A stretch of DNA of 64,000 bases, taken from positions 1 through 64,000 of the forward strand of contig WGMF01000013.1 in assembly GCA_016125215.1 (NCBI GenBank), given 5' to 3'. The stretch is from Phycisphaera sp. (GTDB lineage: Bacteria; Planctomycetota; Phycisphaerae; Phycisphaerales; Phycisphaeraceae). Positions within the stretch are counted from its first letter, which is position 1. Every line of letters starts with the position of its first letter. This document shows, piece after piece, positions 1-64,000 of the stretch. The notes beneath the pieces are model-generated. The model was not told where the DNA came from. It saw nothing but the letters and a program-made list of their open reading frames with translations, and ran no database searches. The position numbers were made by a program, and so were the translations under genes.

Positions 1-57
1 CTGTTTTATTGTGTATGAAACATATCCATCTATGGTTTTATACTATCGACGACAAAA

Positions 58-250
58 ACTGATAGGAAATTTGATTCCAGGCGGGTCGGGATCAGGGGCT
101 TGGGGGGTGAACTGATAGGAAATTACTGATAGGAAATTTGATTCCAGGCGGGTCGGGATCAGGGGCTTGGGGGGTGAACTGATAGGAAATTACTGATAGG
201 AAATTTGATTCCAGGCGGGTCGGGATCAGGGGCTTGGGGGGTGAGGGGTT
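58..250 (+). repeat. 67-bp tandem array of the 60-bp junction repeat
   Basis: Three units start at 58, 125 and 192, giving an exact 67-bp period. Each unit carries ACTGATAGGAAATTTGATTC near its start and GGGGCTTGGGGGGTGA near its end. Between units there is a 14-bp partial copy (ACTGATAGGAAATT). The third unit runs on into GGGGTTA, and a glycosidase fragment starts at that point. Single copies recur at 1928, 2845 and 4742. The perfect period could be a real tandem expansion or a graph artefact at a contig end. Confidence 0.9.
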
Positions 251-1149
251 ACGCCACGGGAGATGGACAGTATGCGGACGTGATGGAGCGGGCGTTGTAC
301 AACGGAGTCATCAGCGGCGTGTCGCTCAGCGGCGATCGGTTCTACTACGACAATTACCTTGCTTCATGTCCACCGTATCACAAGTTCGCCCATCGCCGCA
401 GTGCCGACCGGCAGGAGTGGTTTGATTGCTCATGCTGCCCGACAAACATCGCGCGCCTGCTGGCATCGCTGGGTCAGTATGTATACTCGGCGAGTTCGCG
501 CGAATTGCGTATCAATCTGTTTGCGTCGAACACGTTCACCGGGGAACTGGCAGGCACACCGGTCACGGTGAAACAAACGACCGAGTATCCGTGGCAGGAG
601 AAGGTTCGCATCGTCGTCACGCCGGAACAGGCGGCAACCTTCACGTTGGCCGTGCGCATTCCCGGCTGGTGTCGTGGAGCACGGATAAGGCTCAACGGCA
701 AGTCGGTGCCGCTTGGCCCGATCACGAAGAAGGGTTACGCCTCGCTTCGCCGCACATGGTCGCCCGGTGACAGGATCGAGTTAGTGCTGCCGATGCCGGT
801 CGAACGCATCGAAGCGCATCCGAGCGTGCGTCACGATGTTGGCAAGCTCGCCCTGCAACGGGGCCCGGTGGTGTATTGCCTGGAAGAAGTGGACAACGGC
901 AAGGACCTGGCTGCCCTCGCGCTTCCCGCTGATGCGAAACTGACCGCAAAGTACGAATCCAATCTTCTCGGCGGCGTGACCACCATCACCGCCAACGCGC
1001 AGCGCCTTGACACGGCCAACTGGAAAAGCGACCTCTATCGCCCCGCCGGTTCAACCCGCTCGCGCCGTGTGCCGATAAAAGCTGTACCGTATTGCGTCTG
1101 GGCCAACCGCAAGCCCGGCGAGATGGTCGTGTGGGTGCGGCAAGCATAG
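250..1149 (+). pseudogene. GH127-type beta-L-arabinofuranosidase, C-terminal fragment
   Basis: About 300 residues of the C-terminal half of a GH127 (former DUF1680) glycosidase. The family's Cys-rich motif is visible as WFDCSCCPTNIARLLASL, which carries the Zn-binding/nucleophile cysteines in characterised GH127 enzymes. It is followed by the beta-rich C-terminal domain, including RIPGWC and LQRGPVVYCLEE. The similarity to the family begins at YATGDGQYADV, exactly where the upstream repeat ends. Roughly the N-terminal half of the (alpha/alpha)6 barrel of a normal ~620-residue enzyme is therefore missing. An open frame continues into the repeat (from 205), but that part is repeat sequence. I infer a gene cut by recombination at the repeat. 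It is unlikely to make an active enzyme. Confidence 0.85.
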
Positions 1150-1173
1150 TGCGTCGACGGAGTGTGATGGTTG

Positions 1174-1908
1174 ATGAATGCCTACTCCCTTCACCCTTCG
1201 GCTCCTCCCAAATCAGACTGCATCTTCATCGGGCGTCTGGCACACGCGAACGAACAGGCTGTGTATACCGGCAGCTTCAACCGGTATCGCGTGCGTTTGA
1301 CGGCTGACATGCTGTGGTGCAGCGAAGAACTGTACATCCCGCTGGCTAACATCGAGTCCACGCAGATCATCCGCAAAGGATGGCTGATTCGTCGGCACGC
1401 GTTGGAAATCGTGTATCGTGATCCCGTCTCGCGCTTCCGCAGTGCGCTGTATCTGTGTCACATCTCACCTCTGGGCACGTATCAAAAGAAGAGGCTTGAG
1501 AAGCTGGAGCAGTTGATCACGCAACAGCGTCAGCAGATCATCGCTGTGCCCGGACGTGATCCGAGCCACGAAATCATCATGCCACACGTGTGCGAAGTGT
1601 GCGGTAGCAGAGATGCTTACCTGGTGCACTACGTCTACATGATTGGTGCGGTGGCTTTCTGGTATCGCGCGCAACGCCAGCGTGTGCACTGCCCCAAACA
1701 CATGCTGGTGGAAGGCCTGTGCGCCTATGCCATCACCGCACTAACAGGTTGGCTGGGCTTGAGCGTGATCGTGTGGCCGATCACTCTGATCCAGAACGCC
1801 CGCACACTGCGCCCGGCCATGGGACGTATCGCCTACGCGTTACCCATTCCACCACTCGCCGGCGCAGTGTTCCTGCTCGGCCTGCTGTTCAAATGGTGGT
1901 CGCTGTGA
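1174..1908 (+). CDS. membrane protein with zinc-ribbon-like motif, unknown function
   Basis: About 244 residues, not recognised. The N-terminal ~125 residues look like a compact domain with a PH-like rhythm of strands, including LYIPLANIESTQIIRKGWLIRR, a pattern seen in membrane-anchored PH-like proteins. A CEVCG motif and a later HCPKH (residues ~135-175) could bind a metal. Two hydrophobic stretches close the protein (roughly 188-208 and 220-243), so it probably sits in the membrane with the N-terminal domain in the cytoplasm. The ATG at 1174 is preferred over the TTG just before it. It follows the GH127 fragment by only 25 bases and ends 19 bases before a copy of the junction repeat. Function is not assigned. 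Confidence 0.65.
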   Translation: MNAYSLHPSAPPKSDCIFIGRLAHANEQAVYTGSFNRYRVRLTADMLWCSEELYIPLANIESTQIIRKGWLIRRHALEIVYRDPVSRFRSALYLCHISPLGTYQKKRLEKLEQLITQQRQQIIAVPGRDPSHEIIMPHVCEVCGSRDAYLVHYVYMIGAVAFWYRAQRQRVHCPKHMLVEGLCAYAITALTGWLGLSVIVWPITLIQNARTLRPAMGRIAYALPIPPLAGAVFLLGLLFKWWSL

Positions 1909-1927
1909 CGGCTCGGGGCATCAACTG

Positions 1928-1987
1928 AACTGATAGGAAATTTGATTCCAGGCGGGCCTGGATCGGGGGCTTGGGGGGTGAGGGGTT
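1928..1987 (+). repeat. 60-bp junction repeat, copy 2
   Basis: Same sequence as the array at 58-250 with a few substitutions (GGGCCTGGATCGGGGG in the centre) and the same AGGGGTT right end. It is oriented like the first array and opposite to the copies at 2845 and 4742. Confidence 0.9.
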
Positions 1988-2045
1988 GACGAGCCCGGCC
2001 GGGACGAGGACATACCGTTCTGAACCTGCCCGATTGGCCGCTCGA

Positions 2046-2073
2046 TTGACCGCCGGCGCAGGCAACGTAGAAT
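2046..2073 (+). promoter_or_regulatory. sigma-70-type promoter of tRNA-Glu
   Basis: TTGACC at 2046-2051 and TAGAAT at 2068-2073 are separated by 16 bases, close to the housekeeping consensus. The -10 box ends 43 bases before the tRNA, a sensible distance for a stable-RNA transcription start. Confidence 0.55.
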
Positions 2074-2116
2074 ACGCCTACTGTGTGGATGCCCTCGGGT
2101 ATCCACGATACGCCAC

Positions 2117-2189
2117 GCCCCCTTCGTCTAGTGGCCCAGGACAGCAGATTCTCAGTCTGCATACAGGGGTTCGACTCCCCTAGGGGGTA
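2117..2189 (+). tRNA. tRNA-Glu (anticodon CUC)
   Basis: A complete cloverleaf can be folded. The acceptor stem is GCCCCCT with AGGGGGT (one G-T pair). The D arm is closed by GTC/GAC. The anticodon stem is GCAGA/TCTGC around loop TTCTCAG, giving anticodon CTC. A four-base variable region is followed by T stem AGGGG/CCCCT with loop TTCGACT, and the discriminator base is A. CCA is not encoded. It lies between two inverted copies of the junction repeat. tRNA genes are common integration targets, which fits the debris around it. Confidence 0.93.
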
Positions 2190-2330
2190 TTCTTTCCGGC
2201 TTACGCTTCACTTCTCGCCAACAAGTCACTTTAAAAGTAACCGGTAAAGCAGCGTTAACGAAGCGGCAACCCTCGACGCCTGAAAACGCAGGGCGACTTT
2301 GATCGATCGCGTTTGCCAGCCGTCCCGCCA

Positions 2331-2642
2331 CTGGGCTACAACTGTGGAGGCACCATGAAGAGCGTCGCCTTCATCGAAGCCCGTCAAGGCCAAGTCGTCC
2401 GTCAGATTCTCGAACACTGCGGCCTGTGGCAAGACCCACCCCCGCCAAACGCCAATGCCCCGCCGCGGTCGCCGCCGCGTCCCCATCGGCGTTCCCGGCG
2501 TTCAGGGGCCACGGCACCGACGTGTGCGCTGCCCGAGGCCGATGCCGGTGTGAGTTACGAGGTCGATCCTGAATACCTCGAACACGCCCACCGCGAGGCC
2601 CTCGGCGAGCAGGACCAGCCCGAATTGCCATGGGACGCCTGA
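2331..2642 (+). pseudogene. IS91-type (Y2) transposase, C-terminal remnant
   Basis: The frame encodes the last ~100 residues of a planctomycete/proteobacterial IS91-family transposase: a degenerate zinc motif (CGGTM where the family has CPxCGGxM), then KSVAFIEARQGQVVRQILEH, CGLW, a Pro/Arg-rich linker and the acidic end ELPWDA. No upstream catalytic HUH or tyrosine part is present. The reading frame upstream of 2331 lacks family similarity, so this is a 5'-deleted relic. The TTG at 2313 opens a longer frame, but nothing suggests it is translated. Confidence 0.75.
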
Positions 2643-2674
2643 ACCCAAACCCAGCTAGCTTGGCTAGTTTCGTC

Positions 2675-2703
2675 TTGACCAAGGCGGAACCGGGTGTTAT
2701 ATA
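2675..2703 (+). promoter_or_regulatory. promoter-like site at the IS91 remnant end
   Basis: TTGACC (2675-2680) and TATATA (2698-2703) are spaced by 17 bases, a near-consensus sigma-70 pair. No gene follows for ~400 bases, the next intact one being the fucosidase at 3127. It may be an outward promoter of the dead element. Activity is not shown. Confidence 0.35.
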
Positions 2704-2844
2704 GTCTGCATGCAGTTTGGGGGCGTTCCCCGAGCAAGAACACCGGTTCCATCGGACCGAAATGGAGGGTTCGGATGGTGAACGGGGCGAATCGCATGCC
2801 AATTCCGAGGGCGGGCAAAGCTCGTAGTTTCCCCCTCTCCCCTT

Positions 2845-2904
2845 AACCCCTCACCCCCCAAGCCCCCGATCCCGGCCCGCTTGGAATCAAATTTCCTATC
2901 AGTT
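2845..2904 (-). repeat. 60-bp junction repeat, copy 3 (inverted)
   Basis: Reverse complement of the copy at 1928, starting AACCCCTCACC and ending CCTATCAGTT. With the 1928 copy it brackets the tRNA and IS91 remnant as an inverted pair. Confidence 0.9.
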
Positions 2905-3064
2905 GGGCTTGCTCACGCCCAAGCAATATGCCAAACAACTCGCCGCAGGCACTGGCTCTGGTCGGACTAAGCCCTCCCTCCGCCAGCGCCCGCACCTAAC
3001 CACCGAACCACAACAACGAAAAACCCATCAACCGCTGGGAATCCTCTCACAGCAAGTGGACTGA
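2903..3064 (+). pseudogene. IS3-type OrfB transposase, extreme C-terminal remnant
   Basis: A 53-codon frame ending in TGA reads LGLLTPKQYAKQLA, then GSGRTKPSLRQRPH. This resembles the tail of IS3-group integrases, where a HxxLGYLTPxEYA motif closes the rve domain and a short basic tail follows. It starts at the very end of the junction repeat and has no start codon or catalytic residues. Assignment rests on the LTPxxYA pattern and the tail composition only. Confidence 0.5.
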
Positions 3065-3082
3065 AAAGGTCGGCTCAGGCAG

Positions 3083-3101
3083 ATTTGGATGGAAATGTCC
3101 G
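3083..3101 (+). repeat. 19-bp direct repeat, left copy
   Basis: ATTTGGATGGAAATGTCCG, matching 18 of 19 bases at 4721-4739. The two copies flank the GH29 fucosidase. The left one lies in its leader and the right one encodes its last residues. Confidence 0.85.
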
Positions 3102-3126
3102 CAAAGAGAAAAAAAGGGGAAGTAGC

Positions 3127-4743
3127 ATGAATATTTTAAAACAAACGACAGCGACCTTTGCGATCTGTTTTTCAGCGGCCTCGCTGCAGGCTGCAACGCC
3201 GGAAAAACAAGTTGGGTCGACAAAACAGGCCCCTTCGGCTTCCGAGCGGTATGACGGCAGTTGGGAATCGCTGCAGCAGATGCCGGTTCCGGCGTGGTTC
3301 GACGACGGCAAGATCGGCATCTTCATCCATTGGGGGCCGTACAGTGTGATCGGCTACCGCAAGGGCGGTCGCGGCTACTCCGAACATGTTCCGAAGTTGA
3401 TCTATGAGGAGCCGGAGCACTACTATCCCTACATGAAGGAGCGCTGGGGAGCCGCGCCGCCGGAGTTCGGCTACAAAGACATCATTCCCGAGTTTAAGGC
3501 CGAAAACTGGGATCCCGATGCGTGGGCGAAGCTGTTCAAGGAAGTCGGGGCACACTATGTAGTGATGACGGCCGAGCATCACGACGGCTGGGCCAACTGG
3601 GATTCGGATCTGACGCCATGGAACGCCATGGACAAGGGCCCCAAACGTGATCTGGTTGGTGATCTCGGGAAGGCTCTCAAAAAGCAAGGCCTCAAATATG
3701 CGCCGTCTTATCACCGCGAGCGTCATCAGTCTTTCTTTGCCAAAGAAAAGTTCGTGGTGAACGCTGAGCCACGGGACGATATCGCGGAGGAGATTAAGCG
3801 CGTTCCGGAAGCGGCGTCTCTCTATGGACCGTTTGGAACGACAAAGGAGTATGTCGACAGCTACGTTGCCCGCTGGAAGGAAATCCAGACCAAGTATCAG
3901 CCCGATTTTTTGTGGATCGACGATATTCCGATCTGGACGCGGGATGGAAACAATGTGCTGGCCGGAAAAGCAAAGCCGGAAGTGCAATATTTCTATGACC
4001 AGTGCCGGATGATGATTACCGACTTTATGAACGACGGCGCGGCCCGGGGCGCGGAGGTTTATCTCAACAACAAGGGCAAAAACCGCAACTGGCCGGACGG
4101 CGTGGGCTGTCTGGAAAAAGATAACCTGAAGCTAGAGGTGATCGGTCCGAAGTGGCAGAGCTGCACCACCTTCGGTTCCTCGTACGGCTATCTGGAGGGT
4201 GACCGCTATAAAACGATTGAAAGCGTGATCCATGAAATGGTTGAAGTGATTAGCCGGAACGGAAACTTTCTGGTCAACATTGGCCCGAAAGCAGACGGGA
4301 CGATTCCGGAGCCGCAGGTGGAACGCCTGCACGCCATGGGTGAGTGGTTGAAAATTAACGGCGACGCGATTTACGGCTCCCGCTATTGGAAGGAGTGCGG
4401 CCAGCCGAATGAGCACCTCGCTTTTACCACGAATGGTAAAAGACTGTATGCGATCAAGCTGCAGAAGCCGGTGGCTCCCTTCACGATTACCGGAACGGCC
4501 GGCTGGAGTGCAGATGAAATTAAAGGGATTCGCCTGCTTGGCTCCAATGCGAAGGTGGCGTGGGAAATGACCGCGCAGGGTGTGCAGATCACTCCGCCCT
4601 CCGATTTGGGCGCCAGTCAATATGCCTGGTCGTTCGAGATTGGAACCACCAAAGAGCAGCATCATCCCAACGTGATCGTCCGAGATGCATCTGCAGCGCT
4701 CACAGGTACGAAGGAAGTGGATCTGGATGGAAATGTCCGTTAA
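3127..4743 (+). CDS. secreted GH29 alpha-L-fucosidase
   Basis: About 538 residues starting at the ATG that follows an AGGGGAAG ribosome site. A TTG at 3085 would only add a basic non-signal leader. An N-terminal signal peptide (MNILKQTTATFAICFSAASL, cleavage after QA) sends it to the periplasm. GH29 hallmarks are present: WFDDGKIGIFIHWGPYSV near residue 60, TAEHHDGW near 155, and the nucleophile aspartate in FLWIDDIP near 265. A C-terminal beta domain follows. It should release alpha-linked L-fucose from oligosaccharides. The gene is visibly richer in A/T and AAA/GAA codons than its neighbours. Its last codons come from a 19-bp direct repeat, and its stop TAA is the first base triplet of the abutting junction repeat, so the natural C-terminus may have been longer. 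Transfer is likely. Confidence 0.93.
   Translation: MNILKQTTATFAICFSAASLQAATPEKQVGSTKQAPSASERYDGSWESLQQMPVPAWFDDGKIGIFIHWGPYSVIGYRKGGRGYSEHVPKLIYEEPEHYYPYMKERWGAAPPEFGYKDIIPEFKAENWDPDAWAKLFKEVGAHYVVMTAEHHDGWANWDSDLTPWNAMDKGPKRDLVGDLGKALKKQGLKYAPSYHRERHQSFFAKEKFVVNAEPRDDIAEEIKRVPEAASLYGPFGTTKEYVDSYVARWKEIQTKYQPDFLWIDDIPIWTRDGNNVLAGKAKPEVQYFYDQCRMMITDFMNDGAARGAEVYLNNKGKNRNWPDGVGCLEKDNLKLEVIGPKWQSCTTFGSSYGYLEGDRYKTIESVIHEMVEVISRNGNFLVNIGPKADGTIPEPQVERLHAMGEWLKINGDAIYGSRYWKECGQPNEHLAFTTNGKRLYAIKLQKPVAPFTITGTAGWSADEIKGIRLLGSNAKVAWEMTAQGVQITPPSDLGASQYAWSFEIGTTKEQHHPNVIVRDASAALTGTKEVDLDGNVR
4721..4739 (+). repeat. 19-bp direct repeat, right copy
   Basis: ATCTGGATGGAAATGTCCG, one mismatch from the copy at 3083. 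It is coding (DLDGNVR) at the end of the fucosidase and touches the next junction repeat. Confidence 0.85.
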
Positions 4744-4802
4744 CCCCTCACCCCCTCAAGCCCTCGATCCCGGCCCGCCTGGAATCAAATTTCCTATCAG
4801 TT
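4742..4802 (-). repeat. 60-bp junction repeat, copy 4 (inverted)
   Basis: Same orientation as copy 3, with one extra base (CCCCCTCAAG). It supplies the stop codon of the fucosidase on its left and abuts an ABC-permease sliver on its right. Confidence 0.9.
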
Positions 4803-4875
4803 CATCGGCATCTGCTTCACGTTCATCCTCGGTATGACTATCGGCGGCATCTCCGGCTACGTCGGCGGCCGCTGA
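4801..4875 (+). pseudogene. OppC/DppC-type ABC permease sliver
   Basis: Twenty-four codons then TGA: ...CFTFILGMTIGGISGYVGGR. The pattern FxLGxxxGxxSGYxGG is the second membrane segment and following loop of OppC-family dipeptide/oligopeptide permeases. The fragment begins at the junction repeat and ends at the terminal inverted repeat of the insertion sequence. Nothing else of the gene is in the window. Confidence 0.6.
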
Positions 4876-4961
4876 TGTGGTCCAAATGCCGGCATCCTGG
4901 AAACCACCCCCCCTTCCGGCCCCGGTCCACAATGTCGGACACTGCCCATTTTATCCTTAAA

Positions 4962-6071
4962 TCATGCGGCTTTTCTCTCGTAATGGTTCAACAACCCGCC
5001 CAGCAACGCGTGCCGGTGGACGGCTCCGACTTCATTGGTCGGTGGCGGCGATTCGGTCGCTCGGATGGGGATTGGATCGTGACTCATGGTCAGCGGAATG
5101 TTGCCTTTCCCTTGGTGTGGCCGCAGTCGATTGTAATAGTCCGAGTAGGTTTGCACGATGTGGTCGAAGTGCCGCAGGCCAAAGCAGACGAAGTGGTTCA
5201 GGCACTCACGCTTGAGCGCGCCGATCCACGACTCCGCGTAGCAGTTGGCGATCGGGGCCAGGAACGGGGTCTTCACGATGTCGACACGGTTGGCCTTGAG
5301 GACTCGGTCGAACGACTCGGTGAACTTGGTGTCGTGGTCGTGGATCAGGTGAGTGGCTTCGACCCCCTCGTCCTCGAGCCACATGGTGACGTTCCGAGCC
5401 TGCTGCTTAACCCACTCTTCCGTCGGGTGGTAGGTGCTTGGGCTGGTAAAGACCTTGCGACTACCCAGGTGGATGAACACCAACCCGAAGGCCAGGCGCT
5501 TACCGAGTGGCGTCCAGATATTTTTGCAGAAGAAGTCGCAGGCCACCATCGTGTTGATGTGGGTATCGACGAACAGCCGCCACGGCGTGGTCACGCCCTT
5601 GGGCGCTTGCCGATCCGGGTCGGGCAGCAACCCTTCGTCGACCAAGACCCTTCGAACAGTGCTTCGGCTCTGAATGAGGGCAAGCTTACGCAGTTCGCCG
5701 ACGATCCGACGCACGCCCCAACCGGTGTTCTCGTGGGCCAGGCGGAGAATCAAGGCCTTGAGCGAAGCAGACATTCTGCGTGGGCGACCCACCCGCTTGG
5801 ACGATTGGCCGGCCAATTGGTCACGCACCCACCGTCGGTAGGTGTTGACACCGACGATCCCGATGAGATCATCTACCCGATGCCCCAGCGAAGCACCGAG
5901 CCTGAGCAACCGCGACCGTTCTTCCGGCGTAAGAATCACCCGGTTGCCCGGCATACGCTGCCGCAGCAGTTCGACCTGAGCCTTGAGGAAGCGAATCCGA
6001 TCGTCCCGTCGTGCCGACCAGGCCTCCGCGAGCAGCTCGAACAGCACCATCACCCAGCTTGGAATCGCCAT
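4962..6071 (-). CDS. IS3/IS481-like DDE transposase (rve integrase)
   Basis: About 369 residues, apparently intact. The N-terminus (MAIPSWVMVLFELLAEAWSA) starts a helical segment, followed by a helix-turn-helix part with VGRPRR and GWGVRRIVGELRKL. The rve catalytic domain begins near MVACDFFCKNIW, giving the first Asp. HDHDTKFT supplies the second Asp, and CYAESWIGALKREC with HYERKAA at the end completes the planctomycete-type integrase, the Glu lying in AESW. The ATG at 6071 is chosen because family members start with a MxIPSWVM sequence. The frame is open 6 codons further. It catalyses cut/join of its own element on chromosomal DNA. Confidence 0.88.
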   Translation of the reverse strand: MAIPSWVMVLFELLAEAWSARRDDRIRFLKAQVELLRQRMPGNRVILTPEERSRLLRLGASLGHRVDDLIGIVGVNTYRRWVRDQLAGQSSKRVGRPRRMSASLKALILRLAHENTGWGVRRIVGELRKLALIQSRSTVRRVLVDEGLLPDPDRQAPKGVTTPWRLFVDTHINTMVACDFFCKNIWTPLGKRLAFGLVFIHLGSRKVFTSPSTYHPTEEWVKQQARNVTMWLEDEGVEATHLIHDHDTKFTESFDRVLKANRVDIVKTPFLAPIANCYAESWIGALKRECLNHFVCFGLRHFDHIVQTYSDYYNRLRPHQGKGNIPLTMSHDPIPIRATESPPPTNEVGAVHRHALLGGLLNHYERKAA

Positions 6072-6131
6072 CACGCCCTCCGGCCCCAAAGTCGTAAATC
6101 CAGTTCCGGCAACGGACCGACATTATGGACC

Positions 6132-6396
6132 ACCCCCGGAAGGTTGCCAAACGACACTGATACGACAACCCCCACGGCTATCACCGTCGATCGGGTGCTC
6201 TGGACCATAACCAGTAGGTTGTCTGGCCCAACCCGCAGGTGCCCAAAGGCGTGTCGACCAAGATCTGATCGTCGCCAGGCATCATCATGTTAAAAATACG
6301 TTGATCCGCGAAAATCTGCGGATAATCAGGCAAAATCAAATCTCAACTCACCGGGCCAGCACCACAAAAAAAGCATACCGGCCTTTTCGAAGAGGG
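6132..6396. other. non-coding stretch between IS inner and outer ends
   Basis: No gene can be supported here. One short minus-strand frame (about 6205-6290) reads MMPGDDQILVDTPLG and may be another sliver of a broken gene, not identified. The part from 6290 to 6396 is A/T-richer than the surroundings. Confidence 0.4.
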
Positions 6397-6407
6397 TTTG
6401 GACCACA

Positions 6408-9400
6408 CTACCCTCGGCCGATGTTGTTGACCTTCGCCACAAGCTGGCCGTTGATGTAAACCAGGACACTGCCCTGCTGGAAGAAGCCACCACGGAATCG
6501 GAGCTTGTCGAACTTCGATTTGTCCTCGATGTTGAACGTGCCACGGAACAGAACGGTGTGGTACATCGCCCAGGAGATCGGCTGCCTGGCGTCGTCCCAG
6601 CTTGAATCGGCAAAGCCCACGTCTGCCCAGTCCGCCGGCGCCTGCGAGATGTCTTCAATGAGTTTCATCTTCCAGACCTCGGCGTCGCCGGCCTTCTTTT
6701 CGTTAAGGTCAGGCGTGAGACAGGCCCATGTTTCATTTTTCTTTGGGGGCAGCGCCCCCTGCAATGCAGCCTCTTTCGCGGCTTCTTCCTGCGCTCGTTG
6801 TCCAGCAAAATTCTTCATCACCCGCTGGACCTCGGGCGATCCGAGTGATTCGACGATCGTTTTGAGACGCGGGTTGTCCGCCGCGACGACACCTTGCAAC
6901 TGCGGCAGGTCCATCACGGCGTAATCATAATTACCAAGTTCGATCTGTTTTTCGGCGTATGCCAGGTCGTTGTTGATGCTCGCACGCAGGATGCGCACCG
7001 ACTGGAGGAAGTGATCGACCATCGGCTGGTCGTCCGACGAGATCACGACTTTGCCGGGCAACTCGACGAGGAGTTTTTCACACAGCGCGTAATCGCGTTC
7101 GTGCAGGGCCTTGAGCGCGGGCTGGAGGTAAGGCGTCTGCTCACCGCGTTTGCCGAAGGCGGTGTGCGGGGCGCCGAAGATGCGCAGGCGTTGCCTGGGC
7201 GCGGCGTAGTGGATCGCATAACCCACGCCGACGCCGCCGCGACCGGCCTGGGTAAAACTGCCGTCGTCGTTGCGGTAGAGTTCGCGCCACCACTGCTGGC
7301 CTTGCATGAAGTGCTGGAAGCCTTTCTTGCCCGACTCGAACGCGCCGATCGGCGTCCAGAAATTGTTGAAAAACATCCCGCCGTGACCGGTGCGCGTTCG
7401 GTTGTAGGAATAGACGCAGTAGCGCGAGCAGATCTCGACCGGCTGGTGGTCGTCGATGAGACTGAACAGGGCCGCGGCTTCACCGAGCTTGCCGTTCTGG
7501 CTCCAGAGCATCCCATTGGTCTCGGCATCGGGGTCGAGCGCCGCCGGCGAGTCACGACGAAGATTCCAGTACAGGTACTCGACAAAGCCGTGCTCGGCTC
7601 GCTGGTAACGGAAGTGACGGATGCCGTTCTTGAGCGCATCCTGATCCACATCCAGGCCCGCCTGGTCGGCGTAGATCATCGCCTGTACACACGCGATGCC
7701 CGCAGGGGGCATCAGGCCGTAGCCCGACTTCCAACGGTCGGCCCCGGTGGGGTTGTATCGTTGACGGTAGCCGCCGACGTGCTCGTCCGCCTGGGCGACT
7801 TCCCAGGGCACCGGCTCGGGACCGGGCGCTTTGATCTGCGTGACCGCCGCCCAGTCCGCGAGGTTTTTCATGTAGGGCAGCACGTTGCGGTCGCCCGTGG
7901 CGTTGTAGTACTCGCCGAGCAGGATGGCGTTGTAGCCGATCATCCAGTTGTGCGCCCCTTTGTTCGGGTCCGCGGGCTCGAGCGGGTCCATGCTCTTCAT
8001 CAGGTCATACACCGCGCGTCGCACGAGGCCCTGCACCTCGGGGTCGCCCGTGGCCAGGAGGAACCAGACATCGGTGCCCAACATCCCGCTGGGAATGCCC
8101 GCGGGCCCGGTCTGGGGTCGGCACCGATCGATGACCCATTGCTCGGCGCGCTTGATGAGGTTTTCGGTCTTCTGGCAGTAGTAAGGCGTGGTCGGGCTGT
8201 AGGTGCCCAGGACGCGCAGCTGCAGCGTCACGCCGATGACCTTCTTGCCGCGGCGGACCATGAGTTCGAGCTTGCCCGCGCCCTCGTCGGATTCACTGTG
8301 GGTGATGGCGTGGGATAACTGAATGTAAGGCGCGTCGCCGGGACCGGTGAACTTTTCGCCGTTGACGCCGAAGATGTAGTCGCCGGGGAAGAGCTTGCCG
8401 ACGGCGGGCGTGCCGGGGTCGATGCTGATGACGTAGATGTTAGGCCCGAACGGGCTGGAGTAGATGCCGATGGGTCCGGGCCTGCGGGGGATGGGCTCGG
8501 AGTCGCCGGATTCAAGGTAATCGACCTCGCCGTTGATGATGGCGATATCGTTGTCACCCCATTGGTCAGCGGTGGTGGAGTATTCGGGCGGCAGGACCTC
8601 TTCCACGCCCTCTGAGTACCAGGCAAACGTCCATCGGTCGTCGGTGTTGAATGGCAACGCGGGCAGGCCGGCCGAGTTGGTCAGGCCCATGGAAGGATTG
8701 TTCTGCCAGTTGAAACGGACGTATTGGATTTGCCCGGCTTCGGGGCAGTGGAGCTTGACGGTGTTGCCCTCGACTCTCGCTGTGGCGGGGAAAAATTCGC
8801 CGCCCGGTGCCGCGGCCTCGAAACACTTGAGCACGTCGTCCGTCGCGGTCAGGCCTTCGGCTGTGCCGGCTTTGAAGTGGATGGTAGCGTCGGCGAGGAA
8901 GGCGTCGAGGCGGTCGAACTGCGGACCGGTGGCTACGGTGTCTTTCTTGCCGTACACGTCGGCGAGCAGCCAATGTCGGCAGCGGTCTGCCAGAAGATTT
9001 TCGTCGCTGGGTTGGCCGCTGAATGGCGTGTTCTCCACCCCCGGAAGAATCAGGCCGACGCCTGTGTTGTCGATTGAGATGCGACGCTGCAGCTCGCGCA
9101 TCTCACGGTTGTGCTGGGCCAATGCATCGAGGGCTGAACTGGGCGGGTTAACCAAACCAAAGGGGATTGAGGCGTCGTTGAAGGTGTTGCGCCAATCCCC
9201 GATCACGACGGGTGTGGTTTTGGAAGAGGTGCGGTAGCCGAGCTTCATAATCAAGTAGTTCTGGGCCCAGGCCGCGTCGAGTTCGGGTTCGGTCTGTGCC
9301 AGTCCGAGCTTGGCCAGTCGGCGGTACGGGATGTACGGATAGTCCGCGCCGAGTTGCAGGACCACGGCGTGGAAGGTCATTTCACACAGAGGATGGATCA

Positions 9401-10280
9401 CCGCGTTGTAACCGCCGCAGGGGAACATCGGGTTTTCGAGCGGGTGGATGCCGAGCGAGGGCTTGGGGCCGACGGGTTTCCCGTTGGCTTTCTTGATGAG
9501 GTCAGCGTAATACTCATCGAGTTCGCGCTGGGCCGACCCGTCGTCTCGTGCATCGGCGTCCTTGCGCATGTTGTCGATGAGCCACTGAAGGTCCTTGTCG
9601 TCAGTGACCTTGATCGTAGCCCGGATCGCTTCGTCGCTGAGCCAGCCGATGGCAAAGTAACAGCCCATGTTCAGGTCGACCACGCCCACGGGCACGCCGA
9701 CTTGTTTGACCACGTCACGCCCGAGATAAAACGCGGCGGCGGACATTCTCGCGGCGGCCGCTTCATCGATGTGGGCCCAGCCATCGGTGGCTTTGGCATC
9801 GAGGTCGTCGAGGGGCTTTTTGGACGCGATCGTTTCGATGCGGATCGCACGCAGGATGGGGCTGGCGTTCAAATGGGTGATGGCGTTCCGGCCTTCTTCC
9901 GTGCTCCCGAGCGACACATCCACCGTGGTCTGCCTGCCGTAGAGGATCACGTCGCCGACCAACACGTCGCTGAGTGTGATCGCTTTCGCACCGGGCGAAG
10001 CGACGGTGAGGTCCTGGCCTCGCGCGTTTGCGTCCATCGCATCGAGTGTCACGGACCACGCGCCTTGACCATCAGCGGTCGCGGTCCGGGACTGACCATT
10101 GAATCCCACCGTCACAGAGGCCCCCGCGTCGGCACTGCCCCGGACCACCACGGCCTTGCCACGCTGCAGCACCATGTGGTCGGTGTAGTAACGGTTGAGT
10201 TGGAGGTCTGCGGCCATCGTCACGGAGGCCCACGCCAGGATGAGACCGGCGACCGGGATCAAACGCGGTGATGTGAACAT
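6408..10280 (-). CDS. degenerate sialate O-acetylesterase fused to PDZ/DUF6288, 3'-truncated
   Basis: About 1290 residues from an ATG preceded by AAGGAG. A signal peptide (VAGLILAWASVTMA) points to export. Residues ~25-560 follow the layout of SASA-type sialate O-acetylesterases, but the catalytic GQSNM block reads YGRQTTV and the WYQGESN block reads LQLGADY, so the nucleophile and neighbours are gone. A PDZ-like segment (IDPGTPAVGKLFPGDYI, then GVNG) lies near 620-720. An alpha/alpha-toroid DUF6288 domain covers ~725-1100 and includes GAHNWMIGYNAILLGEY. The end resembles a galactose-binding fold but stops at VYINGQLVAKVNNIGRG, where TAG is created at the insertion-sequence terminus. I infer a glycan-binding or structural role, possibly now crippled by the truncation. 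Confidence 0.8.
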   Translation of the reverse strand: MFTSPRLIPVAGLILAWASVTMAADLQLNRYYTDHMVLQRGKAVVVRGSADAGASVTVGFNGQSRTATADGQGAWSVTLDAMDANARGQDLTVASPGAKAITLSDVLVGDVILYGRQTTVDVSLGSTEEGRNAITHLNASPILRAIRIETIASKKPLDDLDAKATDGWAHIDEAAAARMSAAAFYLGRDVVKQVGVPVGVVDLNMGCYFAIGWLSDEAIRATIKVTDDKDLQWLIDNMRKDADARDDGSAQRELDEYYADLIKKANGKPVGPKPSLGIHPLENPMFPCGGYNAVIHPLCEMTFHAVVLQLGADYPYIPYRRLAKLGLAQTEPELDAAWAQNYLIMKLGYRTSSKTTPVVIGDWRNTFNDASIPFGLVNPPSSALDALAQHNREMRELQRRISIDNTGVGLILPGVENTPFSGQPSDENLLADRCRHWLLADVYGKKDTVATGPQFDRLDAFLADATIHFKAGTAEGLTATDDVLKCFEAAAPGGEFFPATARVEGNTVKLHCPEAGQIQYVRFNWQNNPSMGLTNSAGLPALPFNTDDRWTFAWYSEGVEEVLPPEYSTTADQWGDNDIAIINGEVDYLESGDSEPIPRRPGPIGIYSSPFGPNIYVISIDPGTPAVGKLFPGDYIFGVNGEKFTGPGDAPYIQLSHAITHSESDEGAGKLELMVRRGKKVIGVTLQLRVLGTYSPTTPYYCQKTENLIKRAEQWVIDRCRPQTGPAGIPSGMLGTDVWFLLATGDPEVQGLVRRAVYDLMKSMDPLEPADPNKGAHNWMIGYNAILLGEYYNATGDRNVLPYMKNLADWAAVTQIKAPGPEPVPWEVAQADEHVGGYRQRYNPTGADRWKSGYGLMPPAGIACVQAMIYADQAGLDVDQDALKNGIRHFRYQRAEHGFVEYLYWNLRRDSPAALDPDAETNGMLWSQNGKLGEAAALFSLIDDHQPVEICSRYCVYSYNRTRTGHGGMFFNNFWTPIGAFESGKKGFQHFMQGQQWWRELYRNDDGSFTQAGRGGVGVGYAIHYAAPRQRLRIFGAPHTAFGKRGEQTPYLQPALKALHERDYALCEKLLVELPGKVVISSDDQPMVDHFLQSVRILRASINNDLAYAEKQIELGNYDYAVMDLPQLQGVVAADNPRLKTIVESLGSPEVQRVMKNFAGQRAQEEAAKEAALQGALPPKKNETWACLTPDLNEKKAGDAEVWKMKLIEDISQAPADWADVGFADSSWDDARQPISWAMYHTVLFRGTFNIEDKSKFDKLRFRGGFFQQGSVLVYINGQLVAKVNNIGRG

Positions 10281-10453
10281 GTGTGGCTCCTTGTGTTTCA
10301 CAGTGTAACCCCCCCGCCGTCGTTCGATCATCCCGATACCGCGACAACAACACCCCGATAGGCAGACACGGCATGACATGATCCTGTGACCCTTCGTGTG
10401 TGGTCATCAGCGACGAGGGCTGCATAACGCTAATATCAATATGAGGTGTCACG

Positions 10454-15302
<4,849 letters not shown>

Positions 15303-15308
15303 CGAACC

Positions 15309-16739
15309 TCACTGATTAAGCAGGGATTGAGCGGTGCGGTATTGACGGTTGGGGATCGATCTCCGGTCGCGTTCGACATCCTCGAACCAGTTCTCCAACT
15401 CGCGGAGCATCCGACGGGCGATGTCGGGATAACAAGCTGAGAGGTCACACGTTTCGAGCGGGTCGTTGGCAAGGTTGAACAGCAGCGGCGGGTCCGGGTC
15501 CTTCCCCAGAAAAAGCGGCCGTCCCACAGCGGGGGGCGGTTTGAGATCATCACGCCCGTGCGCACCACGTATACCCGGCTCGGCTTGAAGGTCTTCACGC
15601 CAACCCTCGAAGCTGTTGACAAGACGATCGCCCGGTCGCACGAGCTTCCAGTCCCCGTCGCGCATGGCGGCGTTGTGCGTTACCACCGGCACGCTCCTGC
15701 TGAACTGCCAGAACCGTTTGGGGTTGAGCTTCGCATGGCCCTCGCCACGCAAAGCAAGCAACACCGACTGACCGTCCAACGCCAAGCCCTCGGGCACGTG
15801 CACGTTGCACATCCGCGTCAGCGTCGGGAGCCAGTCGGCGAAGTGGACCACGTCGTGATAGTCGCGTCCGCCCTCCAAACCCGCGGGCCAACGGATCATG
15901 AGCGGCACACGGATGCCCCCCTCGTGTACGCTGCCCTTGGAGCCGCGGAAGCCGCAGTTGAATCGCGCCGTGCACCGCTCGCCCTCTCCGCTGAACTGCG
16001 GGCCGTTGTCGCTGCTGAAGACCACGATCGTGTTCTCGCGCAGCCCGAGCCGGTCGAGCTTTTCCAGCACGCGGCCGATGCCGATGTCCAACCGCTTCAC
16101 CATCGCATAGAGCGTGCTGACGCGCTCGGTGAAAGCGCCGCGTTCACGGAAGGGCTGGATATCCTCCTCCGGTGCCTCGAAGGGCCCGTGCGGCGCGTTG
16201 TAGGCCAGGTAGAGAAAGAAAGGCTCGTCCCTGTGGCGTGCGAGGAACTCGGTCGCGTCCTGAGTCAACACGTCGGTGAGGTACCGACCGTCGGCCCCGC
16301 GCGTGTGGCCGTTGACTTCGAGTGTCCAGTTGTAGTACGGCGTGTTGCCGCCCCGGAACCCGATATGTTCATCGAAGCCGCGCCGCGTGGGGTGGTAGTG
16401 CGCCCCGACATGCCCGAGGTGCCACTTGCCGATGAGCCCGGTGGCGTAACCCGCTGCGCGGAACAATTCCGCCATCGTCGTCTCGCGCGTTGCCAGGCAA
16501 TTCATCTCACCGGCGCTGATCGTGTCGATCACCCCGCAGCGCTGCGGGTAACGTCCCGTCATCAGCGCCGCGCGCGCCGGGGCGCAGATCGGCGAAGCGG
16601 AGTAGTGCTGCGACATCACCACACACTCGCGCAAGAGCGCGTCGAGGTTGGGCGTCTGCGAAACCCCATGATTGAAACAGGACAGGTCACCAAACCCAAG
16701 GTCGTCCGCGAGGATGAACAGGACATTGGGGCGTGTCAT
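15309..16739 (-). CDS. type I sulfatase (formylglycine-dependent)
   Basis: 476 residues of the alkaline-phosphatase-like sulfatase family. The N-terminus RPNVLFILADDLGFGD carries the metal-binding aspartates. The modification motif is CAPARAALMTGRYP with Cys52, which is oxidised to formylglycine in active enzymes. GLIGKWHLG, SSDNGPQ and GGIRVPLMIRWP complete the set. There is no signal peptide at the chosen ATG, so it is either cytoplasmic, acting on imported sulfated oligosaccharides, or its true start lies elsewhere. It sits between the GH95 gene (81 bases upstream) and the lyase-like gene, in a polysaccharide-degradation operon. Substrate position is not predictable from sequence by eye. 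Confidence 0.93.
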   Translation of the reverse strand: MTRPNVLFILADDLGFGDLSCFNHGVSQTPNLDALLRECVVMSQHYSASPICAPARAALMTGRYPQRCGVIDTISAGEMNCLATRETTMAELFRAAGYATGLIGKWHLGHVGAHYHPTRRGFDEHIGFRGGNTPYYNWTLEVNGHTRGADGRYLTDVLTQDATEFLARHRDEPFFLYLAYNAPHGPFEAPEEDIQPFRERGAFTERVSTLYAMVKRLDIGIGRVLEKLDRLGLRENTIVVFSSDNGPQFSGEGERCTARFNCGFRGSKGSVHEGGIRVPLMIRWPAGLEGGRDYHDVVHFADWLPTLTRMCNVHVPEGLALDGQSVLLALRGEGHAKLNPKRFWQFSRSVPVVTHNAAMRDGDWKLVRPGDRLVNSFEGWREDLQAEPGIRGAHGRDDLKPPPAVGRPLFLGKDPDPPLLFNLANDPLETCDLSACYPDIARRMLRELENWFEDVERDRRSIPNRQYRTAQSLLNQ

Positions 16740-16820
16740 AGCCGCTAAGGATACCGTGCGTCCGGCCCCATCGGCACAAGTGTCCTCCGCGCACGGAGGG
16801 GGTCTACCACGCCGACCCGG

Positions 16821-19685
16821 TTACTCCATCTCGCTTGCCAGAATTTCGCGCACCTGTCCCTGGGTGAGGTCTAACGTGAGTTCTTTACCGTGGTATCGGA
16901 GCGTCACCTTGCCCACAGCCCGCTCAAGCGCGTGGACAGTGACACGTTCGAGTTTGCCCGATTCCCACTCGAAGTCGACGGCGTAATCCCCGCGTGCCCG
17001 CAGACCCGTGGCCTTGCCGCTGGGCCAGGCGTCGGGAAGAGCGGGGAGCAACTGGATCACGCTGGCTTGGCCCGAATCCGCCGACGGGCTGTGGCTTTGC
17101 ACGAGCATCTCCGCGATGGCGGCGGTGCCCCCGAAGTTGCCGTCGATCTGGAAAGGCGGGTGGAGGCAGAAGAGGTTCCGTCCGCCTCGCGTGATGAGCA
17201 GCTTGAGAAGGGTCATCGCGTGGTTGCCGTCGTGCAGCCTTGCCCAGAAGTTGGCCTTCCACGCCATCGACCACCCGGTGGACGCATCGCCGCGGCGTTC
17301 GAGCGTGACGCGCGCGGCCTTGGCCAGGTCGGGCGTGCCATCGGGCGTGATCTCGTCGTATGGGTGCAGGCCATACAACGGCGAGACATGGCGGTGGTGC
17401 GGCTCGACCTCTTCGTAATCCTCAAGCCACTCCATGATCTGGCCGTGCTGACCGATGCGGTTGGGCGCGAGCTTGCCACGCGCGTCGGTCAATCGCTTTC
17501 GCAGTTCGTCATCGACACCGAGCACCTCGGAGGCCTCGATGCAGTTGCCAAAGAGTTCGCGCAGGATCTGCATGTCCATCGTCGGCCCCATGCAGATGCG
17601 CGCGGAGCCGTCGGGTGTCTTGAAGCTGTTCTCGGGCGAGTTGGACGGCGCGGTCACCAGCCAGCCGTGCGTCGGTTCGGTGATGAGCATGTCGAGATAG
17701 AACTCGGCTGAACCCTTCATGATCGGGTAAGCCCACTTGAGAAAATCTTTGTCGCGGGTGTAGGCGTAGTGTTCCCAGAGGTGGTCGCACAGCCAGGCCG
17801 ACCCGCTGGCGGTCGCGCCCCAGCCGGCCTGCTCGCCCGGCGCGGTGAAGCCCCAGACATTGGTAATGACGTGAGCCACCCACCCGCTTGCGTTGTAATA
17901 AACCTTGGCGGTCTCGGCCCCGGGTTTCTGCAGGGATTCGATGAGCTTGAAGAGCGGCGTGTGGCAATCGCCCAGCGCGCAGACCTCGGCCGGCCAATAG
18001 TTCATCTGCACGTTGATGTCCAGGTGGTAGTCGCAGTTCCACGCGGTCTGGATGCCCTGCGCCCAGAGGCCCTGAAGGTTGGCAGGCATCGTGCCGGGGC
18101 GAGAGCTGCTAATCAATAGATAGCGTCCGAAGTTGAAGTAGAGGGCCGGCAGCGCCGGGTCGGGCTTGCCGTCGGCAAACGCGGCAAGCCGATGGTCCGT
18201 CGGCAGCGCGGCGGTGGCTTTGCTCTCGGGGGTGTCATCGCCTAGCGTCAGACTCACACGTTCAAAGTACCCGTGGTAATCCTCGATATGGGCCGACTTC
18301 ATCTGGGCGTAAGCTTTGGCCGATGCCCTGACGATATCGTCTTGTGTCGCCCGGAGCGGGTCGGGCGTGTGCCGGCCGGCAAAGCCCATGTAATCGGTCC
18401 CCGCCGCGACGAATAGCACCGCCGCGTCCGCTGATTCAACGTGGAGCGTGTTGCCCTGCGTGAAGACCTTACCGCCTTGCGCCACGGCTTTGACCCGTGC
18501 GACGAACGTCATGCCCGGGATATCCTGCCGACCGCTGGAGGTTTGACCCGACATCACCAGCGTGTCCGATCCCTCGGCGGTTGTCTGGAAACTTGCCAGG
18601 CGGTTGAGCGACGCGGCAAACGTGATCTTGCCCGGCTGGTCCGCCTTGAAAAGGAAGACCATCACCTGGTCCGGCGCACTGGCAAACGCCTCGCGCGTGT
18701 AGGTCACGCCCTCTTTTTTGTAACTCACCGTGCTGATGGCGTCGCGCAGGTCCAGCGATCGGCGGTAGTCCGTGACAATTTGCTTAGGGTCGAGCGACAC
18801 ACGCACGGGCAACTGACCCTGCCTTCGGTAGTTTGAACACGCGATCACGATGACGTTGTCGCCGACCTTCAGGAGTTTGCTCAAGTCGGCTTCGAACTTA
18901 TCGTGCCCACCCGCCTGCCAGCCGGCTAACTCACCGACCTGCTCACCGTTGACATAGACCCGACCGTTGCGCGCTTCCGAACTGACCCGCAGCACGCCCA
19001 GTTCGTTGACTTGTTTTTGTGTCAGCGTCACGCGCGAACGCAGGATCGCGCCGTCGCCGATGTTGAACCGACGATCACCCTCGACCGCTTTGCCGTCGGC
19101 GACCACGTAGTCTTCCCAGCCGCTGTCGTCCGATTCGGGCTTGACCGCTTCCGCGATCTGCTTGCCGATCAATTGATACCGTTCACGGGGGTCTCGAGTG
19201 TTCCCAGTGACATACATCTGCAACTTCCATTTGTTCAACGGCAGCGAATCGACATCCGTGCCCCACTCGATGTTGAGATTGCCCAGTTCCTGGTAACAAC
19301 CCCACGGCCCACGTGCCCCGCCGCGCGACCCGCCGCCGACGCAGGTGAACGTCTGGTTCACGAGCGCCTCGGCTTCGACGTTTTTCCCAGCCAGGAGCAA
19401 TTCACGGATCTTCGGCAGGTTTTCGCTTGCGTTCGGACGGTTCCAATCGACCGTGGCCCCGGACCAGACCGAGTCTTCGTTGAGCGCGATGCGCTCGATG
19501 TCCACCTTGCCAAAAACCATCGCCCCCAACCGACCGTTGCCGATGGGCAGCGCGTCCCGCTCCCAATCCCCGGCGGGTTGGTCGTACCAGAGCGTCGTGG
19601 TCGCGTCGGGATGAGGCTGGGCAAGACAGAGATTGGCCAAAACATAAACAGCAGATAGCACTGTGAAGATAACGGTCGGTTTCAA
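16821..19685 (-). CDS. GH95 alpha-L-fucosidase/galactosidase with inserted binding domain
   Basis: About 954 residues from a TTG start with GCGAGG seven bases upstream. This start gives a proper signal peptide (KPTVIFTVLSAVYVLANLCL), while the open frame 32 codons further up gives none. The family N-domain (WYDQPAGDWERDALPIGNGR) is interrupted after GNLNIEW by an extra ~160-residue stretch. That stretch contains a galactose-binding-like unit (LGVLRVSSEARNGRVYVNG; VGDNVIVIACSNYRRQG). The family then resumes at DYRRSLDLRDAI. Catalytic-barrel signatures are NCDYHLDINVQMNYWPAE, EDYEEVEPHHRHVSPLYGLH and FQIDGNFGGTAAIAEML. It should remove terminal L-fucose or L-galactose from exported-space glycans. 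It is first in the minus-strand operon. Confidence 0.92.
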   Translation of the reverse strand: MKPTVIFTVLSAVYVLANLCLAQPHPDATTTLWYDQPAGDWERDALPIGNGRLGAMVFGKVDIERIALNEDSVWSGATVDWNRPNASENLPKIRELLLAGKNVEAEALVNQTFTCVGGGSRGGARGPWGCYQELGNLNIEWGTDVDSLPLNKWKLQMYVTGNTRDPRERYQLIGKQIAEAVKPESDDSGWEDYVVADGKAVEGDRRFNIGDGAILRSRVTLTQKQVNELGVLRVSSEARNGRVYVNGEQVGELAGWQAGGHDKFEADLSKLLKVGDNVIVIACSNYRRQGQLPVRVSLDPKQIVTDYRRSLDLRDAISTVSYKKEGVTYTREAFASAPDQVMVFLFKADQPGKITFAASLNRLASFQTTAEGSDTLVMSGQTSSGRQDIPGMTFVARVKAVAQGGKVFTQGNTLHVESADAAVLFVAAGTDYMGFAGRHTPDPLRATQDDIVRASAKAYAQMKSAHIEDYHGYFERVSLTLGDDTPESKATAALPTDHRLAAFADGKPDPALPALYFNFGRYLLISSSRPGTMPANLQGLWAQGIQTAWNCDYHLDINVQMNYWPAEVCALGDCHTPLFKLIESLQKPGAETAKVYYNASGWVAHVITNVWGFTAPGEQAGWGATASGSAWLCDHLWEHYAYTRDKDFLKWAYPIMKGSAEFYLDMLITEPTHGWLVTAPSNSPENSFKTPDGSARICMGPTMDMQILRELFGNCIEASEVLGVDDELRKRLTDARGKLAPNRIGQHGQIMEWLEDYEEVEPHHRHVSPLYGLHPYDEITPDGTPDLAKAARVTLERRGDASTGWSMAWKANFWARLHDGNHAMTLLKLLITRGGRNLFCLHPPFQIDGNFGGTAAIAEMLVQSHSPSADSGQASVIQLLPALPDAWPSGKATGLRARGDYAVDFEWESGKLERVTVHALERAVGKVTLRYHGKELTLDLTQGQVREILASEME

Positions 19686-19969
19686 TGTCGAGCCTCGCGA
19701 ATGGGTGGGTGGATCGAGATGAACGAGATAAAGAACAGGCCAACGAGGACACCGGGGTGCCGGGACGCCGGGGTGACACACTGCAAAGCGCCCCGCATCA
19801 CATAGCGTAATCTGGCTGGGATCCTTCTGGATAACGTGGACATATCCATTCTATTGCGAATCCATCGCCCCCCCGAATAGAAGACTCCAGCATCTTGGGT
19901 ACACTATCCCTCCCTGCCTCACAAGGGCAGGCCCCCCACGACTGATGTCAGGGCCAGTGGAGAAGACCC

Positions 19970-21064
19970 ATGAACGAATATGTCCTCGACCCCAAGACCC
20001 ACGACGTGCTTGTCGCCAGGGCCTACACGCACCGCGGTTACACGCCCGATGAAGCCGACTGCGCCGCAAAGCTCTGTCACATGGCCTCACGCCACGGCAT
20101 CAAGACGCACAACGCGATCAAGGCCCTGCACCTCGACCACCTCTTCGGCTCGGGCAAAGCCGACAACCCCGGATGCGTGCCCGGTGCCCAGATCGAAAAA
20201 CTCCCCTCAAAATTCCGGGCCACCCAGCGCTGGAACGCCCACAAGAAGCTCGGTCAGGCTGTGGCGTTTGAAGCGATCGATACCTGCGAGAAACTTGCGG
20301 ACCAATTCGGCGTCGGCGTGGTCGCGGTCGATGAGGCGTTCCACTATCTCTGGGGCGGCGGTTATGTGATGGCCTCGGCCAAGCGCGGCTACATTGCCTA
20401 CACCAACTGCACCGCGGCCCTGGCTGAGGTCGTGCCCTTCGGCGGCAAGCACCCGACCCTCGGCACCAACCCGCACTCGTGGGGACTGCCCACCACGGAC
20501 GCCATTGGTTTCCCCATCGTGGTCGACTGGGCCACGTCGACTCTTGCCATGGGCCGTGTGCAACAGTTTGCCCGCGAAGGCAAGACGCTCCCGCCCGACG
20601 CCGCGGTGGATAAGAACGGCAAGCCCACGCAGGACCCCAATGCCGTGGCCGCGCTCTTGCCGTTCGGTGCGCACAAGGGCTACGGCCTGTCGCTCATCAA
20701 CGAACTTGTTGCCGCGTACATCGGCGGATCGCTCCCGACGTTGCGCTGCCGGGTCGGCGGCGAAAATGAAAAGCACACGCCGAGCTTCTTTTTCCAGGTG
20801 ATCCACCCCGACGCGATCGCGTGCGACTTTGCCAAGGGCCGATCACAAAAAGAAAACCTCAAAGCCGTGATCGCCGACATCCTCGGCCACGGGAACGACG
20901 GCTGCATCCTGCCCGGCGAGATCGAACACAGAGCCGCGCAACGTTGCGAACAAGCCGGCGGACTGATCTTCAGTGAAGCGGAAATCGCGGCCCTGCGTGA
21001 ATTGGCCGCGGAGTGTCAATACCCCTTACCCCCCTCCTCCATCAAACCATGCGCATCCTCCTGA
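19970..21064 (+). CDS. Ldh_2-family NAD(P)-dependent 2-hydroxyacid dehydrogenase
   Basis: 364 residues of the malate/L-lactate/sulfolactate dehydrogenase superfamily, which is unlike Rossmann lactate dehydrogenases. Signatures are ASRHGIKTHNAI near residue 45, TNPHSWGLPTTD near 165 for the nucleotide site, and FGAHKGYGLSLINEL near 225. The enzymes oxidise an L- or (2R)-configured hydroxyacid to the 2-oxoacid; the substrate cannot be fixed here. The ATG lies ten bases after GTGGAGAAG. The stop overlaps the start of a D-specific dehydrogenase by 16 bases, so the two are translationally coupled and probably act on one metabolite. Confidence 0.88.
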   Translation: MNEYVLDPKTHDVLVARAYTHRGYTPDEADCAAKLCHMASRHGIKTHNAIKALHLDHLFGSGKADNPGCVPGAQIEKLPSKFRATQRWNAHKKLGQAVAFEAIDTCEKLADQFGVGVVAVDEAFHYLWGGGYVMASAKRGYIAYTNCTAALAEVVPFGGKHPTLGTNPHSWGLPTTDAIGFPIVVDWATSTLAMGRVQQFAREGKTLPPDAAVDKNGKPTQDPNAVAALLPFGAHKGYGLSLINELVAAYIGGSLPTLRCRVGGENEKHTPSFFFQVIHPDAIACDFAKGRSQKENLKAVIADILGHGNDGCILPGEIEHRAAQRCEQAGGLIFSEAEIAALRELAAECQYPLPPSSIKPCASS

Positions 21065-22026
21065 CCACCACCAGTTACCAGGACACCCCCGGCCCGCACC
21101 ACGACCTGCTTGCCCAATCGGGTCACACCGTCGTCCGGGCACGCGGGCCGATCCACGAAGACGAACTGCTCAAACTCATCGCTGAGCACAAAGGCTTCGA
21201 CGGTTTTCTCTGCGGCGACGACGCGATCACCGCCAAAGTGATCGACGCAGCCCTCGCGGCACCCACGAAGCTGCGCGTGATTGCCAAGTATGGCATCGGG
21301 CTGGATTCAATCGACGTCACCCACGCCACGAGCAAGAAAATCCCCGTCCTCTTCACCCCCGGCGTGAATCACACCACCGTGGCCGAGCACGCGATCGGGC
21401 TGATGGTTGCCGTGAGCAAGCACTTCAACTTCCACCTCGCCGCGACACGCAAGGGCGAGTGGAAACGCAAGACCGGCAGGGAACTGGCGGGCAAAACATT
21501 GGGCGTCATCGGGGCCGGCCGCATCGGGAGAGAGGTCATGCTCCGCGCCAAGGCGATGGGCATGAGCCTCGTGGCGTATGACCCGATGATCGACAAGTGC
21601 CTGCCCCCGGACTTCCCGTGCAAGCGCGTGCCCTCGGCGGAGGACGTGCTGCGTGAGGCGGACGTCGTCTCCCTCCACGTGCCGGCCACCGACGAGACCA
21701 AGGGCTTCATCAACGCCAAACGTATCGAGATGATGCGGCCCGAAGCGATCCTCATCAACACCGCGCGCGGCAGCCTCGTCGATGAAGACGCGGTCCTCGC
21801 GGCGTGCAAGAGCGGTCGGCTCTACGGGTACGGAACGGACGTGGTCAACGTCGAACCCCCGCCGTGCGACCACCCCTTCTTTGCGGTGGACAACATCATC
21901 GTCACCCCCCACGTCGGCAGCCGAACGCTTGAGAGCGTGCAACGCCAGGCCGACCGCGCCACACGCAACATCCTCAACTACCTCAAGGGCGACAAAGACT
22001 TCATCCAGGCCAACACGTTCACCTGA
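21049..22026 (+). CDS. D-isomer-specific 2-hydroxyacid dehydrogenase (SerA-like)
   Basis: About 325 residues. The Rossmann motif GVIGAGRIGRE is near residue 160, NTARGSLVDE holds the catalytic Arg near 245, and TPHVGS holds the catalytic His near 295. The N-terminal flavodoxin-like domain is complete, and there is no ACT domain, so this is not a standard regulated phosphoglycerate dehydrogenase. It should reduce a 2-oxoacid to the (2S)/(2R) hydroxyacid opposite to that made by its overlapping partner. Candidate substrates are sulfolactate, deoxy-sugar acids or phosphoglycerate. The ATG at 21049 lies inside the previous gene and no strong ribosome site is seen, consistent with coupling. Confidence 0.9.
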   Translation: MRILLTTTSYQDTPGPHHDLLAQSGHTVVRARGPIHEDELLKLIAEHKGFDGFLCGDDAITAKVIDAALAAPTKLRVIAKYGIGLDSIDVTHATSKKIPVLFTPGVNHTTVAEHAIGLMVAVSKHFNFHLAATRKGEWKRKTGRELAGKTLGVIGAGRIGREVMLRAKAMGMSLVAYDPMIDKCLPPDFPCKRVPSAEDVLREADVVSLHVPATDETKGFINAKRIEMMRPEAILINTARGSLVDEDAVLAACKSGRLYGYGTDVVNVEPPPCDHPFFAVDNIIVTPHVGSRTLESVQRQADRATRNILNYLKGDKDFIQANTFT

Positions 22027-22053
22027 ACGTGCTGGACGGGTTATGATGTAGAC

Positions 22054-22962
22054 ATGGTCGACCCGATGCAGGTCATCGTGAGTGTGCTGCTTTTTGCCGG
22101 GGTGTTTCTGTTGATTTACGCCGTGTTCGGCTACCCGGTCAAGAGCGAGCCGCCCAGCCACTGGAGGTTTGCGTCGGCGATGGGTGTGGCAGGGCGGCAG
22201 ACGGTCTTTGAGAGCGCGCTGCTCTCGCCGGTGATGTCGCTGTTCATGCAGGCGGCCACGCGCCTCAACTGGCAGGGCCTGCGAGACAAAATACGAAAAG
22301 ACCTCGACGCCTCGGGCAACCGCAACGGGTACAGCGTCTCGGAATACCTGGCCATCTGCCTGGCGTCGAGCGTGCTCATGGCCGGCGTCTCGTCGTTCGT
22401 CTCGCTCACCATCGTGGGCGACGTGGGCCTGGGTGTCGGGACGGTGATGGGCGTGCTCGGGTTTGCGGTGCCGATCTTGTCTTTGTCGCAGTCGGCGCGT
22501 AATCGGCTGACGAAGATCAGCAAGCAACTGCCCTACACGCTCGATTTGATCTCGCTCATGATGGCGGCCGGCAGCACCTTCACCGAGGCGGTGGACACGA
22601 TCGTGCGTGACGACGAGAGCGACCCGTTCAACCAGGAGCTGCGGATTGTCAGGGCCGAGATCGACTTCGGCTCGTCGCGCGCGGTGGCGCTGGCGAATAT
22701 GGCGCAGAGGTTGCCGATCGACTCGGTGCGTTCGATCATCGGCGCGGTGAACCAGGCTGAATCGCTGGGCACGCCGTTGTCGACGATATTGAAGAACCAG
22801 GCCAACATGCTGCGGGTCCACCGGAGCGTCCGCGCGGAGAAGCTCGGGGCGTCGGCGAGCTTGCGCATCTTGATCCCGTCGATGTTGATTCTGATCGCGG
22901 CGGTGATGGTGGTGTTCGGGCCGATGATCGTGAGGTTTATCACGCGCGGGAGTCTGATGTGA
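22054..22962 (+). CDS. TadC-like type II secretion F-domain membrane protein
   Basis: 302 residues with hydrophobic segments at ~8-25, ~108-150 and ~278-297. The T2SSF domain is seen as LPYTLDLISLMMAAGSTFTEAVDTI, the conserved AEIDFGSSRAVALANMA and a closing LRILIPSMLILIAAVMVVFGPM. The single T2SSF copy and length fit TadC/TadB of Tad-type pilus systems better than GspF. It would be the inner-membrane platform that works with a TadA/PilB-type ATPase. No pilin, TadA or CpaB neighbour is present. The only related gene in the window is the ATPase at 58656. It overlaps the following FHA gene by one base. Confidence 0.85.
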   Translation: MVDPMQVIVSVLLFAGVFLLIYAVFGYPVKSEPPSHWRFASAMGVAGRQTVFESALLSPVMSLFMQAATRLNWQGLRDKIRKDLDASGNRNGYSVSEYLAICLASSVLMAGVSSFVSLTIVGDVGLGVGTVMGVLGFAVPILSLSQSARNRLTKISKQLPYTLDLISLMMAAGSTFTEAVDTIVRDDESDPFNQELRIVRAEIDFGSSRAVALANMAQRLPIDSVRSIIGAVNQAESLGTPLSTILKNQANMLRVHRSVRAEKLGASASLRILIPSMLILIAAVMVVFGPMIVRFITRGSLM

Positions 22963-23903
22963 TGCCGAGTTTGCAGGTGCATATCCTTGCGGGGAAAGAA
23001 CGCGGGAAGCGGCTGGTCTTCCGGGAGAGCCCGGTGACGTTCGGGCGTGAAGCGGACAACACGCTGGTGATCGACGTGGACGCGGCCTCGCGCCAGCACG
23101 GTGAACTGCGCGTGGAGGGCGGCCAGTGGGTCGTGGAGAACCGAAGCCAGAACGGGACGCAGGTCAACCGCAGGCGTGTGAAGGCTAAACCGATGACAGT
23201 CGGCGCGGGGGATGTTTTGAGCATCGGGGGCATCGATATCCTCGGCATCGAACAGGCGGCGGTGGATGAGCAGGTGATCGAGCAGGCACAACCCGCACAG
23301 GAAGCCAGGGACTCCGAGTCTGCACAACCGGGGGGCCGGGTTGATCGCAAGGTCAAGCTGTGGATCGGCATCGGGGCTTACTTGCTGGCGATGCTGCTGC
23401 TGATGATCGTGCTCCAGTCTCTGGGCGGGAAGAAGCAGGATTCGATTAAGACGGCGGAGAAACTCTCGGACGCCAGGATCGCGCACGACCTGCGTGAGCC
23501 GTTGCCCAGCCCGCCGGGCCAGTCGGACATGCGGCGGGCCGAGGAGGAGCTGCGCAAGGCGCGTGAGTTGTACGGCCAGCGTGACACGAAGATCGACGCG
23601 CTCTACCGCTGTTACCGCGCATTCCAGCAGTCGCTGCGTTACTCGGGCAAGAAGGCGTTCGACGACAGCCTCGACCAGAACCGTTTTTTCCAGGTGCAGG
23701 ACGAACTCGTTGCCGACGCCACGAAGCGATACAACTACGCCTTTACCTTGCTGACCGAGGGCAACTTCGAGTCGGCTGCGGAGGGGTTCAAGGACCTGAT
23801 GGACCGCCTGCCCAACGACCCGCCGAACACGGTGTATGCCAACGCGGTCAAGCAGCGCGCGCTGGCCAAAGAGCAGCACGAGCAACTGCGTCGGTCGCGG
23901 TGA
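22962..23903 (+). CDS. membrane-anchored FHA-domain protein
   Basis: About 313 residues. An N-terminal forkhead-associated domain (residues ~5-85) has the phosphothreonine-binding set: TFGREADN, SRQH and NGTQVN. A linker leads to one membrane segment (WIGIGAYLLAMLLLMIVLQSL, ~128-148). The remainder is helical with a TPR-like rhythm (FTLLTEGNFESAAEGFKDLM) and lies across the membrane from the FHA domain. The ATG overlaps the TadC-like stop (ATGTGATG), and a GTG one codon earlier is equally possible. It probably senses a phosphorylated partner and scaffolds the secretion platform. In other Tad clusters FHA proteins often accompany the ATPase. Confidence 0.85.
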   Translation: MPSLQVHILAGKERGKRLVFRESPVTFGREADNTLVIDVDAASRQHGELRVEGGQWVVENRSQNGTQVNRRRVKAKPMTVGAGDVLSIGGIDILGIEQAAVDEQVIEQAQPAQEARDSESAQPGGRVDRKVKLWIGIGAYLLAMLLLMIVLQSLGGKKQDSIKTAEKLSDARIAHDLREPLPSPPGQSDMRRAEEELRKARELYGQRDTKIDALYRCYRAFQQSLRYSGKKAFDDSLDQNRFFQVQDELVADATKRYNYAFTLLTEGNFESAAEGFKDLMDRLPNDPPNTVYANAVKQRALAKEQHEQLRRSR

Positions 23904-23930
23904 ATTTTCGTGACATGCTCCCTGGATAGC

Positions 23931-24000
23931 GTGCCACTGGCGGCTGGTCCGCCAGTGCTTTAGGGGTGTGGCTATTTCACTGGCGGGCAAGCAGCCGGTG
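23931..24000. repeat. dispersed palindromic repeat (CACTGGCGG family)
   Basis: CACTGGCGG (23935-23943) and CCGCCAGTG (23949-23957) form a 9-bp stem with a 5-base loop. Another CACTGGCGGG follows at 23978 and CAGCCGGTG ends the block. This resembles the planctomycete dispersed repeat with GCCACTGGCGG and GTGGCACAC cores. It lies between convergent genes and may also terminate transcription. Confidence 0.6.
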
Positions 24001-24023
24001 TCACACTTTTAAGAAAACTCTTT

Positions 24024-24803
24024 TCACCCCGCGGCGCTCAGGCCGTCGGCGGCGTTGAGGGATGCGAGGTAATCCGCGATCGCGCTGCCGGTGAGCTTGT
24101 CGGGTGAAAAATCAAACCTCGCAAGGAAGCTCGAACCCTCGACCGGGTTGTCAAGAAAATACGCCACGGCAGGCGGGGGTGGCGAGGCCTGTGACACGCG
24201 TTCGATGTCGCAGCGCATGAGGGTGACCGTGAGCGAGGGGTGGTCGGTGTGCGGGCGCGGCAGGCCCAGCGGTTGGAACCCGAACCACTGCGTGTAAAAC
24301 TCGGCGTGTCGCGGGTCCACCGTGATGAGGATGTCGTGGGCGTTGACTGTGCGGGCAAAATAAAAAGCCTGGTGGGCCAGGTGGAACAGCGCGTCGGCTG
24401 ACCGCGCGAGTTGTTGCCTGCGGTCGGCAAAGAGCCCAAGCTCAACGGGCACGCGCCCCTCACCACGCAGCTTCGCAAGCTCGTCGGGGAACAGTCGATC
24501 AATGGGCAGTGGATCGTCTGAAGAAAGTCCAGCCGTGGCGGTGAGCGTCGAGACAGCGACCTGGCCGATGTTCCCGATGACGACGGCTGAGCGCGGTGTG
24601 ACAACGCCGGGCTCGAGGTGCAAGCGATACGGGTTGGGCACAACCAGCCCGCGCTGACGGTAGACCTTGTAGACCAGCGACCAGGCTCGCTCGACCTCAT
24701 CGAGTTTGCCGGCCACGCTAAAATGAAGGCCCGTCTGCTGCGGGGCACGGACGAGGACCGGGCCTGTGTAAGGCTCACGCGGGTTGGGTCGGGACGCAGA
24801 CAT
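24024..24803 (-). CDS. FeeM-like N-acyl amino acid synthase (GNAT fold)
   Basis: About 259 residues. The pattern ERAWSLVYKVYRQRGLVVPN, an SxLTAT strand, LPIDRLFPDELAKLRGEGR, VELGLFADRR and DILITVDPRHAEFYTQWFGF matches the FeeM/acyl-homoserine-lactone-synthase branch of acyltransferases. Those enzymes transfer a fatty acyl group from acyl-ACP to an amino acid. It is probably cytosolic. The ATG at 24803 is chosen because homology starts soon after it; an upstream ATG at 24896 adds unrelated sequence. No regulator or other lipid gene adjoins it. The product might be an N-acyl amino acid signal or lipid, but the acceptor amino acid is unknown. Confidence 0.75.
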   Translation of the reverse strand: MSASRPNPREPYTGPVLVRAPQQTGLHFSVAGKLDEVERAWSLVYKVYRQRGLVVPNPYRLHLEPGVVTPRSAVVIGNIGQVAVSTLTATAGLSSDDPLPIDRLFPDELAKLRGEGRVPVELGLFADRRQQLARSADALFHLAHQAFYFARTVNAHDILITVDPRHAEFYTQWFGFQPLGLPRPHTDHPSLTVTLMRCDIERVSQASPPPPAVAYFLDNPVEGSSFLARFDFSPDKLTGSAIADYLASLNAADGLSAAG

Positions 24804-24959
24804 CCTTATCCAGCATCGGCTAGCCCCAAGACCGACTTGACGCCTGTTCCGGTCTACCGGAACGCAAGACACTGCCAATGAACACTTTGTAAACATCGTA
24901 AGACCCGTTCAAGGCACCTGATGGCACGTATGACACAACCGCCCTAGAGTATCCCCACC

Positions 24960-26189
24960 ATGAGCACCCCCACCGCCACGCCCGACCTTACCCACCTGCC
25001 CGACCCGCGCGGACGCTTCGGCGAGTTCGGCGGCGTCTACGTCCCCGAGACGCTCGTCCACGCGGTGACGCAGGTGGCTGAGGAATACGCCCGTGCCCAA
25101 AAAGACCCGGGATTCAAACGGCAACTCGACGCGCTCCTGCGCGATTACGTCGGTCGTGAGACGCCGCTTTATTTTGCCAAGCGCCTGACCGAGCAGGCCG
25201 GCGGGGCACGTATCTACCTCAAACGCGAAGACCTTGCCCACACCGGGGCGCACAAGATCAACAACGCTTTAGGCCAGGCGCTGCTCACCGTGCGCATGGG
25301 CAAGCGCCGCATCATCGCCGAGACCGGCGCGGGGCAGCACGGCGTCGCCACCGCCACCGCCGCCGCGGTGTTCGGCCTCGAGTGCGATGTCTTCATGGGC
25401 ACCGAGGACATGCGCCGCCAGAAACCCAACGTCACACGCATGAGGCTACTCGGTGCGCGCGTCGTCCCCGTCGAGTCCGGCTCACGCACGCTCAAGGACG
25501 CCACCAACGCGGCCATGCGCGACTGGATGGAAACATCCGGGGGCACGCACTACATCATCGGCTCCGTCGTCGGGCCACACCCCTTCCCAATGATCGTGCG
25601 CGACTTCCAGAGCGTGATCGGTCGTGAGTGCAGGGCACAGTGTCTTGAACAGATCGGACGACTGCCCGATCACGTGATCGCCTGCGTCGGCGGCGGGTCG
25701 AACGCTGCGGGCATTTTCTATCCTTTTGTAAGTGACCCCGTCGAACAGGTGAAGCTCACCGGCGTCGAGGCGGGCGGCCGCAGCCCCAACACCGGCGACC
25801 ACGCCGCGTCGATCTCCTTCGGCAAGCCCGGCGTATTACACGGGTCGATGAGCTACGTCCTCCAGGACAACGACGGCCAGACCGCCCCGGTCCACTCGAT
25901 CTCCGCGGGCCTGGACTACCCCGGCGTCGGCCCCGAACACGCCTACTGGCACGACACCGGCCGTGTGAGTTATGTCAGTGTCACCGATAAACAAGCCATC
26001 GAAGCCTTCCAGACCCTGACCCGCTGCGAGGGCATCATCCCCGCCCTCGAATCGAGCCACGCCGTGGCGTATGCGCTCGAACTGTCCGCCAAGATGCCGA
26101 CGGACAAGGCCATCGTCATCAACCTCTCCGGTCGCGGCGACAAAGACCTCGACGAAGCGGTGCGGTTGATCGAGGCGGCCAAAGAATAG
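24960..26189 (+). CDS. trpB: tryptophan synthase beta chain
   Basis: 409 residues, full length. The N-terminus [15 protein letters not shown] is typical of the TrpB1 type. The PLP lysine lies in HTGAHKINN near residue 97, the glutamate loop is in ETGAGQHG, the phosphate-binding loop is GGGSNAAG, and SGRGDKD closes the fold. It condenses indole with L-serine to tryptophan in the cytoplasm and normally partners TrpA, which is not in the window; a glutamine amidotransferase that may be TrpG lies 15 kb away. The trp genes are thus scattered. The stop TAG is the first triplet of a dispersed TAGCCGC repeat. Confidence 0.97.
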
Positions 26190-26385
26190 CCGCAGATGAA
26201 CGCAGATAAACGCGGATGGAGACCAAACATTTAGCCCGGTCGCTTGCGACCGGAGGCGATGTCATTTCAAGGGTCATGATGGAAAGTTCCAGCCCCGCCG
26301 GTCGCGAGCGACCGGGCTAAATGCCGATCCCATTCGTTCCCATCTCTTTTCCCATTTGCGTTTATTCGCGTTTATTCGCGGCTAA
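26187..26385. repeat. two-level nested inverted repeat between trpB and BFN genes
   Basis: The outer arms are a TAGCCGCAGATGAACGCAG array at 26187-26220 and its complementary type at 26354-26385 (TGCGTTTATTCGCG). The inner arms are TTTAGCCCGGTCGC at 26230-26253 and GCGACCGGGCTAAA ending at 26321; each inner arm is itself palindromic. The two flanking genes converge on this block, so it can fold as a long hairpin in either transcript. Confidence 0.8.
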
Positions 26386-26394
26386 TTTTCTTTG

Positions 26395-26796
26395 CTATTC
26401 CTGGTCGCGGTAGACCTCTTCGAGCACGTGTTCTTCGACGAAGATCGGCACCTCGCTGGCGACGCCCAGGGCGATGGCGTCGCTGGGGCGCGAGTCGATG
26501 TCGATGGTCTCGCCGTCACGCTTGAGCACGAGGCGGGCAAAGAACGTGTGGTCCTTGAGGTCGCAGATGATGACGCGCTCGATCTTGGCGCCCAGGGATT
26601 CAATAACACTTTGTAAGAGTTCGTGTGTCTGCGGGCGCGGCGGGTGCTGGCCCATAAGCCTGCGTTCGATGGCGGCGGCCTCGTGCAGGCCGATCACAAT
26701 CGGGAAGACGCGGTCCCCGCCGACCTCGCGCAGCTCGACGACGTGCGTGTCGTTGGTTTCCCGGATCAGGATGCGGGCCAGTTCCATGCGGACCAT
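26395..26796 (-). CDS. bifunctional nuclease (BFN/DUF151) domain protein
   Basis: About 133 residues, essentially one BFN domain: MELARILIRETNDTHVVEL, the FPIVIGLHEAAAIE segment, ERVIICDLKDHTFFARLVL, and the acidic IDSRPSDAIALGV motif that is most conserved. Plant homologues cut RNA and DNA; bacterial members are mostly uncharacterised. It is cytoplasmic. The ATG at 26796 (MVRMEL) is used because the open frame further upstream lacks domain similarity and crosses repeat sequence. It converges on trpB. Confidence 0.85.
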   Translation of the reverse strand: MVRMELARILIRETNDTHVVELREVGGDRVFPIVIGLHEAAAIERRLMGQHPPRPQTHELLQSVIESLGAKIERVIICDLKDHTFFARLVLKRDGETIDIDSRPSDAIALGVASEVPIFVEEHVLEEVYRDQE

Positions 26797-26861
26797 AGTG
26801 AACCCATTGTCGCTTGAATCGTTCACATGGCAAACCGGGCTAAGTTCACCTAACAGAATAG

Positions 26862-27112
26862 CCACAGAGACACAGAGGCACAGAGAGAAAGCCGGGGAGA
26901 AGACCATCCGCAGATGACGCAGATTAAGAGAAGTCCGAATCGCTTTTCGAGAGATCGGAAACCGATGCGTTGGGTGATGGGATCGCCGACACGGTTCATC
27001 GGGGGTCACTGGGTTCAAACCCACGAGGGATGAGCCCATGAGCGATTCGAAGGGGTTTTGATCTGTGTCATCTGCGGATCAATGTCTTTCTCTGTGCCTC
27101 GGTGTCTCTGGG
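26862..27112. repeat. nested palindrome of two dispersed repeat types
   Basis: The outer arms are CCACAGAGACACAGAGGCAC (26862-26890) and its complement-like CTGTGCCTCGGTGTCTCTGG (27085-27112). The inner arms are ATCCGCAGATGACGCAGATT (26906-26925) and ATCTGTGTCATCTGCGGAT (27061-27079). A weaker innermost match surrounds GAATCGCTTTTCGA and GAGCGATTCGAAGG. The rest of 26797-27188 contains no gene I can support. Confidence 0.75.
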
Positions 27113-27188
27113 GTTGGTCTTATTGTTTGGCGTTCTAAATCAAAATGTTACCGTGAAAACTTCCGGGGGAACTTCCGGGGGCCGGGGG

Positions 27189-28061
27189 TTACCAGGGTTT
27201 GAGGTTGACGATGTGGGGGGTGGTTTGGCCGGGCAGTGGGCCTTTGCGCAGGGTGAGGATGGGCAACTGTGGCGGGCAGAAGAGGCGGAGCTTGATGCAG
27301 ACTTCGCCCAGTCCGCGCGACGTGACGCAGAGCATGTCGCGGTGGCGCATGAGGCCGGCGGTGAGATGGAGCGGGAGGTCGGAGCTGTTGCGCAGGGCCT
27401 GTCCCCACGGCAAGCGGACCTGTCCGCCGTGCGAATGGCCGCTGAGCATCAGGTCGTAGCCCATGTCCGCGGCGATGGGCATCTTGCTGGGCATGTGGCA
27501 CAACAGGATTTTGAACGGGCTTTGTGACGGGGGTTGATCGTTGTCGTTATCGTCGGCTGATGAGGGTTGACTTTCATCGCGAACATTCGTGCCCGCGTTG
27601 CGTGTCCGGTGATGACCGAGGATGGTCCTGACGATGTCCGGCTCGTCCCAGCGCCACTGCCCGATGCCCGCGAGCAAGAGTTGCGGCGTGACGAAGACCT
27701 GCTCGTCATCGATCCATCGGATGGGGAGTTGTTCGCTGTGGAGCCGATCGCGGAGGGCGTGGGAGTCGTGGTTGCCGAAGACCCCGAAAGAGCCGAGGCG
27801 GGGCTTGATGGCGTGAGTCAGGAGCTTGAGGACCTCGTAGGCGGCCTCTTCGTGGCCGGGGTGGTCCATGTAATCGCCCGTGAACAGGGCCAGGTCGATC
27901 CGGCTGCCCTCGAGTTCACGGATGATCCGCCGGTGTCGCCGGGTGGGACGGGTAACGTGGAGGTCGGAAAGGTGGGCAATCCGCAGGCCCTCCAGCGGTC
28001 CGGGCAGGTCGGGGAACGGCAAGGCGTGATGATCGGAAAGCCTTCGGTGAATCCATGCCAT
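27189..28061 (-). CDS. metallophosphoesterase (YaeI/YkuE-like)
   Basis: About 290 residues. Calcineurin-type metal-binding blocks appear in order: HLSDLHV, FTGDYMDH, GNHDSH, LLCHMPSK and SGHSHGGQVRLP. This set is seen in YaeI/YkuE phosphodiesterases that act on lipid or nucleotide phosphoesters. Neither signal peptide nor clear membrane helix is present at the chosen ATG (MAWIHRRLS). Upstream in-frame sequence belongs to the divergent gene region. A polar Asn/Asp/Gln insert (DESQPSSADDNDNDQPPSQS) interrupts the middle of the domain. Substrate not predictable. Confidence 0.88.
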   Translation of the reverse strand: MAWIHRRLSDHHALPFPDLPGPLEGLRIAHLSDLHVTRPTRRHRRIIRELEGSRIDLALFTGDYMDHPGHEEAAYEVLKLLTHAIKPRLGSFGVFGNHDSHALRDRLHSEQLPIRWIDDEQVFVTPQLLLAGIGQWRWDEPDIVRTILGHHRTRNAGTNVRDESQPSSADDNDNDQPPSQSPFKILLCHMPSKMPIAADMGYDLMLSGHSHGGQVRLPWGQALRNSSDLPLHLTAGLMRHRDMLCVTSRGLGEVCIKLRLFCPPQLPILTLRKGPLPGQTTPHIVNLKPW

Positions 28062-28172
28062 ACGCTTGTCATAACCCCTGCGTGACCTTAAAGTATTGTG
28101 TAGAGGATGATACCCGAATCGTCCCGCGGTCTTTTGCGGGAGCTGGCACACACGCCCCACCGGAGCGAACCC

Positions 28173-29102
28173 ATGGCCAAGATGTTTTACTCGTTGGAAG
28201 AAGCCGCCCAGAAGCTCGGTGTCGACCAGGACGAAGTCAAGCGACTGGCTTCGACCGGCAAGCTCCAACAGTTCCGCGACCGTGACAAGCTCATGTTCAA
28301 GCGCGACCAGATCGACGCCTTGGCCGGCGAAGTCGGCACGACGGGTGTGGCGCACGTGGTCGGCGGGGGCGATGACGAGACCGGCTCGCTCCCACTCGAC
28401 GACACCGGCGACGCCATCGACCTCAAGCAAGCCGACCTGATCGACACCAAGTCCTCCAAGGAAGACACCAAGGCCCGCACGGGCATCAGCGTCTTCGATG
28501 CCGACGAAGTCGAACACGCCGACCCCATGGCTCAAACCCAGGTCAGCCGATCGCAGGTTGATGACGACGAACTCGTGCTCGAAAGCGTCGGCTCGGGTTC
28601 GGGCCTGCTCGACCTTACACGCGAGAGCGACGACACCAGCCTCGGCGCTGAACTGCTCGAAGAGATCTACCCCGGCTCGGGCGAGGGCTCGGACTCCAAG
28701 CTCGAACCGGCGACCGCGTCATCCGGGGCGTATGAACTGGGTGATACGGATGCCAGCGCTTCGGGCCTGGACAACCTCCAACCCTCTGCCACAGCCGCCC
28801 CCTCCGCCGCGATCAGCTCCACGGGGCTTGCGGGTATGTCCTCCGCACCCGTTGCCTACACCCCCGCCGCCGCCGAGGCCTATGACCCCGTCGGCAGCGG
28901 TTGGACCGGCGGCGCGCTCTTCGGTGCCGGCGTGGGCATCGTGGTCGTGCTCATCATCATCATGGCTGCGATCATGGGCGGACACGCGCAACTGACCAAC
29001 ACGCTGGCGTCCAATCTCTGGGCCTACGTCGGCGGCCTGTTCGGCGTCATGGTCGTCTTTGCCGTGATCGGCCTGTTCGTCGGCAAAGCCGCGAGCAAGT
29101 AA
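28173..29102 (+). CDS. HTH (MerR/excisionase-type) membrane protein
   Basis: About 309 residues. An N-terminal DNA-binding-like helix-turn-helix (FYSLEEAAQKLGVDQDEVKR, then LASTGKLQQFRD) resembles HTH_17. A ~170-residue acidic, Ser/Gly-rich, probably disordered linker follows, and the C-terminus has two membrane helices (GAGVGIVVVLIIIMAAIMGG; LFGVMVVFAVIGLFVG). The start at 28173 follows CCGGAGCG and removes 22 non-conserved residues. Such proteins recur in planctomycetes, but the function is unknown. A HTH tethered to the membrane could bind DNA there, or the fold may bind protein. It is divergent from the metallophosphoesterase gene. Confidence 0.8.
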   Translation: MAKMFYSLEEAAQKLGVDQDEVKRLASTGKLQQFRDRDKLMFKRDQIDALAGEVGTTGVAHVVGGGDDETGSLPLDDTGDAIDLKQADLIDTKSSKEDTKARTGISVFDADEVEHADPMAQTQVSRSQVDDDELVLESVGSGSGLLDLTRESDDTSLGAELLEEIYPGSGEGSDSKLEPATASSGAYELGDTDASASGLDNLQPSATAAPSAAISSTGLAGMSSAPVAYTPAAAEAYDPVGSGWTGGALFGAGVGIVVVLIIIMAAIMGGHAQLTNTLASNLWAYVGGLFGVMVVFAVIGLFVGKAASK

Positions 29103-29172
29103 GCAACACGGCCTGAAAAACGCTCGCCCCCCACATTCAATACACACGGCTGAATCACCCGTGACGGTATAG

Positions 29173-29203
29173 AAAAAACCGCCACCGGTTTTTGCCGTGG
29201 CGG
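29173..29203 (-). terminator. rho-independent terminator of the PEP-CTERM gene
   Basis: Read on the minus strand, CCGCCACGG and CCGGTGGCGG form a GC stem around CAAAAA and are followed immediately by TTTTTT. It starts 53 bases past the stop of the minus-strand gene. Confidence 0.75.
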
Positions 29204-29255
29204 GTCGGGCTTGGTTGATTGCGATGGGGACTTTGACCGGAAGGGTCTCGGTGTT

Positions 29256-30623
29256 TCAGGCATTTTGCGGGTTACGCGACCTGTGGAGGAGCAGGATCGC
29301 CATACCCAGGATGAGCAAGCCCAGGCTCGCGGGTTCGGGGATGACTTCGGTGAAGGGGATGGTGCCCGTGAGGAAGTACGAGCCGATGTCGTAGAACTCG
29401 CGAGGCGTGTAGGAATTGTCGAAGAGGCCCGTGCTATTGAGGCCGTCGGTGCTGGTGACCAGGGCGTAGTAATCCCCCGCGGCGAGGTTGACCGAGAGCG
29501 TGGCGTCGAGTTGGCCGGCCACATAGGTCGAGCTGTAAAGCACGTTGCCGTCGCTGTCGAGGATGACGAGGGCCGCGTCGAGGGTCTTGCCAACGTCCGC
29601 CGTGCCGGGAGTCACGGTCGAGCGTCCGGAGTTGGCGGTGAGGGTGACCAGCCCGCCGTCGGTGGTGAAGGACCAGTAGTCCTTGGAGTAGTGGGTCGGG
29701 CCGGTGGGGGTGGGCGTGGTGTCGTCGGGGTTGGGCGTGATGATGCCCACGGAGGAGGACCACTCGACGGTGTTGTTGACGATGGTCAGCGCGGTGGCGG
29801 TTTGTTTGGTGTGGCCGACGCCGTCGTCGATGATCGAGAGGTTGGGGTTGAGGCTGGCGCTGGTGAAGAAGCCCACGTCGTTCTGGGTGTTGCCGTAGTA
29901 GTCGGTGCCCTTGGCCCAGAGGACGCGTTGGGCGTTGTAAACGTATCCCATGTTCGGCGCGATCGAGCCTGACCCGCTGCCCGTGCCGTCGCTGTATTCG
30001 ACGATGAGGTGGTCGGTGTAGTCGGACTGATGGTCCAGCCGAAGGCCGTGGCCGTCCTCGTGGGCGATGATCCGGGCGATGTAACTGTTGACATTGCCCA
30101 GGTGGTTGGTGAAGACGAAGTTGAGGTGGTTCCCATTGCTCTGTGAGAAGCCGACCTTGGCGTTGCCGTGGGTGACGCCAGTGGCGTTGATCCAGCTCGA
30201 CTGACCGATGACGGTGTGCATCATGCCCGCGGTGCTGTCGTAGTAGGCTTGACGCTGGGTATCGGTGAGTCCCGACGTGGCGGGGTCGACAGTTGTGACG
30301 TTGATGTCGAATGCGGCGAACTGCTCAGCCGCCTCGGACCACATCTTCTGGATGTTGAGTTGTTCAGTGGCACTGAAGGCGCTGGTGTTGACGTCGGTGC
30401 TGTAGGGCTGGAAGGTGCCTGGTGTTCCCAAGCCGCCCCAGCCGCTGCTGTAGGTAAACCCGCCGAAGTCGAGATAGAAGGTGTAGGCTGCGCCGGGTCG
30501 GGAACTGTAAGCGGGCACCGGGATGCCTGCCTGAGCGGAAGTGCAGACGCACAATGCGATGCAGGTCGTGGTTAAGGATCGCAGAATGTTATTTAATTCC
30601 GGACGGGTCAATCGCTTGCTCAA
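29256..30623 (-). CDS. PEP-CTERM-sorted zinc metalloprotease-like protein
   Basis: About 455 residues from a TTG placed five bases after a perfect AGGAGG; the ATG 12 codons upstream has no such site. A signal peptide (ILRSLTTTCIALCVCTSAQA) is followed by a reprolysin-like domain. Its metal motif HEDGHGLRLDH (near residue 190) keeps the three His and the Glu of metzincins, though the usual Gly is Arg. A pre-peptidase-type beta domain follows (YWSFTTDGGLVTLTANSG; AGDYYALVTST). The end is a PEP-CTERM signal: VIPEPASLGLLILGMAILLL then HRSRN, which exosortase cleaves and anchors. No exosortase is in the window. Confidence 0.85.
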   Translation of the reverse strand: MSKRLTRPELNNILRSLTTTCIALCVCTSAQAGIPVPAYSSRPGAAYTFYLDFGGFTYSSGWGGLGTPGTFQPYSTDVNTSAFSATEQLNIQKMWSEAAEQFAAFDINVTTVDPATSGLTDTQRQAYYDSTAGMMHTVIGQSSWINATGVTHGNAKVGFSQSNGNHLNFVFTNHLGNVNSYIARIIAHEDGHGLRLDHQSDYTDHLIVEYSDGTGSGSGSIAPNMGYVYNAQRVLWAKGTDYYGNTQNDVGFFTSASLNPNLSIIDDGVGHTKQTATALTIVNNTVEWSSSVGIITPNPDDTTPTPTGPTHYSKDYWSFTTDGGLVTLTANSGRSTVTPGTADVGKTLDAALVILDSDGNVLYSSTYVAGQLDATLSVNLAAGDYYALVTSTDGLNSTGLFDNSYTPREFYDIGSYFLTGTIPFTEVIPEPASLGLLILGMAILLLHRSRNPQNA

Positions 30624-31096
30624 GGGAACCTCCTGAAAAGCATAAAAATCACAAAACATTAATAAACAATTATTTGTGGATATAAAAGTGATCAGACACT
30701 CATCGGCACAGGTTGCTCTTGTTCACGTTTGGTAGAAAAATTAATCCCTCAATCAAGACAAACCGCATTCGCAACTAATATTCGTTACGGAATATACACC
30801 TGTTCTAAATGTTTTCAATAGTAAAGTTGCGGAAAATCTATTGTCCTAATGCGTCAAATTGAGTGTGGCCACAACAATCCCTGATCGAGCCTGCTACATC
30901 GGCCCCCCCCCAATTGTTTGACTGAAAAGCAACGAATCATGGCTTTCCCGACGGGGTGAAGGTCGTGTTCGATTGTGGCTGACCTTTGCGCATGGGATAC
31001 CGGGTCTGGCCATGAACCGAACTGAAGATCGTTTGGCTCCTGTTATCCTGTCCGTCTCGTAATAGCATCACCCAGTGACGAACGGTGGAAAATTCC
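30624..31096. other. A/T-rich intergenic region, 473 bases
   Basis: This is markedly A/T-richer than neighbouring DNA, especially 30650-30850. It probably holds the promoter region of the minus-strand PEP-CTERM gene and, near its right end, that of psd. I found no convincing -35/-10 pair, sigma-54 site, open frame or RNA structure. GCTCCTGTTATCCTGTCCG at 31036-31054 belongs to a short dispersed repeat also seen near 31815 and 35560. Confidence 0.4.
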
Positions 31097-31771
31097 ATGC
31101 TCAAGCTCAGCGCCTTTGCCCGTGCGGAATGGCTCACCCTTTTGGCGATCGGCGTCATGCTCGCCATCGCGTTCAGCCTGCTCCATTGGTGGTGGGGCCT
31201 GCTCCTTGTCGTCATCCTCACGCTGGCGCTGCTGCTGTTTTTCCGCGACCCCGACCGCATCATCCCGACGCAGCGCAACGTCGTCGTCAGCCCCGCGGAC
31301 GGCCGGGTCAGCTCCGTCCACACAGTCGAACACTACGAACCCCTGGGCCAGGCGGCGCTGTGCGTGCGCGTCTTCCTCTCCGTCCTCGATGTCCACGTCA
31401 ACCGATCACCGTGCCACGGCATCGTCGCCTCCACCACGCACAAGCCCGGTGAAAAACTCAACGCCCTCAACCCACGCAGCGCCGAGGTCAACGAATCCCA
31501 CCTCACCGTCATGCTCCACCCGATCCGCAAACACCCCATCGCCGCGGTGCGACAGGTGGCGGGACTCTTCGCAAGAACAATCTACTGCGACGCGCGCCAG
31601 GGCCAGATCCTCCAGCGAGGCCAGCGCATGGGCATCATCAAACTCGGCTCGACCACCGAGGTCTACCTGCCCATGAGCCTGGGCCCCAAAGCCACCGTCG
31701 AGCGCGGCCAGCGCGTGATAGGCGGCGTCACCGTCGTCGCCACCCTCAGCCCGACCGACGGCAAAGATTAG
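31097..31771 (+). CDS. psd: phosphatidylserine decarboxylase, short type
   Basis: About 224 residues. One N-terminal membrane hairpin (LLAIGVMLAIAFSLLHWWWG and following) is followed by the PSD domain: LFFRDPDR, VVSPADGRV, FLSVLDVHVNRSP and the self-cleavage site IKLGSTTEVYLP. There Ser becomes the pyruvoyl group of the alpha chain. It makes phosphatidylethanolamine in the inner membrane. The ATG at 31097 is chosen; a GTG four codons upstream is possible. The partner synthase pssA, often adjacent, is absent here. The TAG stop is the first triplet of a TAGCCGC repeat. Confidence 0.93.
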   Translation: MLKLSAFARAEWLTLLAIGVMLAIAFSLLHWWWGLLLVVILTLALLLFFRDPDRIIPTQRNVVVSPADGRVSSVHTVEHYEPLGQAALCVRVFLSVLDVHVNRSPCHGIVASTTHKPGEKLNALNPRSAEVNESHLTVMLHPIRKHPIAAVRQVAGLFARTIYCDARQGQILQRGQRMGIIKLGSTTEVYLPMSLGPKATVERGQRVIGGVTVVATLSPTDGKD

Positions 31772-31910
31772 CCGCGAATGAACGCAAATGAACGCAAATA
31801 AAGGCAGGAGAACCTGACCGGATAACAGGATCGGGGGGATTGACAGGAATCGGAACCGTCTTCGGGTCTTGTCCTGTTGATCCGGTTCGATCCTGTGACC
31901 CTGTCAAATG
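31769..31910. repeat. TAGCCGC array plus inverted TCCTGT repeat between convergent genes
   Basis: An array unit TAGCCGCGAATGAACGCAAA starts at the psd stop. It is followed by an imperfect inverted pair, GGATAACAGGATCGG near 31820 and CGATCCTGTGACCCTG near 31890, which also occurs as a dispersed motif upstream of psd and of nrdR. Confidence 0.65.
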
Positions 31911-31920
31911 ATTGTGCCCC

Positions 31921-32532
31921 TCACTCGACTGACTCGACGGTGTAGCGCCAGACCTTGATCTTCTCCGACCAGTGGTCGTCGGGGATGCCGGCTTTGCGTT
32001 TGAGGTGGAGGATGAACGCCTCGGGGTCGGGCACGCTCTCCCAGACGGCGGGCAGGAACGTCGCACGGCGCGGTTGACCGAGCACGAGCGCCTCTTCGAG
32101 GATCAACCCGTCCACGGTGGGCACGAGCTGCCTCGCTAGGTCGCGCTGGCTCTCGACGTGCATCGGCACCGCCGGGTTGATGACGGAGACGTGGTAACGC
32201 AGCCTCGGGGCTTCGAGGTGGCTCACGGGCGGGAAACGCGGGTCGGTGAACGCCGCGGCCTCGGCGTGGCGCGCCACGTCGATCACCAGCGGCTCGCGCG
32301 CCTCAAGCCCGCCGATGCAACCCCTCAATTCCCCGTCGAGGTGCAGCGTCACAAACGACGCACGTTCCCGCTGCAGCGCGGCGCTGTAGTCGCCGGCCCG
32401 CAGGGCGCGGTGGAGGTGGGCGTGGTGTTCGAGGCGGTGGAGGATCGATTCTTGTGCGATGCGCAGCAGGGTGGCACGGTCGCCGGGGTCGAGGGTGGTC
32501 GGGGGGTGTTCAGGCAAAAGCGTAGGCCCCAT
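31921..32532 (-). CDS. AMMECR1-domain protein (AmmeMemoRadiSam system protein A)
   Basis: About 203 residues, one AMMECR1 domain: ERASFVTLHLDGELRGCIGG with the conserved LRGCIG, AFTDPRFPPV, and a late block GLILEEALVLGQPRRATFLP. The biochemical role of the family is unsettled; in bacteria it occurs with Memo and a radical SAM enzyme. The chosen ATG overlaps the Memo gene's last 23 bases, so the two are coupled. The radical SAM member is not adjacent. Converges on psd. Confidence 0.9.
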   Translation of the reverse strand: MGPTLLPEHPPTTLDPGDRATLLRIAQESILHRLEHHAHLHRALRAGDYSAALQRERASFVTLHLDGELRGCIGGLEAREPLVIDVARHAEAAAFTDPRFPPVSHLEAPRLRYHVSVINPAVPMHVESQRDLARQLVPTVDGLILEEALVLGQPRRATFLPAVWESVPDPEAFILHLKRKAGIPDDHWSEKIKVWRYTVESVE

Positions 32533-33328
32533 AACCGACGACGCGGTCGTGGTCGCCGGTGACATCGCCGGAGTTGCGCAGGTCGAGCACGTGGGCGTGC
32601 AGGTGGTGTTCACGCGCACAGGCCATCAGCCCACGGATCGCCGGCGCCCCGCACGCGCCGTGGTCGAGGATCAACCCGGGCTCGAGCGACTCGACCGCCA
32701 TCGACGTCGCCCGGTCGATCAGTCGCGCCTCGTCGTAATCGTGGTAGTGGCTCAAATCCGACGAGATCACGATCAACGTTTCCCCGCCGCCCCAGACCCG
32801 CTCCAGCGCGCTGAGGATGTCCGTCTCGCGCGTGTTCGAGAAGAGCAGCGGCACGATCGTGACCCCCTCACCCAGCGCGTGCAGGATCAACGGCAACTGC
32901 ACCTCGATGCAGTGCTCGCGCTCGTGGGCCTTGTCGTTGACGTGGACGAAGCTCAACGAGAGCAGGTCCAACACCGCCCCGACATCCACCGCGACCTCGC
33001 CCATCGGTGTGTCAAACGCCGAGGCGCTCGAGGCCGCAAGGCCGTTGAACTTCTCACGGTGCGAGGGGCCGAGGATCACGACCCGTCGGATCGATCCGGC
33101 GCGGGGCAGGACGGCCTTGTAAGCCGCGGCCGCGGTCAGGCCGGAGTACGTGTAGCCCGCGTGCGGCGCGATGATCGCCTTGGGTGGCGTGTCGACCTCG
33201 TGCCCGGTGGCGTACTCAAAGCAGTGCGAGAGGGTTTGGATCAACTTCCGGGGGTGGTCGGGGTAGAACATGCCCGCGACCGCGGCGGGGCGGGTCCATT
33301 GCGAACGGGATCGTGTCTCGATGGGCAT
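32510..33328 (-). CDS. Memo-family protein (AmmeMemoRadiSam system protein B)
   Basis: About 272 residues. The Memo fold signatures are AAVAGMFYPDHPRKL, IIAPHAGYTYSGLTAAAAYK with the first His, VILGPSHREKFNG with the second, EREHCIEVQLPLI, and SSDLSHYHDY with the third. These are the likely metal ligands of this dioxygenase-like fold. It is cytoplasmic and encoded upstream of, and overlapping, the AMMECR1 gene. The frame is open far upstream but that part shadows the next gene. Substrate unknown. Confidence 0.92.
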   Translation of the reverse strand: MPIETRSRSQWTRPAAVAGMFYPDHPRKLIQTLSHCFEYATGHEVDTPPKAIIAPHAGYTYSGLTAAAAYKAVLPRAGSIRRVVILGPSHREKFNGLAASSASAFDTPMGEVAVDVGAVLDLLSLSFVHVNDKAHEREHCIEVQLPLILHALGEGVTIVPLLFSNTRETDILSALERVWGGGETLIVISSDLSHYHDYDEARLIDRATSMAVESLEPGLILDHGACGAPAIRGLMACAREHHLHAHVLDLRNSGDVTGDHDRVVGYGAYAFA

Positions 33329-33392
33329 GGCGTGGCTCGGCCTCCCCCGTGAGTGCCCCGTCTCTATTCTATCGTCGTGTCGTGTTTGACGG

Positions 33393-34325
33393 TCACACCC
33401 CGACGACGCGGCCTTTGCCGGTCTTTTTCGCGGTGTAGAGCGCGGTGTCCGCGGCGGCCAGGAGTTCTGCCCCGCTGGCCACGCCGTCCCGGTGCAGCGA
33501 CGCAATGCCGATGGACAGGCCGGGCTTGACACTCGTATCGACCAGGCCGCGCGCGTTCTGGGCAAAAAGCGCGATGAGCTGCGAAGCGAGTTGGCCCGCG
33601 CGCTCGACGGTGCAACCCGGGAGCAGGACGACAAACTCATCGCCCCCCTGCCGGACCGCGATGTCGCCGTGACGGATGCAGCCTCGGATGAGTGTGGCCA
33701 ACATGCGCAGGACCTCGTCGCCCTTGGCGTGGCCGAGCGTGTCGTTGACCGCCTTGAATTCATCGAGGTCGACGGCGATACAGACCAGGTCGTCCCCCGC
33801 TTCTCGGCAGGAGTTGAAGAGTTCAGCCAGGTGTTCGTCGAGAAACCGCCTGTTGCCCAGGTTGGTCAGCGGGTCGCGCATGGCAATCATCTCGAGCCGG
33901 ACCGTGGCGCTGCGGGTGGCCCTGGCGATCCGGTGGTCGAGCGTACGGCGAAGTTGCGTGGCGTCGGCGTGGTCGCGTGCCGCCCAGATCGACAGGTCCT
34001 GAAGCGCCCGCGCAAGCTGGCCCACCTCGTCCTTGCGATGAACGGGAAGCGACCGCAGCGCGAGCGGCCTGTGGTGCGCACTGATCCGGCCGAGGTGTTC
34101 GAGCAACCGTTCCATCGGCCGCCAGACCCAAGATCGGCCAAGACTCACAAGTAGTAAGGTCAACCCCAGCAGTCCGACGGCGAGCGGCCAGACGGTGTGG
34201 CCGAGCCTGGCTTCGAGCATCCCCACGAGCGATCCCCCGACTGCCGCCAAGACGATGAGCAACGTCACCTTTGTGCGCAACGGTGCATCGGTCCACGACG
34301 AGGCGCGTGGCGTGCGTGTGGGCAT
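33393..34325 (-). CDS. diguanylate cyclase with two membrane helices
   Basis: About 310 residues at the chosen ATG. Two adjacent membrane helices (VTLLIVLAAVGGSLVGM; TVWPLAVGLLGLTLLLVSLG) and a HAMP-like segment precede a GGDEF domain with RQGGDEFVVLLPG. The inhibitory I-site RHGD stands exactly five residues before GGDEF, so the enzyme should be active and product-inhibited. It makes cyclic di-GMP from two GTP. No sensory domain of size is present. The start is uncertain: the frame stays open to a GTG at 34505 with a polar leader and no ribosome site was seen for any choice. Confidence 0.9.
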   Translation of the reverse strand: MPTRTPRASSWTDAPLRTKVTLLIVLAAVGGSLVGMLEARLGHTVWPLAVGLLGLTLLLVSLGRSWVWRPMERLLEHLGRISAHHRPLALRSLPVHRKDEVGQLARALQDLSIWAARDHADATQLRRTLDHRIARATRSATVRLEMIAMRDPLTNLGNRRFLDEHLAELFNSCREAGDDLVCIAVDLDEFKAVNDTLGHAKGDEVLRMLATLIRGCIRHGDIAVRQGGDEFVVLLPGCTVERAGQLASQLIALFAQNARGLVDTSVKPGLSIGIASLHRDGVASGAELLAAADTALYTAKKTGKGRVVGV

Positions 34326-34559
34326 GGCCGACACGTCGGGGGTCGGCAAGGTCTTGCCCGATAAGCTGGGGTATTCACTGCTCACGGGGGTTATATCGGG
34401 ATGACGGGAATACGGGTTTGGCCCGATCCCATTTAATTGATTGCGGAATCCTTGTTGCGGTGCTTGCGGGGTTCGATTGGGCAAGGAGGGCAAACGCTTG
34501 GTCACACGCCCCGTGGTGCTTGGCGGTCGAGAAATGAAGTCTCGCCATGCCCCGCGCTC

Positions 34560-35423
34560 TTACTCATCGTTATCCGGACCCGATGAATCGGAGGACCCCG
34601 CCCCCAGAACGAAGGGCGGCTTGTTGCGGTCAGCCGGCAACTCGATGCGTTCGATGTGGACCGCTTTGCGTGTGCGCGCGTCGATGTCGATCACCACGCC
34701 GTTGACACGCGGGTCGCCCTGGGCCACGTCGAAGGGCACGGGCATGGCGGTGGTCATCTGCTTGACAACCGCGCCGACCTCGCGCCCGAGGACCGAATCG
34801 TGCGGGCCGCTCATGCCCAGGTCGGTGATGTAGGCTGTCCCCCCGGGGAGGATGCGTGCGTCGGCGGTGGGCACGTGCGTGTGCGAACCGAGCACCGCAG
34901 AGACACGTCCATCGAAATAACGCCCCATCGCGATCTTCTCGCTTGTGGCCTCGGCGTGGATTTCAACAACGACAACCGGGTCGCGCTCGGGCAGCTCGGT
35001 GAGCACCTGCTCCACGGTCGCAAACGGGTCGTTGGCGGGCGTGCCCATGAAGATGCGACCGAGCACCGTCACCACATAAACCGTGGGCAGGTTGGCCTCG
35101 GCGGGTTTGAGCCGAAACCACCGCTTGCCCGCGGCCTGCGTGGGAAGATTGGCCGGCCGCGCGATGTCGCTCTCCTGTTCGAGGACCGAAACGATCTGGA
35201 CTTTCTTGTAGACGTGGTCGCCCAGCGTCACGCCATCGACGCCCGCGTCCTTGAGCTTGCGGTAGTGCGAGGGCGTCAGGCCGGTGCCGTTCGATGCGTT
35301 CTCGGCGTTGGCCATCACGAGGTGAGGCCTGTAACGCTCACGGATCACGGGCAACTGTTGAGCCACCGCCTGCCGACCGGGCGTGCCCACGATATCGCCG
35401 AGCATGACAACCCGCAGATTCAT
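34560..35423 (-). CDS. YmdB-family metallophosphodiesterase
   Basis: 287 residues of the TIGR00282 family: VVMLGDIVGTPGRQAV at the N-terminus, MANAENASNGTGLTP, GVTLGDHVY, VVEIHAEATSEK and GSHTHVPTADARILPG. These provide the two-metal site. In Bacillus the homologue hydrolyses cyclic nucleotides and affects biofilm and motility. It is cytoplasmic. The C-terminal ~30 residues are polar and not conserved. The ATG at 35423 starts the conserved MNLRVVMLGD. Divergent from nrdR across a repeat-filled region. Confidence 0.92.
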   Translation of the reverse strand: MNLRVVMLGDIVGTPGRQAVAQQLPVIRERYRPHLVMANAENASNGTGLTPSHYRKLKDAGVDGVTLGDHVYKKVQIVSVLEQESDIARPANLPTQAAGKRWFRLKPAEANLPTVYVVTVLGRIFMGTPANDPFATVEQVLTELPERDPVVVVEIHAEATSEKIAMGRYFDGRVSAVLGSHTHVPTADARILPGGTAYITDLGMSGPHDSVLGREVGAVVKQMTTAMPVPFDVAQGDPRVNGVVIDIDARTRKAVHIERIELPADRNKPPFVLGAGSSDSSGPDNDE

Positions 35424-35450
35424 GGACAAAGCGTAACACAAAATCAATTT

Positions 35451-35610
35451 GCCACTGAGACACCGAGAACACCGAGAAAACAATGCTTAGACGCGGCAAC
35501 TGGATCGTCAGGGTTTTAGAGGATCGGAATAGATTAAATGGGTCCTGTTGATCTTTCTGATCCTGTTATCCTGTCAAATCTCTACTCCGAGTTCTCGGTG
35601 TCTCGGTGGC
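35451..35610. repeat. inverted pair of GAGACACCGAGAACACCGAG type
   Basis: The left arm at 35451-35480 (CCACTGAGACACCGAG) and right arm at 35587-35610 (CTCGGTGTCTCGGTGG) face each other. The space between holds the TCCTGTTATCCTGTC dispersed motif. The arms resemble the outer arms of the block at 26862. Confidence 0.75.
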
Positions 35611-35723
35611 CTACCCCGCTTGTCATCTGAGAAATCTGCGGATGGCTCTTTCCCCCGGTTTTTTAGAACACCTATCAAAATGAATCTTGACGGGTACATA
35701 AGGCACATCGGCAGCGGGGAAGT

Positions 35724-35814
35724 AACCGCAGATTGCACAGATTTCACAGATCGATACAGATTGAAGATCGGGAATACCTGCCTTGAATCTGCGCCATCTG
35801 CGAAATCTGCGGTT
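35724..35814. repeat. inverted pair of AACCGCAGATT type
   Basis: AACCGCAGATTGCACAGATT (35724-35751) faces ATCTGCGAAATCTGCGGTT (ending 35814). With the previous pair it fills most of the 530-base gap between YmdB and nrdR, where no gene is visible. Confidence 0.7.
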
Positions 35815-35953
35815 TCTGTATCGACGCTCTCGATATTTCCACGTTTGGCGTCGTGGATCATTCTGTTAGGGGTTCTTAGTGTTCTCTGCGCCCTGCGCGT
35901 TAAATTTCAAACGCCTGTTGACACCCGTTAGCCCCGGTGAACAATATGGGATC

Positions 35954-36445
35954 ATGCGGTGTCCTTACTGCGGTATCGACCGCGACAAGGTGATCGACTC
36001 GCGCTCGACGGAAGAGGGCCGGGCTATCCGTCGCAGGCGATCTTGCCTCAACTGCAACAAGCGTTTCACCACCTACGAACACATCGAGACGCCTAACAAG
36101 CTCGTGGTCATCAAGAAAGACGGCTCGCGTGTGCCGTACGACCGTCAGAAGATTTTGGCCGGCTTGGAGAAGGCCTGCTACAAGCGCCCGGTCAGCTCGG
36201 AGGCGATCCTGAAAGTGGTCGAAGAGGTCGAAGAGGAAATCTTCCGCCGATTCGACCGCGAGGTCGATGCGCTCGAGATCGGCAACACCGTAGCCAACCG
36301 TCTCAAGCACCTCGACCACGTCGCCTACGTGCGTTTTGCCAGTGTCTATAAACAGTTCCGCGACCTCGAAGACCTGCTCGACGAGGTCCGCGACGTGCTC
36401 GAAACCTCGCAGGACAACCCGCCCAACCAGGGTCGGCTGTTCTGA
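35954..36445 (+). CDS. nrdR: transcriptional repressor of ribonucleotide reductase genes
   Basis: 163 residues, full length. An N-terminal zinc ribbon (MRCPYCGIDRDKVIDSR; RRRSCLNCNKRFTTYE) is followed by an ATP-cone (VVIKKDGSRVPYDRQKILAG; VRFASVYKQFRD). It binds NrdR boxes and senses dATP/ATP. The ATG at 35954 begins at the zinc ribbon; the open frame upstream runs through repeat-derived sequence. It is followed after 56 bases by a PpiC-type lipoprotein gene. Confidence 0.97.
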   Translation: MRCPYCGIDRDKVIDSRSTEEGRAIRRRRSCLNCNKRFTTYEHIETPNKLVVIKKDGSRVPYDRQKILAGLEKACYKRPVSSEAILKVVEEVEEEIFRRFDREVDALEIGNTVANRLKHLDHVAYVRFASVYKQFRDLEDLLDEVRDVLETSQDNPPNQGRLF

Positions 36446-36501
36446 CACCGCGTAGATCCAAACTTTGTCGCTGCCGCCGGGGACGGATAAACTCAACCGC
36501 G

Positions 36502-37836
36502 ATGCACAAAAACCCCCTGCCCCCGGTCGGACTGTTTTGCACGATGGCCAGCGTGTTGTGTCTGGGTATGTTTTTGCTCGGATGCACCTCAACGGAAAAA
36601 GAACCCACCACGCGCACCATCACCCCAGCCGACTTTGCCAAGCCCGCCGACGCCGAGCCACAGACGCCAAGCCCCACTGAGACCGACGGTCAAGCCCCGC
36701 AAGCCACGACAAACGTTGAACCCGACGGTGCCCATCAAACCGAACCCGCTGGGCCTGCATCCACGGACTCCACCCAAGCCCCCACCCAGACCCCGGACAC
36801 CCCGGATACCCCGGATACCCCGGATACCCCGGACGCCCCGGACGCTACTCAACCCACACAACCCACCCTATCGACCGGCGTGGGCAACAACGCCAAACCG
36901 CTCGTGGTTGACGCGATGGTCGGGCAGGTCAACGGGCGGGCGCTCTACGCCTCCGACGTGCTCGAACCCCTCAGCGCGCAGCTCAAGAGCCTGGCCCAGA
37001 ACGTCGGCCCGGCCCAGTTCAAGACGCAGACCGCCCGGCTCATCGCGCAGCGCATCGACGAGATCGTGCTCAACGCCCTGATCCTCGGCGAAGCCGAACG
37101 CGACCTGTCACCGGAGGAGGTCACGGGGCTGCGCTACCTGCTCGGGCAGGAACGCGAAAAACTCATCCGTCAATCGCGAGGCTCGACCGTGCTGGCCGAC
37201 CAGTACCTCACGCAGGAAAAAGGCAAGGGCCTCGAGGGCGTCATCGAAGACAAGCGCTCCCAGATGCTCGTGCAACGCTTCATGTTCCAGAAGCTCGTCC
37301 CCAAGCTCAACGTCACGAGGCGAGACATCAAACGCTACTACCTCGAACACCCCGAAGAGTTCAACCCCCCCGCCACGCGCACGCTCCGCGTCATCTGGAC
37401 CGACAAGAGCAACGACGCCGACACGATCGACAATCTGCTTGCGCAGGGCAAGAGCTTCATCGAAGTCGCCTCGTTGCCCATCAACCGCAACCGCCCCGAC
37501 CAAAGGGGCCTGTTCCAGGAAGACCTCAAGGGCGACAAAGCCTTCGGTGACGAACGCGACACGGCGTTTGCCAGACTTGCCCAGGGCCAGCACACCCCAC
37601 GCATCACGGTCGGCGATAAATATTTCTGGATTTACGTCGACAAACTCGAACAGCCGCCGGCCGTTTCTTTGATCGACGCACAACTGCAGATCGAAGACAA
37701 GCTCCGCGCCCTGCAGTTCCAGGCGCTCTCCCAGCGCTACCAGAAGGAGCTCCTGAGCACCGGCAGCTACGGATCGATGAAGGAGATGGTCGAGGCGCTG
37801 ACCGATGTCGCCGTCACACGCTACGGTCGGCGGTGA
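36502..37836 (+). CDS. PpiC/SurA-type peptidyl-prolyl isomerase lipoprotein
   Basis: 444 residues. The leader ends in a lipobox (MFLLGC), so it is a lipoprotein. Then ~110 residues of Pro/Thr/Asp-rich linker follow, including a run of DTP repeats coded by a 9-bp tandem array. A SurA_N-like chaperone part comes next (VGQVNGRALYASDVLEPL, LIAQRIDEIVLNALIL, KRYYLEHPEEFN), and a PPIC-like domain (FIEVASLPINRNRPDQRGLF; FARLAQGQHTPRITVGDKYF). It should help fold proteins in the periplasm or outer compartment. The parvulin core is divergent, so isomerase activity is uncertain. Confidence 0.82.
   Translation: MHKNPLPPVGLFCTMASVLCLGMFLLGCTSTEKEPTTRTITPADFAKPADAEPQTPSPTETDGQAPQATTNVEPDGAHQTEPAGPASTDSTQAPTQTPDTPDTPDTPDTPDAPDATQPTQPTLSTGVGNNAKPLVVDAMVGQVNGRALYASDVLEPLSAQLKSLAQNVGPAQFKTQTARLIAQRIDEIVLNALILGEAERDLSPEEVTGLRYLLGQEREKLIRQSRGSTVLADQYLTQEKGKGLEGVIEDKRSQMLVQRFMFQKLVPKLNVTRRDIKRYYLEHPEEFNPPATRTLRVIWTDKSNDADTIDNLLAQGKSFIEVASLPINRNRPDQRGLFQEDLKGDKAFGDERDTAFARLAQGQHTPRITVGDKYFWIYVDKLEQPPAVSLIDAQLQIEDKLRALQFQALSQRYQKELLSTGSYGSMKEMVEALTDVAVTRYGRR
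36791..36844 (+). repeat. 9-bp coding tandem repeat, six units
   Basis: Units of CCCCGGATA with small changes repeat six times and encode Thr-Pro-Asp triplets in the linker of the lipoprotein. The number of units could vary without frameshift. Confidence 0.9.
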
Positions 37837-37863
37837 CCAGCCAAACTTACAACCTGTAAGATC

Positions 37864-38274
37864 ATGGGTATCCTGCACCTGCTCACCGGCTGGCTCCTGC
37901 GCGGCAAAGACAACCCGGGCAGGCGGGGCGAGACGCTCGCGGCTCAATTTCTCATAGCCCACGGCTACAGGGTGCTGGCCCGGAACCTGCGCAACCGATT
38001 CGGCGAGATCGACCTGATCGCCCGGGTCCCGGACGGCTGCACGGTGGTCATCATCGAAGTCAAAACCGCCGAAGCGCCCGATGCGTTCCACGCCGCCGAG
38101 CTGCGCGTCAACCGTGACAAGCAACGCAGGCTCACCCACCTCGCCTGCCAGGTCACCCGCCGCTACCACTTGGAGGATTGCCCGATCCGCTTCGACGTGA
38201 TCGGCGTCGACCTCTCGAAAACAGGCGATGATCGCATCCACCACATCCCCGGCGCGTTCGAGTCGCACGTGTGA
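37864..38274 (+). CDS. yraN: YraN/UPF0102 endonuclease-like protein
   Basis: 136 residues. The family pattern is complete: GRRGETLAAQFLIAHGYRVL, ARNLRNRFGEIDLIA with the catalytic-type Glu-Asp, and VVIIEVKT with E-x-K. This is the core of the PD-(D/E)xK fold. The role is unknown, possibly in DNA processing. It is cytoplasmic and 27 bases downstream of the PpiC-type gene, so co-transcription is likely. Confidence 0.92.
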   Translation: MGILHLLTGWLLRGKDNPGRRGETLAAQFLIAHGYRVLARNLRNRFGEIDLIARVPDGCTVVIIEVKTAEAPDAFHAAELRVNRDKQRRLTHLACQVTRRYHLEDCPIRFDVIGVDLSKTGDDRIHHIPGAFESHV

Positions 38275-38283
38275 GAAGAGAAA

Positions 38284-38452
38284 TAGCCGCAAATAAACGC
38301 GAATGAACGCAAATGGGAAAGGGGATTGATGGATGGGGATGGGTCGGTGGGGATGGGCGAATCATGACTTCGGATTCATCCCCACCAACAGCAAGTGTCC
38401 AGACCGAGTGCAGCAGTCTTTATTCGCGTTGATTTACGTTCATTCGCGGCTA
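38284..38452. repeat. facing TAGCCGC arrays between yraN and the next convergent gene
   Basis: The left array starts TAGCCGCAAATAAACGCGAA at 38284; the right one ends CATTCGCGGCTA at 38452. The right array's edge is the TAG stop of the minus-strand gene. A GGGATGGGTCGGTGGGGATG tract lies between. Confidence 0.8.
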
Positions 38453-39142
38453 AAACCCGCCGTGGCGCATGGATTCGACCGAGGGCGGGAAGGGGTAGCG
38501 TGCGTAGACGCCCGTGGGCGCGGCGGACCACATGGCCGGTGCGGGGTAGACGTCGCCGGTGTAGCCCGCCTCGTGCATGACACGTAGCACCGATTCGAGG
38601 CTCGGTTCTTTACCGTCGGCGTCGCGCAGCGCGTTCGAGCGCGCCCCGATGAAACTCACCGAAGCCGAGGGGAGGCGTTGCGTGTTGCGCCGGAGCATTT
38701 CGACGACGATCATAAAGCCCTGCGCCAGGTCGTCGAGGCTCAGCGTCTCGCGGTCGCTCGGTCGCAAGAGCGCCAGCACTTCGATGACGTCCATGTCGAA
38801 TCGGATCACCTTCACGCCGTCGGGCGCGCTGAATTTTTTGATGTACTCCGTGATCGACCTGGCGTTCCACTGGCTCGTGGGCAACAGCTCGGCCAGTTGC
38901 GAGATGATCCCGCCGGAGTTGTCCACCGCGTTGACCGCGCAGACGAGCGATCGGTAACGATCAGCCAGGAGGTCTTCGAGCAGGTGCTGGCCCCATTGGA
39001 TGCGCAGCTTCTCGCCGCGGTCCGGGGCCTTGCTCGGCAGCGCATCGGGCACGAGGATGATGCGGTCGAGCTGGTCGACCTCCGCCATCAGCCGATCGCC
39101 TTCGCCGTCGTAGATATGGGGTCGGTGAGGGTCGCTGGGCAT
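38450..39142 (-). CDS. conserved-looking hypothetical protein
   Basis: About 230 residues, not recognised. It looks soluble, with alternating helix-type and strand-type stretches: RLMAEVDQLDRIILVPDALP, GGIISQLAELLPTSQWN and VKVIRFDMDVIEVLALLRPS. A C-terminal block VLRVMHEAGYTGDVYPAPAM has the tone of planctomycete-specific proteins. Codon use is like that of its neighbours, which supports a real gene. The ATG at 39142 (MPSDPHRPH) is preceded by AAGGGACACC; the open frame continues 36 codons. Its stop is supplied by the dispersed repeat. Divergent from the transporter gene at 39259. Confidence 0.75.
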   Translation of the reverse strand: MPSDPHRPHIYDGEGDRLMAEVDQLDRIILVPDALPSKAPDRGEKLRIQWGQHLLEDLLADRYRSLVCAVNAVDNSGGIISQLAELLPTSQWNARSITEYIKKFSAPDGVKVIRFDMDVIEVLALLRPSDRETLSLDDLAQGFMIVVEMLRRNTQRLPSASVSFIGARSNALRDADGKEPSLESVLRVMHEAGYTGDVYPAPAMWSAAPTGVYARYPFPPSVESMRHGGF

Positions 39143-39258
39143 GGGGTGTCCCTTCAAAAGGTTGAATCTTCGATATGCGTGATTAGCCAGTATAACCGGC
39201 AAACGCGGGCACTTGCCGGTGTTGTCGTGGCCTGCGGGGCGGTCTACCATGACGCACC

Positions 39259-40194
39259 ATGTATAAAGCAGGCGACAAGCTCCCGCCCATTGCCCCGGTC
39301 GAACTCCACGCCCGACGCGAGCGCGTCTACCTCGTGCTCTGCGGATTGTTCCTGGGCACGCTGGCCATGCTCAACATCCTGGGCATCACACGCTTCCTCG
39401 TCTTTGCCTCCATCACCGACGGCCACTGGCAGTGGGGCCAATGGGGCAAGATCAGCTTCGCCGTCGCGGTGGGTGTGTTGCCCTACCCGATGACGTTCCT
39501 GTGTACCGACTTCATCAGCGAGCTCTATGGACGCAAGCGTGCCAACTTCGTCGTGTGGGTCGGGCTGATCCTCAACCTCTGGGTGATCTTCATCCTCTGG
39601 CTGGGCGCCAAACTGCCGATGCAACCGGACATGGTCAGCTACGGCACCAACGCCCTGGGCCAACAGGTCATGGCCCCCCACCTGCCCAAGCCCGTGCTCG
39701 ATGACGCGGGCGTGTTTGTGCGCTTCGACGACGACTGGACCTACTATCGGCTGAAGATGCTGGCCTTCGGCGCGGTCACCGCCTCGATGATCGCCTACAT
39801 GGCTGCGCAGTTCTGTGACGTCTACCTCTTCCACTTCTGGAAGAAAATCACCAAAGGCAAACACCTCTGGCTGCGCAACAACGGCTCGACCATGGTCAGC
39901 CAGATCGTCGACACCACAGCCGTCATCCTCATCACCCACTTCTACGCCCACGCCCTGCCGGTCAACCCCGACCACCCGATCTGGCCGCAGCTCGGGCTGT
40001 TCATTGCGACCGGTTACGCGTTCAAGTGGGTGGCCGCGGCCCTCGACACGATCCCCTTCTACCTCGGTGTGGGCTGGTTGAGCTACTACCTGCGTATCGA
40101 CCCGACCGTCGAACACTCAGCCGACAGCGACATCGTCCACATGGCCCTGCCCATGGACAGCGACGCCGTGCCGGTCCCGGTCGAGGCGGATTAG
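39259..40194 (+). CDS. yhhQ: queuosine-precursor transporter (YhhQ/VUT family)
   Basis: 311 residues with about seven membrane segments. Family motifs are LNILGITRF, GVLPYPMTFLCTDFISELYG, KRANFVVWVG, the cytoplasmic AAQFCDVYLFHFWKKITKG, and NNGSTMVSQIVDTTAVI. It carries queuosine precursors such as preQ0/preQ1 across the inner membrane in E. coli. It is longer than YhhQ because of a ~45-residue loop between segments 3 and 4 and an acidic tail. No preQ1 riboswitch is visible upstream. TAG of the dispersed repeat ends it. Confidence 0.92.
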   Translation: MYKAGDKLPPIAPVELHARRERVYLVLCGLFLGTLAMLNILGITRFLVFASITDGHWQWGQWGKISFAVAVGVLPYPMTFLCTDFISELYGRKRANFVVWVGLILNLWVIFILWLGAKLPMQPDMVSYGTNALGQQVMAPHLPKPVLDDAGVFVRFDDDWTYYRLKMLAFGAVTASMIAYMAAQFCDVYLFHFWKKITKGKHLWLRNNGSTMVSQIVDTTAVILITHFYAHALPVNPDHPIWPQLGLFIATGYAFKWVAAALDTIPFYLGVGWLSYYLRIDPTVEHSADSDIVHMALPMDSDAVPVPVEAD

Positions 40195-40222
40195 CCGCGA
40201 ATAAACGCAAATTAACGCAAAA
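40192..40222 (+). repeat. single TAGCCGC array
   Basis: TAGCCGCGAATAAACGCAAA begins at the transporter stop codon. It has no facing partner; accA follows on the same strand. A partial TCGGTCGCTTGGACC of the other repeat class is at 40240. Confidence 0.75.
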
Positions 40223-40284
40223 TTGAATCCGATCACTTTGCTCGGTCGCTTGGACCGTGTCTCACAAACCGCTAAAATCACCCC

Positions 40285-41271
40285 ATGTCCACCGCATCCA
40301 CCGCCTCACCTGCGTTCGAGTTGGAATTTGAGCGACCGCTCACCGCGCTCGAACGCCAGATCGCGCAGCTCGAAGCGCAGTCCGACACCGAGGGCTACGA
40401 CATCTCCGCTGAGGTTCGGCAACTGCGTGCCAACCACACAGCGATGCTCAAGAAGATCTACGCCTCGATCTCGCCGGCCAATGTCGTCAAGGTCGCCCGT
40501 GCCCCCGGTCGGCCGCAGGCCATCGACTACATCCGGTCCTTCGTCAAAGACTTCTGCGAACTCCACGGCGATCGGCACTTCGGCGATGACCGCGCGATCA
40601 TCTCCGGCTTCGGCCGCGTCGGCCCGCACAAGTGCATGGTCATTGCCACACACAAGGGCAAGGACACCCGCGAACGCATCGCATGCAACTTCGGCTGTGC
40701 CCACCCCGAGGGCTACCGCAAGGCCCTGCTCAAGATGAAACTCGCCGAGAAATTCAACCTCCCCATCGTCTCTTTCATTGACACACCCGGGGCCTACCCG
40801 GGGGTCGGTGCGGAGGAGCGCGGACAGGCCGAGGCGATTGCCGTCAACCTGCGCGAGATGAGTCGGCTGCGCGTGCCGATCGTTTCCGTCGTCATCGGCG
40901 AGGGCGGGTCCGGCGGGGCGCTGGGCATCGGCGTGGCCGACAAAGCCGCCATGATGCAATACGCCTGGTACAGCGTGATCTCCCCCGAGGGCTGCGCCGC
41001 GATTCTCTGGAAAGCCGCCGACCCCGTGAGTGTGGCTAAAGCCGCCGAGGCCTTGAAACTCACCGCACAGGACAACCTCAAGCTCGGCACCGTCGATCAC
41101 ATCATCGACGAACCGCTCGGCGGAGCACACCGCAACCCCGCCACCGCAAGCGACAAGATCGAGAAATGGATCACCACCGCCCTGCGCGACCTCAAGCGAT
41201 TCAAGGTCGACAACCTCATTGCCAAGCGATATCAAAGGCTGCGTAAACTCGGGCAGGTCGGGGGAGAGTGA
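40285..41271 (+). CDS. accA: acetyl-CoA carboxylase carboxyltransferase subunit alpha
   Basis: 328 residues, full length. The N-terminal helix FELEFERPLTALERQIAQLE is followed by carboxyltransferase blocks: RPQAIDYIRSFVKDFCELHG, GDRHFGDDRAIISGFG, SFIDTPGAYPGVGAEERGQA, IGEGGSGGALGIGVADK and the late LDNLKL-like QDNLKLGTVDHIIDEPLGG. With AccD it moves the carboxyl group from biotin to acetyl-CoA, the first step of fatty acid synthesis. accD is not in the window. Confidence 0.97.
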   Translation: MSTASTASPAFELEFERPLTALERQIAQLEAQSDTEGYDISAEVRQLRANHTAMLKKIYASISPANVVKVARAPGRPQAIDYIRSFVKDFCELHGDRHFGDDRAIISGFGRVGPHKCMVIATHKGKDTRERIACNFGCAHPEGYRKALLKMKLAEKFNLPIVSFIDTPGAYPGVGAEERGQAEAIAVNLREMSRLRVPIVSVVIGEGGSGGALGIGVADKAAMMQYAWYSVISPEGCAAILWKAADPVSVAKAAEALKLTAQDNLKLGTVDHIIDEPLGGAHRNPATASDKIEKWITTALRDLKRFKVDNLIAKRYQRLRKLGQVGGE

Positions 41272-41283
41272 GGGGAATGGGAA

Positions 41284-41311
41284 TGTCTGATGTCTGATGT
41301 CTGATGTCAGA
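41284..41311 (+). repeat. 9-bp microsatellite TGTCTGATG
   Basis: Just over three units of TGTCTGATG stand between accA and the amidotransferase gene, followed by a less regular ATTGATGAATGATGATTGAT tract to ~41350. Confidence 0.8.
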
Positions 41312-41397
41312 GAGAAAAACCCTCGATGATTGATGAATGATGATTGATGATCTCAGCGGATGTGCCTTTGTAACCACTTTACCACTTGACCACTTCT

Positions 41398-42006
<609 letters not shown>

Positions 42007-42025
42007 GTATCTGTTGGGATACCCA

Positions 42026-42238
42026 ATGGATCACAATTTAATCTCTGGAATCATTGTCTGGGTGTCGGCTTTGCTCGGGATCATTCTGGGCCTCGCGGGA
42101 ATCGCGCTGCTTATATCCGCTGTGAGCAAAAAACATTCGATCCGCTTCTACTGCGCCATCCCGATTCTGATGCTTGCGTGTGTCGCCATCGGGATCAGCG
42201 TCGTTACAGCAATCAAGGGCTTCCCGACAGGCCCTTGA
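42026..42238 (+). CDS. small two-helix membrane protein
   Basis: 70 residues: two hydrophobic segments (LISGIIVWVSALLGIILGLA; FYCAIPILMLACVAIGISVV) with a short basic loop SKKHS between. No family recognised. It starts 19 bases after the amidotransferase stop. The clean helix-loop-helix layout with a positive loop argues for a real gene, but there is no strong ribosome site. Confidence 0.6.
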   Translation: MDHNLISGIIVWVSALLGIILGLAGIALLISAVSKKHSIRFYCAIPILMLACVAIGISVVTAIKGFPTGP

Positions 42239-42265
42239 CAGGCGTGATAACGTAACGGGCAAAGA

Positions 42266-42284
42266 CCGGCGATGCGATCGCCGG
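42266..42284 (+). terminator. terminator-like stem-loop
   Basis: CCGGCGAT and ATCGCCGG pair around GCG, 27 bases past the small membrane gene. It is followed by CTTCATC rather than a T-run, so it may be a weak terminator or a stability hairpin. Confidence 0.35.
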
Positions 42285-42341
42285 CTTCATCAATCTGTGT
42301 CATCTGCGAAATCTGCGGCTGCTCTGGATAAGCATCCGTCG

Positions 42342-44156
42342 TTAAACCGCGACGAGTCGGCGGGCGCTCTGTGTCACCACGCGGATGCGCTCGGGGGCCA
42401 GGCCCGCGTCGAGCATCTGGAGGCGGTGGGTCTCGTCGGGAACGATGACCTCATCAAGTTGGCTGAAGAACCACGAGACGTAACGCCGGGTGAAGTGTTC
42501 GACGTTCTGGTCGTCGGCCATCTGGTGGACGAGTTCGACAAGGTCGGTGTGGTAGTAGCCGACGATCCCGACCTTGAGCAGCCGTGCGGCGGCCAGGGCG
42601 GCCAACCCCATCGGCCCGGGTGTGGTGACGACGATCGAGCCGAAGTTCTCGCGTTCGAGCGTGTGCATCACTTCAAGGAAAGGCGGGAAGACGAGCGGGG
42701 CCTCTTCAAGGTCGGGCAGGCGGAACGTGCCGACGGGCTTGAAGTTCAGGGCGTCACCTAGGCGCGGCGGTTCGACCTCCTGGCAGGTGACGACGGTGAC
42801 GGGTGAGGTGTGGATGCCCAGCTCGTGGGCAATCCGCTGGGCGTCGATGGCGTCGTTGAACGAGTCGGTGACGATCGCGGCCCGTTCGCTCTTGCGTGCC
42901 ATGTGGGCGGCGGCGGGGAACGCTTTGGCCAATTCCTGCAGGAGTTTTTCGTCCTTGTGCTGCGTCTTGAAAGCGGCCAGGTACGGGGCAATCGCCAGCG
43001 CCACCGGGCCCAGCGACGAGAAGGTCTGCAGGCCCTTGACGAACTCGCCCTCACGGACTTTCTTGAGGAACTTCTTGAAGAAGGTGTAGGAGAGTTGCTG
43101 GCTCACGCGGCAGGAGAGTTCGAAGTTGTGCTGCTCGGCGGTGACATCCTGCGGGCGGTTGAGGGCCTTGGCGTCGAAGAGTTCCGCAAAGTCGTCGACG
43201 AGCATGCGCTCGGTGTCGGTGAGCTTTTTCATGCGGCGGTTGCGGATGAACCGGGTGACCTGCTCCTTCATGCGTCCGCCGATCGTGCTGGGCCGGGGCG
43301 CGGGGGGGTTGAGCATCTGCTTGAGCATCTCGTCGAGCAGGTTGGGGCCGCCGGTCGAGTTCTTGAAGAAGCGGTCGCGGAAGTAGTCGTAGGCGATGTG
43401 GTAGAAGCAGTGGGCAAGGTGTACGGACGAGCCGTGGCTGCCGCCCATCTCGTGGTCGCCCTGGCGGACCTTCTGGAGGTATTGCTCGACGGTCTCGACC
43501 ACGGGCGTGACGGTGAATGCGCTGGCGATGTAGAGGCCCGAGTGGTCGTCGGAGCCGGCGGTGAAGGTCTTCTTCCACGGGGTGTCACCGACGGGTGTGA
43601 TGCCGTGCTTGTCCGCGAAACGCTGGATCATCTCGGGCGTGGTGTTGCGGAAGATGGCGTTGACCATCTCGCAGGCGCGGGGGTCGCGTGTGCCGTTGAT
43701 CCCCTCGAAGCGGTTGAAGAGGACCAGGAGTTTCTCGACGTGGTCGGGCGTGAGTTTTTCGTTGACGGTGAAGAAGGTGTGGGCCACCGAGTGGATGATG
43801 TTTTCCCTGACGCAGTAGTCGCGGAAGTCGTAGATGTTCTCACGGACTTCCTGGATGACCTTGAACTGTTCGGGCGTGATGCCGATCGTGAGGATGTGCA
43901 TCTTGCAGCCGTCTTCGGGGAAGTAGACGGTGGCTTCGTTGGAGATGAACGTGCCGGGGAGGTCGGCGATCTCGAGGGCGCCGTCGATGCAGTTGTGGTC
44001 GGAAATGGTGACGAAGTCCATCCCCGCGCGGCGGGCGGCGTCGTAGACGGCCCGTGGCTGGGTGTAGCACTCCGGTGCCCCGATTCGGCGGAGCAGCCAT
44101 TCACTGGGGCGGTCGGAGTAACGGGAGTGGCAGTGGACGTCAGCTCGGGAGGGCAT
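42342..44156 (-). CDS. PHP-domain protein fused to a half glycosyltransferase
   Basis: About 604 residues. The ATG at 44156 follows GGAGGCACCC. Residues 1-~230 form a PHP metal-hydrolase domain: ADVHCHSRYSDRPSEW, TISDHNCIDGALE, HSVAHTFF and a later AGSDDHSG. A helical middle follows. From ~385 a GT-B N-terminal domain appears: AAIVTDSFNDAIDAQRIAHE, NFGSIVVTTPGPMGLAALAA and GIVGYYHTDLVELV. The protein ends at PERIRVVTQSARRLVAV, where a GT4 enzyme would enter its nucleotide-sugar-binding half. Either this is a natural short form or the C-terminal half has been lost. Its role could be in surface glycan assembly. Confidence 0.82.
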   Translation of the reverse strand: MPSRADVHCHSRYSDRPSEWLLRRIGAPECYTQPRAVYDAARRAGMDFVTISDHNCIDGALEIADLPGTFISNEATVYFPEDGCKMHILTIGITPEQFKVIQEVRENIYDFRDYCVRENIIHSVAHTFFTVNEKLTPDHVEKLLVLFNRFEGINGTRDPRACEMVNAIFRNTTPEMIQRFADKHGITPVGDTPWKKTFTAGSDDHSGLYIASAFTVTPVVETVEQYLQKVRQGDHEMGGSHGSSVHLAHCFYHIAYDYFRDRFFKNSTGGPNLLDEMLKQMLNPPAPRPSTIGGRMKEQVTRFIRNRRMKKLTDTERMLVDDFAELFDAKALNRPQDVTAEQHNFELSCRVSQQLSYTFFKKFLKKVREGEFVKGLQTFSSLGPVALAIAPYLAAFKTQHKDEKLLQELAKAFPAAAHMARKSERAAIVTDSFNDAIDAQRIAHELGIHTSPVTVVTCQEVEPPRLGDALNFKPVGTFRLPDLEEAPLVFPPFLEVMHTLERENFGSIVVTTPGPMGLAALAAARLLKVGIVGYYHTDLVELVHQMADDQNVEHFTRRYVSWFFSQLDEVIVPDETHRLQMLDAGLAPERIRVVTQSARRLVAV

Positions 44157-44441
44157 GGGTGCCTCCTTGCAAGGGGTTGGGGCCAATCCGTTGGCCCAAG
44201 GGGAACAGCATCTCGGTCGGGGCTACCGATCGCGCTGCGTTCTTCCCTCCGTGCCACGGCCGATCGGGCACCGGCAAACACCGCTGCCCTGACTTTTTCC
44301 AGTAAGGATTATCGGTCGCTCACATTAGCAAAACAGCTAAATAATGTTAGGAAATGATGAGGCCGGCGGAAACCGACGCCGGTTGCCAACGACGTAAAGA
44401 CCTTATTAAATTGAATTTACAGATGATTACACAAAAATGAT
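44157..44441. other. A/T-rich leader region of the PHP gene
   Basis: The region contains an imperfect GC hairpin (CCGGCG at 44363, CGCCGG at 44377) and an A/T-rich block with TTATTAAATTGAATTTAC near 44403, which probably includes the minus-strand promoter. No open frame is supported. Confidence 0.35.
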
Positions 44442-44669
44442 TCAACCCGCTCTATCGAAACGGACAAACCGCAAATCCGCACCCAGCCGTTGTGCTGCGC
44501 GGTACATGCCATAGCGGATCGTGGATTCATTGCTCGACCATTCCGTCATGGGGCAGGTTTGATTGAGCGCGTCTTCGACTTCTTTGTTGTCGCACGACCA
44601 GACGAACTCGTCGGTCAATTCGACGTGAACCTCACGCCCTCCGCTGTGCTTATCGAGTCGGGCCTGCAT
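44442..44669 (-). CDS. small hypothetical protein
   Basis: 75 residues: REVHVELTDEFVWSCDNKEV, ALNQTCPMTEWSSNESTIRY, YRAAQRLGADLRFVRFD. Strand-helix alternation and low-repeat composition look like a small folded protein, and codon use is reasonable. No family or neighbour link is seen, and no good ribosome site. It may be a diverged modification of a small regulatory or toxin-antitoxin type protein, but nothing shows that. Confidence 0.45.
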   Translation of the reverse strand: MQARLDKHSGGREVHVELTDEFVWSCDNKEVEDALNQTCPMTEWSSNESTIRYGMYRAAQRLGADLRFVRFDRAG

Positions 44670-44851
44670 GGATCACCCGCAAAGAGGTGGCGGTTGATCT
44701 CGGCACGGTCCCACCCTAGCCGATCGATCAACCGGAAATATCGAGACACAGTGTAACCGAAGATGTCCTGAATTCATCCCCTCTCAGCAAAAGTTGACAT
44801 TGTTAATTTCGGGTCATTGCGAACGGTCGGGCTTCGAGGCAGAACAGGCCA

Positions 44852-45835
44852 TTACGCCTTGAGCCCCGTCATGGCGATGCCGCGCACAAAGAACTTCTGG
44901 GCAAAGAAATAAAGCACAATCACCGGGCCGGCGACGAGTGTGGCCGCGGCCATGAGCAGGTGCCACTGGGTGCCGCCGTGCTGGCTCTGGAAGAATTGAA
45001 GACCCAGCGCCAGCGTGAAATCTTTCTGGTCCGTGAGGTAGATGAGCGGGCCTAAAAAGTCGTTCCACGTTGCCAGGAATTGAAACAGCGCCACCACAAC
45101 GAGCACCGGCTTGGACAACGGCAGGATGATGCTCACAAATATGCGCAGCTCGCTGGCCCCGTCCAGACGCGCCGACTCGGACAGGTCTCTGGGCAGTTGC
45201 ATGAAGAACTGCCTGAGCAGGAAGACATTGAATGCCGAGGCAAAAAAGGCGGGCACCCAGAGCGGCCTGAGCGTGCCGATCCAGCCCATCGCGCGGAACA
45301 TCGAATAGAGCGGCACCATCACCACCGGGAACGGAACCATCATCGTAGCCAATAACAGGATGAACACCCTGTCCCGCCCCGGCCAATCCACGCGTGAGAA
45401 ACCATAGGCCACGGTGGCACTCGACAAGACCGTGCCGACGACCGTAAGCATACAAAGCACAAGCGTATTTCTCAGGTATCTGGGGAAGTACCCCATGGCG
45501 GTGATGGCGTTGCCAAAATTCTCCCAACGCGGGGCGATCTTTTTCAGGATGCCCGCTTGCGGAACCTCGACAAACCGGCCGCTCCCACCATGAGCATCTA
45601 GAACTTCTACACGGACCTGGCTGTCGTCCAAACTTCCCAATACGCGCACGGGGACACGCTTCCCATCGACCAGAGCGTAAGCCTGACGTGGCAAAAATGT
45701 CACCGGTGTTGTCGCTGTCTGCTCGATGGGCTTGAGCGCGGTCAGGACCATCCACCACAACGGCAACGCAAAGACGACACCGCCGGCCAGGAGCGGCACA
45801 AACGTCAACGACTTTTGCCATCGGCTGATTCTCAT
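44852..45835 (-). CDS. sugar ABC transporter permease, MalG type
   Basis: 327 residues, about six membrane segments. The permease signature for ATPase contact is ESARLDGASELRIFVSIILP near residue 230; ATWNDFLGPLIY and the final FVRGIAMTGLKA are typical of MalG/UgpE proteins. Between helix 1 and the core there is an extra periplasmic loop of ~50 residues (VDGKRVPVRVLGSLDDSQVR) with strand character. It starts nine bases after the MalF-type gene stops, with GAGGA as ribosome site. Third gene of the operon; the ATPase must come from elsewhere. Confidence 0.94.
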   Translation of the reverse strand: MRISRWQKSLTFVPLLAGGVVFALPLWWMVLTALKPIEQTATTPVTFLPRQAYALVDGKRVPVRVLGSLDDSQVRVEVLDAHGGSGRFVEVPQAGILKKIAPRWENFGNAITAMGYFPRYLRNTLVLCMLTVVGTVLSSATVAYGFSRVDWPGRDRVFILLLATMMVPFPVVMVPLYSMFRAMGWIGTLRPLWVPAFFASAFNVFLLRQFFMQLPRDLSESARLDGASELRIFVSIILPLSKPVLVVVALFQFLATWNDFLGPLIYLTDQKDFTLALGLQFFQSQHGGTQWHLLMAAATLVAGPVIVLYFFAQKFFVRGIAMTGLKA

Positions 45836-45844
45836 CCGTGATCC

Positions 45845-46750
45845 TCACGCTCCACCGTAGTAGACCAGCCCCCGCGTGCCCCGAGTCGCCAGCCACGTCA
45901 GCCCCATGATGAGCACGAACAGCAGCCACGCCATCGCACACGCGTAACCCATCTGGCTGAACGAAAACGCGTTCTGGTAGAGATACATCGAGTAAAACAG
46001 CCCCGAACGGTTCGGGCCGCCCGTGTCGCCCAACAAGACATACGGCATCACAAAAACCTGAAGGCTGTTGATGATCCCCATGACAAGATTGAAATAAACC
46101 ACGGGTGAGATCATCGGCAGCGTCACGTGACGGAACCTCACCCACGCCCCGCCGCCGTCGATCGTCGCGCTCTCGTAGAGCTGCTGCGGCACTTCCTGCA
46201 ACGCCGCGAGCAGGATCACCACCGTCCCTCCCGTCTGCCACAGCGACGCCAGCACGATCGTCGGCTTGACCCACCGCTCATCCCCCAGCCAGTTCGGCCC
46301 CTGCCCCCATGACGCGGGCAGGACGGCTGTGATCACCTCGTTCACCAGCCCGAATCGGGTGTTGAACATCCACAGCCAGACCACCGCGACCGCGACCAGG
46401 GGCAGGATCGAGGGAACAAAGAAGAGTGTCCTGAAGATACCCCGCCCCGGGACCGGCTGATTGAGCAGCACCGCGACCATCACCGAAACGATAATCCCCA
46501 TCGGCAGCGAGACCGAGGCGTAGACTAAAGTATTCCCCAGCGATTTCCAGAAGACCTCATCGGTGAACAGATCACGGTAATTCAACAAACCCACCCATAC
46601 GGGTCGGCTGAGCACATCGTAATCACAGAACGAGTAATACAACGACGCCAGCAAAGGGTAGAGTGTAAAGACACAAAACCCGACAATCCACGGGCTGATG
46701 AAGACCAGCCCGAGGTGCAGCTCCCGTCGTGTCGTGCGTGTCATGAGCAT
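45845..46750 (-). CDS. sugar ABC transporter permease, MalF type
   Basis: 301 residues, six membrane segments starting LGLVFISPWIVGFCVFTLYP. The EAA loop is ESATIDGGGAWVRFRHVTLP near residue 200, followed by TGGPNRSGLFYSMYLYQNAF. It forms the inner-membrane channel with the MalG-type partner. An ATG two codons later is equally possible. It lies 47 bases after the binding-protein gene. Confidence 0.94.
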   Translation of the reverse strand: MLMTRTTRRELHLGLVFISPWIVGFCVFTLYPLLASLYYSFCDYDVLSRPVWVGLLNYRDLFTDEVFWKSLGNTLVYASVSLPMGIIVSVMVAVLLNQPVPGRGIFRTLFFVPSILPLVAVAVVWLWMFNTRFGLVNEVITAVLPASWGQGPNWLGDERWVKPTIVLASLWQTGGTVVILLAALQEVPQQLYESATIDGGGAWVRFRHVTLPMISPVVYFNLVMGIINSLQVFVMPYVLLGDTGGPNRSGLFYSMYLYQNAFSFSQMGYACAMAWLLFVLIMGLTWLATRGTRGLVYYGGA

Positions 46751-46797
46751 GGTTGGCGCTTTGTGGTACTAGATATCAATGACATCCGTTTTGACAC

Positions 46798-48276
46798 TCA
46801 CATCTCGCTTTCCCATTCTCTAAGTCGATCGTCTCCGATGAGCTTCCATCGCTGTGTCTGGCGGTCGAGTTTGCGCTGCATACGCCGTTGGACTTCGCCC
46901 AGCGCTTCTTCGGGTGTGCCGGCCCCCGAGAGGATGCGTGACGCGGCGACCTTGATCTCGTTCTGATACTCGGTCCAGATGCCCAGCTTCGGCCAGGTCC
47001 GTGCGCGGGGGCTGTGTGCCAGGTCGATGAAGACCTTGATGTATGGGTTGGGGTGAGACGCCACAAATTGCTCACTCACTTTCACCAGGGGCGGGAACTT
47101 CCGCTGGCCCATGCAGAGTTTCTCCAGCGCTTGGGGCGACGAAGCGTACTTGAGAAACTCAAAAGCCTCATCGGGGTGACGTGCCCCGCGTGGGATGACC
47201 CACACGTCGCTTTCCACAAGCGTATACGACTTGTCCGTGGGCAATACCCCGTCCACTCCGGGGAAGGGAGCCGCCCCCCACTGCAACCCGGGGGCCAATT
47301 TCTCGATGAAGTTGTACATCCACACCCCTTGCTGGACCATCGCGACGCGCCCGGAGAGAAAGCCGTTCTGCGCCGAGGCAAAACTCCCCAGCCCCGAGGC
47401 AAACCGGGCCACGTTCTCACGACCGAGTTGCTCGGCGTAGCTGGCATACCACATAAAGGCTGCAATGTTAGCGGGACTGTTCGCGGTGGCCTTGTCCCGA
47501 CCGTCCCACCACTGCCCATCAAACCACACCGGCCACATCGCGTCGTACCAGCCGGGCACGTTCGGGAGATAACCCACACGCACCAGCTCGAAACGACGGT
47601 CTGTTTTTTCCCGCTCGGTCAGTTCGGGGTATGTCAGTTCCATAGTTTGACCGTTACGCGCGATTCTGACTCGTGTCAGTTTGAGCGCGTCGCTATGCAA
47701 TTCGTCCAGCGTACCCGGGGGCCTGTCGGGGTCGAGGCCGGCTTCCTTGAAGAGTTGTTTGTTCCAGTGCAGCGCGAGGGTCGCCGGCGTCGAGGGCAGC
47801 GCCCAGACCATACCCCGGTGCGAGCAGGCGTCCCAGAGCACCGGCAGGTAATCGTCTTGATGGATACCCGCTTCACGCAGCCTGCGATCCAGGGGCATGA
47901 GCGCGCCGCGTTCGGCAAAGCTCGGCACGACCGCGCTGCCCAGCCCCGCGATGTCCGGCGGGTTGCCCCCCGCCGTCGCGAGCATGGTTTTTTCATAAAT
48001 CCGGCCCACGGGCAGCAGCTTCACACGGATGCGGTCCTGCGACTGATTGAAGTCCTCGACCACGCCCCGCATCGCGTCGAGCTCAAAGCCCGTCCACTTG
48101 TCCCAGTAGGTCACTTCAATATGCATGTCGCCAGTCTTACCGGGAGCTGATCGCTCACACGCGCTTGCCACACACAGACACACGAGGCTCAGACACACCA
48201 GGCAAAGACACACCGCCGCAAGGGGGGGGGATCTGGTAATTGAAATGGTTGGCCGCGGGTGCATCGCGCACGGCAT
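46798..48276 (-). CDS. sugar ABC transporter substrate-binding lipoprotein
   Basis: About 492 residues. The signal peptide (LAAVCLCLVCLSLVCLCVAS) ends at a lipobox Cys, so the protein is lipid-anchored in the periplasm. The mature part is a family 1 solute-binding protein: HIEVTYWDKWTGFELDAMRG, VVEDFNQSQDRIRVKLLPV, GNPPDIAGLGSAVVPSFAER, FLSGRVAMVQQGVWMYNFIE and PDEAFEFLKYASSP. It delivers an oligosaccharide to the two permeases encoded next. Open frame beyond 48276 is antisense to the large gene upstream and is rejected. With two sulfatases and fucosidases in the window, a glycan-derived sugar is a fair guess. Confidence 0.93.
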   Translation of the reverse strand: MPCAMHPRPTISITRSPPLAAVCLCLVCLSLVCLCVASACERSAPGKTGDMHIEVTYWDKWTGFELDAMRGVVEDFNQSQDRIRVKLLPVGRIYEKTMLATAGGNPPDIAGLGSAVVPSFAERGALMPLDRRLREAGIHQDDYLPVLWDACSHRGMVWALPSTPATLALHWNKQLFKEAGLDPDRPPGTLDELHSDALKLTRVRIARNGQTMELTYPELTEREKTDRRFELVRVGYLPNVPGWYDAMWPVWFDGQWWDGRDKATANSPANIAAFMWYASYAEQLGRENVARFASGLGSFASAQNGFLSGRVAMVQQGVWMYNFIEKLAPGLQWGAAPFPGVDGVLPTDKSYTLVESDVWVIPRGARHPDEAFEFLKYASSPQALEKLCMGQRKFPPLVKVSEQFVASHPNPYIKVFIDLAHSPRARTWPKLGIWTEYQNEIKVAASRILSGAGTPEEALGEVQRRMQRKLDRQTQRWKLIGDDRLREWESEM

Positions 48277-48384
48277 CGTAACCTGTTTGAGCCGTCGGAG
48301 ACTCGGGCATTGGGCCGGGTCGGTGCGATTACTGGCGGTTAAAACGGTCTGACAAGAACATTTAGGTTTGGATTGATCGGACTG

Positions 48385-48414
48385 TTGGGACGAGTGCCCT
48401 CGGTGTGGTAAGAT
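48385..48414 (+). promoter_or_regulatory. candidate promoter of the LEPR-XLL gene
   Basis: TTGGGA at 48385-48390 and TAAGAT at 48409-48414 with an 18-base spacer, 100 bases before the start codon. Sequence match only. Confidence 0.3.
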
Positions 48415-48514
48415 ATGGCTCAGCGGTGGGCCAGTGGGAGAAGCCGATCCCCGGACAGTCGGGCGGTACGTGATCCGCTCGTGGTGAGTATCTAGATCGG
48501 CAGAGTGGAACGGG

Positions 48515-51500
48515 ATGAAACGGAAGGGAAGAACGCTGCGCAGCGCGCGAAAAGCCGTTGCAAAAAAGAAATTACACCGATTGCACACCGACCGACCGAC
48601 GGGCTTGACCGCCTGTCCGGGTCGTGATGGTGTGGGTATGGGTGTTCTGGAACAGCTTGAGCCGCGCGTGCTGCTCTCGGCGGTCATCATCGATGACGGC
48701 GAGGCGGGTTTTACCACGACGGGCACGTGGGGCACGCTTGTTGAAGTCGGTCGGTACGTGCATGACGACCACACCTTCGCGCGCGATGGGGGTGGCGCGA
48801 ACACCGCCACATACACCTTCACCAACCTGACCCCCGGCAGGTATACCGTGGCTGCGACGTGGCGCGGCGACACCAACCGTGCGACCAACACCCCCTACGA
48901 GGTGTACGACGGCTCGACGCTGCTCGGCCGACTGCGCATCAACCAGGAGCTGAGGCCCGACGACATTACGGACGGCGGATTCGGGTACGAGTTCCTCGGT
49001 GACACGTGGAACGTGACGACCACGTCGCTCGTGGTGCGCATGAGCGACGACGCAAACGATTACGTCGACGCCGACGCGGTGAGGATCGAGCGCATCGGTG
49101 AGCTGCCCCCGCCCGCACCGGACGTGGCGCTCGAAGTCAACGGCGGTCAACTGATCTCGGGTGTGGACACCGTCGCTTTCGGCCAGACGCCGGTGGGCAC
49201 GCCGGTCGTCAAGACCTTCACCGTGCGCAACACCGGCCAGCAGACGCTCAACCTCGGTTCGATCGGCACACTCCCCGAGGGCTTTGTGCTCGCTTCGACG
49301 TTCGGGTCGAGCACGCTGGCCCCCGGCCAGTCCACGACGTTCGCGGTGAGCATGAGCGCGGCTGTGCCCGGTTTCCCTTCGGGCGTGTTGAGCTTCACCA
49401 GCAACGACCCCGACTCGGCTGAGAATCCTTTCACGATTAACATCCAGGGCACTGTCGCCGCGACGCCCGACCCGCTTTTGCCCGGTTACATCCAGACACG
49501 TTTGGCTTCAGGTCTCGGCAGCCCGACGGCGATGGCCATTGCCCCCGACGGCCGCATCTTCATTGCGGATCAGGGGGGCAAGCTCTTTGTCGTCGAGAAC
49601 GACCAGCTCCTGCCCACGCCGTTCCTCACGCTCAACGTCACCGCGGCCGGTGAACGCGGGCTATTGGGCATCGCGTTCGACCCGGATTTTGCGTCTAATC
49701 AATATCTGTATCTCTACTACACCGTCCCGCCCGACGCGACCGGCCACAACCGCATCAGCCGATTCACCGCCAACGGCAACACGGTCGTGCCCAACAGCGA
49801 GGTCGTGATCGTCGACCTGCCACCCGTGGGCTACATCCACAACGGCGGCGCGATGCACTTCGGGGCAGACGGCAAGCTCTATGTTTCCGTCGGTGACGGC
49901 TCCGTGCCGACCAACTCGCAATCCCTCAACTCGCCCTTCGGCAAAATCCTCCGTTTCAACAAGGACGGCTCGATCCCGACCGACAACCCCTTCTACAACC
50001 AGACGACCGGCGTCAACCGCGCGATCTGGGCCATGGGCCTGCGTAACCCCTTTACCTTTGCCATCCAACCCGGCACCGGCAAAATTTACGCCAACGACGT
50101 CGGGCAGGACAACTGGGAAGAAATCAACGAGATCGTCAAGGGCGGCAACTACGGTTGGCCGACGACAGAGGGGCCGACCGGCAACCCGTCGTTCGTCAAT
50201 CCCGTTTACGCCTACCAGCACGTCGGCGGGGCCTGCGCGATCACGGGCGGCGATTTCTACAACCCGACCAACGTGCAGTTCCCCAACGCCTACGTCGGCG
50301 GATACTTCTTCGCCGACCTGTGCGAGGGCAGGATCAAGTTCCTCAACCCCATCGACAACACCACCACAGACTTTGCCACCGGGCTCAAGTTCTCCGTGGG
50401 CATCCTGATCGACGCCGACGGCAGCCTGCTCTATCTCCAGCGCGGCTTCAGCGGCCACGACGGCGAGCTTTACCGCATCGAATACCCCGTTGCCCCGGTC
50501 GGCCCGTCCATCGTCACGCAGCCCCAGAGCGCCACCGTCCCCCTCGGCGGCGACGCGGTGTTCAGCGTCAGCACCTCGGGCACCACGCCGCTGCGTTACC
50601 AGTGGAAACGCGATGGCAACGACATCCTTAACGCCACCTCCGCGACCTACACGCTCCAAAACGTCACCCCCGACGACGATGGCGCGGTCTTCACCGTGGT
50701 CGTCACCAATGATTATGGCCTGGTCATCAGCGACGGCGCGACGCTCAGCGTTTCGAGCAACACCGCGCCGGTGCCCGTAATCCTCACACCCACGCTCGGC
50801 TCGCTCTACCGCGCGGGGACCACCATCCAATTCAACGGCGACGCGACCGACAACGAAGACGGCACGCTGCCCGACTCGGCGTTCACCTGGCAGGTCGATT
50901 GGTACACCGGCACCGTGGCCCGGCCGGAACTCCTGGCCACCACGGGCATCCGTGCAGGGTCGTTCACCGTGCCCGACGTCGTGCCCTACCTGCTGACCAA
51001 CGTCTTTTACCGCATCACGCTCACCGTGGAAGACTCGCAGGGCAGCAAGACCACCGTCACACGCGACCTGCAACCGGAGGTCGGCACGATCAACCTCGCG
51101 GCCAACGTGGCGGGCGTTTCGCTCATGCTCGACGGCGCCAACCACGCGGCGCCTTACAGTGTGCAAGGCGTCACGGGCGTCAAACGGCCCATCGGCGCCC
51201 CCGGAAGCGTGCAGGTCGGAGGCACCACCTACAACTTCACCGGCTGGTCCGACGGCGGCGCGATCGAGCACACCATCGTCACGCCCACGTCGAGTCAGAG
51301 CATCACCTTCACCGCGATGTATGCCGCCCCCACGCAAACGGTTTTCAAGATCGACGACCGTGACGCGGGCTTCTCGACAATCGGCAACTGGGGCTTCACC
51401 GTCGAGCCCGGCCGATACGTCGGCGACGACCACTCTTTTGCCATCAACAGCAACGGCGCGAACGTCGCCAGCTACACCTTCACCGGCCTGACCCCCGGCC

Positions 51501-53002
51501 AGTACCGTGTCTACGCCACGTGGCGCGGCGATACCAACCGCGCCACCAACTCGCCCTTCACGATCATCGATGGCACGGATACGCTCGGCACCGTCCGCGT
51601 CAACCAGCGGCTGGCCCCCTCGGGCATGACCCTGCAGGGCTTCAACTACACCCCGATCGGCAACGCATGGGAAGTCTACGCCAACACGCTCACCGTCAAG
51701 CTCAGCGACCTTGGCACCGACGGCTACACCGACGCGGACCAGGTCATCATCGAACGTGTCGGTGACAACGGCCAGCCCCCGCCGCCGGCCCCGGTGGTCG
51801 TCATCCTCGACGACCGCGACGCGGGCTTTGCCACCACGGGGAACTGGGGCTTCACCGTCGAACCGGGTCGATACGTCGGCGACGACCACTCCTTTGCGAT
51901 CGCAGGCAACGGCGCGAACACCGCGACGTGGACCTTCACCAACCTCGAGCCCGGACAGTACCGGGTCAGCACGACGTGGCGGGGCGACTCCAACCGCTCG
52001 ACCGTCACACCTTACACGGTGTTAGACGGCTCAACCGTCATGGCCACGAAGACCCTCAACCAGAGGCAGGCCCCCAACGACCTGACCACGGGCGGCTTTG
52101 CCTACGAAGACATCACGCCGATGGTCAACGTCTCGACCGGCACGCTCGTGGTGCGTGTGAGCGACCTCGGCGCCGACGGCTACATCGACGCCGACGCCGT
52201 GCGCATCGAGCGCGTGGCCGACGTGATCGACGGGCCGGAGATCGTGGTGTTTCTTGAGGGTGCCACGAGCCTGACCTCGGGCCAGGGCGTGGTGGACTTC
52301 GGCTCGACCATGCTCAACCAGCCGGTGTCGAAATCGTTCACGGTACGCAACGCGGGCAACCAGACGCTCAACCTCGGGGCGGCGACGCTCCCCGCGGGAT
52401 TCACGCTCACCTCGGGTCAGGGCGGCCTCGCGCTCGGCGCGGGCCAGAGTTCGATCTACACGCTGCGCTTCGACGCCTCCACCACAGGCATCGCCCAGGG
52501 CGCGTTCACACTCCCCAGCAACGACGCGGACGAATCGAGCTTTGTCATCAACGTGACCGCCTCGGCGGTGCCGCAGCGCTTCGTGCGGATCATCGACGAC
52601 CGTGATGCGGGGTTCTCGACCGTAGGCAACTGGGGCTTCACCATCGAACCCGGTCGATACGTCGGCGACGACCACTCCTTCGCCCGGGACGGCGGGGGTG
52701 CCAACGTCGCCAGCTACACCATGACCGGCCTGGAAGCGGGTGTCTACCGTGTCAGCGCGACTTGGCGCAGCGACCCCAACCGCGCCACCAACACACCTTA
52801 CACGGTGTTAGATGGCACCGCCACGCTGGCCACGGTGCTCATCAATCAGGAACTGGCCCCCAACGACCGGACCGAGGCCGGCTTTGCCTTCGAGGACCTG
52901 GGTCTGTTCACCATCACCTCGGGCACGCTCATTGTGAGGATCAGCGACAACGCCAACGACTACGTCGACGCCGACGCCATCCGGATCGAACGCGTCGCGT
53001 GA
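48515..53002 (+). CDS. giant secreted LEPR-XLL protein: sorbosone-dehydrogenase propeller with four golvesin-like repeats
   Basis: 1495 residues. The long basic leader ends in LEQLEPRVLLSA, the LEPR-XLL export signal of planctomycetes. Domains in order: golvesin-like unit 1 (~56-197, closing YVDADAVRIERI); choice-of-anchor D/ASH unit (~205-310); PQQ-type glucose/sorbosone dehydrogenase propeller (~325-655: GLLGIAFDPDF, WAMGLRNPFTFAI, QDNWEEINEI); Ig-like (~665-745, YQWKRDGNDI); PKD-like and Listeria-repeat-like parts (~755-935); golvesin units 2 and 3 (~940-1220); a second choice-of-anchor unit; golvesin unit 4 (~1335-1494). The repeats share GNWGFTVEPGRYVGDDHSFA. Likely surface-exposed and glycan-binding; sugar oxidation is possible but unproven. 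Confidence 0.88.
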   Translation: MKRKGRTLRSARKAVAKKKLHRLHTDRPTGLTACPGRDGVGMGVLEQLEPRVLLSAVIIDDGEAGFTTTGTWGTLVEVGRYVHDDHTFARDGGGANTATYTFTNLTPGRYTVAATWRGDTNRATNTPYEVYDGSTLLGRLRINQELRPDDITDGGFGYEFLGDTWNVTTTSLVVRMSDDANDYVDADAVRIERIGELPPPAPDVALEVNGGQLISGVDTVAFGQTPVGTPVVKTFTVRNTGQQTLNLGSIGTLPEGFVLASTFGSSTLAPGQSTTFAVSMSAAVPGFPSGVLSFTSNDPDSAENPFTINIQGTVAATPDPLLPGYIQTRLASGLGSPTAMAIAPDGRIFIADQGGKLFVVENDQLLPTPFLTLNVTAAGERGLLGIAFDPDFASNQYLYLYYTVPPDATGHNRISRFTANGNTVVPNSEVVIVDLPPVGYIHNGGAMHFGADGKLYVSVGDGSVPTNSQSLNSPFGKILRFNKDGSIPTDNPFYNQTTGVNRAIWAMGLRNPFTFAIQPGTGKIYANDVGQDNWEEINEIVKGGNYGWPTTEGPTGNPSFVNPVYAYQHVGGACAITGGDFYNPTNVQFPNAYVGGYFFADLCEGRIKFLNPIDNTTTDFATGLKFSVGILIDADGSLLYLQRGFSGHDGELYRIEYPVAPVGPSIVTQPQSATVPLGGDAVFSVSTSGTTPLRYQWKRDGNDILNATSATYTLQNVTPDDDGAVFTVVVTNDYGLVISDGATLSVSSNTAPVPVILTPTLGSLYRAGTTIQFNGDATDNEDGTLPDSAFTWQVDWYTGTVARPELLATTGIRAGSFTVPDVVPYLLTNVFYRITLTVEDSQGSKTTVTRDLQPEVGTINLAANVAGVSLMLDGANHAAPYSVQGVTGVKRPIGAPGSVQVGGTTYNFTGWSDGGAIEHTIVTPTSSQSITFTAMYAAPTQTVFKIDDRDAGFSTIGNWGFTVEPGRYVGDDHSFAINSNGANVASYTFTGLTPGQYRVYATWRGDTNRATNSPFTIIDGTDTLGTVRVNQRLAPSGMTLQGFNYTPIGNAWEVYANTLTVKLSDLGTDGYTDADQVIIERVGDNGQPPPPAPVVVILDDRDAGFATTGNWGFTVEPGRYVGDDHSFAIAGNGANTATWTFTNLEPGQYRVSTTWRGDSNRSTVTPYTVLDGSTVMATKTLNQRQAPNDLTTGGFAYEDITPMVNVSTGTLVVRVSDLGADGYIDADAVRIERVADVIDGPEIVVFLEGATSLTSGQGVVDFGSTMLNQPVSKSFTVRNAGNQTLNLGAATLPAGFTLTSGQGGLALGAGQSSIYTLRFDASTTGIAQGAFTLPSNDADESSFVINVTASAVPQRFVRIIDDRDAGFSTVGNWGFTIEPGRYVGDDHSFARDGGGANVASYTMTGLEAGVYRVSATWRSDPNRATNTPYTVLDGTATLATVLINQELAPNDRTEAGFAFEDLGLFTITSGTLIVRISDNANDYVDADAIRIERVA

Positions 53003-53172
53003 CCGTGTGGTAAATCCCGCCCTCTTCTCACCCTCGCCGGCCCGTGGCTCAGGCGTAAGGCATGGGGCTCTCCCCACTTACCCGCCCACTCGTTTCCCGC
53101 TTGGGCATCGCTCGGGTAGGCGATATCATATTGAGGTTCCACGGACGGTCCCCTCTCACCGGAAGCCGCACG

Positions 53173-55713
53173 ATGCGCAGCCTCTTCAAATTCCTGATCG
53201 GGTTCTCCGCCTTGTTCATCGCCGGCTGCTCGGCGTATTTCAGCGTGAAAGGATTGGGCACACTCTTTGCCGGCTCCGCGGCCGCGGTCATGGTCATGGC
53301 GGCCAGCCTCGAACTGGGCAAACTCCTGGCTGCGTCGTTCCTCTACCGCTACTGGGAGAAGATCACGTTCCTGCTGCGCGTTTACCTGACCCTGGCGGTC
53401 TTCGTGCTCATGGGCATCACCTCGCTGGGGATTTATGGCTACCTTGCGCGGGCCTACGAGCAGACGCACTCGACCATCGTCCTGCTCGAACAGAAGATCG
53501 ACACCGTCGCGCAGCAGAACAAAGACACCCAGCGCCAGATCGACGCACTGCTCGATGAATCGACGCGCACCGTCGAAACCGACCGCACCGACCTCGATAA
53601 AGAGCAGCAGCAGCTCACCGCGGTGAACAGGCTGCTCGACGAGTCGCTTGCCAGACTCAGTGAAAGGCGCGACGGCGCGCGGACCAGGCGGGACAAAGAC
53701 ATCGCTGACCTGCAGGCCGTCGTCGGCAACCTCGACGCGGACTTCCAGAAGAACGTCGAACTCGAACAGCAGGCCATTACCGACGCCAACACGCAGCTCA
53801 CCGCGCTGGACCGAGCGGTCGATGCGTACACCGCCGAGGGCGGGGCGGGGTTCCTCAAGGCCGACAGCATCAAGATCGGCCAGAAGCTGCGCGAGCAACA
53901 GAAGCCCGAGCGCGACGCGCTGGCGCTGACCATCCAAAAGCACCGCGATGCGATCGAGGCCCTGCGCAGCAAACGCGACAAAGACCAGTCCGCAATCCAG
54001 GCCCGGACCGAATCGATCGACGCGGAATACAAGCAGCGGCTGGCCGGCTTTGACACGGAAGAGCAGAAGCTGCGCGACGACCACGCCGCCGCCACCGCCG
54101 CGGTGCAGGCCCGCCTGACCGCGCTGCGATCAGCCAACCGGTCTTCCGGTGATGATCGAGACAAGCGCGTCGCCTCGCTCTACCAGAGGCTGCGCAGCGG
54201 GCAGGACGAGATCGCCCACATCCAAGCGCAGATCGCCGGCACCGACATCGGCTCGTACCGTTTCGTGGCGCGGGCCATGAACGCGCCGGTGGACGACGTG
54301 GTCAAGTGGCTGATCCTGATCTTCGTGCTGGTCTTCGACCCGCTCGCGGTCGCGCTGACCGTCGGGTTCAACATCGCGATGATGGCCGACAAGCCGGGCA
54401 CGCGCAAGGGTTCGGGAAATCGTGGGGACGGTCACGATGAAAAGACCGCCGACGGTGAAGGACCACGCGGCCAACCGGCGTGGGTCCCGGCGGGCATCGG
54501 GGTGATGGTGCTGGCGCTGCTGGTGGCGGGCGGCTGGTACGCGGCCCAAGGCTACCTAGCCCGGGAACGGACGCACCGCCACGCCCAGTGGGTCCCGACG
54601 AATTCGTTTGCTGTGCTCACGCTCAATCGTTCGGGCGGACAGGACGCGCTCGAGGCGATGTGCCGGCGCGTGAGGCTACCGTTCAGCAAACAACTCACCG
54701 CGTTGCTGTCAGACGGCTTCGACAAGGACGCGGATGTCTACGCCTTTATGGCTTACCCGCAATCGCAAGCGGACAACGCGACGCAGCCCGTGGTGCTTGT
54801 CGGGCTGGTGGCGGCGGTGTCCGACCCCTCGACAGCCGAGCGCAGCCTGGCAAGGTTCGTCGAGACGTCGACGGGTTCACTGATCCCCAGACAGCAAGCC
54901 GGCCTCGACCGCAGCCGGGCCATGATCCGCAGCGGCGAGGGGCGCTACCTCGACCCCGAGGGCGGCTTCTTTAGTTTTGCTCTGACTGATGACGCGGCGG
55001 TGCTCATGGTCGAGTTGGAGGGCGACCCGATGCACCCGGTGATCGAAGATGAGATGCAGCGGTTGCTCACACGCCACACGGCGGTGGCGGGGTCGATGGG
55101 CTCGGGGGTCTTGGGTGAACAATCGCAGGGCCTGCCCGCACGCGCGACGGTCGGCGATGGTGCGATCCGTCTCTGGTTCGACGCGCAGCGGTGTTTCGAG
55201 ATGATGCCCAAGAACCCGCAGGCCCAGGCACGCTACGACCAGTTGCAACGTTTCCTGAACTTCGACCTTGTGGTCAAGGCCGAGCCGACGCCTGCTCATG
55301 CGTTGAGCGTGACCGGGCGTTACACCTACGCGGTCGACCGCTTTGCCACGGGCAGCGCCAAGGGGCGTGACAGTGCGCCGACTCTCTTGACCACGCTTGG
55401 CGCATTGGGCCCGGTGGCCGAGGCGGGGACGCCGGGGTTGCTCATGGACCGCTGCGCCGACACGCTGGACTTCGACGCCCTGATTGCACGCCTGCGCTCC
55501 GCGCTGACCCGTGCATCGGGCGGTGCCACATCGGACGCCGTCGATAAGACCGGCTCAGCCAACACACACGACCCGCTCACCGAGGTTGTGGTGGACCAGG
55601 TTGTCGAATCCAACCGCGAGGCGCGCTTCAGTCTCGTCGCACGCTTTGGCGAAACGGTCGACTCCCCGCTCGACGCGGCGCTGGAAAGATTAGCCCCACC
55701 CCTTGCACGCTAA
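53173..55713 (+). CDS. coiled-coil membrane protein with large C-terminal domain, unknown function
   Basis: About 846 residues at the ATG starting MRSLFKFLIGF. Three membrane helices (~5-90) are followed by a long charged coiled coil (~97-345, rich in Glu/Gln/Arg/Ala heptads), a fourth helix (VVKWLILIFVLVFDPLAVAL), a short linker and a fifth (GIGVMVLALLVAGGWYA). The first half resembles the helix-coil-helix plan of DUF4407-like and phage-associated coil proteins. The last ~390 residues form a globular domain starting WVPTNSFAVLTLNRSGG, reminiscent of DUF3352-like extracytoplasmic domains. It is followed after six bases by a lipoprotein gene, suggesting an envelope complex. Not assigned to a known system. 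Confidence 0.82.
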   Translation: MRSLFKFLIGFSALFIAGCSAYFSVKGLGTLFAGSAAAVMVMAASLELGKLLAASFLYRYWEKITFLLRVYLTLAVFVLMGITSLGIYGYLARAYEQTHSTIVLLEQKIDTVAQQNKDTQRQIDALLDESTRTVETDRTDLDKEQQQLTAVNRLLDESLARLSERRDGARTRRDKDIADLQAVVGNLDADFQKNVELEQQAITDANTQLTALDRAVDAYTAEGGAGFLKADSIKIGQKLREQQKPERDALALTIQKHRDAIEALRSKRDKDQSAIQARTESIDAEYKQRLAGFDTEEQKLRDDHAAATAAVQARLTALRSANRSSGDDRDKRVASLYQRLRSGQDEIAHIQAQIAGTDIGSYRFVARAMNAPVDDVVKWLILIFVLVFDPLAVALTVGFNIAMMADKPGTRKGSGNRGDGHDEKTADGEGPRGQPAWVPAGIGVMVLALLVAGGWYAAQGYLARERTHRHAQWVPTNSFAVLTLNRSGGQDALEAMCRRVRLPFSKQLTALLSDGFDKDADVYAFMAYPQSQADNATQPVVLVGLVAAVSDPSTAERSLARFVETSTGSLIPRQQAGLDRSRAMIRSGEGRYLDPEGGFFSFALTDDAAVLMVELEGDPMHPVIEDEMQRLLTRHTAVAGSMGSGVLGEQSQGLPARATVGDGAIRLWFDAQRCFEMMPKNPQAQARYDQLQRFLNFDLVVKAEPTPAHALSVTGRYTYAVDRFATGSAKGRDSAPTLLTTLGALGPVAEAGTPGLLMDRCADTLDFDALIARLRSALTRASGGATSDAVDKTGSANTHDPLTEVVVDQVVESNREARFSLVARFGETVDSPLDAALERLAPPLAR

Positions 55714-55719
55714 ACCGCC

Positions 55720-56880
55720 ATGCAATCCCATCAGAATGCAAGCCGTCTGACTTTGTGGGCTATGTGCTGCGTGGTGCTGTGCCTGTGCGTCGTCGGCTGC
55801 AAGACGCCGGGACCGGCGCAAGCGTCAAAAACGAATTCACACTCGACCGGCAAGCCCCACACCGGCAACGCGCCAAACTCACAGCCTGACCTGCCGCGAG
55901 AAGGCCCCGATCAAGCCCGGATCGAAGAGACTCAGCCCCAGCCTCCCACGCAAGAAACCCCCGTACAGCCTCGCAACACGGGGGCAACTGAAGATCAAGT
56001 GCGCGCCGCACCAAGCGGTGACGGAGTGGCACCCACCCGGACAGGTCAACTCGCTGAGCAACCCGCACAGCCTGTCACGGACAAGCCGATCGGTTCTACC
56101 GCCCGGGCCGCGGTCACTTCCACCGTAAATCCCCCGGGTGTCGCACCACAACCGAACCAGGCAACCGTTGTCGAGCCGAAGGCCCCTCTCACAACCCCAC
56201 CGCAATCCCCCACCATGCCCGCCGGCGTTTCGGGGATACCCCTTCCCCGACCCACGCCGAGCGAGGCGCGACCATCCGTGCCCCCCCTGTCGCTGCACCC
56301 TGAGACCGGAGTGGATCAAGCCACACAGGCTCATCCGACCCGAACCATTCACTTGCCGTTCGTGGTTGATGACGATCAAACCACCGATCACGATCGAGGC
56401 GCGTCGGACGCTCGTGCCAGCGACCTCCCAAACCCGTTGGGCCAACCCATCCCCCGGGCACAGGCCATACAACGTGTAAGTCTCTCCACAGCGGCCTACA
56501 TCGCGCTGCGATTCAGCGGTCAGCCGGTGGTGTTGCTGGCCCGGGCCGCGGCGTTGCGGGCGCTCGGTGAAAGCGACGAGCCGACCGTGCGCGTGATCGA
56601 GTTAAACGACTACAAACCACCTGAAGGCGAACTGGCCGACAAAGGCGTGCCATCCCTAAAACTGCCGGGCTGGCTCGAAGACTGGGATGCAGAGCTTACG
56701 AGACAGGAGCGCGACGCGGGCGATCGAGAACATTCGCTGGACAAGTCACGACAGCAGCGTGCACAACTCCTCGACAGCCTCAAGAGCTGGCTCGAACGCG
56801 ACAAGATCGAACCCGCCAACAACACCCAGCCCCCGGAACCCCCGGAAACCCCGGCCCCCTTGCCCCTGCCAGTTGAGTAG
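55720..56880 (+). CDS. proline-rich lipoprotein, unknown function
   Basis: 386 residues. The leader MCCVVLCLCVVGC is a lipobox signal. A ~200-residue Pro/Gln/Thr-rich linker follows. A small conserved-looking core then reads VSLSTAAYIALRFSGQPVVL, LLARAAALRALGESDEPTVR and KLPGWLEDWDAELTRQERDA, with a helical and Pro-rich end. It starts six bases after the coiled-coil gene and should be co-expressed with it. The core length and linker suggest reach through the cell wall to a partner. Confidence 0.75.
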   Translation: MQSHQNASRLTLWAMCCVVLCLCVVGCKTPGPAQASKTNSHSTGKPHTGNAPNSQPDLPREGPDQARIEETQPQPPTQETPVQPRNTGATEDQVRAAPSGDGVAPTRTGQLAEQPAQPVTDKPIGSTARAAVTSTVNPPGVAPQPNQATVVEPKAPLTTPPQSPTMPAGVSGIPLPRPTPSEARPSVPPLSLHPETGVDQATQAHPTRTIHLPFVVDDDQTTDHDRGASDARASDLPNPLGQPIPRAQAIQRVSLSTAAYIALRFSGQPVVLLARAAALRALGESDEPTVRVIELNDYKPPEGELADKGVPSLKLPGWLEDWDAELTRQERDAGDREHSLDKSRQQRAQLLDSLKSWLERDKIEPANNTQPPEPPETPAPLPLPVE

Positions 56881-56913
56881 ATCGGGCACACCCGCAACAG
56901 ACACCGATTCCAA

Positions 56914-58407
56914 TCAATCCGAGTCCTGCGCGTCTTGGGGATCCGAGCCGGACTTCCACAGCACGATGCCCTTCACGTCATTCCTGGCCTTGGGGCCGTC
57001 CGTGCTCCGGCCGCGCTCGACATCCGATTCGAGTTGCTTGAGCAGGCGGTCGGCAATATCGGGGCGTTCGATGTAGAGGTTGTGATGTTCGCCGAGGTCG
57101 TCGTGCATGTTGTAGAGCTGGGCGATGGGAAGGTCTTGTGCGCGGGCTTGTTTCTCGCCCGGTGACGACCAGCCGCCCGAACCGTAAGCCAGTTCGAGCT
57201 TCCAGTCGCCCATGCGGTAGGCAAAGTGGCCGCTGATCGAGTGGTGAACCACGCCGACCCGTGTGGAAGCGATCTTTTCCCCGCTCAGGGCCGGGAGGAA
57301 GCTCACACTGTCCTCCGCGCCGGCCTCTGGCAACGGCTGACCGAGGATTGCCGCCACGGTGGCAAAGAGGTCGGTGTGACAGATTGTTTGATCGCACGTC
57401 GAGCCGGGGTCGACGTGGCCGGGCCAGCGCACGATGAACGGCACGCGGTGTCCGCCGTCCCAGATGTCGGACTTCGACCCACGCAGCGGTCCGCTGACGA
57501 GGTGGCCTTGTTTAGCCAGCTTGTCGATGCCCGCCGCCTTCGAGCAGCCGTTGTCGCTGGTGAAAATCACAAGCGTGTTGTCCGCGAGTTTATTGCGGTC
57601 CAGCGCGGCGCAGATCGAACCGAGCACGCTGTCGGTCTGCATGACGTAATCGCCATAGTCCCCCAGCCCGCTCTTGCCCTTCCACTCGGGTGACGGCACG
57701 ATCGGGGTGTGCGGTGAATTGAGCGGGACATAAAGGAAAAACGGCTTGCCGTCCCTGCCCCGTTCGTCCAGGAACTCGACCGCTTTTTTCTCCAGCCGGG
57801 GCAACATGTGGACCGGCTCGTCGTGAGCGATCACATGGTCGTTCTCGATCACCGCCTGCATGTCGCCCGCGTGGTGGAAGCCCAGAAAATAATCGAATCC
57901 GCGCGCGGTCGGCCCGTCGGGGATGACCGCGCCGACCTGGGGGGTCTTGCCCTTGCGTGAAAGTGCATTGCCGGTCTGGGCGTCGGTGTATTGGAAGTTC
58001 AGGTGCCACTTGCCGATGATCGCGGTCGTGTAGCCTTTGCTCTTGAGAAAACCCTCGACGGTCGGTCGCTCGGGTGCAATCAGACACGGCGCAAAGCCCT
58101 GCACGACGCCGTGCTGGAGTGGGGACCGCCACGCGTAGCGCCCGGTGAGCAGGCCGTAGCGCGTCGGCGTGCATACCGACGAACCCGAGTGCGCATCGGT
58201 GAACATCATGCCCCGGCGTGCCAGTTCATCGGCGTGGGGCGTGGCGATCTTGCCGTGCTCGGTGTTGTAGCAATGCACGTCGCCGTAACCCAGGTCGTCG
58301 CAGAGCACGTAGACGACGTTGGGCCCGGCTTGCCCCGCGGCGTGGACCGATGTCAACGCAAAAACGTTCGCCAGCACCCAGGACAAAAAGCCTATGCGGA
58401 TCGACAT
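56914..58407 (-). CDS. secreted type I sulfatase
   Basis: About 497 residues; the ATG follows GGAGGTG and gives a signal peptide ending VHA-AG, so the enzyme acts outside the cytoplasm. Sulfatase signatures: PNVVYVLCDDLGYGD, modification motif CTPTRYGLLTGRY with Cys79, IIGKWHLNFQYTD, TSDNGCSK and GHRVPFIVRWPG. The layout follows arylsulfatase A/GALNS-like enzymes. It is isolated from the polysaccharide block at 6-20 kb but next to the sugar-transport operon region. Converges on the lipoprotein gene with 33 bases between. Confidence 0.95.
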   Translation of the reverse strand: MSIRIGFLSWVLANVFALTSVHAAGQAGPNVVYVLCDDLGYGDVHCYNTEHGKIATPHADELARRGMMFTDAHSGSSVCTPTRYGLLTGRYAWRSPLQHGVVQGFAPCLIAPERPTVEGFLKSKGYTTAIIGKWHLNFQYTDAQTGNALSRKGKTPQVGAVIPDGPTARGFDYFLGFHHAGDMQAVIENDHVIAHDEPVHMLPRLEKKAVEFLDERGRDGKPFFLYVPLNSPHTPIVPSPEWKGKSGLGDYGDYVMQTDSVLGSICAALDRNKLADNTLVIFTSDNGCSKAAGIDKLAKQGHLVSGPLRGSKSDIWDGGHRVPFIVRWPGHVDPGSTCDQTICHTDLFATVAAILGQPLPEAGAEDSVSFLPALSGEKIASTRVGVVHHSISGHFAYRMGDWKLELAYGSGGWSSPGEKQARAQDLPIAQLYNMHDDLGEHHNLYIERPDIADRLLKQLESDVERGRSTDGPKARNDVKGIVLWKSGSDPQDAQDSD

Positions 58408-58655
58408 ACGCACCTCCGGTTGTCGGATGAGTTCCCATGTGAGTCGGGCCGTCAATACATTAACGCAAGCCCGGTGTGTGTGAAGCCGGTGGTGCGATGC
58501 GACGAGAATGACACGCACGCCGACCACCCATGCATGATCAATATCGTCGTGCGCATCCGTTTGCCTGTCAATAAACCATCGGGGTATGCTTCAATATCAA
58601 CTGAGCCTTTCTGGTTTTCAGACCCGTTGACCCGCCGCTCTCGGAGACCCCCGTC

Positions 58656-60008
58656 ATGGGCAAGATCAAGGTCGCCCGGTACACCGAACCCACGCCCCCA
58701 CGCCGAACGATCCGCGAAGACCTGATGCGGGTGCTCATGACCGACCTGTCCGACCTCTTCTCGGGCAAGACGGGTCCGGTGGATGACACCACACCGATCG
58801 CCGACGGGGGCGACGCCGGTCTTTCTGAAGAACTCATTGTTGATACCACCCGCCTCGCGGAGGACATGATCCGCGATGCCGTGCGCGAGCGGGCCACGGA
58901 CATCCACATCGACCCGCAGTCCGTCGGCTCGCGCATCCGCCTGCGCGTGGACGGCCGCGTCATCGACACCGCGGTGCTCAACGAGATGCAGACCCACCGC
59001 CTCGTCAACCAGGTCAAGACCCTGGCTGACATCGACCCCGTCAAAACCTTCGCACCCGAGGACGCACGGCTGACCTACGAACTCGACGGGAACCTGATCG
59101 ACATCCGAGTCACCATCGTCCCGTGTGTCACCGGTGAGAAGATCGCCATCCGCCTGCTCGACCCGCAACGTGTCAGTTCCAACATCACCTCTCTGGGCCT
59201 GAACCACGACGCGGAGAGCGAACTCAAAGACTGGCTTGCCGGCGTGAGCGGTCTGTTCCTCGTCACCGGGCCGACCGGCTCGGGCAAGACCACGCTCCTC
59301 TACGCGCTCTTACATGAGATTAGAAAGCACCAGCGCTCCATCGTCACCATCGAGGACCCCGTCGAGTACCAGATCGACGGCATCACGCAGGTCCAGGTGG
59401 ACACACGCCACGGCCTGACTTTCGCGCAGGGCCTGCGGACCATGCTCCGGCTCGATCCCGACTACCTGATGCTCGGCGAGGTCCGCGATGCGGAGTCGGC
59501 CCGCTCCGCCATCGACGCCTCCATCTCCGGGAGGGCCCTGATGAGCACCATGCACGCGCGCGACGCGGTGAGCACGCTCAGCGCCCTGCGCAACTGGGGC
59601 GCAACGGACCTGGAGATCGCGGTCTCGCTCTCCGTGGTCGTGGCGGCCAGGCTCGTGCGCAGGCTCTGTGAAAACTGCAGGCAAGAATGCCCCGTCACCG
59701 ACGAGCAGAAAAAATGGCTCGCGGCCATGGGTGTGCCGTCACCGAAAAAAAACTTCACCTCCCCCGGTTGCCCGTCGTGCAAGAACCTGGGCTACCTCGG
59801 TCGCACCGGCGTCTTCGAGACCTGGCGACTCGACGAATCCGACTACGACCTGATCCTCACCGGTGTCGATGAGCACTCGATGCGCAAACACCTGGCCAGG
59901 AAAAAACACCGCACGCTCGTCCACGATGCGATGGACAAAGTCGAGGCGGGAATCACGTCGCTGGCCGAGCTGCAATCCCTTGGCGACGTCGGCGGCGGGG
60001 GCAGGTGA
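58656..60008 (+). CDS. short PilB/GspE-type secretion ATPase
   Basis: 450 residues. After a ~60-residue unconserved N-terminus comes the N2 domain (ATDIHIDPQSVGSRIRLRVD) and the RecA-like ATPase: Walker A GPTGSGKTTLLYALL, Asp box IVTIEDPVEYQIDG, Walker B LMLGEVRDAES and His box STMHARDA. A tetracysteine zinc subdomain (CENCRQEC and CPSCKNLGYLGRTG) marks GspE/PilB rather than TadA. The usual N-terminal MshEN/T2SSE_N domain is missing. It would drive pilus or type II assembly at the inner membrane. The only other assembly gene seen is the TadC-like one at 22054. Confidence 0.92.
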   Translation: MGKIKVARYTEPTPPRRTIREDLMRVLMTDLSDLFSGKTGPVDDTTPIADGGDAGLSEELIVDTTRLAEDMIRDAVRERATDIHIDPQSVGSRIRLRVDGRVIDTAVLNEMQTHRLVNQVKTLADIDPVKTFAPEDARLTYELDGNLIDIRVTIVPCVTGEKIAIRLLDPQRVSSNITSLGLNHDAESELKDWLAGVSGLFLVTGPTGSGKTTLLYALLHEIRKHQRSIVTIEDPVEYQIDGITQVQVDTRHGLTFAQGLRTMLRLDPDYLMLGEVRDAESARSAIDASISGRALMSTMHARDAVSTLSALRNWGATDLEIAVSLSVVVAARLVRRLCENCRQECPVTDEQKKWLAAMGVPSPKKNFTSPGCPSCKNLGYLGRTGVFETWRLDESDYDLILTGVDEHSMRKHLARKKHRTLVHDAMDKVEAGITSLAELQSLGDVGGGGR

Positions 60009-60009
60009 G

Positions 60010-60261
60010 TAGCCGCAGATGAACGCAGATGAACGCAGATACAACCAGAGAGCAATAGGGGCTTATCCCGAACCGCACAAGACAAGTATTTGAATAAATG
60101 AGATTGATCTATTGATCGACGGACAAATCATTTTCAACCGCATTACCGAAGTTCATCTTTTGGTGAACTCCTGCTTGGCATGGTGGTCTGGATGCTCGAT
60201 GTGGTGACGCAGAATTCTTATCTGCGTTCATCTGCGTTCATCTGCGTTCATCTGCGGCTAA
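60010..60261. repeat. facing TAGCCGC arrays between pilB-like gene and nuoC
   Basis: The left array starts TAGCCGCAGATGAACGCAGA at 60010 with three 10-bp units. The right array at 60221-60261 has four units ending TCTGCGGCTA. The ~180 bases between are A/T-rich with no gene. Confidence 0.8.
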
Positions 60262-60272
60262 CGCTTCCCCGC

Positions 60273-60788
60273 TTACGCCGGGTAGTCCGCTTTCTGTTTC
60301 CAGTCCATCTCGTACGAACCGGGGATGCCGTGGTACTCGCGGGGGAATTCGTAGTCCTTGCGCAGCGGGTGGCCCTGCCAGTCTTCGGGGAGGAGGATTC
60401 TGCGGAAGTCGGGGTGGTTTTCGAAGAGGATGCCCATCATGTCGTAGGCCTCGCGCTCGTGCCAGTCGGCGGCGGGCCAGAGGTCGGAAACGCTCGGCAA
60501 TGTCGGGTGGTCACGGTCCATGTAGACCTTGACGGCAAATTCGTGGTGGTGGGTCATCGAGATCAGGTCCGCCACGAGGCAGAGCTTGTTGTCCGCCACG
60601 TAATCGACCGCGGTCAGGCAGGCCAGAAAATCAAACGCCAGCTCACCGTCGAACTTGAGGAACTCGGCGATCTGCCGCCAGTGCTCGGCGGTGGTGTGGA
60701 CGCGCGGGTGCTTGTCATCGGGCAGCGACTGCGTAACAGCAGAACCGAACTTTTCACCGAGGCGCTGGGCGATCTGTTGTGGGGTCAT
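60273..60788 (-). CDS. nuoC: NADH-quinone oxidoreductase subunit C
   Basis: 171 residues. Complex I 30-kDa subunit: FDFLACLTAVDYVADNKLCL, HHHEFAVKVYMDRDHPTLPS, the signature DWHEREAYDMMGILFENHPD, and ILLPEDWQGHPLRKDYEFP. It belongs to the peripheral arm. Usually nuoC follows nuoB directly; here an FkbM methyltransferase gene stands between and no nuoD follows. The ATG at 60788 is used. Confidence 0.95.
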   Translation of the reverse strand: MTPQQIAQRLGEKFGSAVTQSLPDDKHPRVHTTAEHWRQIAEFLKFDGELAFDFLACLTAVDYVADNKLCLVADLISMTHHHEFAVKVYMDRDHPTLPSVSDLWPAADWHEREAYDMMGILFENHPDFRRILLPEDWQGHPLRKDYEFPREYHGIPGSYEMDWKQKADYPA

Positions 60789-60870
60789 GGTCGATCTCAC
60801 GTGTTGGGATGGGCGTTGAATCATACCGGCCCCGGCGGGCGCGGGCCAATACCGGCAAGAAGCCGCCCGA

Positions 60871-61737
60871 TCACTCGCACCTGGCCAGGATGTCCGCGTG
60901 TTCGAGCCGATCGACGGCCTTGCCTTTGGGGTCGAGTTTCTTCAGGCCCCTGCGGAGGACGTAGAGCCTGTAGCGGGGCTGGATCCGCTGCAGCGTGTCG
61001 ATCCACGCGCGCGGCGAGTAACCAGCGGCCTTGGCCACGGCAACATGGTGGTCCACAATCAGGATCGGCGGCGTGGCAGAGGTGAGCAGCGGGGTCATGC
61101 CCTCGATGGCCACAGGCTCAGCCCCCTCGATGTCGAGCTTCACGAGCCGGGGATACACGCCCCGCAGGACCTTGCCGAGCGTGACGGTCTGGGCCACCGT
61201 GGTCTGCACCGCGCGGGCGCTGCGGTCGAAGATCGACGAGCAGCCGTGGTTGATCGAACCCTGGTTGGGCATGAGGTGGATGTGCGTCTGGCCCTCGTGG
61301 TCGGAGAGTGCGGTGTCGTGGACCTTGACCTGGGGGAACGGGCCGTTGACCTGGAGGTTGGCCAGCAATCGTGCGCGGAGGGTGGGTTCAGGCTCGAAGG
61401 CGTCGACACGCCCCGTGGGCCCAACCGCTTTGGCAGCCATGAGCGTGAAGTAGCCCAGGTTCGCCCCGCCGTCGACGAAGTGATCGCCTTTGTGGAGCGT
61501 CCGGCGGATGAATCGGCTGACCTCGACCTTGTAAAAGCCGTAGGCCATGCACAGGTCGGGATAGGTGGCGGTGTCGAGTTCGAGCTTGCCGACGGGCGTG
61601 TTGTAGATGTTGTGCCACTTGTGGCGTGGCCGACGGTTGCGTGCCCACTCACACAAGACGAGGCTGCACCGGCTCGTGCGCGCAAGTGCGGCGCAACCCC
61701 GCACCGAGGACTCAACAATAGCCGACACTAACCCCAT
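60871..61737 (-). CDS. FkbM-family methyltransferase
   Basis: About 288 residues. SAM-binding motif VDGGANLGYFTLMAAKAVGP near residue 90; DAFEPEPTLRARLLANLQVN; then VKLDIEGAEPVAIEGM, the FkbM signature. Such enzymes methylate sugars or polyketides and often sit in surface-polysaccharide clusters. Here it lies between nuoB (38 bases) and nuoC (82 bases) on the same strand, an odd place. The ATG at 61737 is chosen; the frame is open upstream over nuoB. Confidence 0.92.
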   Translation of the reverse strand: MGLVSAIVESSVRGCAALARTSRCSLVLCEWARNRRPRHKWHNIYNTPVGKLELDTATYPDLCMAYGFYKVEVSRFIRRTLHKGDHFVDGGANLGYFTLMAAKAVGPTGRVDAFEPEPTLRARLLANLQVNGPFPQVKVHDTALSDHEGQTHIHLMPNQGSINHGCSSIFDRSARAVQTTVAQTVTLGKVLRGVYPRLVKLDIEGAEPVAIEGMTPLLTSATPPILIVDHHVAVAKAAGYSPRAWIDTLQRIQPRYRLYVLRRGLKKLDPKGKAVDRLEHADILARCE

Positions 61738-61775
61738 GTTGAAAGAGTGTAACCCAAGCAACTTGTGAAGGCGGG

Positions 61776-62315
61776 TTACACCGCCGCGGCGGGCGTGGGC
61801 AACCCGAGCTTGGCGGCACGCTTCGAGCCTTTGGGCAAGCCGACCGATTGGGCACGGATCTTGTCCTGCAATCGCATGAGGCCCTCCTGCAGCGCTTCGG
61901 GCCGGGGCGGGCAACCGGGCACGTAGACATCCACCGGCACAACCAGGTCCACGCCCTTGACGACGTGGTACCCATACTTGAAGTAAGGCCCGCCGCCGAC
62001 GGTGCACGCGCCCATCGCAATGACATACTTGGGGTCGGGCATCTGGTTGTAGAGCCTCCGCACGCGCGACGCCATCTTGTACGTCACCGTGCCCGCGACG
62101 ATCATCAGGTCCGCCTGGCGCGGCGTGGCACGGAAGGCCCCCGCCCCGAAGCGGTCCACGTCGAATCGGCTCGACGCAAACGACATCATCTCGATCGCGC
62201 AGCACGCAAGCCCGAAAGTCATCGGCCAGAGGCTCGACGTGCGCGCCCAGTTGATCGCCCAGTCCATGCTTGTGACGATCAGCCCTTCCTCGAAACGGTT
62301 CTCGATCCAGCTCAT
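61776..62315 (-). CDS. nuoB: NADH-quinone oxidoreductase subunit B
   Basis: 179 residues. Cluster N2 ligands are present: [20 protein letters not shown] and [31 protein letters not shown] is the conserved middle. It passes electrons to quinone in complex I at the membrane interface. It is divergent from ruvB. No nuoA upstream. Confidence 0.96.
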
Positions 62316-62449
62316 GTGGCGTTCCCGCGTGTGGCTAAAGTTGCCGGCATTGTAGGGGCGGATCGGCCAACTGGCCAGCACGCAACACGTCCCCCCCCAG
62401 ACGGGGCTGTGTTTACAGTCCGTGGTCCGTTATGCGGTAGGATGTTGCC

Positions 62450-63499
62450 GTGGCTAAGGAACGCATCATCTCGGGTAACGCGGGCGACGACAGCGAGGAA
62501 CGGTTCAACGTCTCCCTGCGTCCGCAGCGGCTGCGCGAGTACGTCGGCCAGCCGCGGCTCGTCGAAAAACTCGACATCACACTCAAAGCCGTCAAGCAGC
62601 GCAATGAACCGATGGAGCACGTGCTGCTCCACGGCCCGCCGGGCCTGGGCAAGACCACCCTGGCCCACGTCATTGCCAACGAGATGGGCACGCACCTGAC
62701 CGTCACGGCCGGCCCAGCCCTCACCAAGCCCGGCGACCTCGTCGGCATCCTCACCAAGCTCCAGCACGGCGACGTCCTGTTCGTCGACGAGATCCACCGC
62801 CTGAACATCGCCATCGAAGAGTATCTCTACGCCGCGATGGAGGACTTCAAGATCGAGGTGCAGATCGACTCGGGCATGCACGCCAAGACGATCACGCTCC
62901 CGCTGCAGCCGTTCAGCCTGATCGGCGCCACCACGCGAGCCGGCCTGCTCTCCGGCCCGATGCGGTCGCGCTTCGGCATCACGCACAACCTCGAGTTCTA
63001 CAGCGAAGCCGACCTGCTCGCCATCCTGCGTCGCAACGCGAAGCTGCTCGACATCCCCGACGACGGTGACGCGACCGTCACGGCGTTGACAACGATAGCC
63101 CAGCGCTGCCGGGGCACGCCGCGCATTGCTAACAGGTTGTTACGTCGTGTGCGCGATTACGCACAGGTCAAGGGCAAGGGGGTGCTCACCGGAGCGGTTG
63201 TGGAGGAGGCGCTGCGACTCGAGGGCGTCGATGCGCTGGGGCTCGACGACCTGGACAGGAAATACATGCGCGTGATCGGCGAGGTGTACGAGGGCGGGCC
63301 GGTCGGGCTTGAGGCGGTTGCCGCGACACTCGGCGAAGACGCCGGCACACTCGAAGACCTGTGCGAGCCTTATCTCCTGCAGGTCGGCTTCCTGGCCCGG
63401 ACCCGCCGCGGCAGGCAGCTCACGCGCACCGGTGCCCAATACATGGGCCTGAAAATCCGTGATTCAGCCCGGGCGGAAGAAGACCTCTTCGGGGCCTGA
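62450..63499 (+). CDS. ruvB: Holliday junction branch-migration helicase RuvB
   Basis: 349 residues from a GTG with TAGGA upstream. SLRPQRLREYVGQ, Walker A HGPPGLGKTTLAH, Walker B VLFVDEIHRLN, sensor and arginine finger region GATTRAGLLSGPMRSRFGI, and the C-terminal winged helix (EPYLLQVGFLARTRRGRQLT). It drives branch migration with RuvA, absent here. Confidence 0.97.
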   Translation: MAKERIISGNAGDDSEERFNVSLRPQRLREYVGQPRLVEKLDITLKAVKQRNEPMEHVLLHGPPGLGKTTLAHVIANEMGTHLTVTAGPALTKPGDLVGILTKLQHGDVLFVDEIHRLNIAIEEYLYAAMEDFKIEVQIDSGMHAKTITLPLQPFSLIGATTRAGLLSGPMRSRFGITHNLEFYSEADLLAILRRNAKLLDIPDDGDATVTALTTIAQRCRGTPRIANRLLRRVRDYAQVKGKGVLTGAVVEEALRLEGVDALGLDDLDRKYMRVIGEVYEGGPVGLEAVAATLGEDAGTLEDLCEPYLLQVGFLARTRRGRQLTRTGAQYMGLKIRDSARAEEDLFGA

Positions 63500-63526
63500 C
63501 CTCTCCCCCACCCGCCTGGGGATGTG

Positions 63527-63535
63527 TGCTATGAT
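63527..63535 (+). promoter_or_regulatory. extended -10 promoter candidate
   Basis: TGCTATGAT is an exact extended -10 element 54 bases before the next start codon. No clear -35 box. A GC palindrome (CGCCCGGGCG) lies in the presumed leader. Confidence 0.3.
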
Positions 63536-63588
63536 GAGCGGTTCGCCCGGGCGGTCGTGGGATCGCCCGGCGAGGAGAACCCAACCCC

Positions 63589-64000
63589 ATGCCCCTACAA
63601 GACCAACTGCGAGAACTCTTCCATCTTGACCAGCAGGTGCGCGGCCTGCGGACACGCCTCGACGCGGCGCAGCGTCGCTTGAAGATACAGAAGACCAAGG
63701 CCGAGCAGATCCAACGCCAGATGCAGGAGCTGGCCTCGCAATACAAACAAGCCCAGGCCGCCGCGGGCAACTTCGAGACCGAGGTCAAGCAGGCTGAACA
63801 GCGCGTCAACAAGCTCCGCGAGCAGATGAACACCGTCACGAGCAACAAGGAATACTCCGCCCTGCTAGTCGAGGTCAACACGCTCAAACTCGAAAAAGGC
63901 AAGGTCGAGGAGAAGGCCCTTGAGCAGATGACCAAGGCCGACCTGCTCAAACAGGAGGTGGTGGAACTCGACGCGAAACTGACCGAGCAGAACAAGCTCG
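63589..64000 (+). CDS. coiled-coil zinc-ribbon protein (CdsZ/zf-RING_7 type), 5' part
   Basis: The reading frame is open from the ATG to the window edge (137 codons). It encodes an antiparallel coiled coil: MPLQDQLRELFHLDQQVRGL, LDAAQRRLKIQKTKAEQIQR and the family-typical TVTSNKEYSALLVEVNTLK. The conserved NKEY is characteristic. A C4 zinc ribbon is expected near residue 200, beyond the window. Homologues are widespread and their role is poorly known. GAGGAG precedes the start by 13 bases. Confidence 0.82.
   Translation, partial: MPLQDQLRELFHLDQQVRGLRTRLDAAQRRLKIQKTKAEQIQRQMQELASQYKQAQAAAGNFETEVKQAEQRVNKLREQMNTVTSNKEYSALLVEVNTLKLEKGKVEEKALEQMTKADLLKQEVVELDAKLTEQNKL

Follow-up and report, generated by a model that had tools for sequence, protein, structure and literature searches.

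A 60-base repeat between gene fragments of a Phycisphaera genome is the oriIS-side end of an IS91-family element

The first 6.4 kb of the DNA analysed here (the window, a stretch of 64,000 nucleotides from contig WGMF01000013.1 of the Phycisphaera sp. assembly GCA_016125215.1) bring together unrelated genes and gene pieces, with copies of a repeat of about 60 bases at their boundaries. This arrangement raises the question of what the repeat is and how the pieces came to lie side by side. A preliminary description made from the letters alone took the repeat for the integration or recombination site of an unknown element. The first half of that reading holds, in that the repeat is a mobile-element end or recombination site, but the family is a known one, IS91, with its HUH rolling-circle transposase. 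Since the repeat is the end of a known kind of element, the IS91 type, it represents a variant within a familiar group of mobile DNA, and no novel integration system is involved. The analysis thereby names a repeat that could otherwise be taken for such a system, and attaches a mechanism to it.

Copies of the repeat in the window and in the genome

The repeat was recovered at the positions previously given for it, and the copies in the window gave nhmmer E values between 1e-16 and 1e-18. The block at 58-250, listed earlier among the copies, does contain it, but as two truncated forms of 53 nt and one full copy instead of three full copies. The four blocks each have their own sequence variant, and the window copies lie in both orientations:

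58-110, + strand: truncated repeat copy of 53 nt, with a 14-nt partial end after it
125-177, + strand: second truncated repeat copy of 53 nt, sharing 100% identity with 58-110, with a 14-nt partial end after it at 178-191
192-250, + strand: full oriIS-like unit of 59 nt running from its outer end (192) to its inner end (250), unrelated DNA on the inside
1929-1987, + strand: full solo oriIS-like unit, with a partial end (aactga) before it
2845-2903, - strand: repeat copy joined to its own element, of which it forms the oriIS-side end; the 21-nt core begins 243 nt beyond the end of the transposase
4742-4801, - strand: full solo oriIS-like unit

A search of the whole genome and of related genomes, which the preliminary description had suggested, yielded 27 copies at 23 sites in the assembly, near-identical and clustered, with runs in one orientation on several contigs, and matches in 31 of 397 genomes of the class, a count that includes the own genome and some matches of only 21-30 nt. 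One of these genomes (G033), from another family, has the same arrangement of a partial end and a full copy as the window. Against Rfam, the sole match in window positions 1-7000 was a tRNA.

An IS91-family transposase tail is joined to one copy

The copy at 2845-2903 reveals the origin of the repeat, as positions 2322-2904 form a single piece, overlooked in the preliminary description, that consists of the tail of an IS91 transposase and the end belonging to it:

2322-2642, + strand: IS91-family transposase, decayed C-terminal tail with an open frame at 2355-2642; the part at 2322-2591 matches residues 394-475 of L046, a full transposase, at 52% identity
2643-2844, + strand: non-coding DNA from the transposase stop to the terminus, within a stretch shared with the copy at C2:87.6 kb

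The shared stretch, read from the repeat at 2903-2845, comprises 318 bp at 89% identity and extends into the transposase tail. By itself, the 95-aa tail of the window matched nothing in Pfam or NCBIfam. The full transposases that have the same tail (L046, L047, and L049) scored above the cut-offs of both PF04986 (Y2_Tnp) and PF14319 (Zn_Tnp_IS91), and the two proteins tested against NF033538 (IS91, cut-off 125 bits) reached 163 bits (L046) and 168 bits (L049). The tail protein alone led to 13 loci, two of them in the own genome (one being the query), and ten had enough downstream DNA. The 21-nt end was present at eight of these ten, with 0-3 mismatches and starting +204 to +253 past the tail, and absent at L044 and L053; the best result in 200 shuffles per locus had at least 5 mismatches. 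It was also absent downstream of 11 distant IS91 transposases (L092-L098, L100, and L102-L104), where the best match had at least 8 mismatches and four of the 11 loci offered 102 nt or less. The 60-base repeat is one terminus of a rolling-circle element of the IS91 family, namely the oriIS-side end 3' of the transposase gene, and we place this end of the group at ACTGATAG. A search of the own assembly with L046 found no full-length transposase; one with PF04986 gave no match either, but its controls were silent too. The upstream regions of four full-element loci contained no match to the inner edge of the solo units, and copies were too few to place the terIS end. The element group occurs in several families of a single bacterial class, probably the Phycisphaerae.

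Solo units and their probable mode of spread

Most other copies of the repeat are solo units of about 60 bp that have unrelated DNA to either side. Both ends of such a unit are conserved, ACTGATAGGAAATTTGATTCC at the outer and GGGGTGAGGGGTT at the inner one, whereas the GC-rich middle varies. Solo units account for 17 of the 22 classified copies of the own genome, three of them in tandem blocks, in a classification that merged the window copy at 192 with the one at 125 and left out copies with more than four mismatches in the 21-nt end (such as the C2:82.2 kb and C24:8.9 kb copies). Among copies from other genomes they account for 28 of 43 in the classes assigned by the script, where L067 and L082 are weak G-rich matches and L060_1047 was classed as linked merely because its inner flank holds the next copy. 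The transposase linkage of window_1929, L035_5977, and L060_1047 belongs to the element of the neighboring copy. Certain copies are 100% identical across their approximately 60 bp and have dissimilar flanks. As in the miniatures of IS801, an intact ori end is followed by a sharp inner edge and by unrelated DNA beyond it. The outer edge showed no strong target motif, ACTG being present in 5 of 69, and AAC follows the inner edge in 6 of the 17 own copies that have no element link. A search for empty sites by joining the flanks gave six joined frames but demonstrated no empty site, since 800 of 1140 random control cuts were spanned as well.

The short oriIS units have most likely spread through one-ended rolling-circle transposition and were rearranged afterwards. 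Transposition would begin at oriIS and, when halting early at an (N)AAC site, would leave a solo unit; its driver would be a transposase not found in this assembly. The mosaic of broken genes at 1-6.4 kb would then have been built by solo insertions, an ordinary insertion sequence, and later recombination or mis-joining at the repeats. We consider this account as a whole, from the oriIS terminus of an IS91 group to the composite origin of the mosaic, quite probable. On this view, a unit of about 60 bp may be enough for an oriIS end to be maintained and to spread, here in a genome whose assembly shows no full transposase of the group, and such units offer a simple system for probing the minimal ori of IS91 transposition.

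Genes at the junctions

The preliminary description saw a broken gene at every junction, which the following features bear out only in part:

251-1149, + strand: GH127 fragment, with similarity starting at 253, at profile position 307 of 376; the preceding repeat copy ends at 250
3127-4743, + strand: GH29 alpha-L-fucosidase of approximately full length; the repeat contributes its stop codon
4801-4872, + strand: internal sliver of an OppC-type permease, 24 residues, cut by the repeat on the left and by an insertion sequence on the right
4875-6407, - strand: IS481/IS3-type insertion sequence on the far side of the OppC sliver, with a transposase (4962-6089) under both NCBIfam cut-offs

The GH127 fragment and the OppC sliver are indeed broken. 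By contrast, the fucosidase, also listed as broken, shows no visible break (its best match outside the own genome spans residues 43-522 of 538), the tRNA-Glu of the supposedly broken tRNA block is intact, and the "IS3 tail" proposed at 2906-3061 had no match in Pfam, NCBIfam, or plasmid tblastn. A Pfam comparison of the flanks at the 23 own sites gives a similarly mixed picture, with both neighbors intact-looking at five sites, at least one broken-looking at four, and 14 that cannot be judged; at some other sites, then, the repeat is an ordinary intergenic element. A check for a conserved neighborhood around a 245-aa open reading frame found no relative in 40 other genomes.

Besides transposition itself, homologous recombination between dispersed copies after their insertion may have created the junctions, a possibility of some weight that we nonetheless rank below even chances. 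The near-identity and clustering of the copies are in line with it, the IS801 authors deem most genomic fragments of their element products of reorganization (PMC3189936), and the GH127 fragment and the OppC sliver stand without their partners, an intact OppC paralogue being located at C29:75.7 kb. However, a length of 60 bp is on the short side for homologous recombination to be efficient. A PF07944 search of the own genome found the GH127 fragment and one intact gene on C51 and nothing else, so that the N-terminal part of the GH127 gene is absent from the assembly, and the reciprocal flank expected from recombination was not found there.

Somewhat less probable is that the assembly wrongly joined sequences at a dispersed repeat and so produced the broken junctions of the window, in which case the repeat would be real and the mosaic not, a view compatible with an IS91 identity. 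Copies are concentrated near contig ends, with 14 of 27 copies and 10 of 23 sites within 2 kb of one, a zone that contains at most 5.7% of the sequence; tandem arrays occur at contig ends in the own genome (C4 and C37) and in G033, and the first 57 nt of the contig have 30% GC versus 62% for the window. Against mis-joining speak the separate sequence variants of the four window blocks, the continuity of the 2845 copy with its own element as in other genomes, the absence of the GH127 N-terminal part from every other contig end, and the recurrence in G033 of the partial-end and full-copy arrangement. Draft genomes call for caution in this respect, as both contig ends and broken genes are concentrated at oriIS units of this kind.

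We find it unlikely that the unit of about 60 bp is itself a mini rolling-circle transposon, a fraction of the size of the IS801 miniatures by a factor of several, moved in trans by IS91 transposases throughout the class, which would start at its outer end and occasionally read through past the inner end to yield helitron-like mosaics of gene fragments. A DDE-type MITE or a REP-like repeat would also be short, dispersed, and frequently placed between open frames, but terminal inverted repeats are missing (the two ends read ACTGATAGG and GAGGGGTT) and the outer end is that of an HUH/IS91 element, making this reading highly improbable. Least credible of all is an integron attC site with the fragments as gene cassettes, despite the 60-bp units that separate unrelated pieces and their one-orientation runs, since the strong single-strand fold of a stable attC hairpin is lacking (z of -0.5 to -1.0, both strands, two copies), both orientations occur in the window, and the outer end is part of an element with a transposase.

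Distribution and related elements

Among named genomes, the exact 21-mer occurs in two stretches, one from a Phycisphaerales MAG, where it accompanies a decayed element (L041), and one from a Bacillus contig, which lacks the remainder of the unit and is taken as a chance match. Viral contigs gave no match, and neither did plasmids with the transposase tail of the window (tblastn). With a full transposase, plasmid tblastn returned at least 5000 records, all below 60% identity among the matches listed. Titles and abstract openings among the PMC literature matches listed contained no description of solo oriIS units of about 60 bp, and no paper in PMC was found to combine Phycisphaer-, insertion sequence, and IS91.

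The IS91-type origin of the repeat has parallels in three known systems. Right-end fragments of IS801 of 229, 360, and 679 nt move by one-ended transposition in Pseudomonas syringae, so that IS91-family right-end fragments are mobile there without a transposase gene; they differ from the units of about 60 nt in size (229-679 nt) and in that their movement has been shown, whereas that of the present units is inferred, and of their left tetranucleotides (GAAC and similar) just AAC recurs here, in part of the copies (PMC3189936). ISCR elements likewise have their oriIS end downstream of the rcr gene and next to variable foreign genes, with a 232-bp oriIS-containing region in ISCR1 (PMC6218425); unlike them, the own assembly yielded no full transposase with L046. 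The resemblance extends to the end itself in ISPps1, annotated as IS91-like, which we take to be the ISCR8 of the literature. The ISCR8 strain is Pseudomonas sp. ADP2 (PMC13393415), which fits this identification. ISPps1 has an HUH transposase of the same families and, about 190 nt past the transposase stop (225-274 nt in the IS91 group studied here), an ori end with the near-identical terminus AATTTCCTATC, but the transposases are only about 29% identical, and in the group studied here the end is amplified as solo units of about 60 bp. Five plasmid records contain ISPps1 in three independent contexts; in one comparison its copies cease to agree past AATTTCCTATC, in another the break comes three letters later, and the repeat of the window ends in AAATTTCCTATCAGT.

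Distribution of the repeat in the window and across genomes

The ~60-bp repeat does occur where the preliminary description had placed it: its window copies were recovered directly by nhmmer, with a profile built from these copies, and the first block comprises two truncated copies with partial ends and then one full copy.

Repeat copies in the window (nhmmer)
58-110, + strand, truncated copy of 53 nt, then a 14-nt partial end
125-177, + strand, truncated copy of 53 nt, then a 14-nt partial end
192-250, + strand, full copy closing the first block
1929-1987, + strand, repeat copy
2903-2845, - strand, repeat copy
4801-4742, - strand, repeat copy

Across all 58 contigs of the genome (4.04 Mb) there are 27 copies at 23 sites. 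The repeat consensus matched 31 of 397 genomes of the class, some over 21-30 nt only and with at most two matches scored per genome, and 11 of 392 in a sample of the phylum, where only the window's own genome, another from its family and another from its order gave near-full-length matches, and all others spanned at most 34 nt. Since a named Phycisphaerales MAG has a decayed element, the class in which the repeat spreads is probably Phycisphaerae.

The repeat as an end of IS91-family elements

The repeat is the oriIS end of a group of IS91-family elements and occurs mostly solo, as ~60-bp units not joined to a transposase element. The window copy at 2903-2845 and a copy on another contig (C2:87.6 kb) have 318 bp in common at 89% identity, a stretch that runs into an open frame (2355-2642); window positions 2322-2591 match a full-length transposase of a different genome in the class, over its residues 394-475. 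Full transposases with this C-terminal tail (loci L046, L047, and L049) match Pfam Y2_Tnp and Zn_Tnp_IS91, and both of those tested (L046 and L049) exceeded the NCBIfam IS91 cut-off. The window's own 95-aa tail, too short or decayed, had no match in Pfam or NCBIfam. The repeat lies 3' of the transposase gene, the side occupied by oriIS in IS91-family and ISCR elements according to PMC3189936, PMC6218425, and PMC13393415.

This link was tested independently by searching 298 genomes with the tail protein alone, the repeat not being used, which returned 13 places in 11 genomes, two of them in the window's own genome. The conserved 21-nt outer end of the repeat, GGAATCAAATTTCCTATCAGT, begins 204-253 nt downstream in eight of the ten loci with enough DNA, with 0-3 mismatches, whereas 200 shuffles of each locus never gave fewer than five; it was not found downstream of the tail in the other two (L044 and L053). 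Three further loci also carry it, two located via the repeat itself (L035 and L041) and one via the N-terminal part of a transposase (L099). Because it is missing at 11 loci of more distant IS91 transposases, four of which offered at most 102 nt, the exact 21-nt end is a feature of a subgroup. We also compared the ends of ISPps1, annotated as IS91-like, in three independent contexts from five plasmid records. One comparison places its point of divergence after AATTTCCTATC, another after AATTTCCTATCCGT, in agreement with the outer end of the repeat here, AAATTTCCTATCAGT.

Gene integrity and assembly at repeat sites

That genes are broken at every junction, as had been proposed, holds for four sites, while five have intact genes and the other 14 of 23 received no call, many because their neighbours match no Pfam family. 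GH127 similarity sets in 3 bp past a window copy, at position 307 of a 376-position profile, and the missing part is absent from the rest of the assembly; the OppC sliver comprises 24 internal residues of a permease. Elsewhere, a DddA-like deaminase domain fragment (L022:242-523) ends, at profile position 94 of 137, at a copy close to the start of its contig (C33:521), and a PBP-like domain stops at position 103 of 267, ~100 nt ahead of the copy at C27:77.5 kb. Both neighbours are apparently intact, judging from Pfam and open frames, at C51:79.8 kb, C24:11.5 kb, C6:27.5 kb, C3:142 kb, and C4:180 kb. The window fucosidase is near full length; a 20-bp direct repeat (95%; 3082-3101 and 4720-4739) brackets its gene, the second arm stopping 2 bases short of the copy at 4742. 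The supposed IS3 tail found no confirmation in Pfam, NCBIfam or plasmid tblastn. An IS481/IS3-type element at 4875-6407 has matching ends and lies between the OppC sliver and the end of a DUF6288 gene; no target duplication is visible. A 245-aa open frame (1171-1908) had no match in Pfam, NCBIfam or 40 related genomes.

The window mosaic may be biological. It may also be partly an artefact of assembly: a contig end is no more than 2 kb away at 10 of the 23 sites, against an expectation of at most 5.7% (binomial tail 2e-7), and copies therefore either interrupt the assembly or mark mis-joins. The tandem of partial end and full copy recurs in a genome of another family (G033), likewise at a contig end. 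Window positions 1-57, directly ahead of the tandem copies, have 30% GC (62% for the window) and are possibly a chimeric contig end.

Solo units and their possible origin

Among 24 own copies listed, 22 could be classified: the inner side continues into DNA common to the group's elements in five (in one for 43 bp only) and does not in 17, three of them in tandem blocks. Identical copies of ~60 bp are flanked on both sides by unrelated DNA. The outer end ACTGATAGGAAATTTGATTCC is conserved across 70 listed copies, being itself the search string (up to four mismatches allowed); the inner stretch around GGGGTGAGGGGTT is also conserved in many of them, and the middle is variable. In its size and its spread through the class, the solo unit represents a modest new variant.

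IS91-family transposition begins at the right (ori) end and can end prematurely at a ter-like tetranucleotide. Right-end fragments of IS801 (229-679 nt) moved in this way in P. syringae, accounting for 26.3% of the IS801 insertions assayed, although the authors of that study (PMC3189936) consider most genomic IS801 fragments to be products of reorganisation. By analogy with IS801, the ~60-bp units would be shorter products of the same ori-started, early-stopped process, and such one-ended transposition is their most likely origin. We infer this step, since a search of the assembly (query L046) returned no full transposase of the group, no empty site was seen by a joined-flank test (which also spanned 800 of 1140 random control cuts), the outer flank of copies has no strong target motif, and, at the four loci compared, full elements have a left end unlike the inner edge of solo units.

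Some copies are modified. One (L031:6111-6195) carries a ~26 bp near-palindromic sequence in its middle, and the insert in L061 is similar. Several others follow a partial second version of their outer end (ACTG, ACTGATAG, and AACTGATA; L024:7181-7196, L033:5270-5284, and L052:1254-1270), perhaps as nested insertions.
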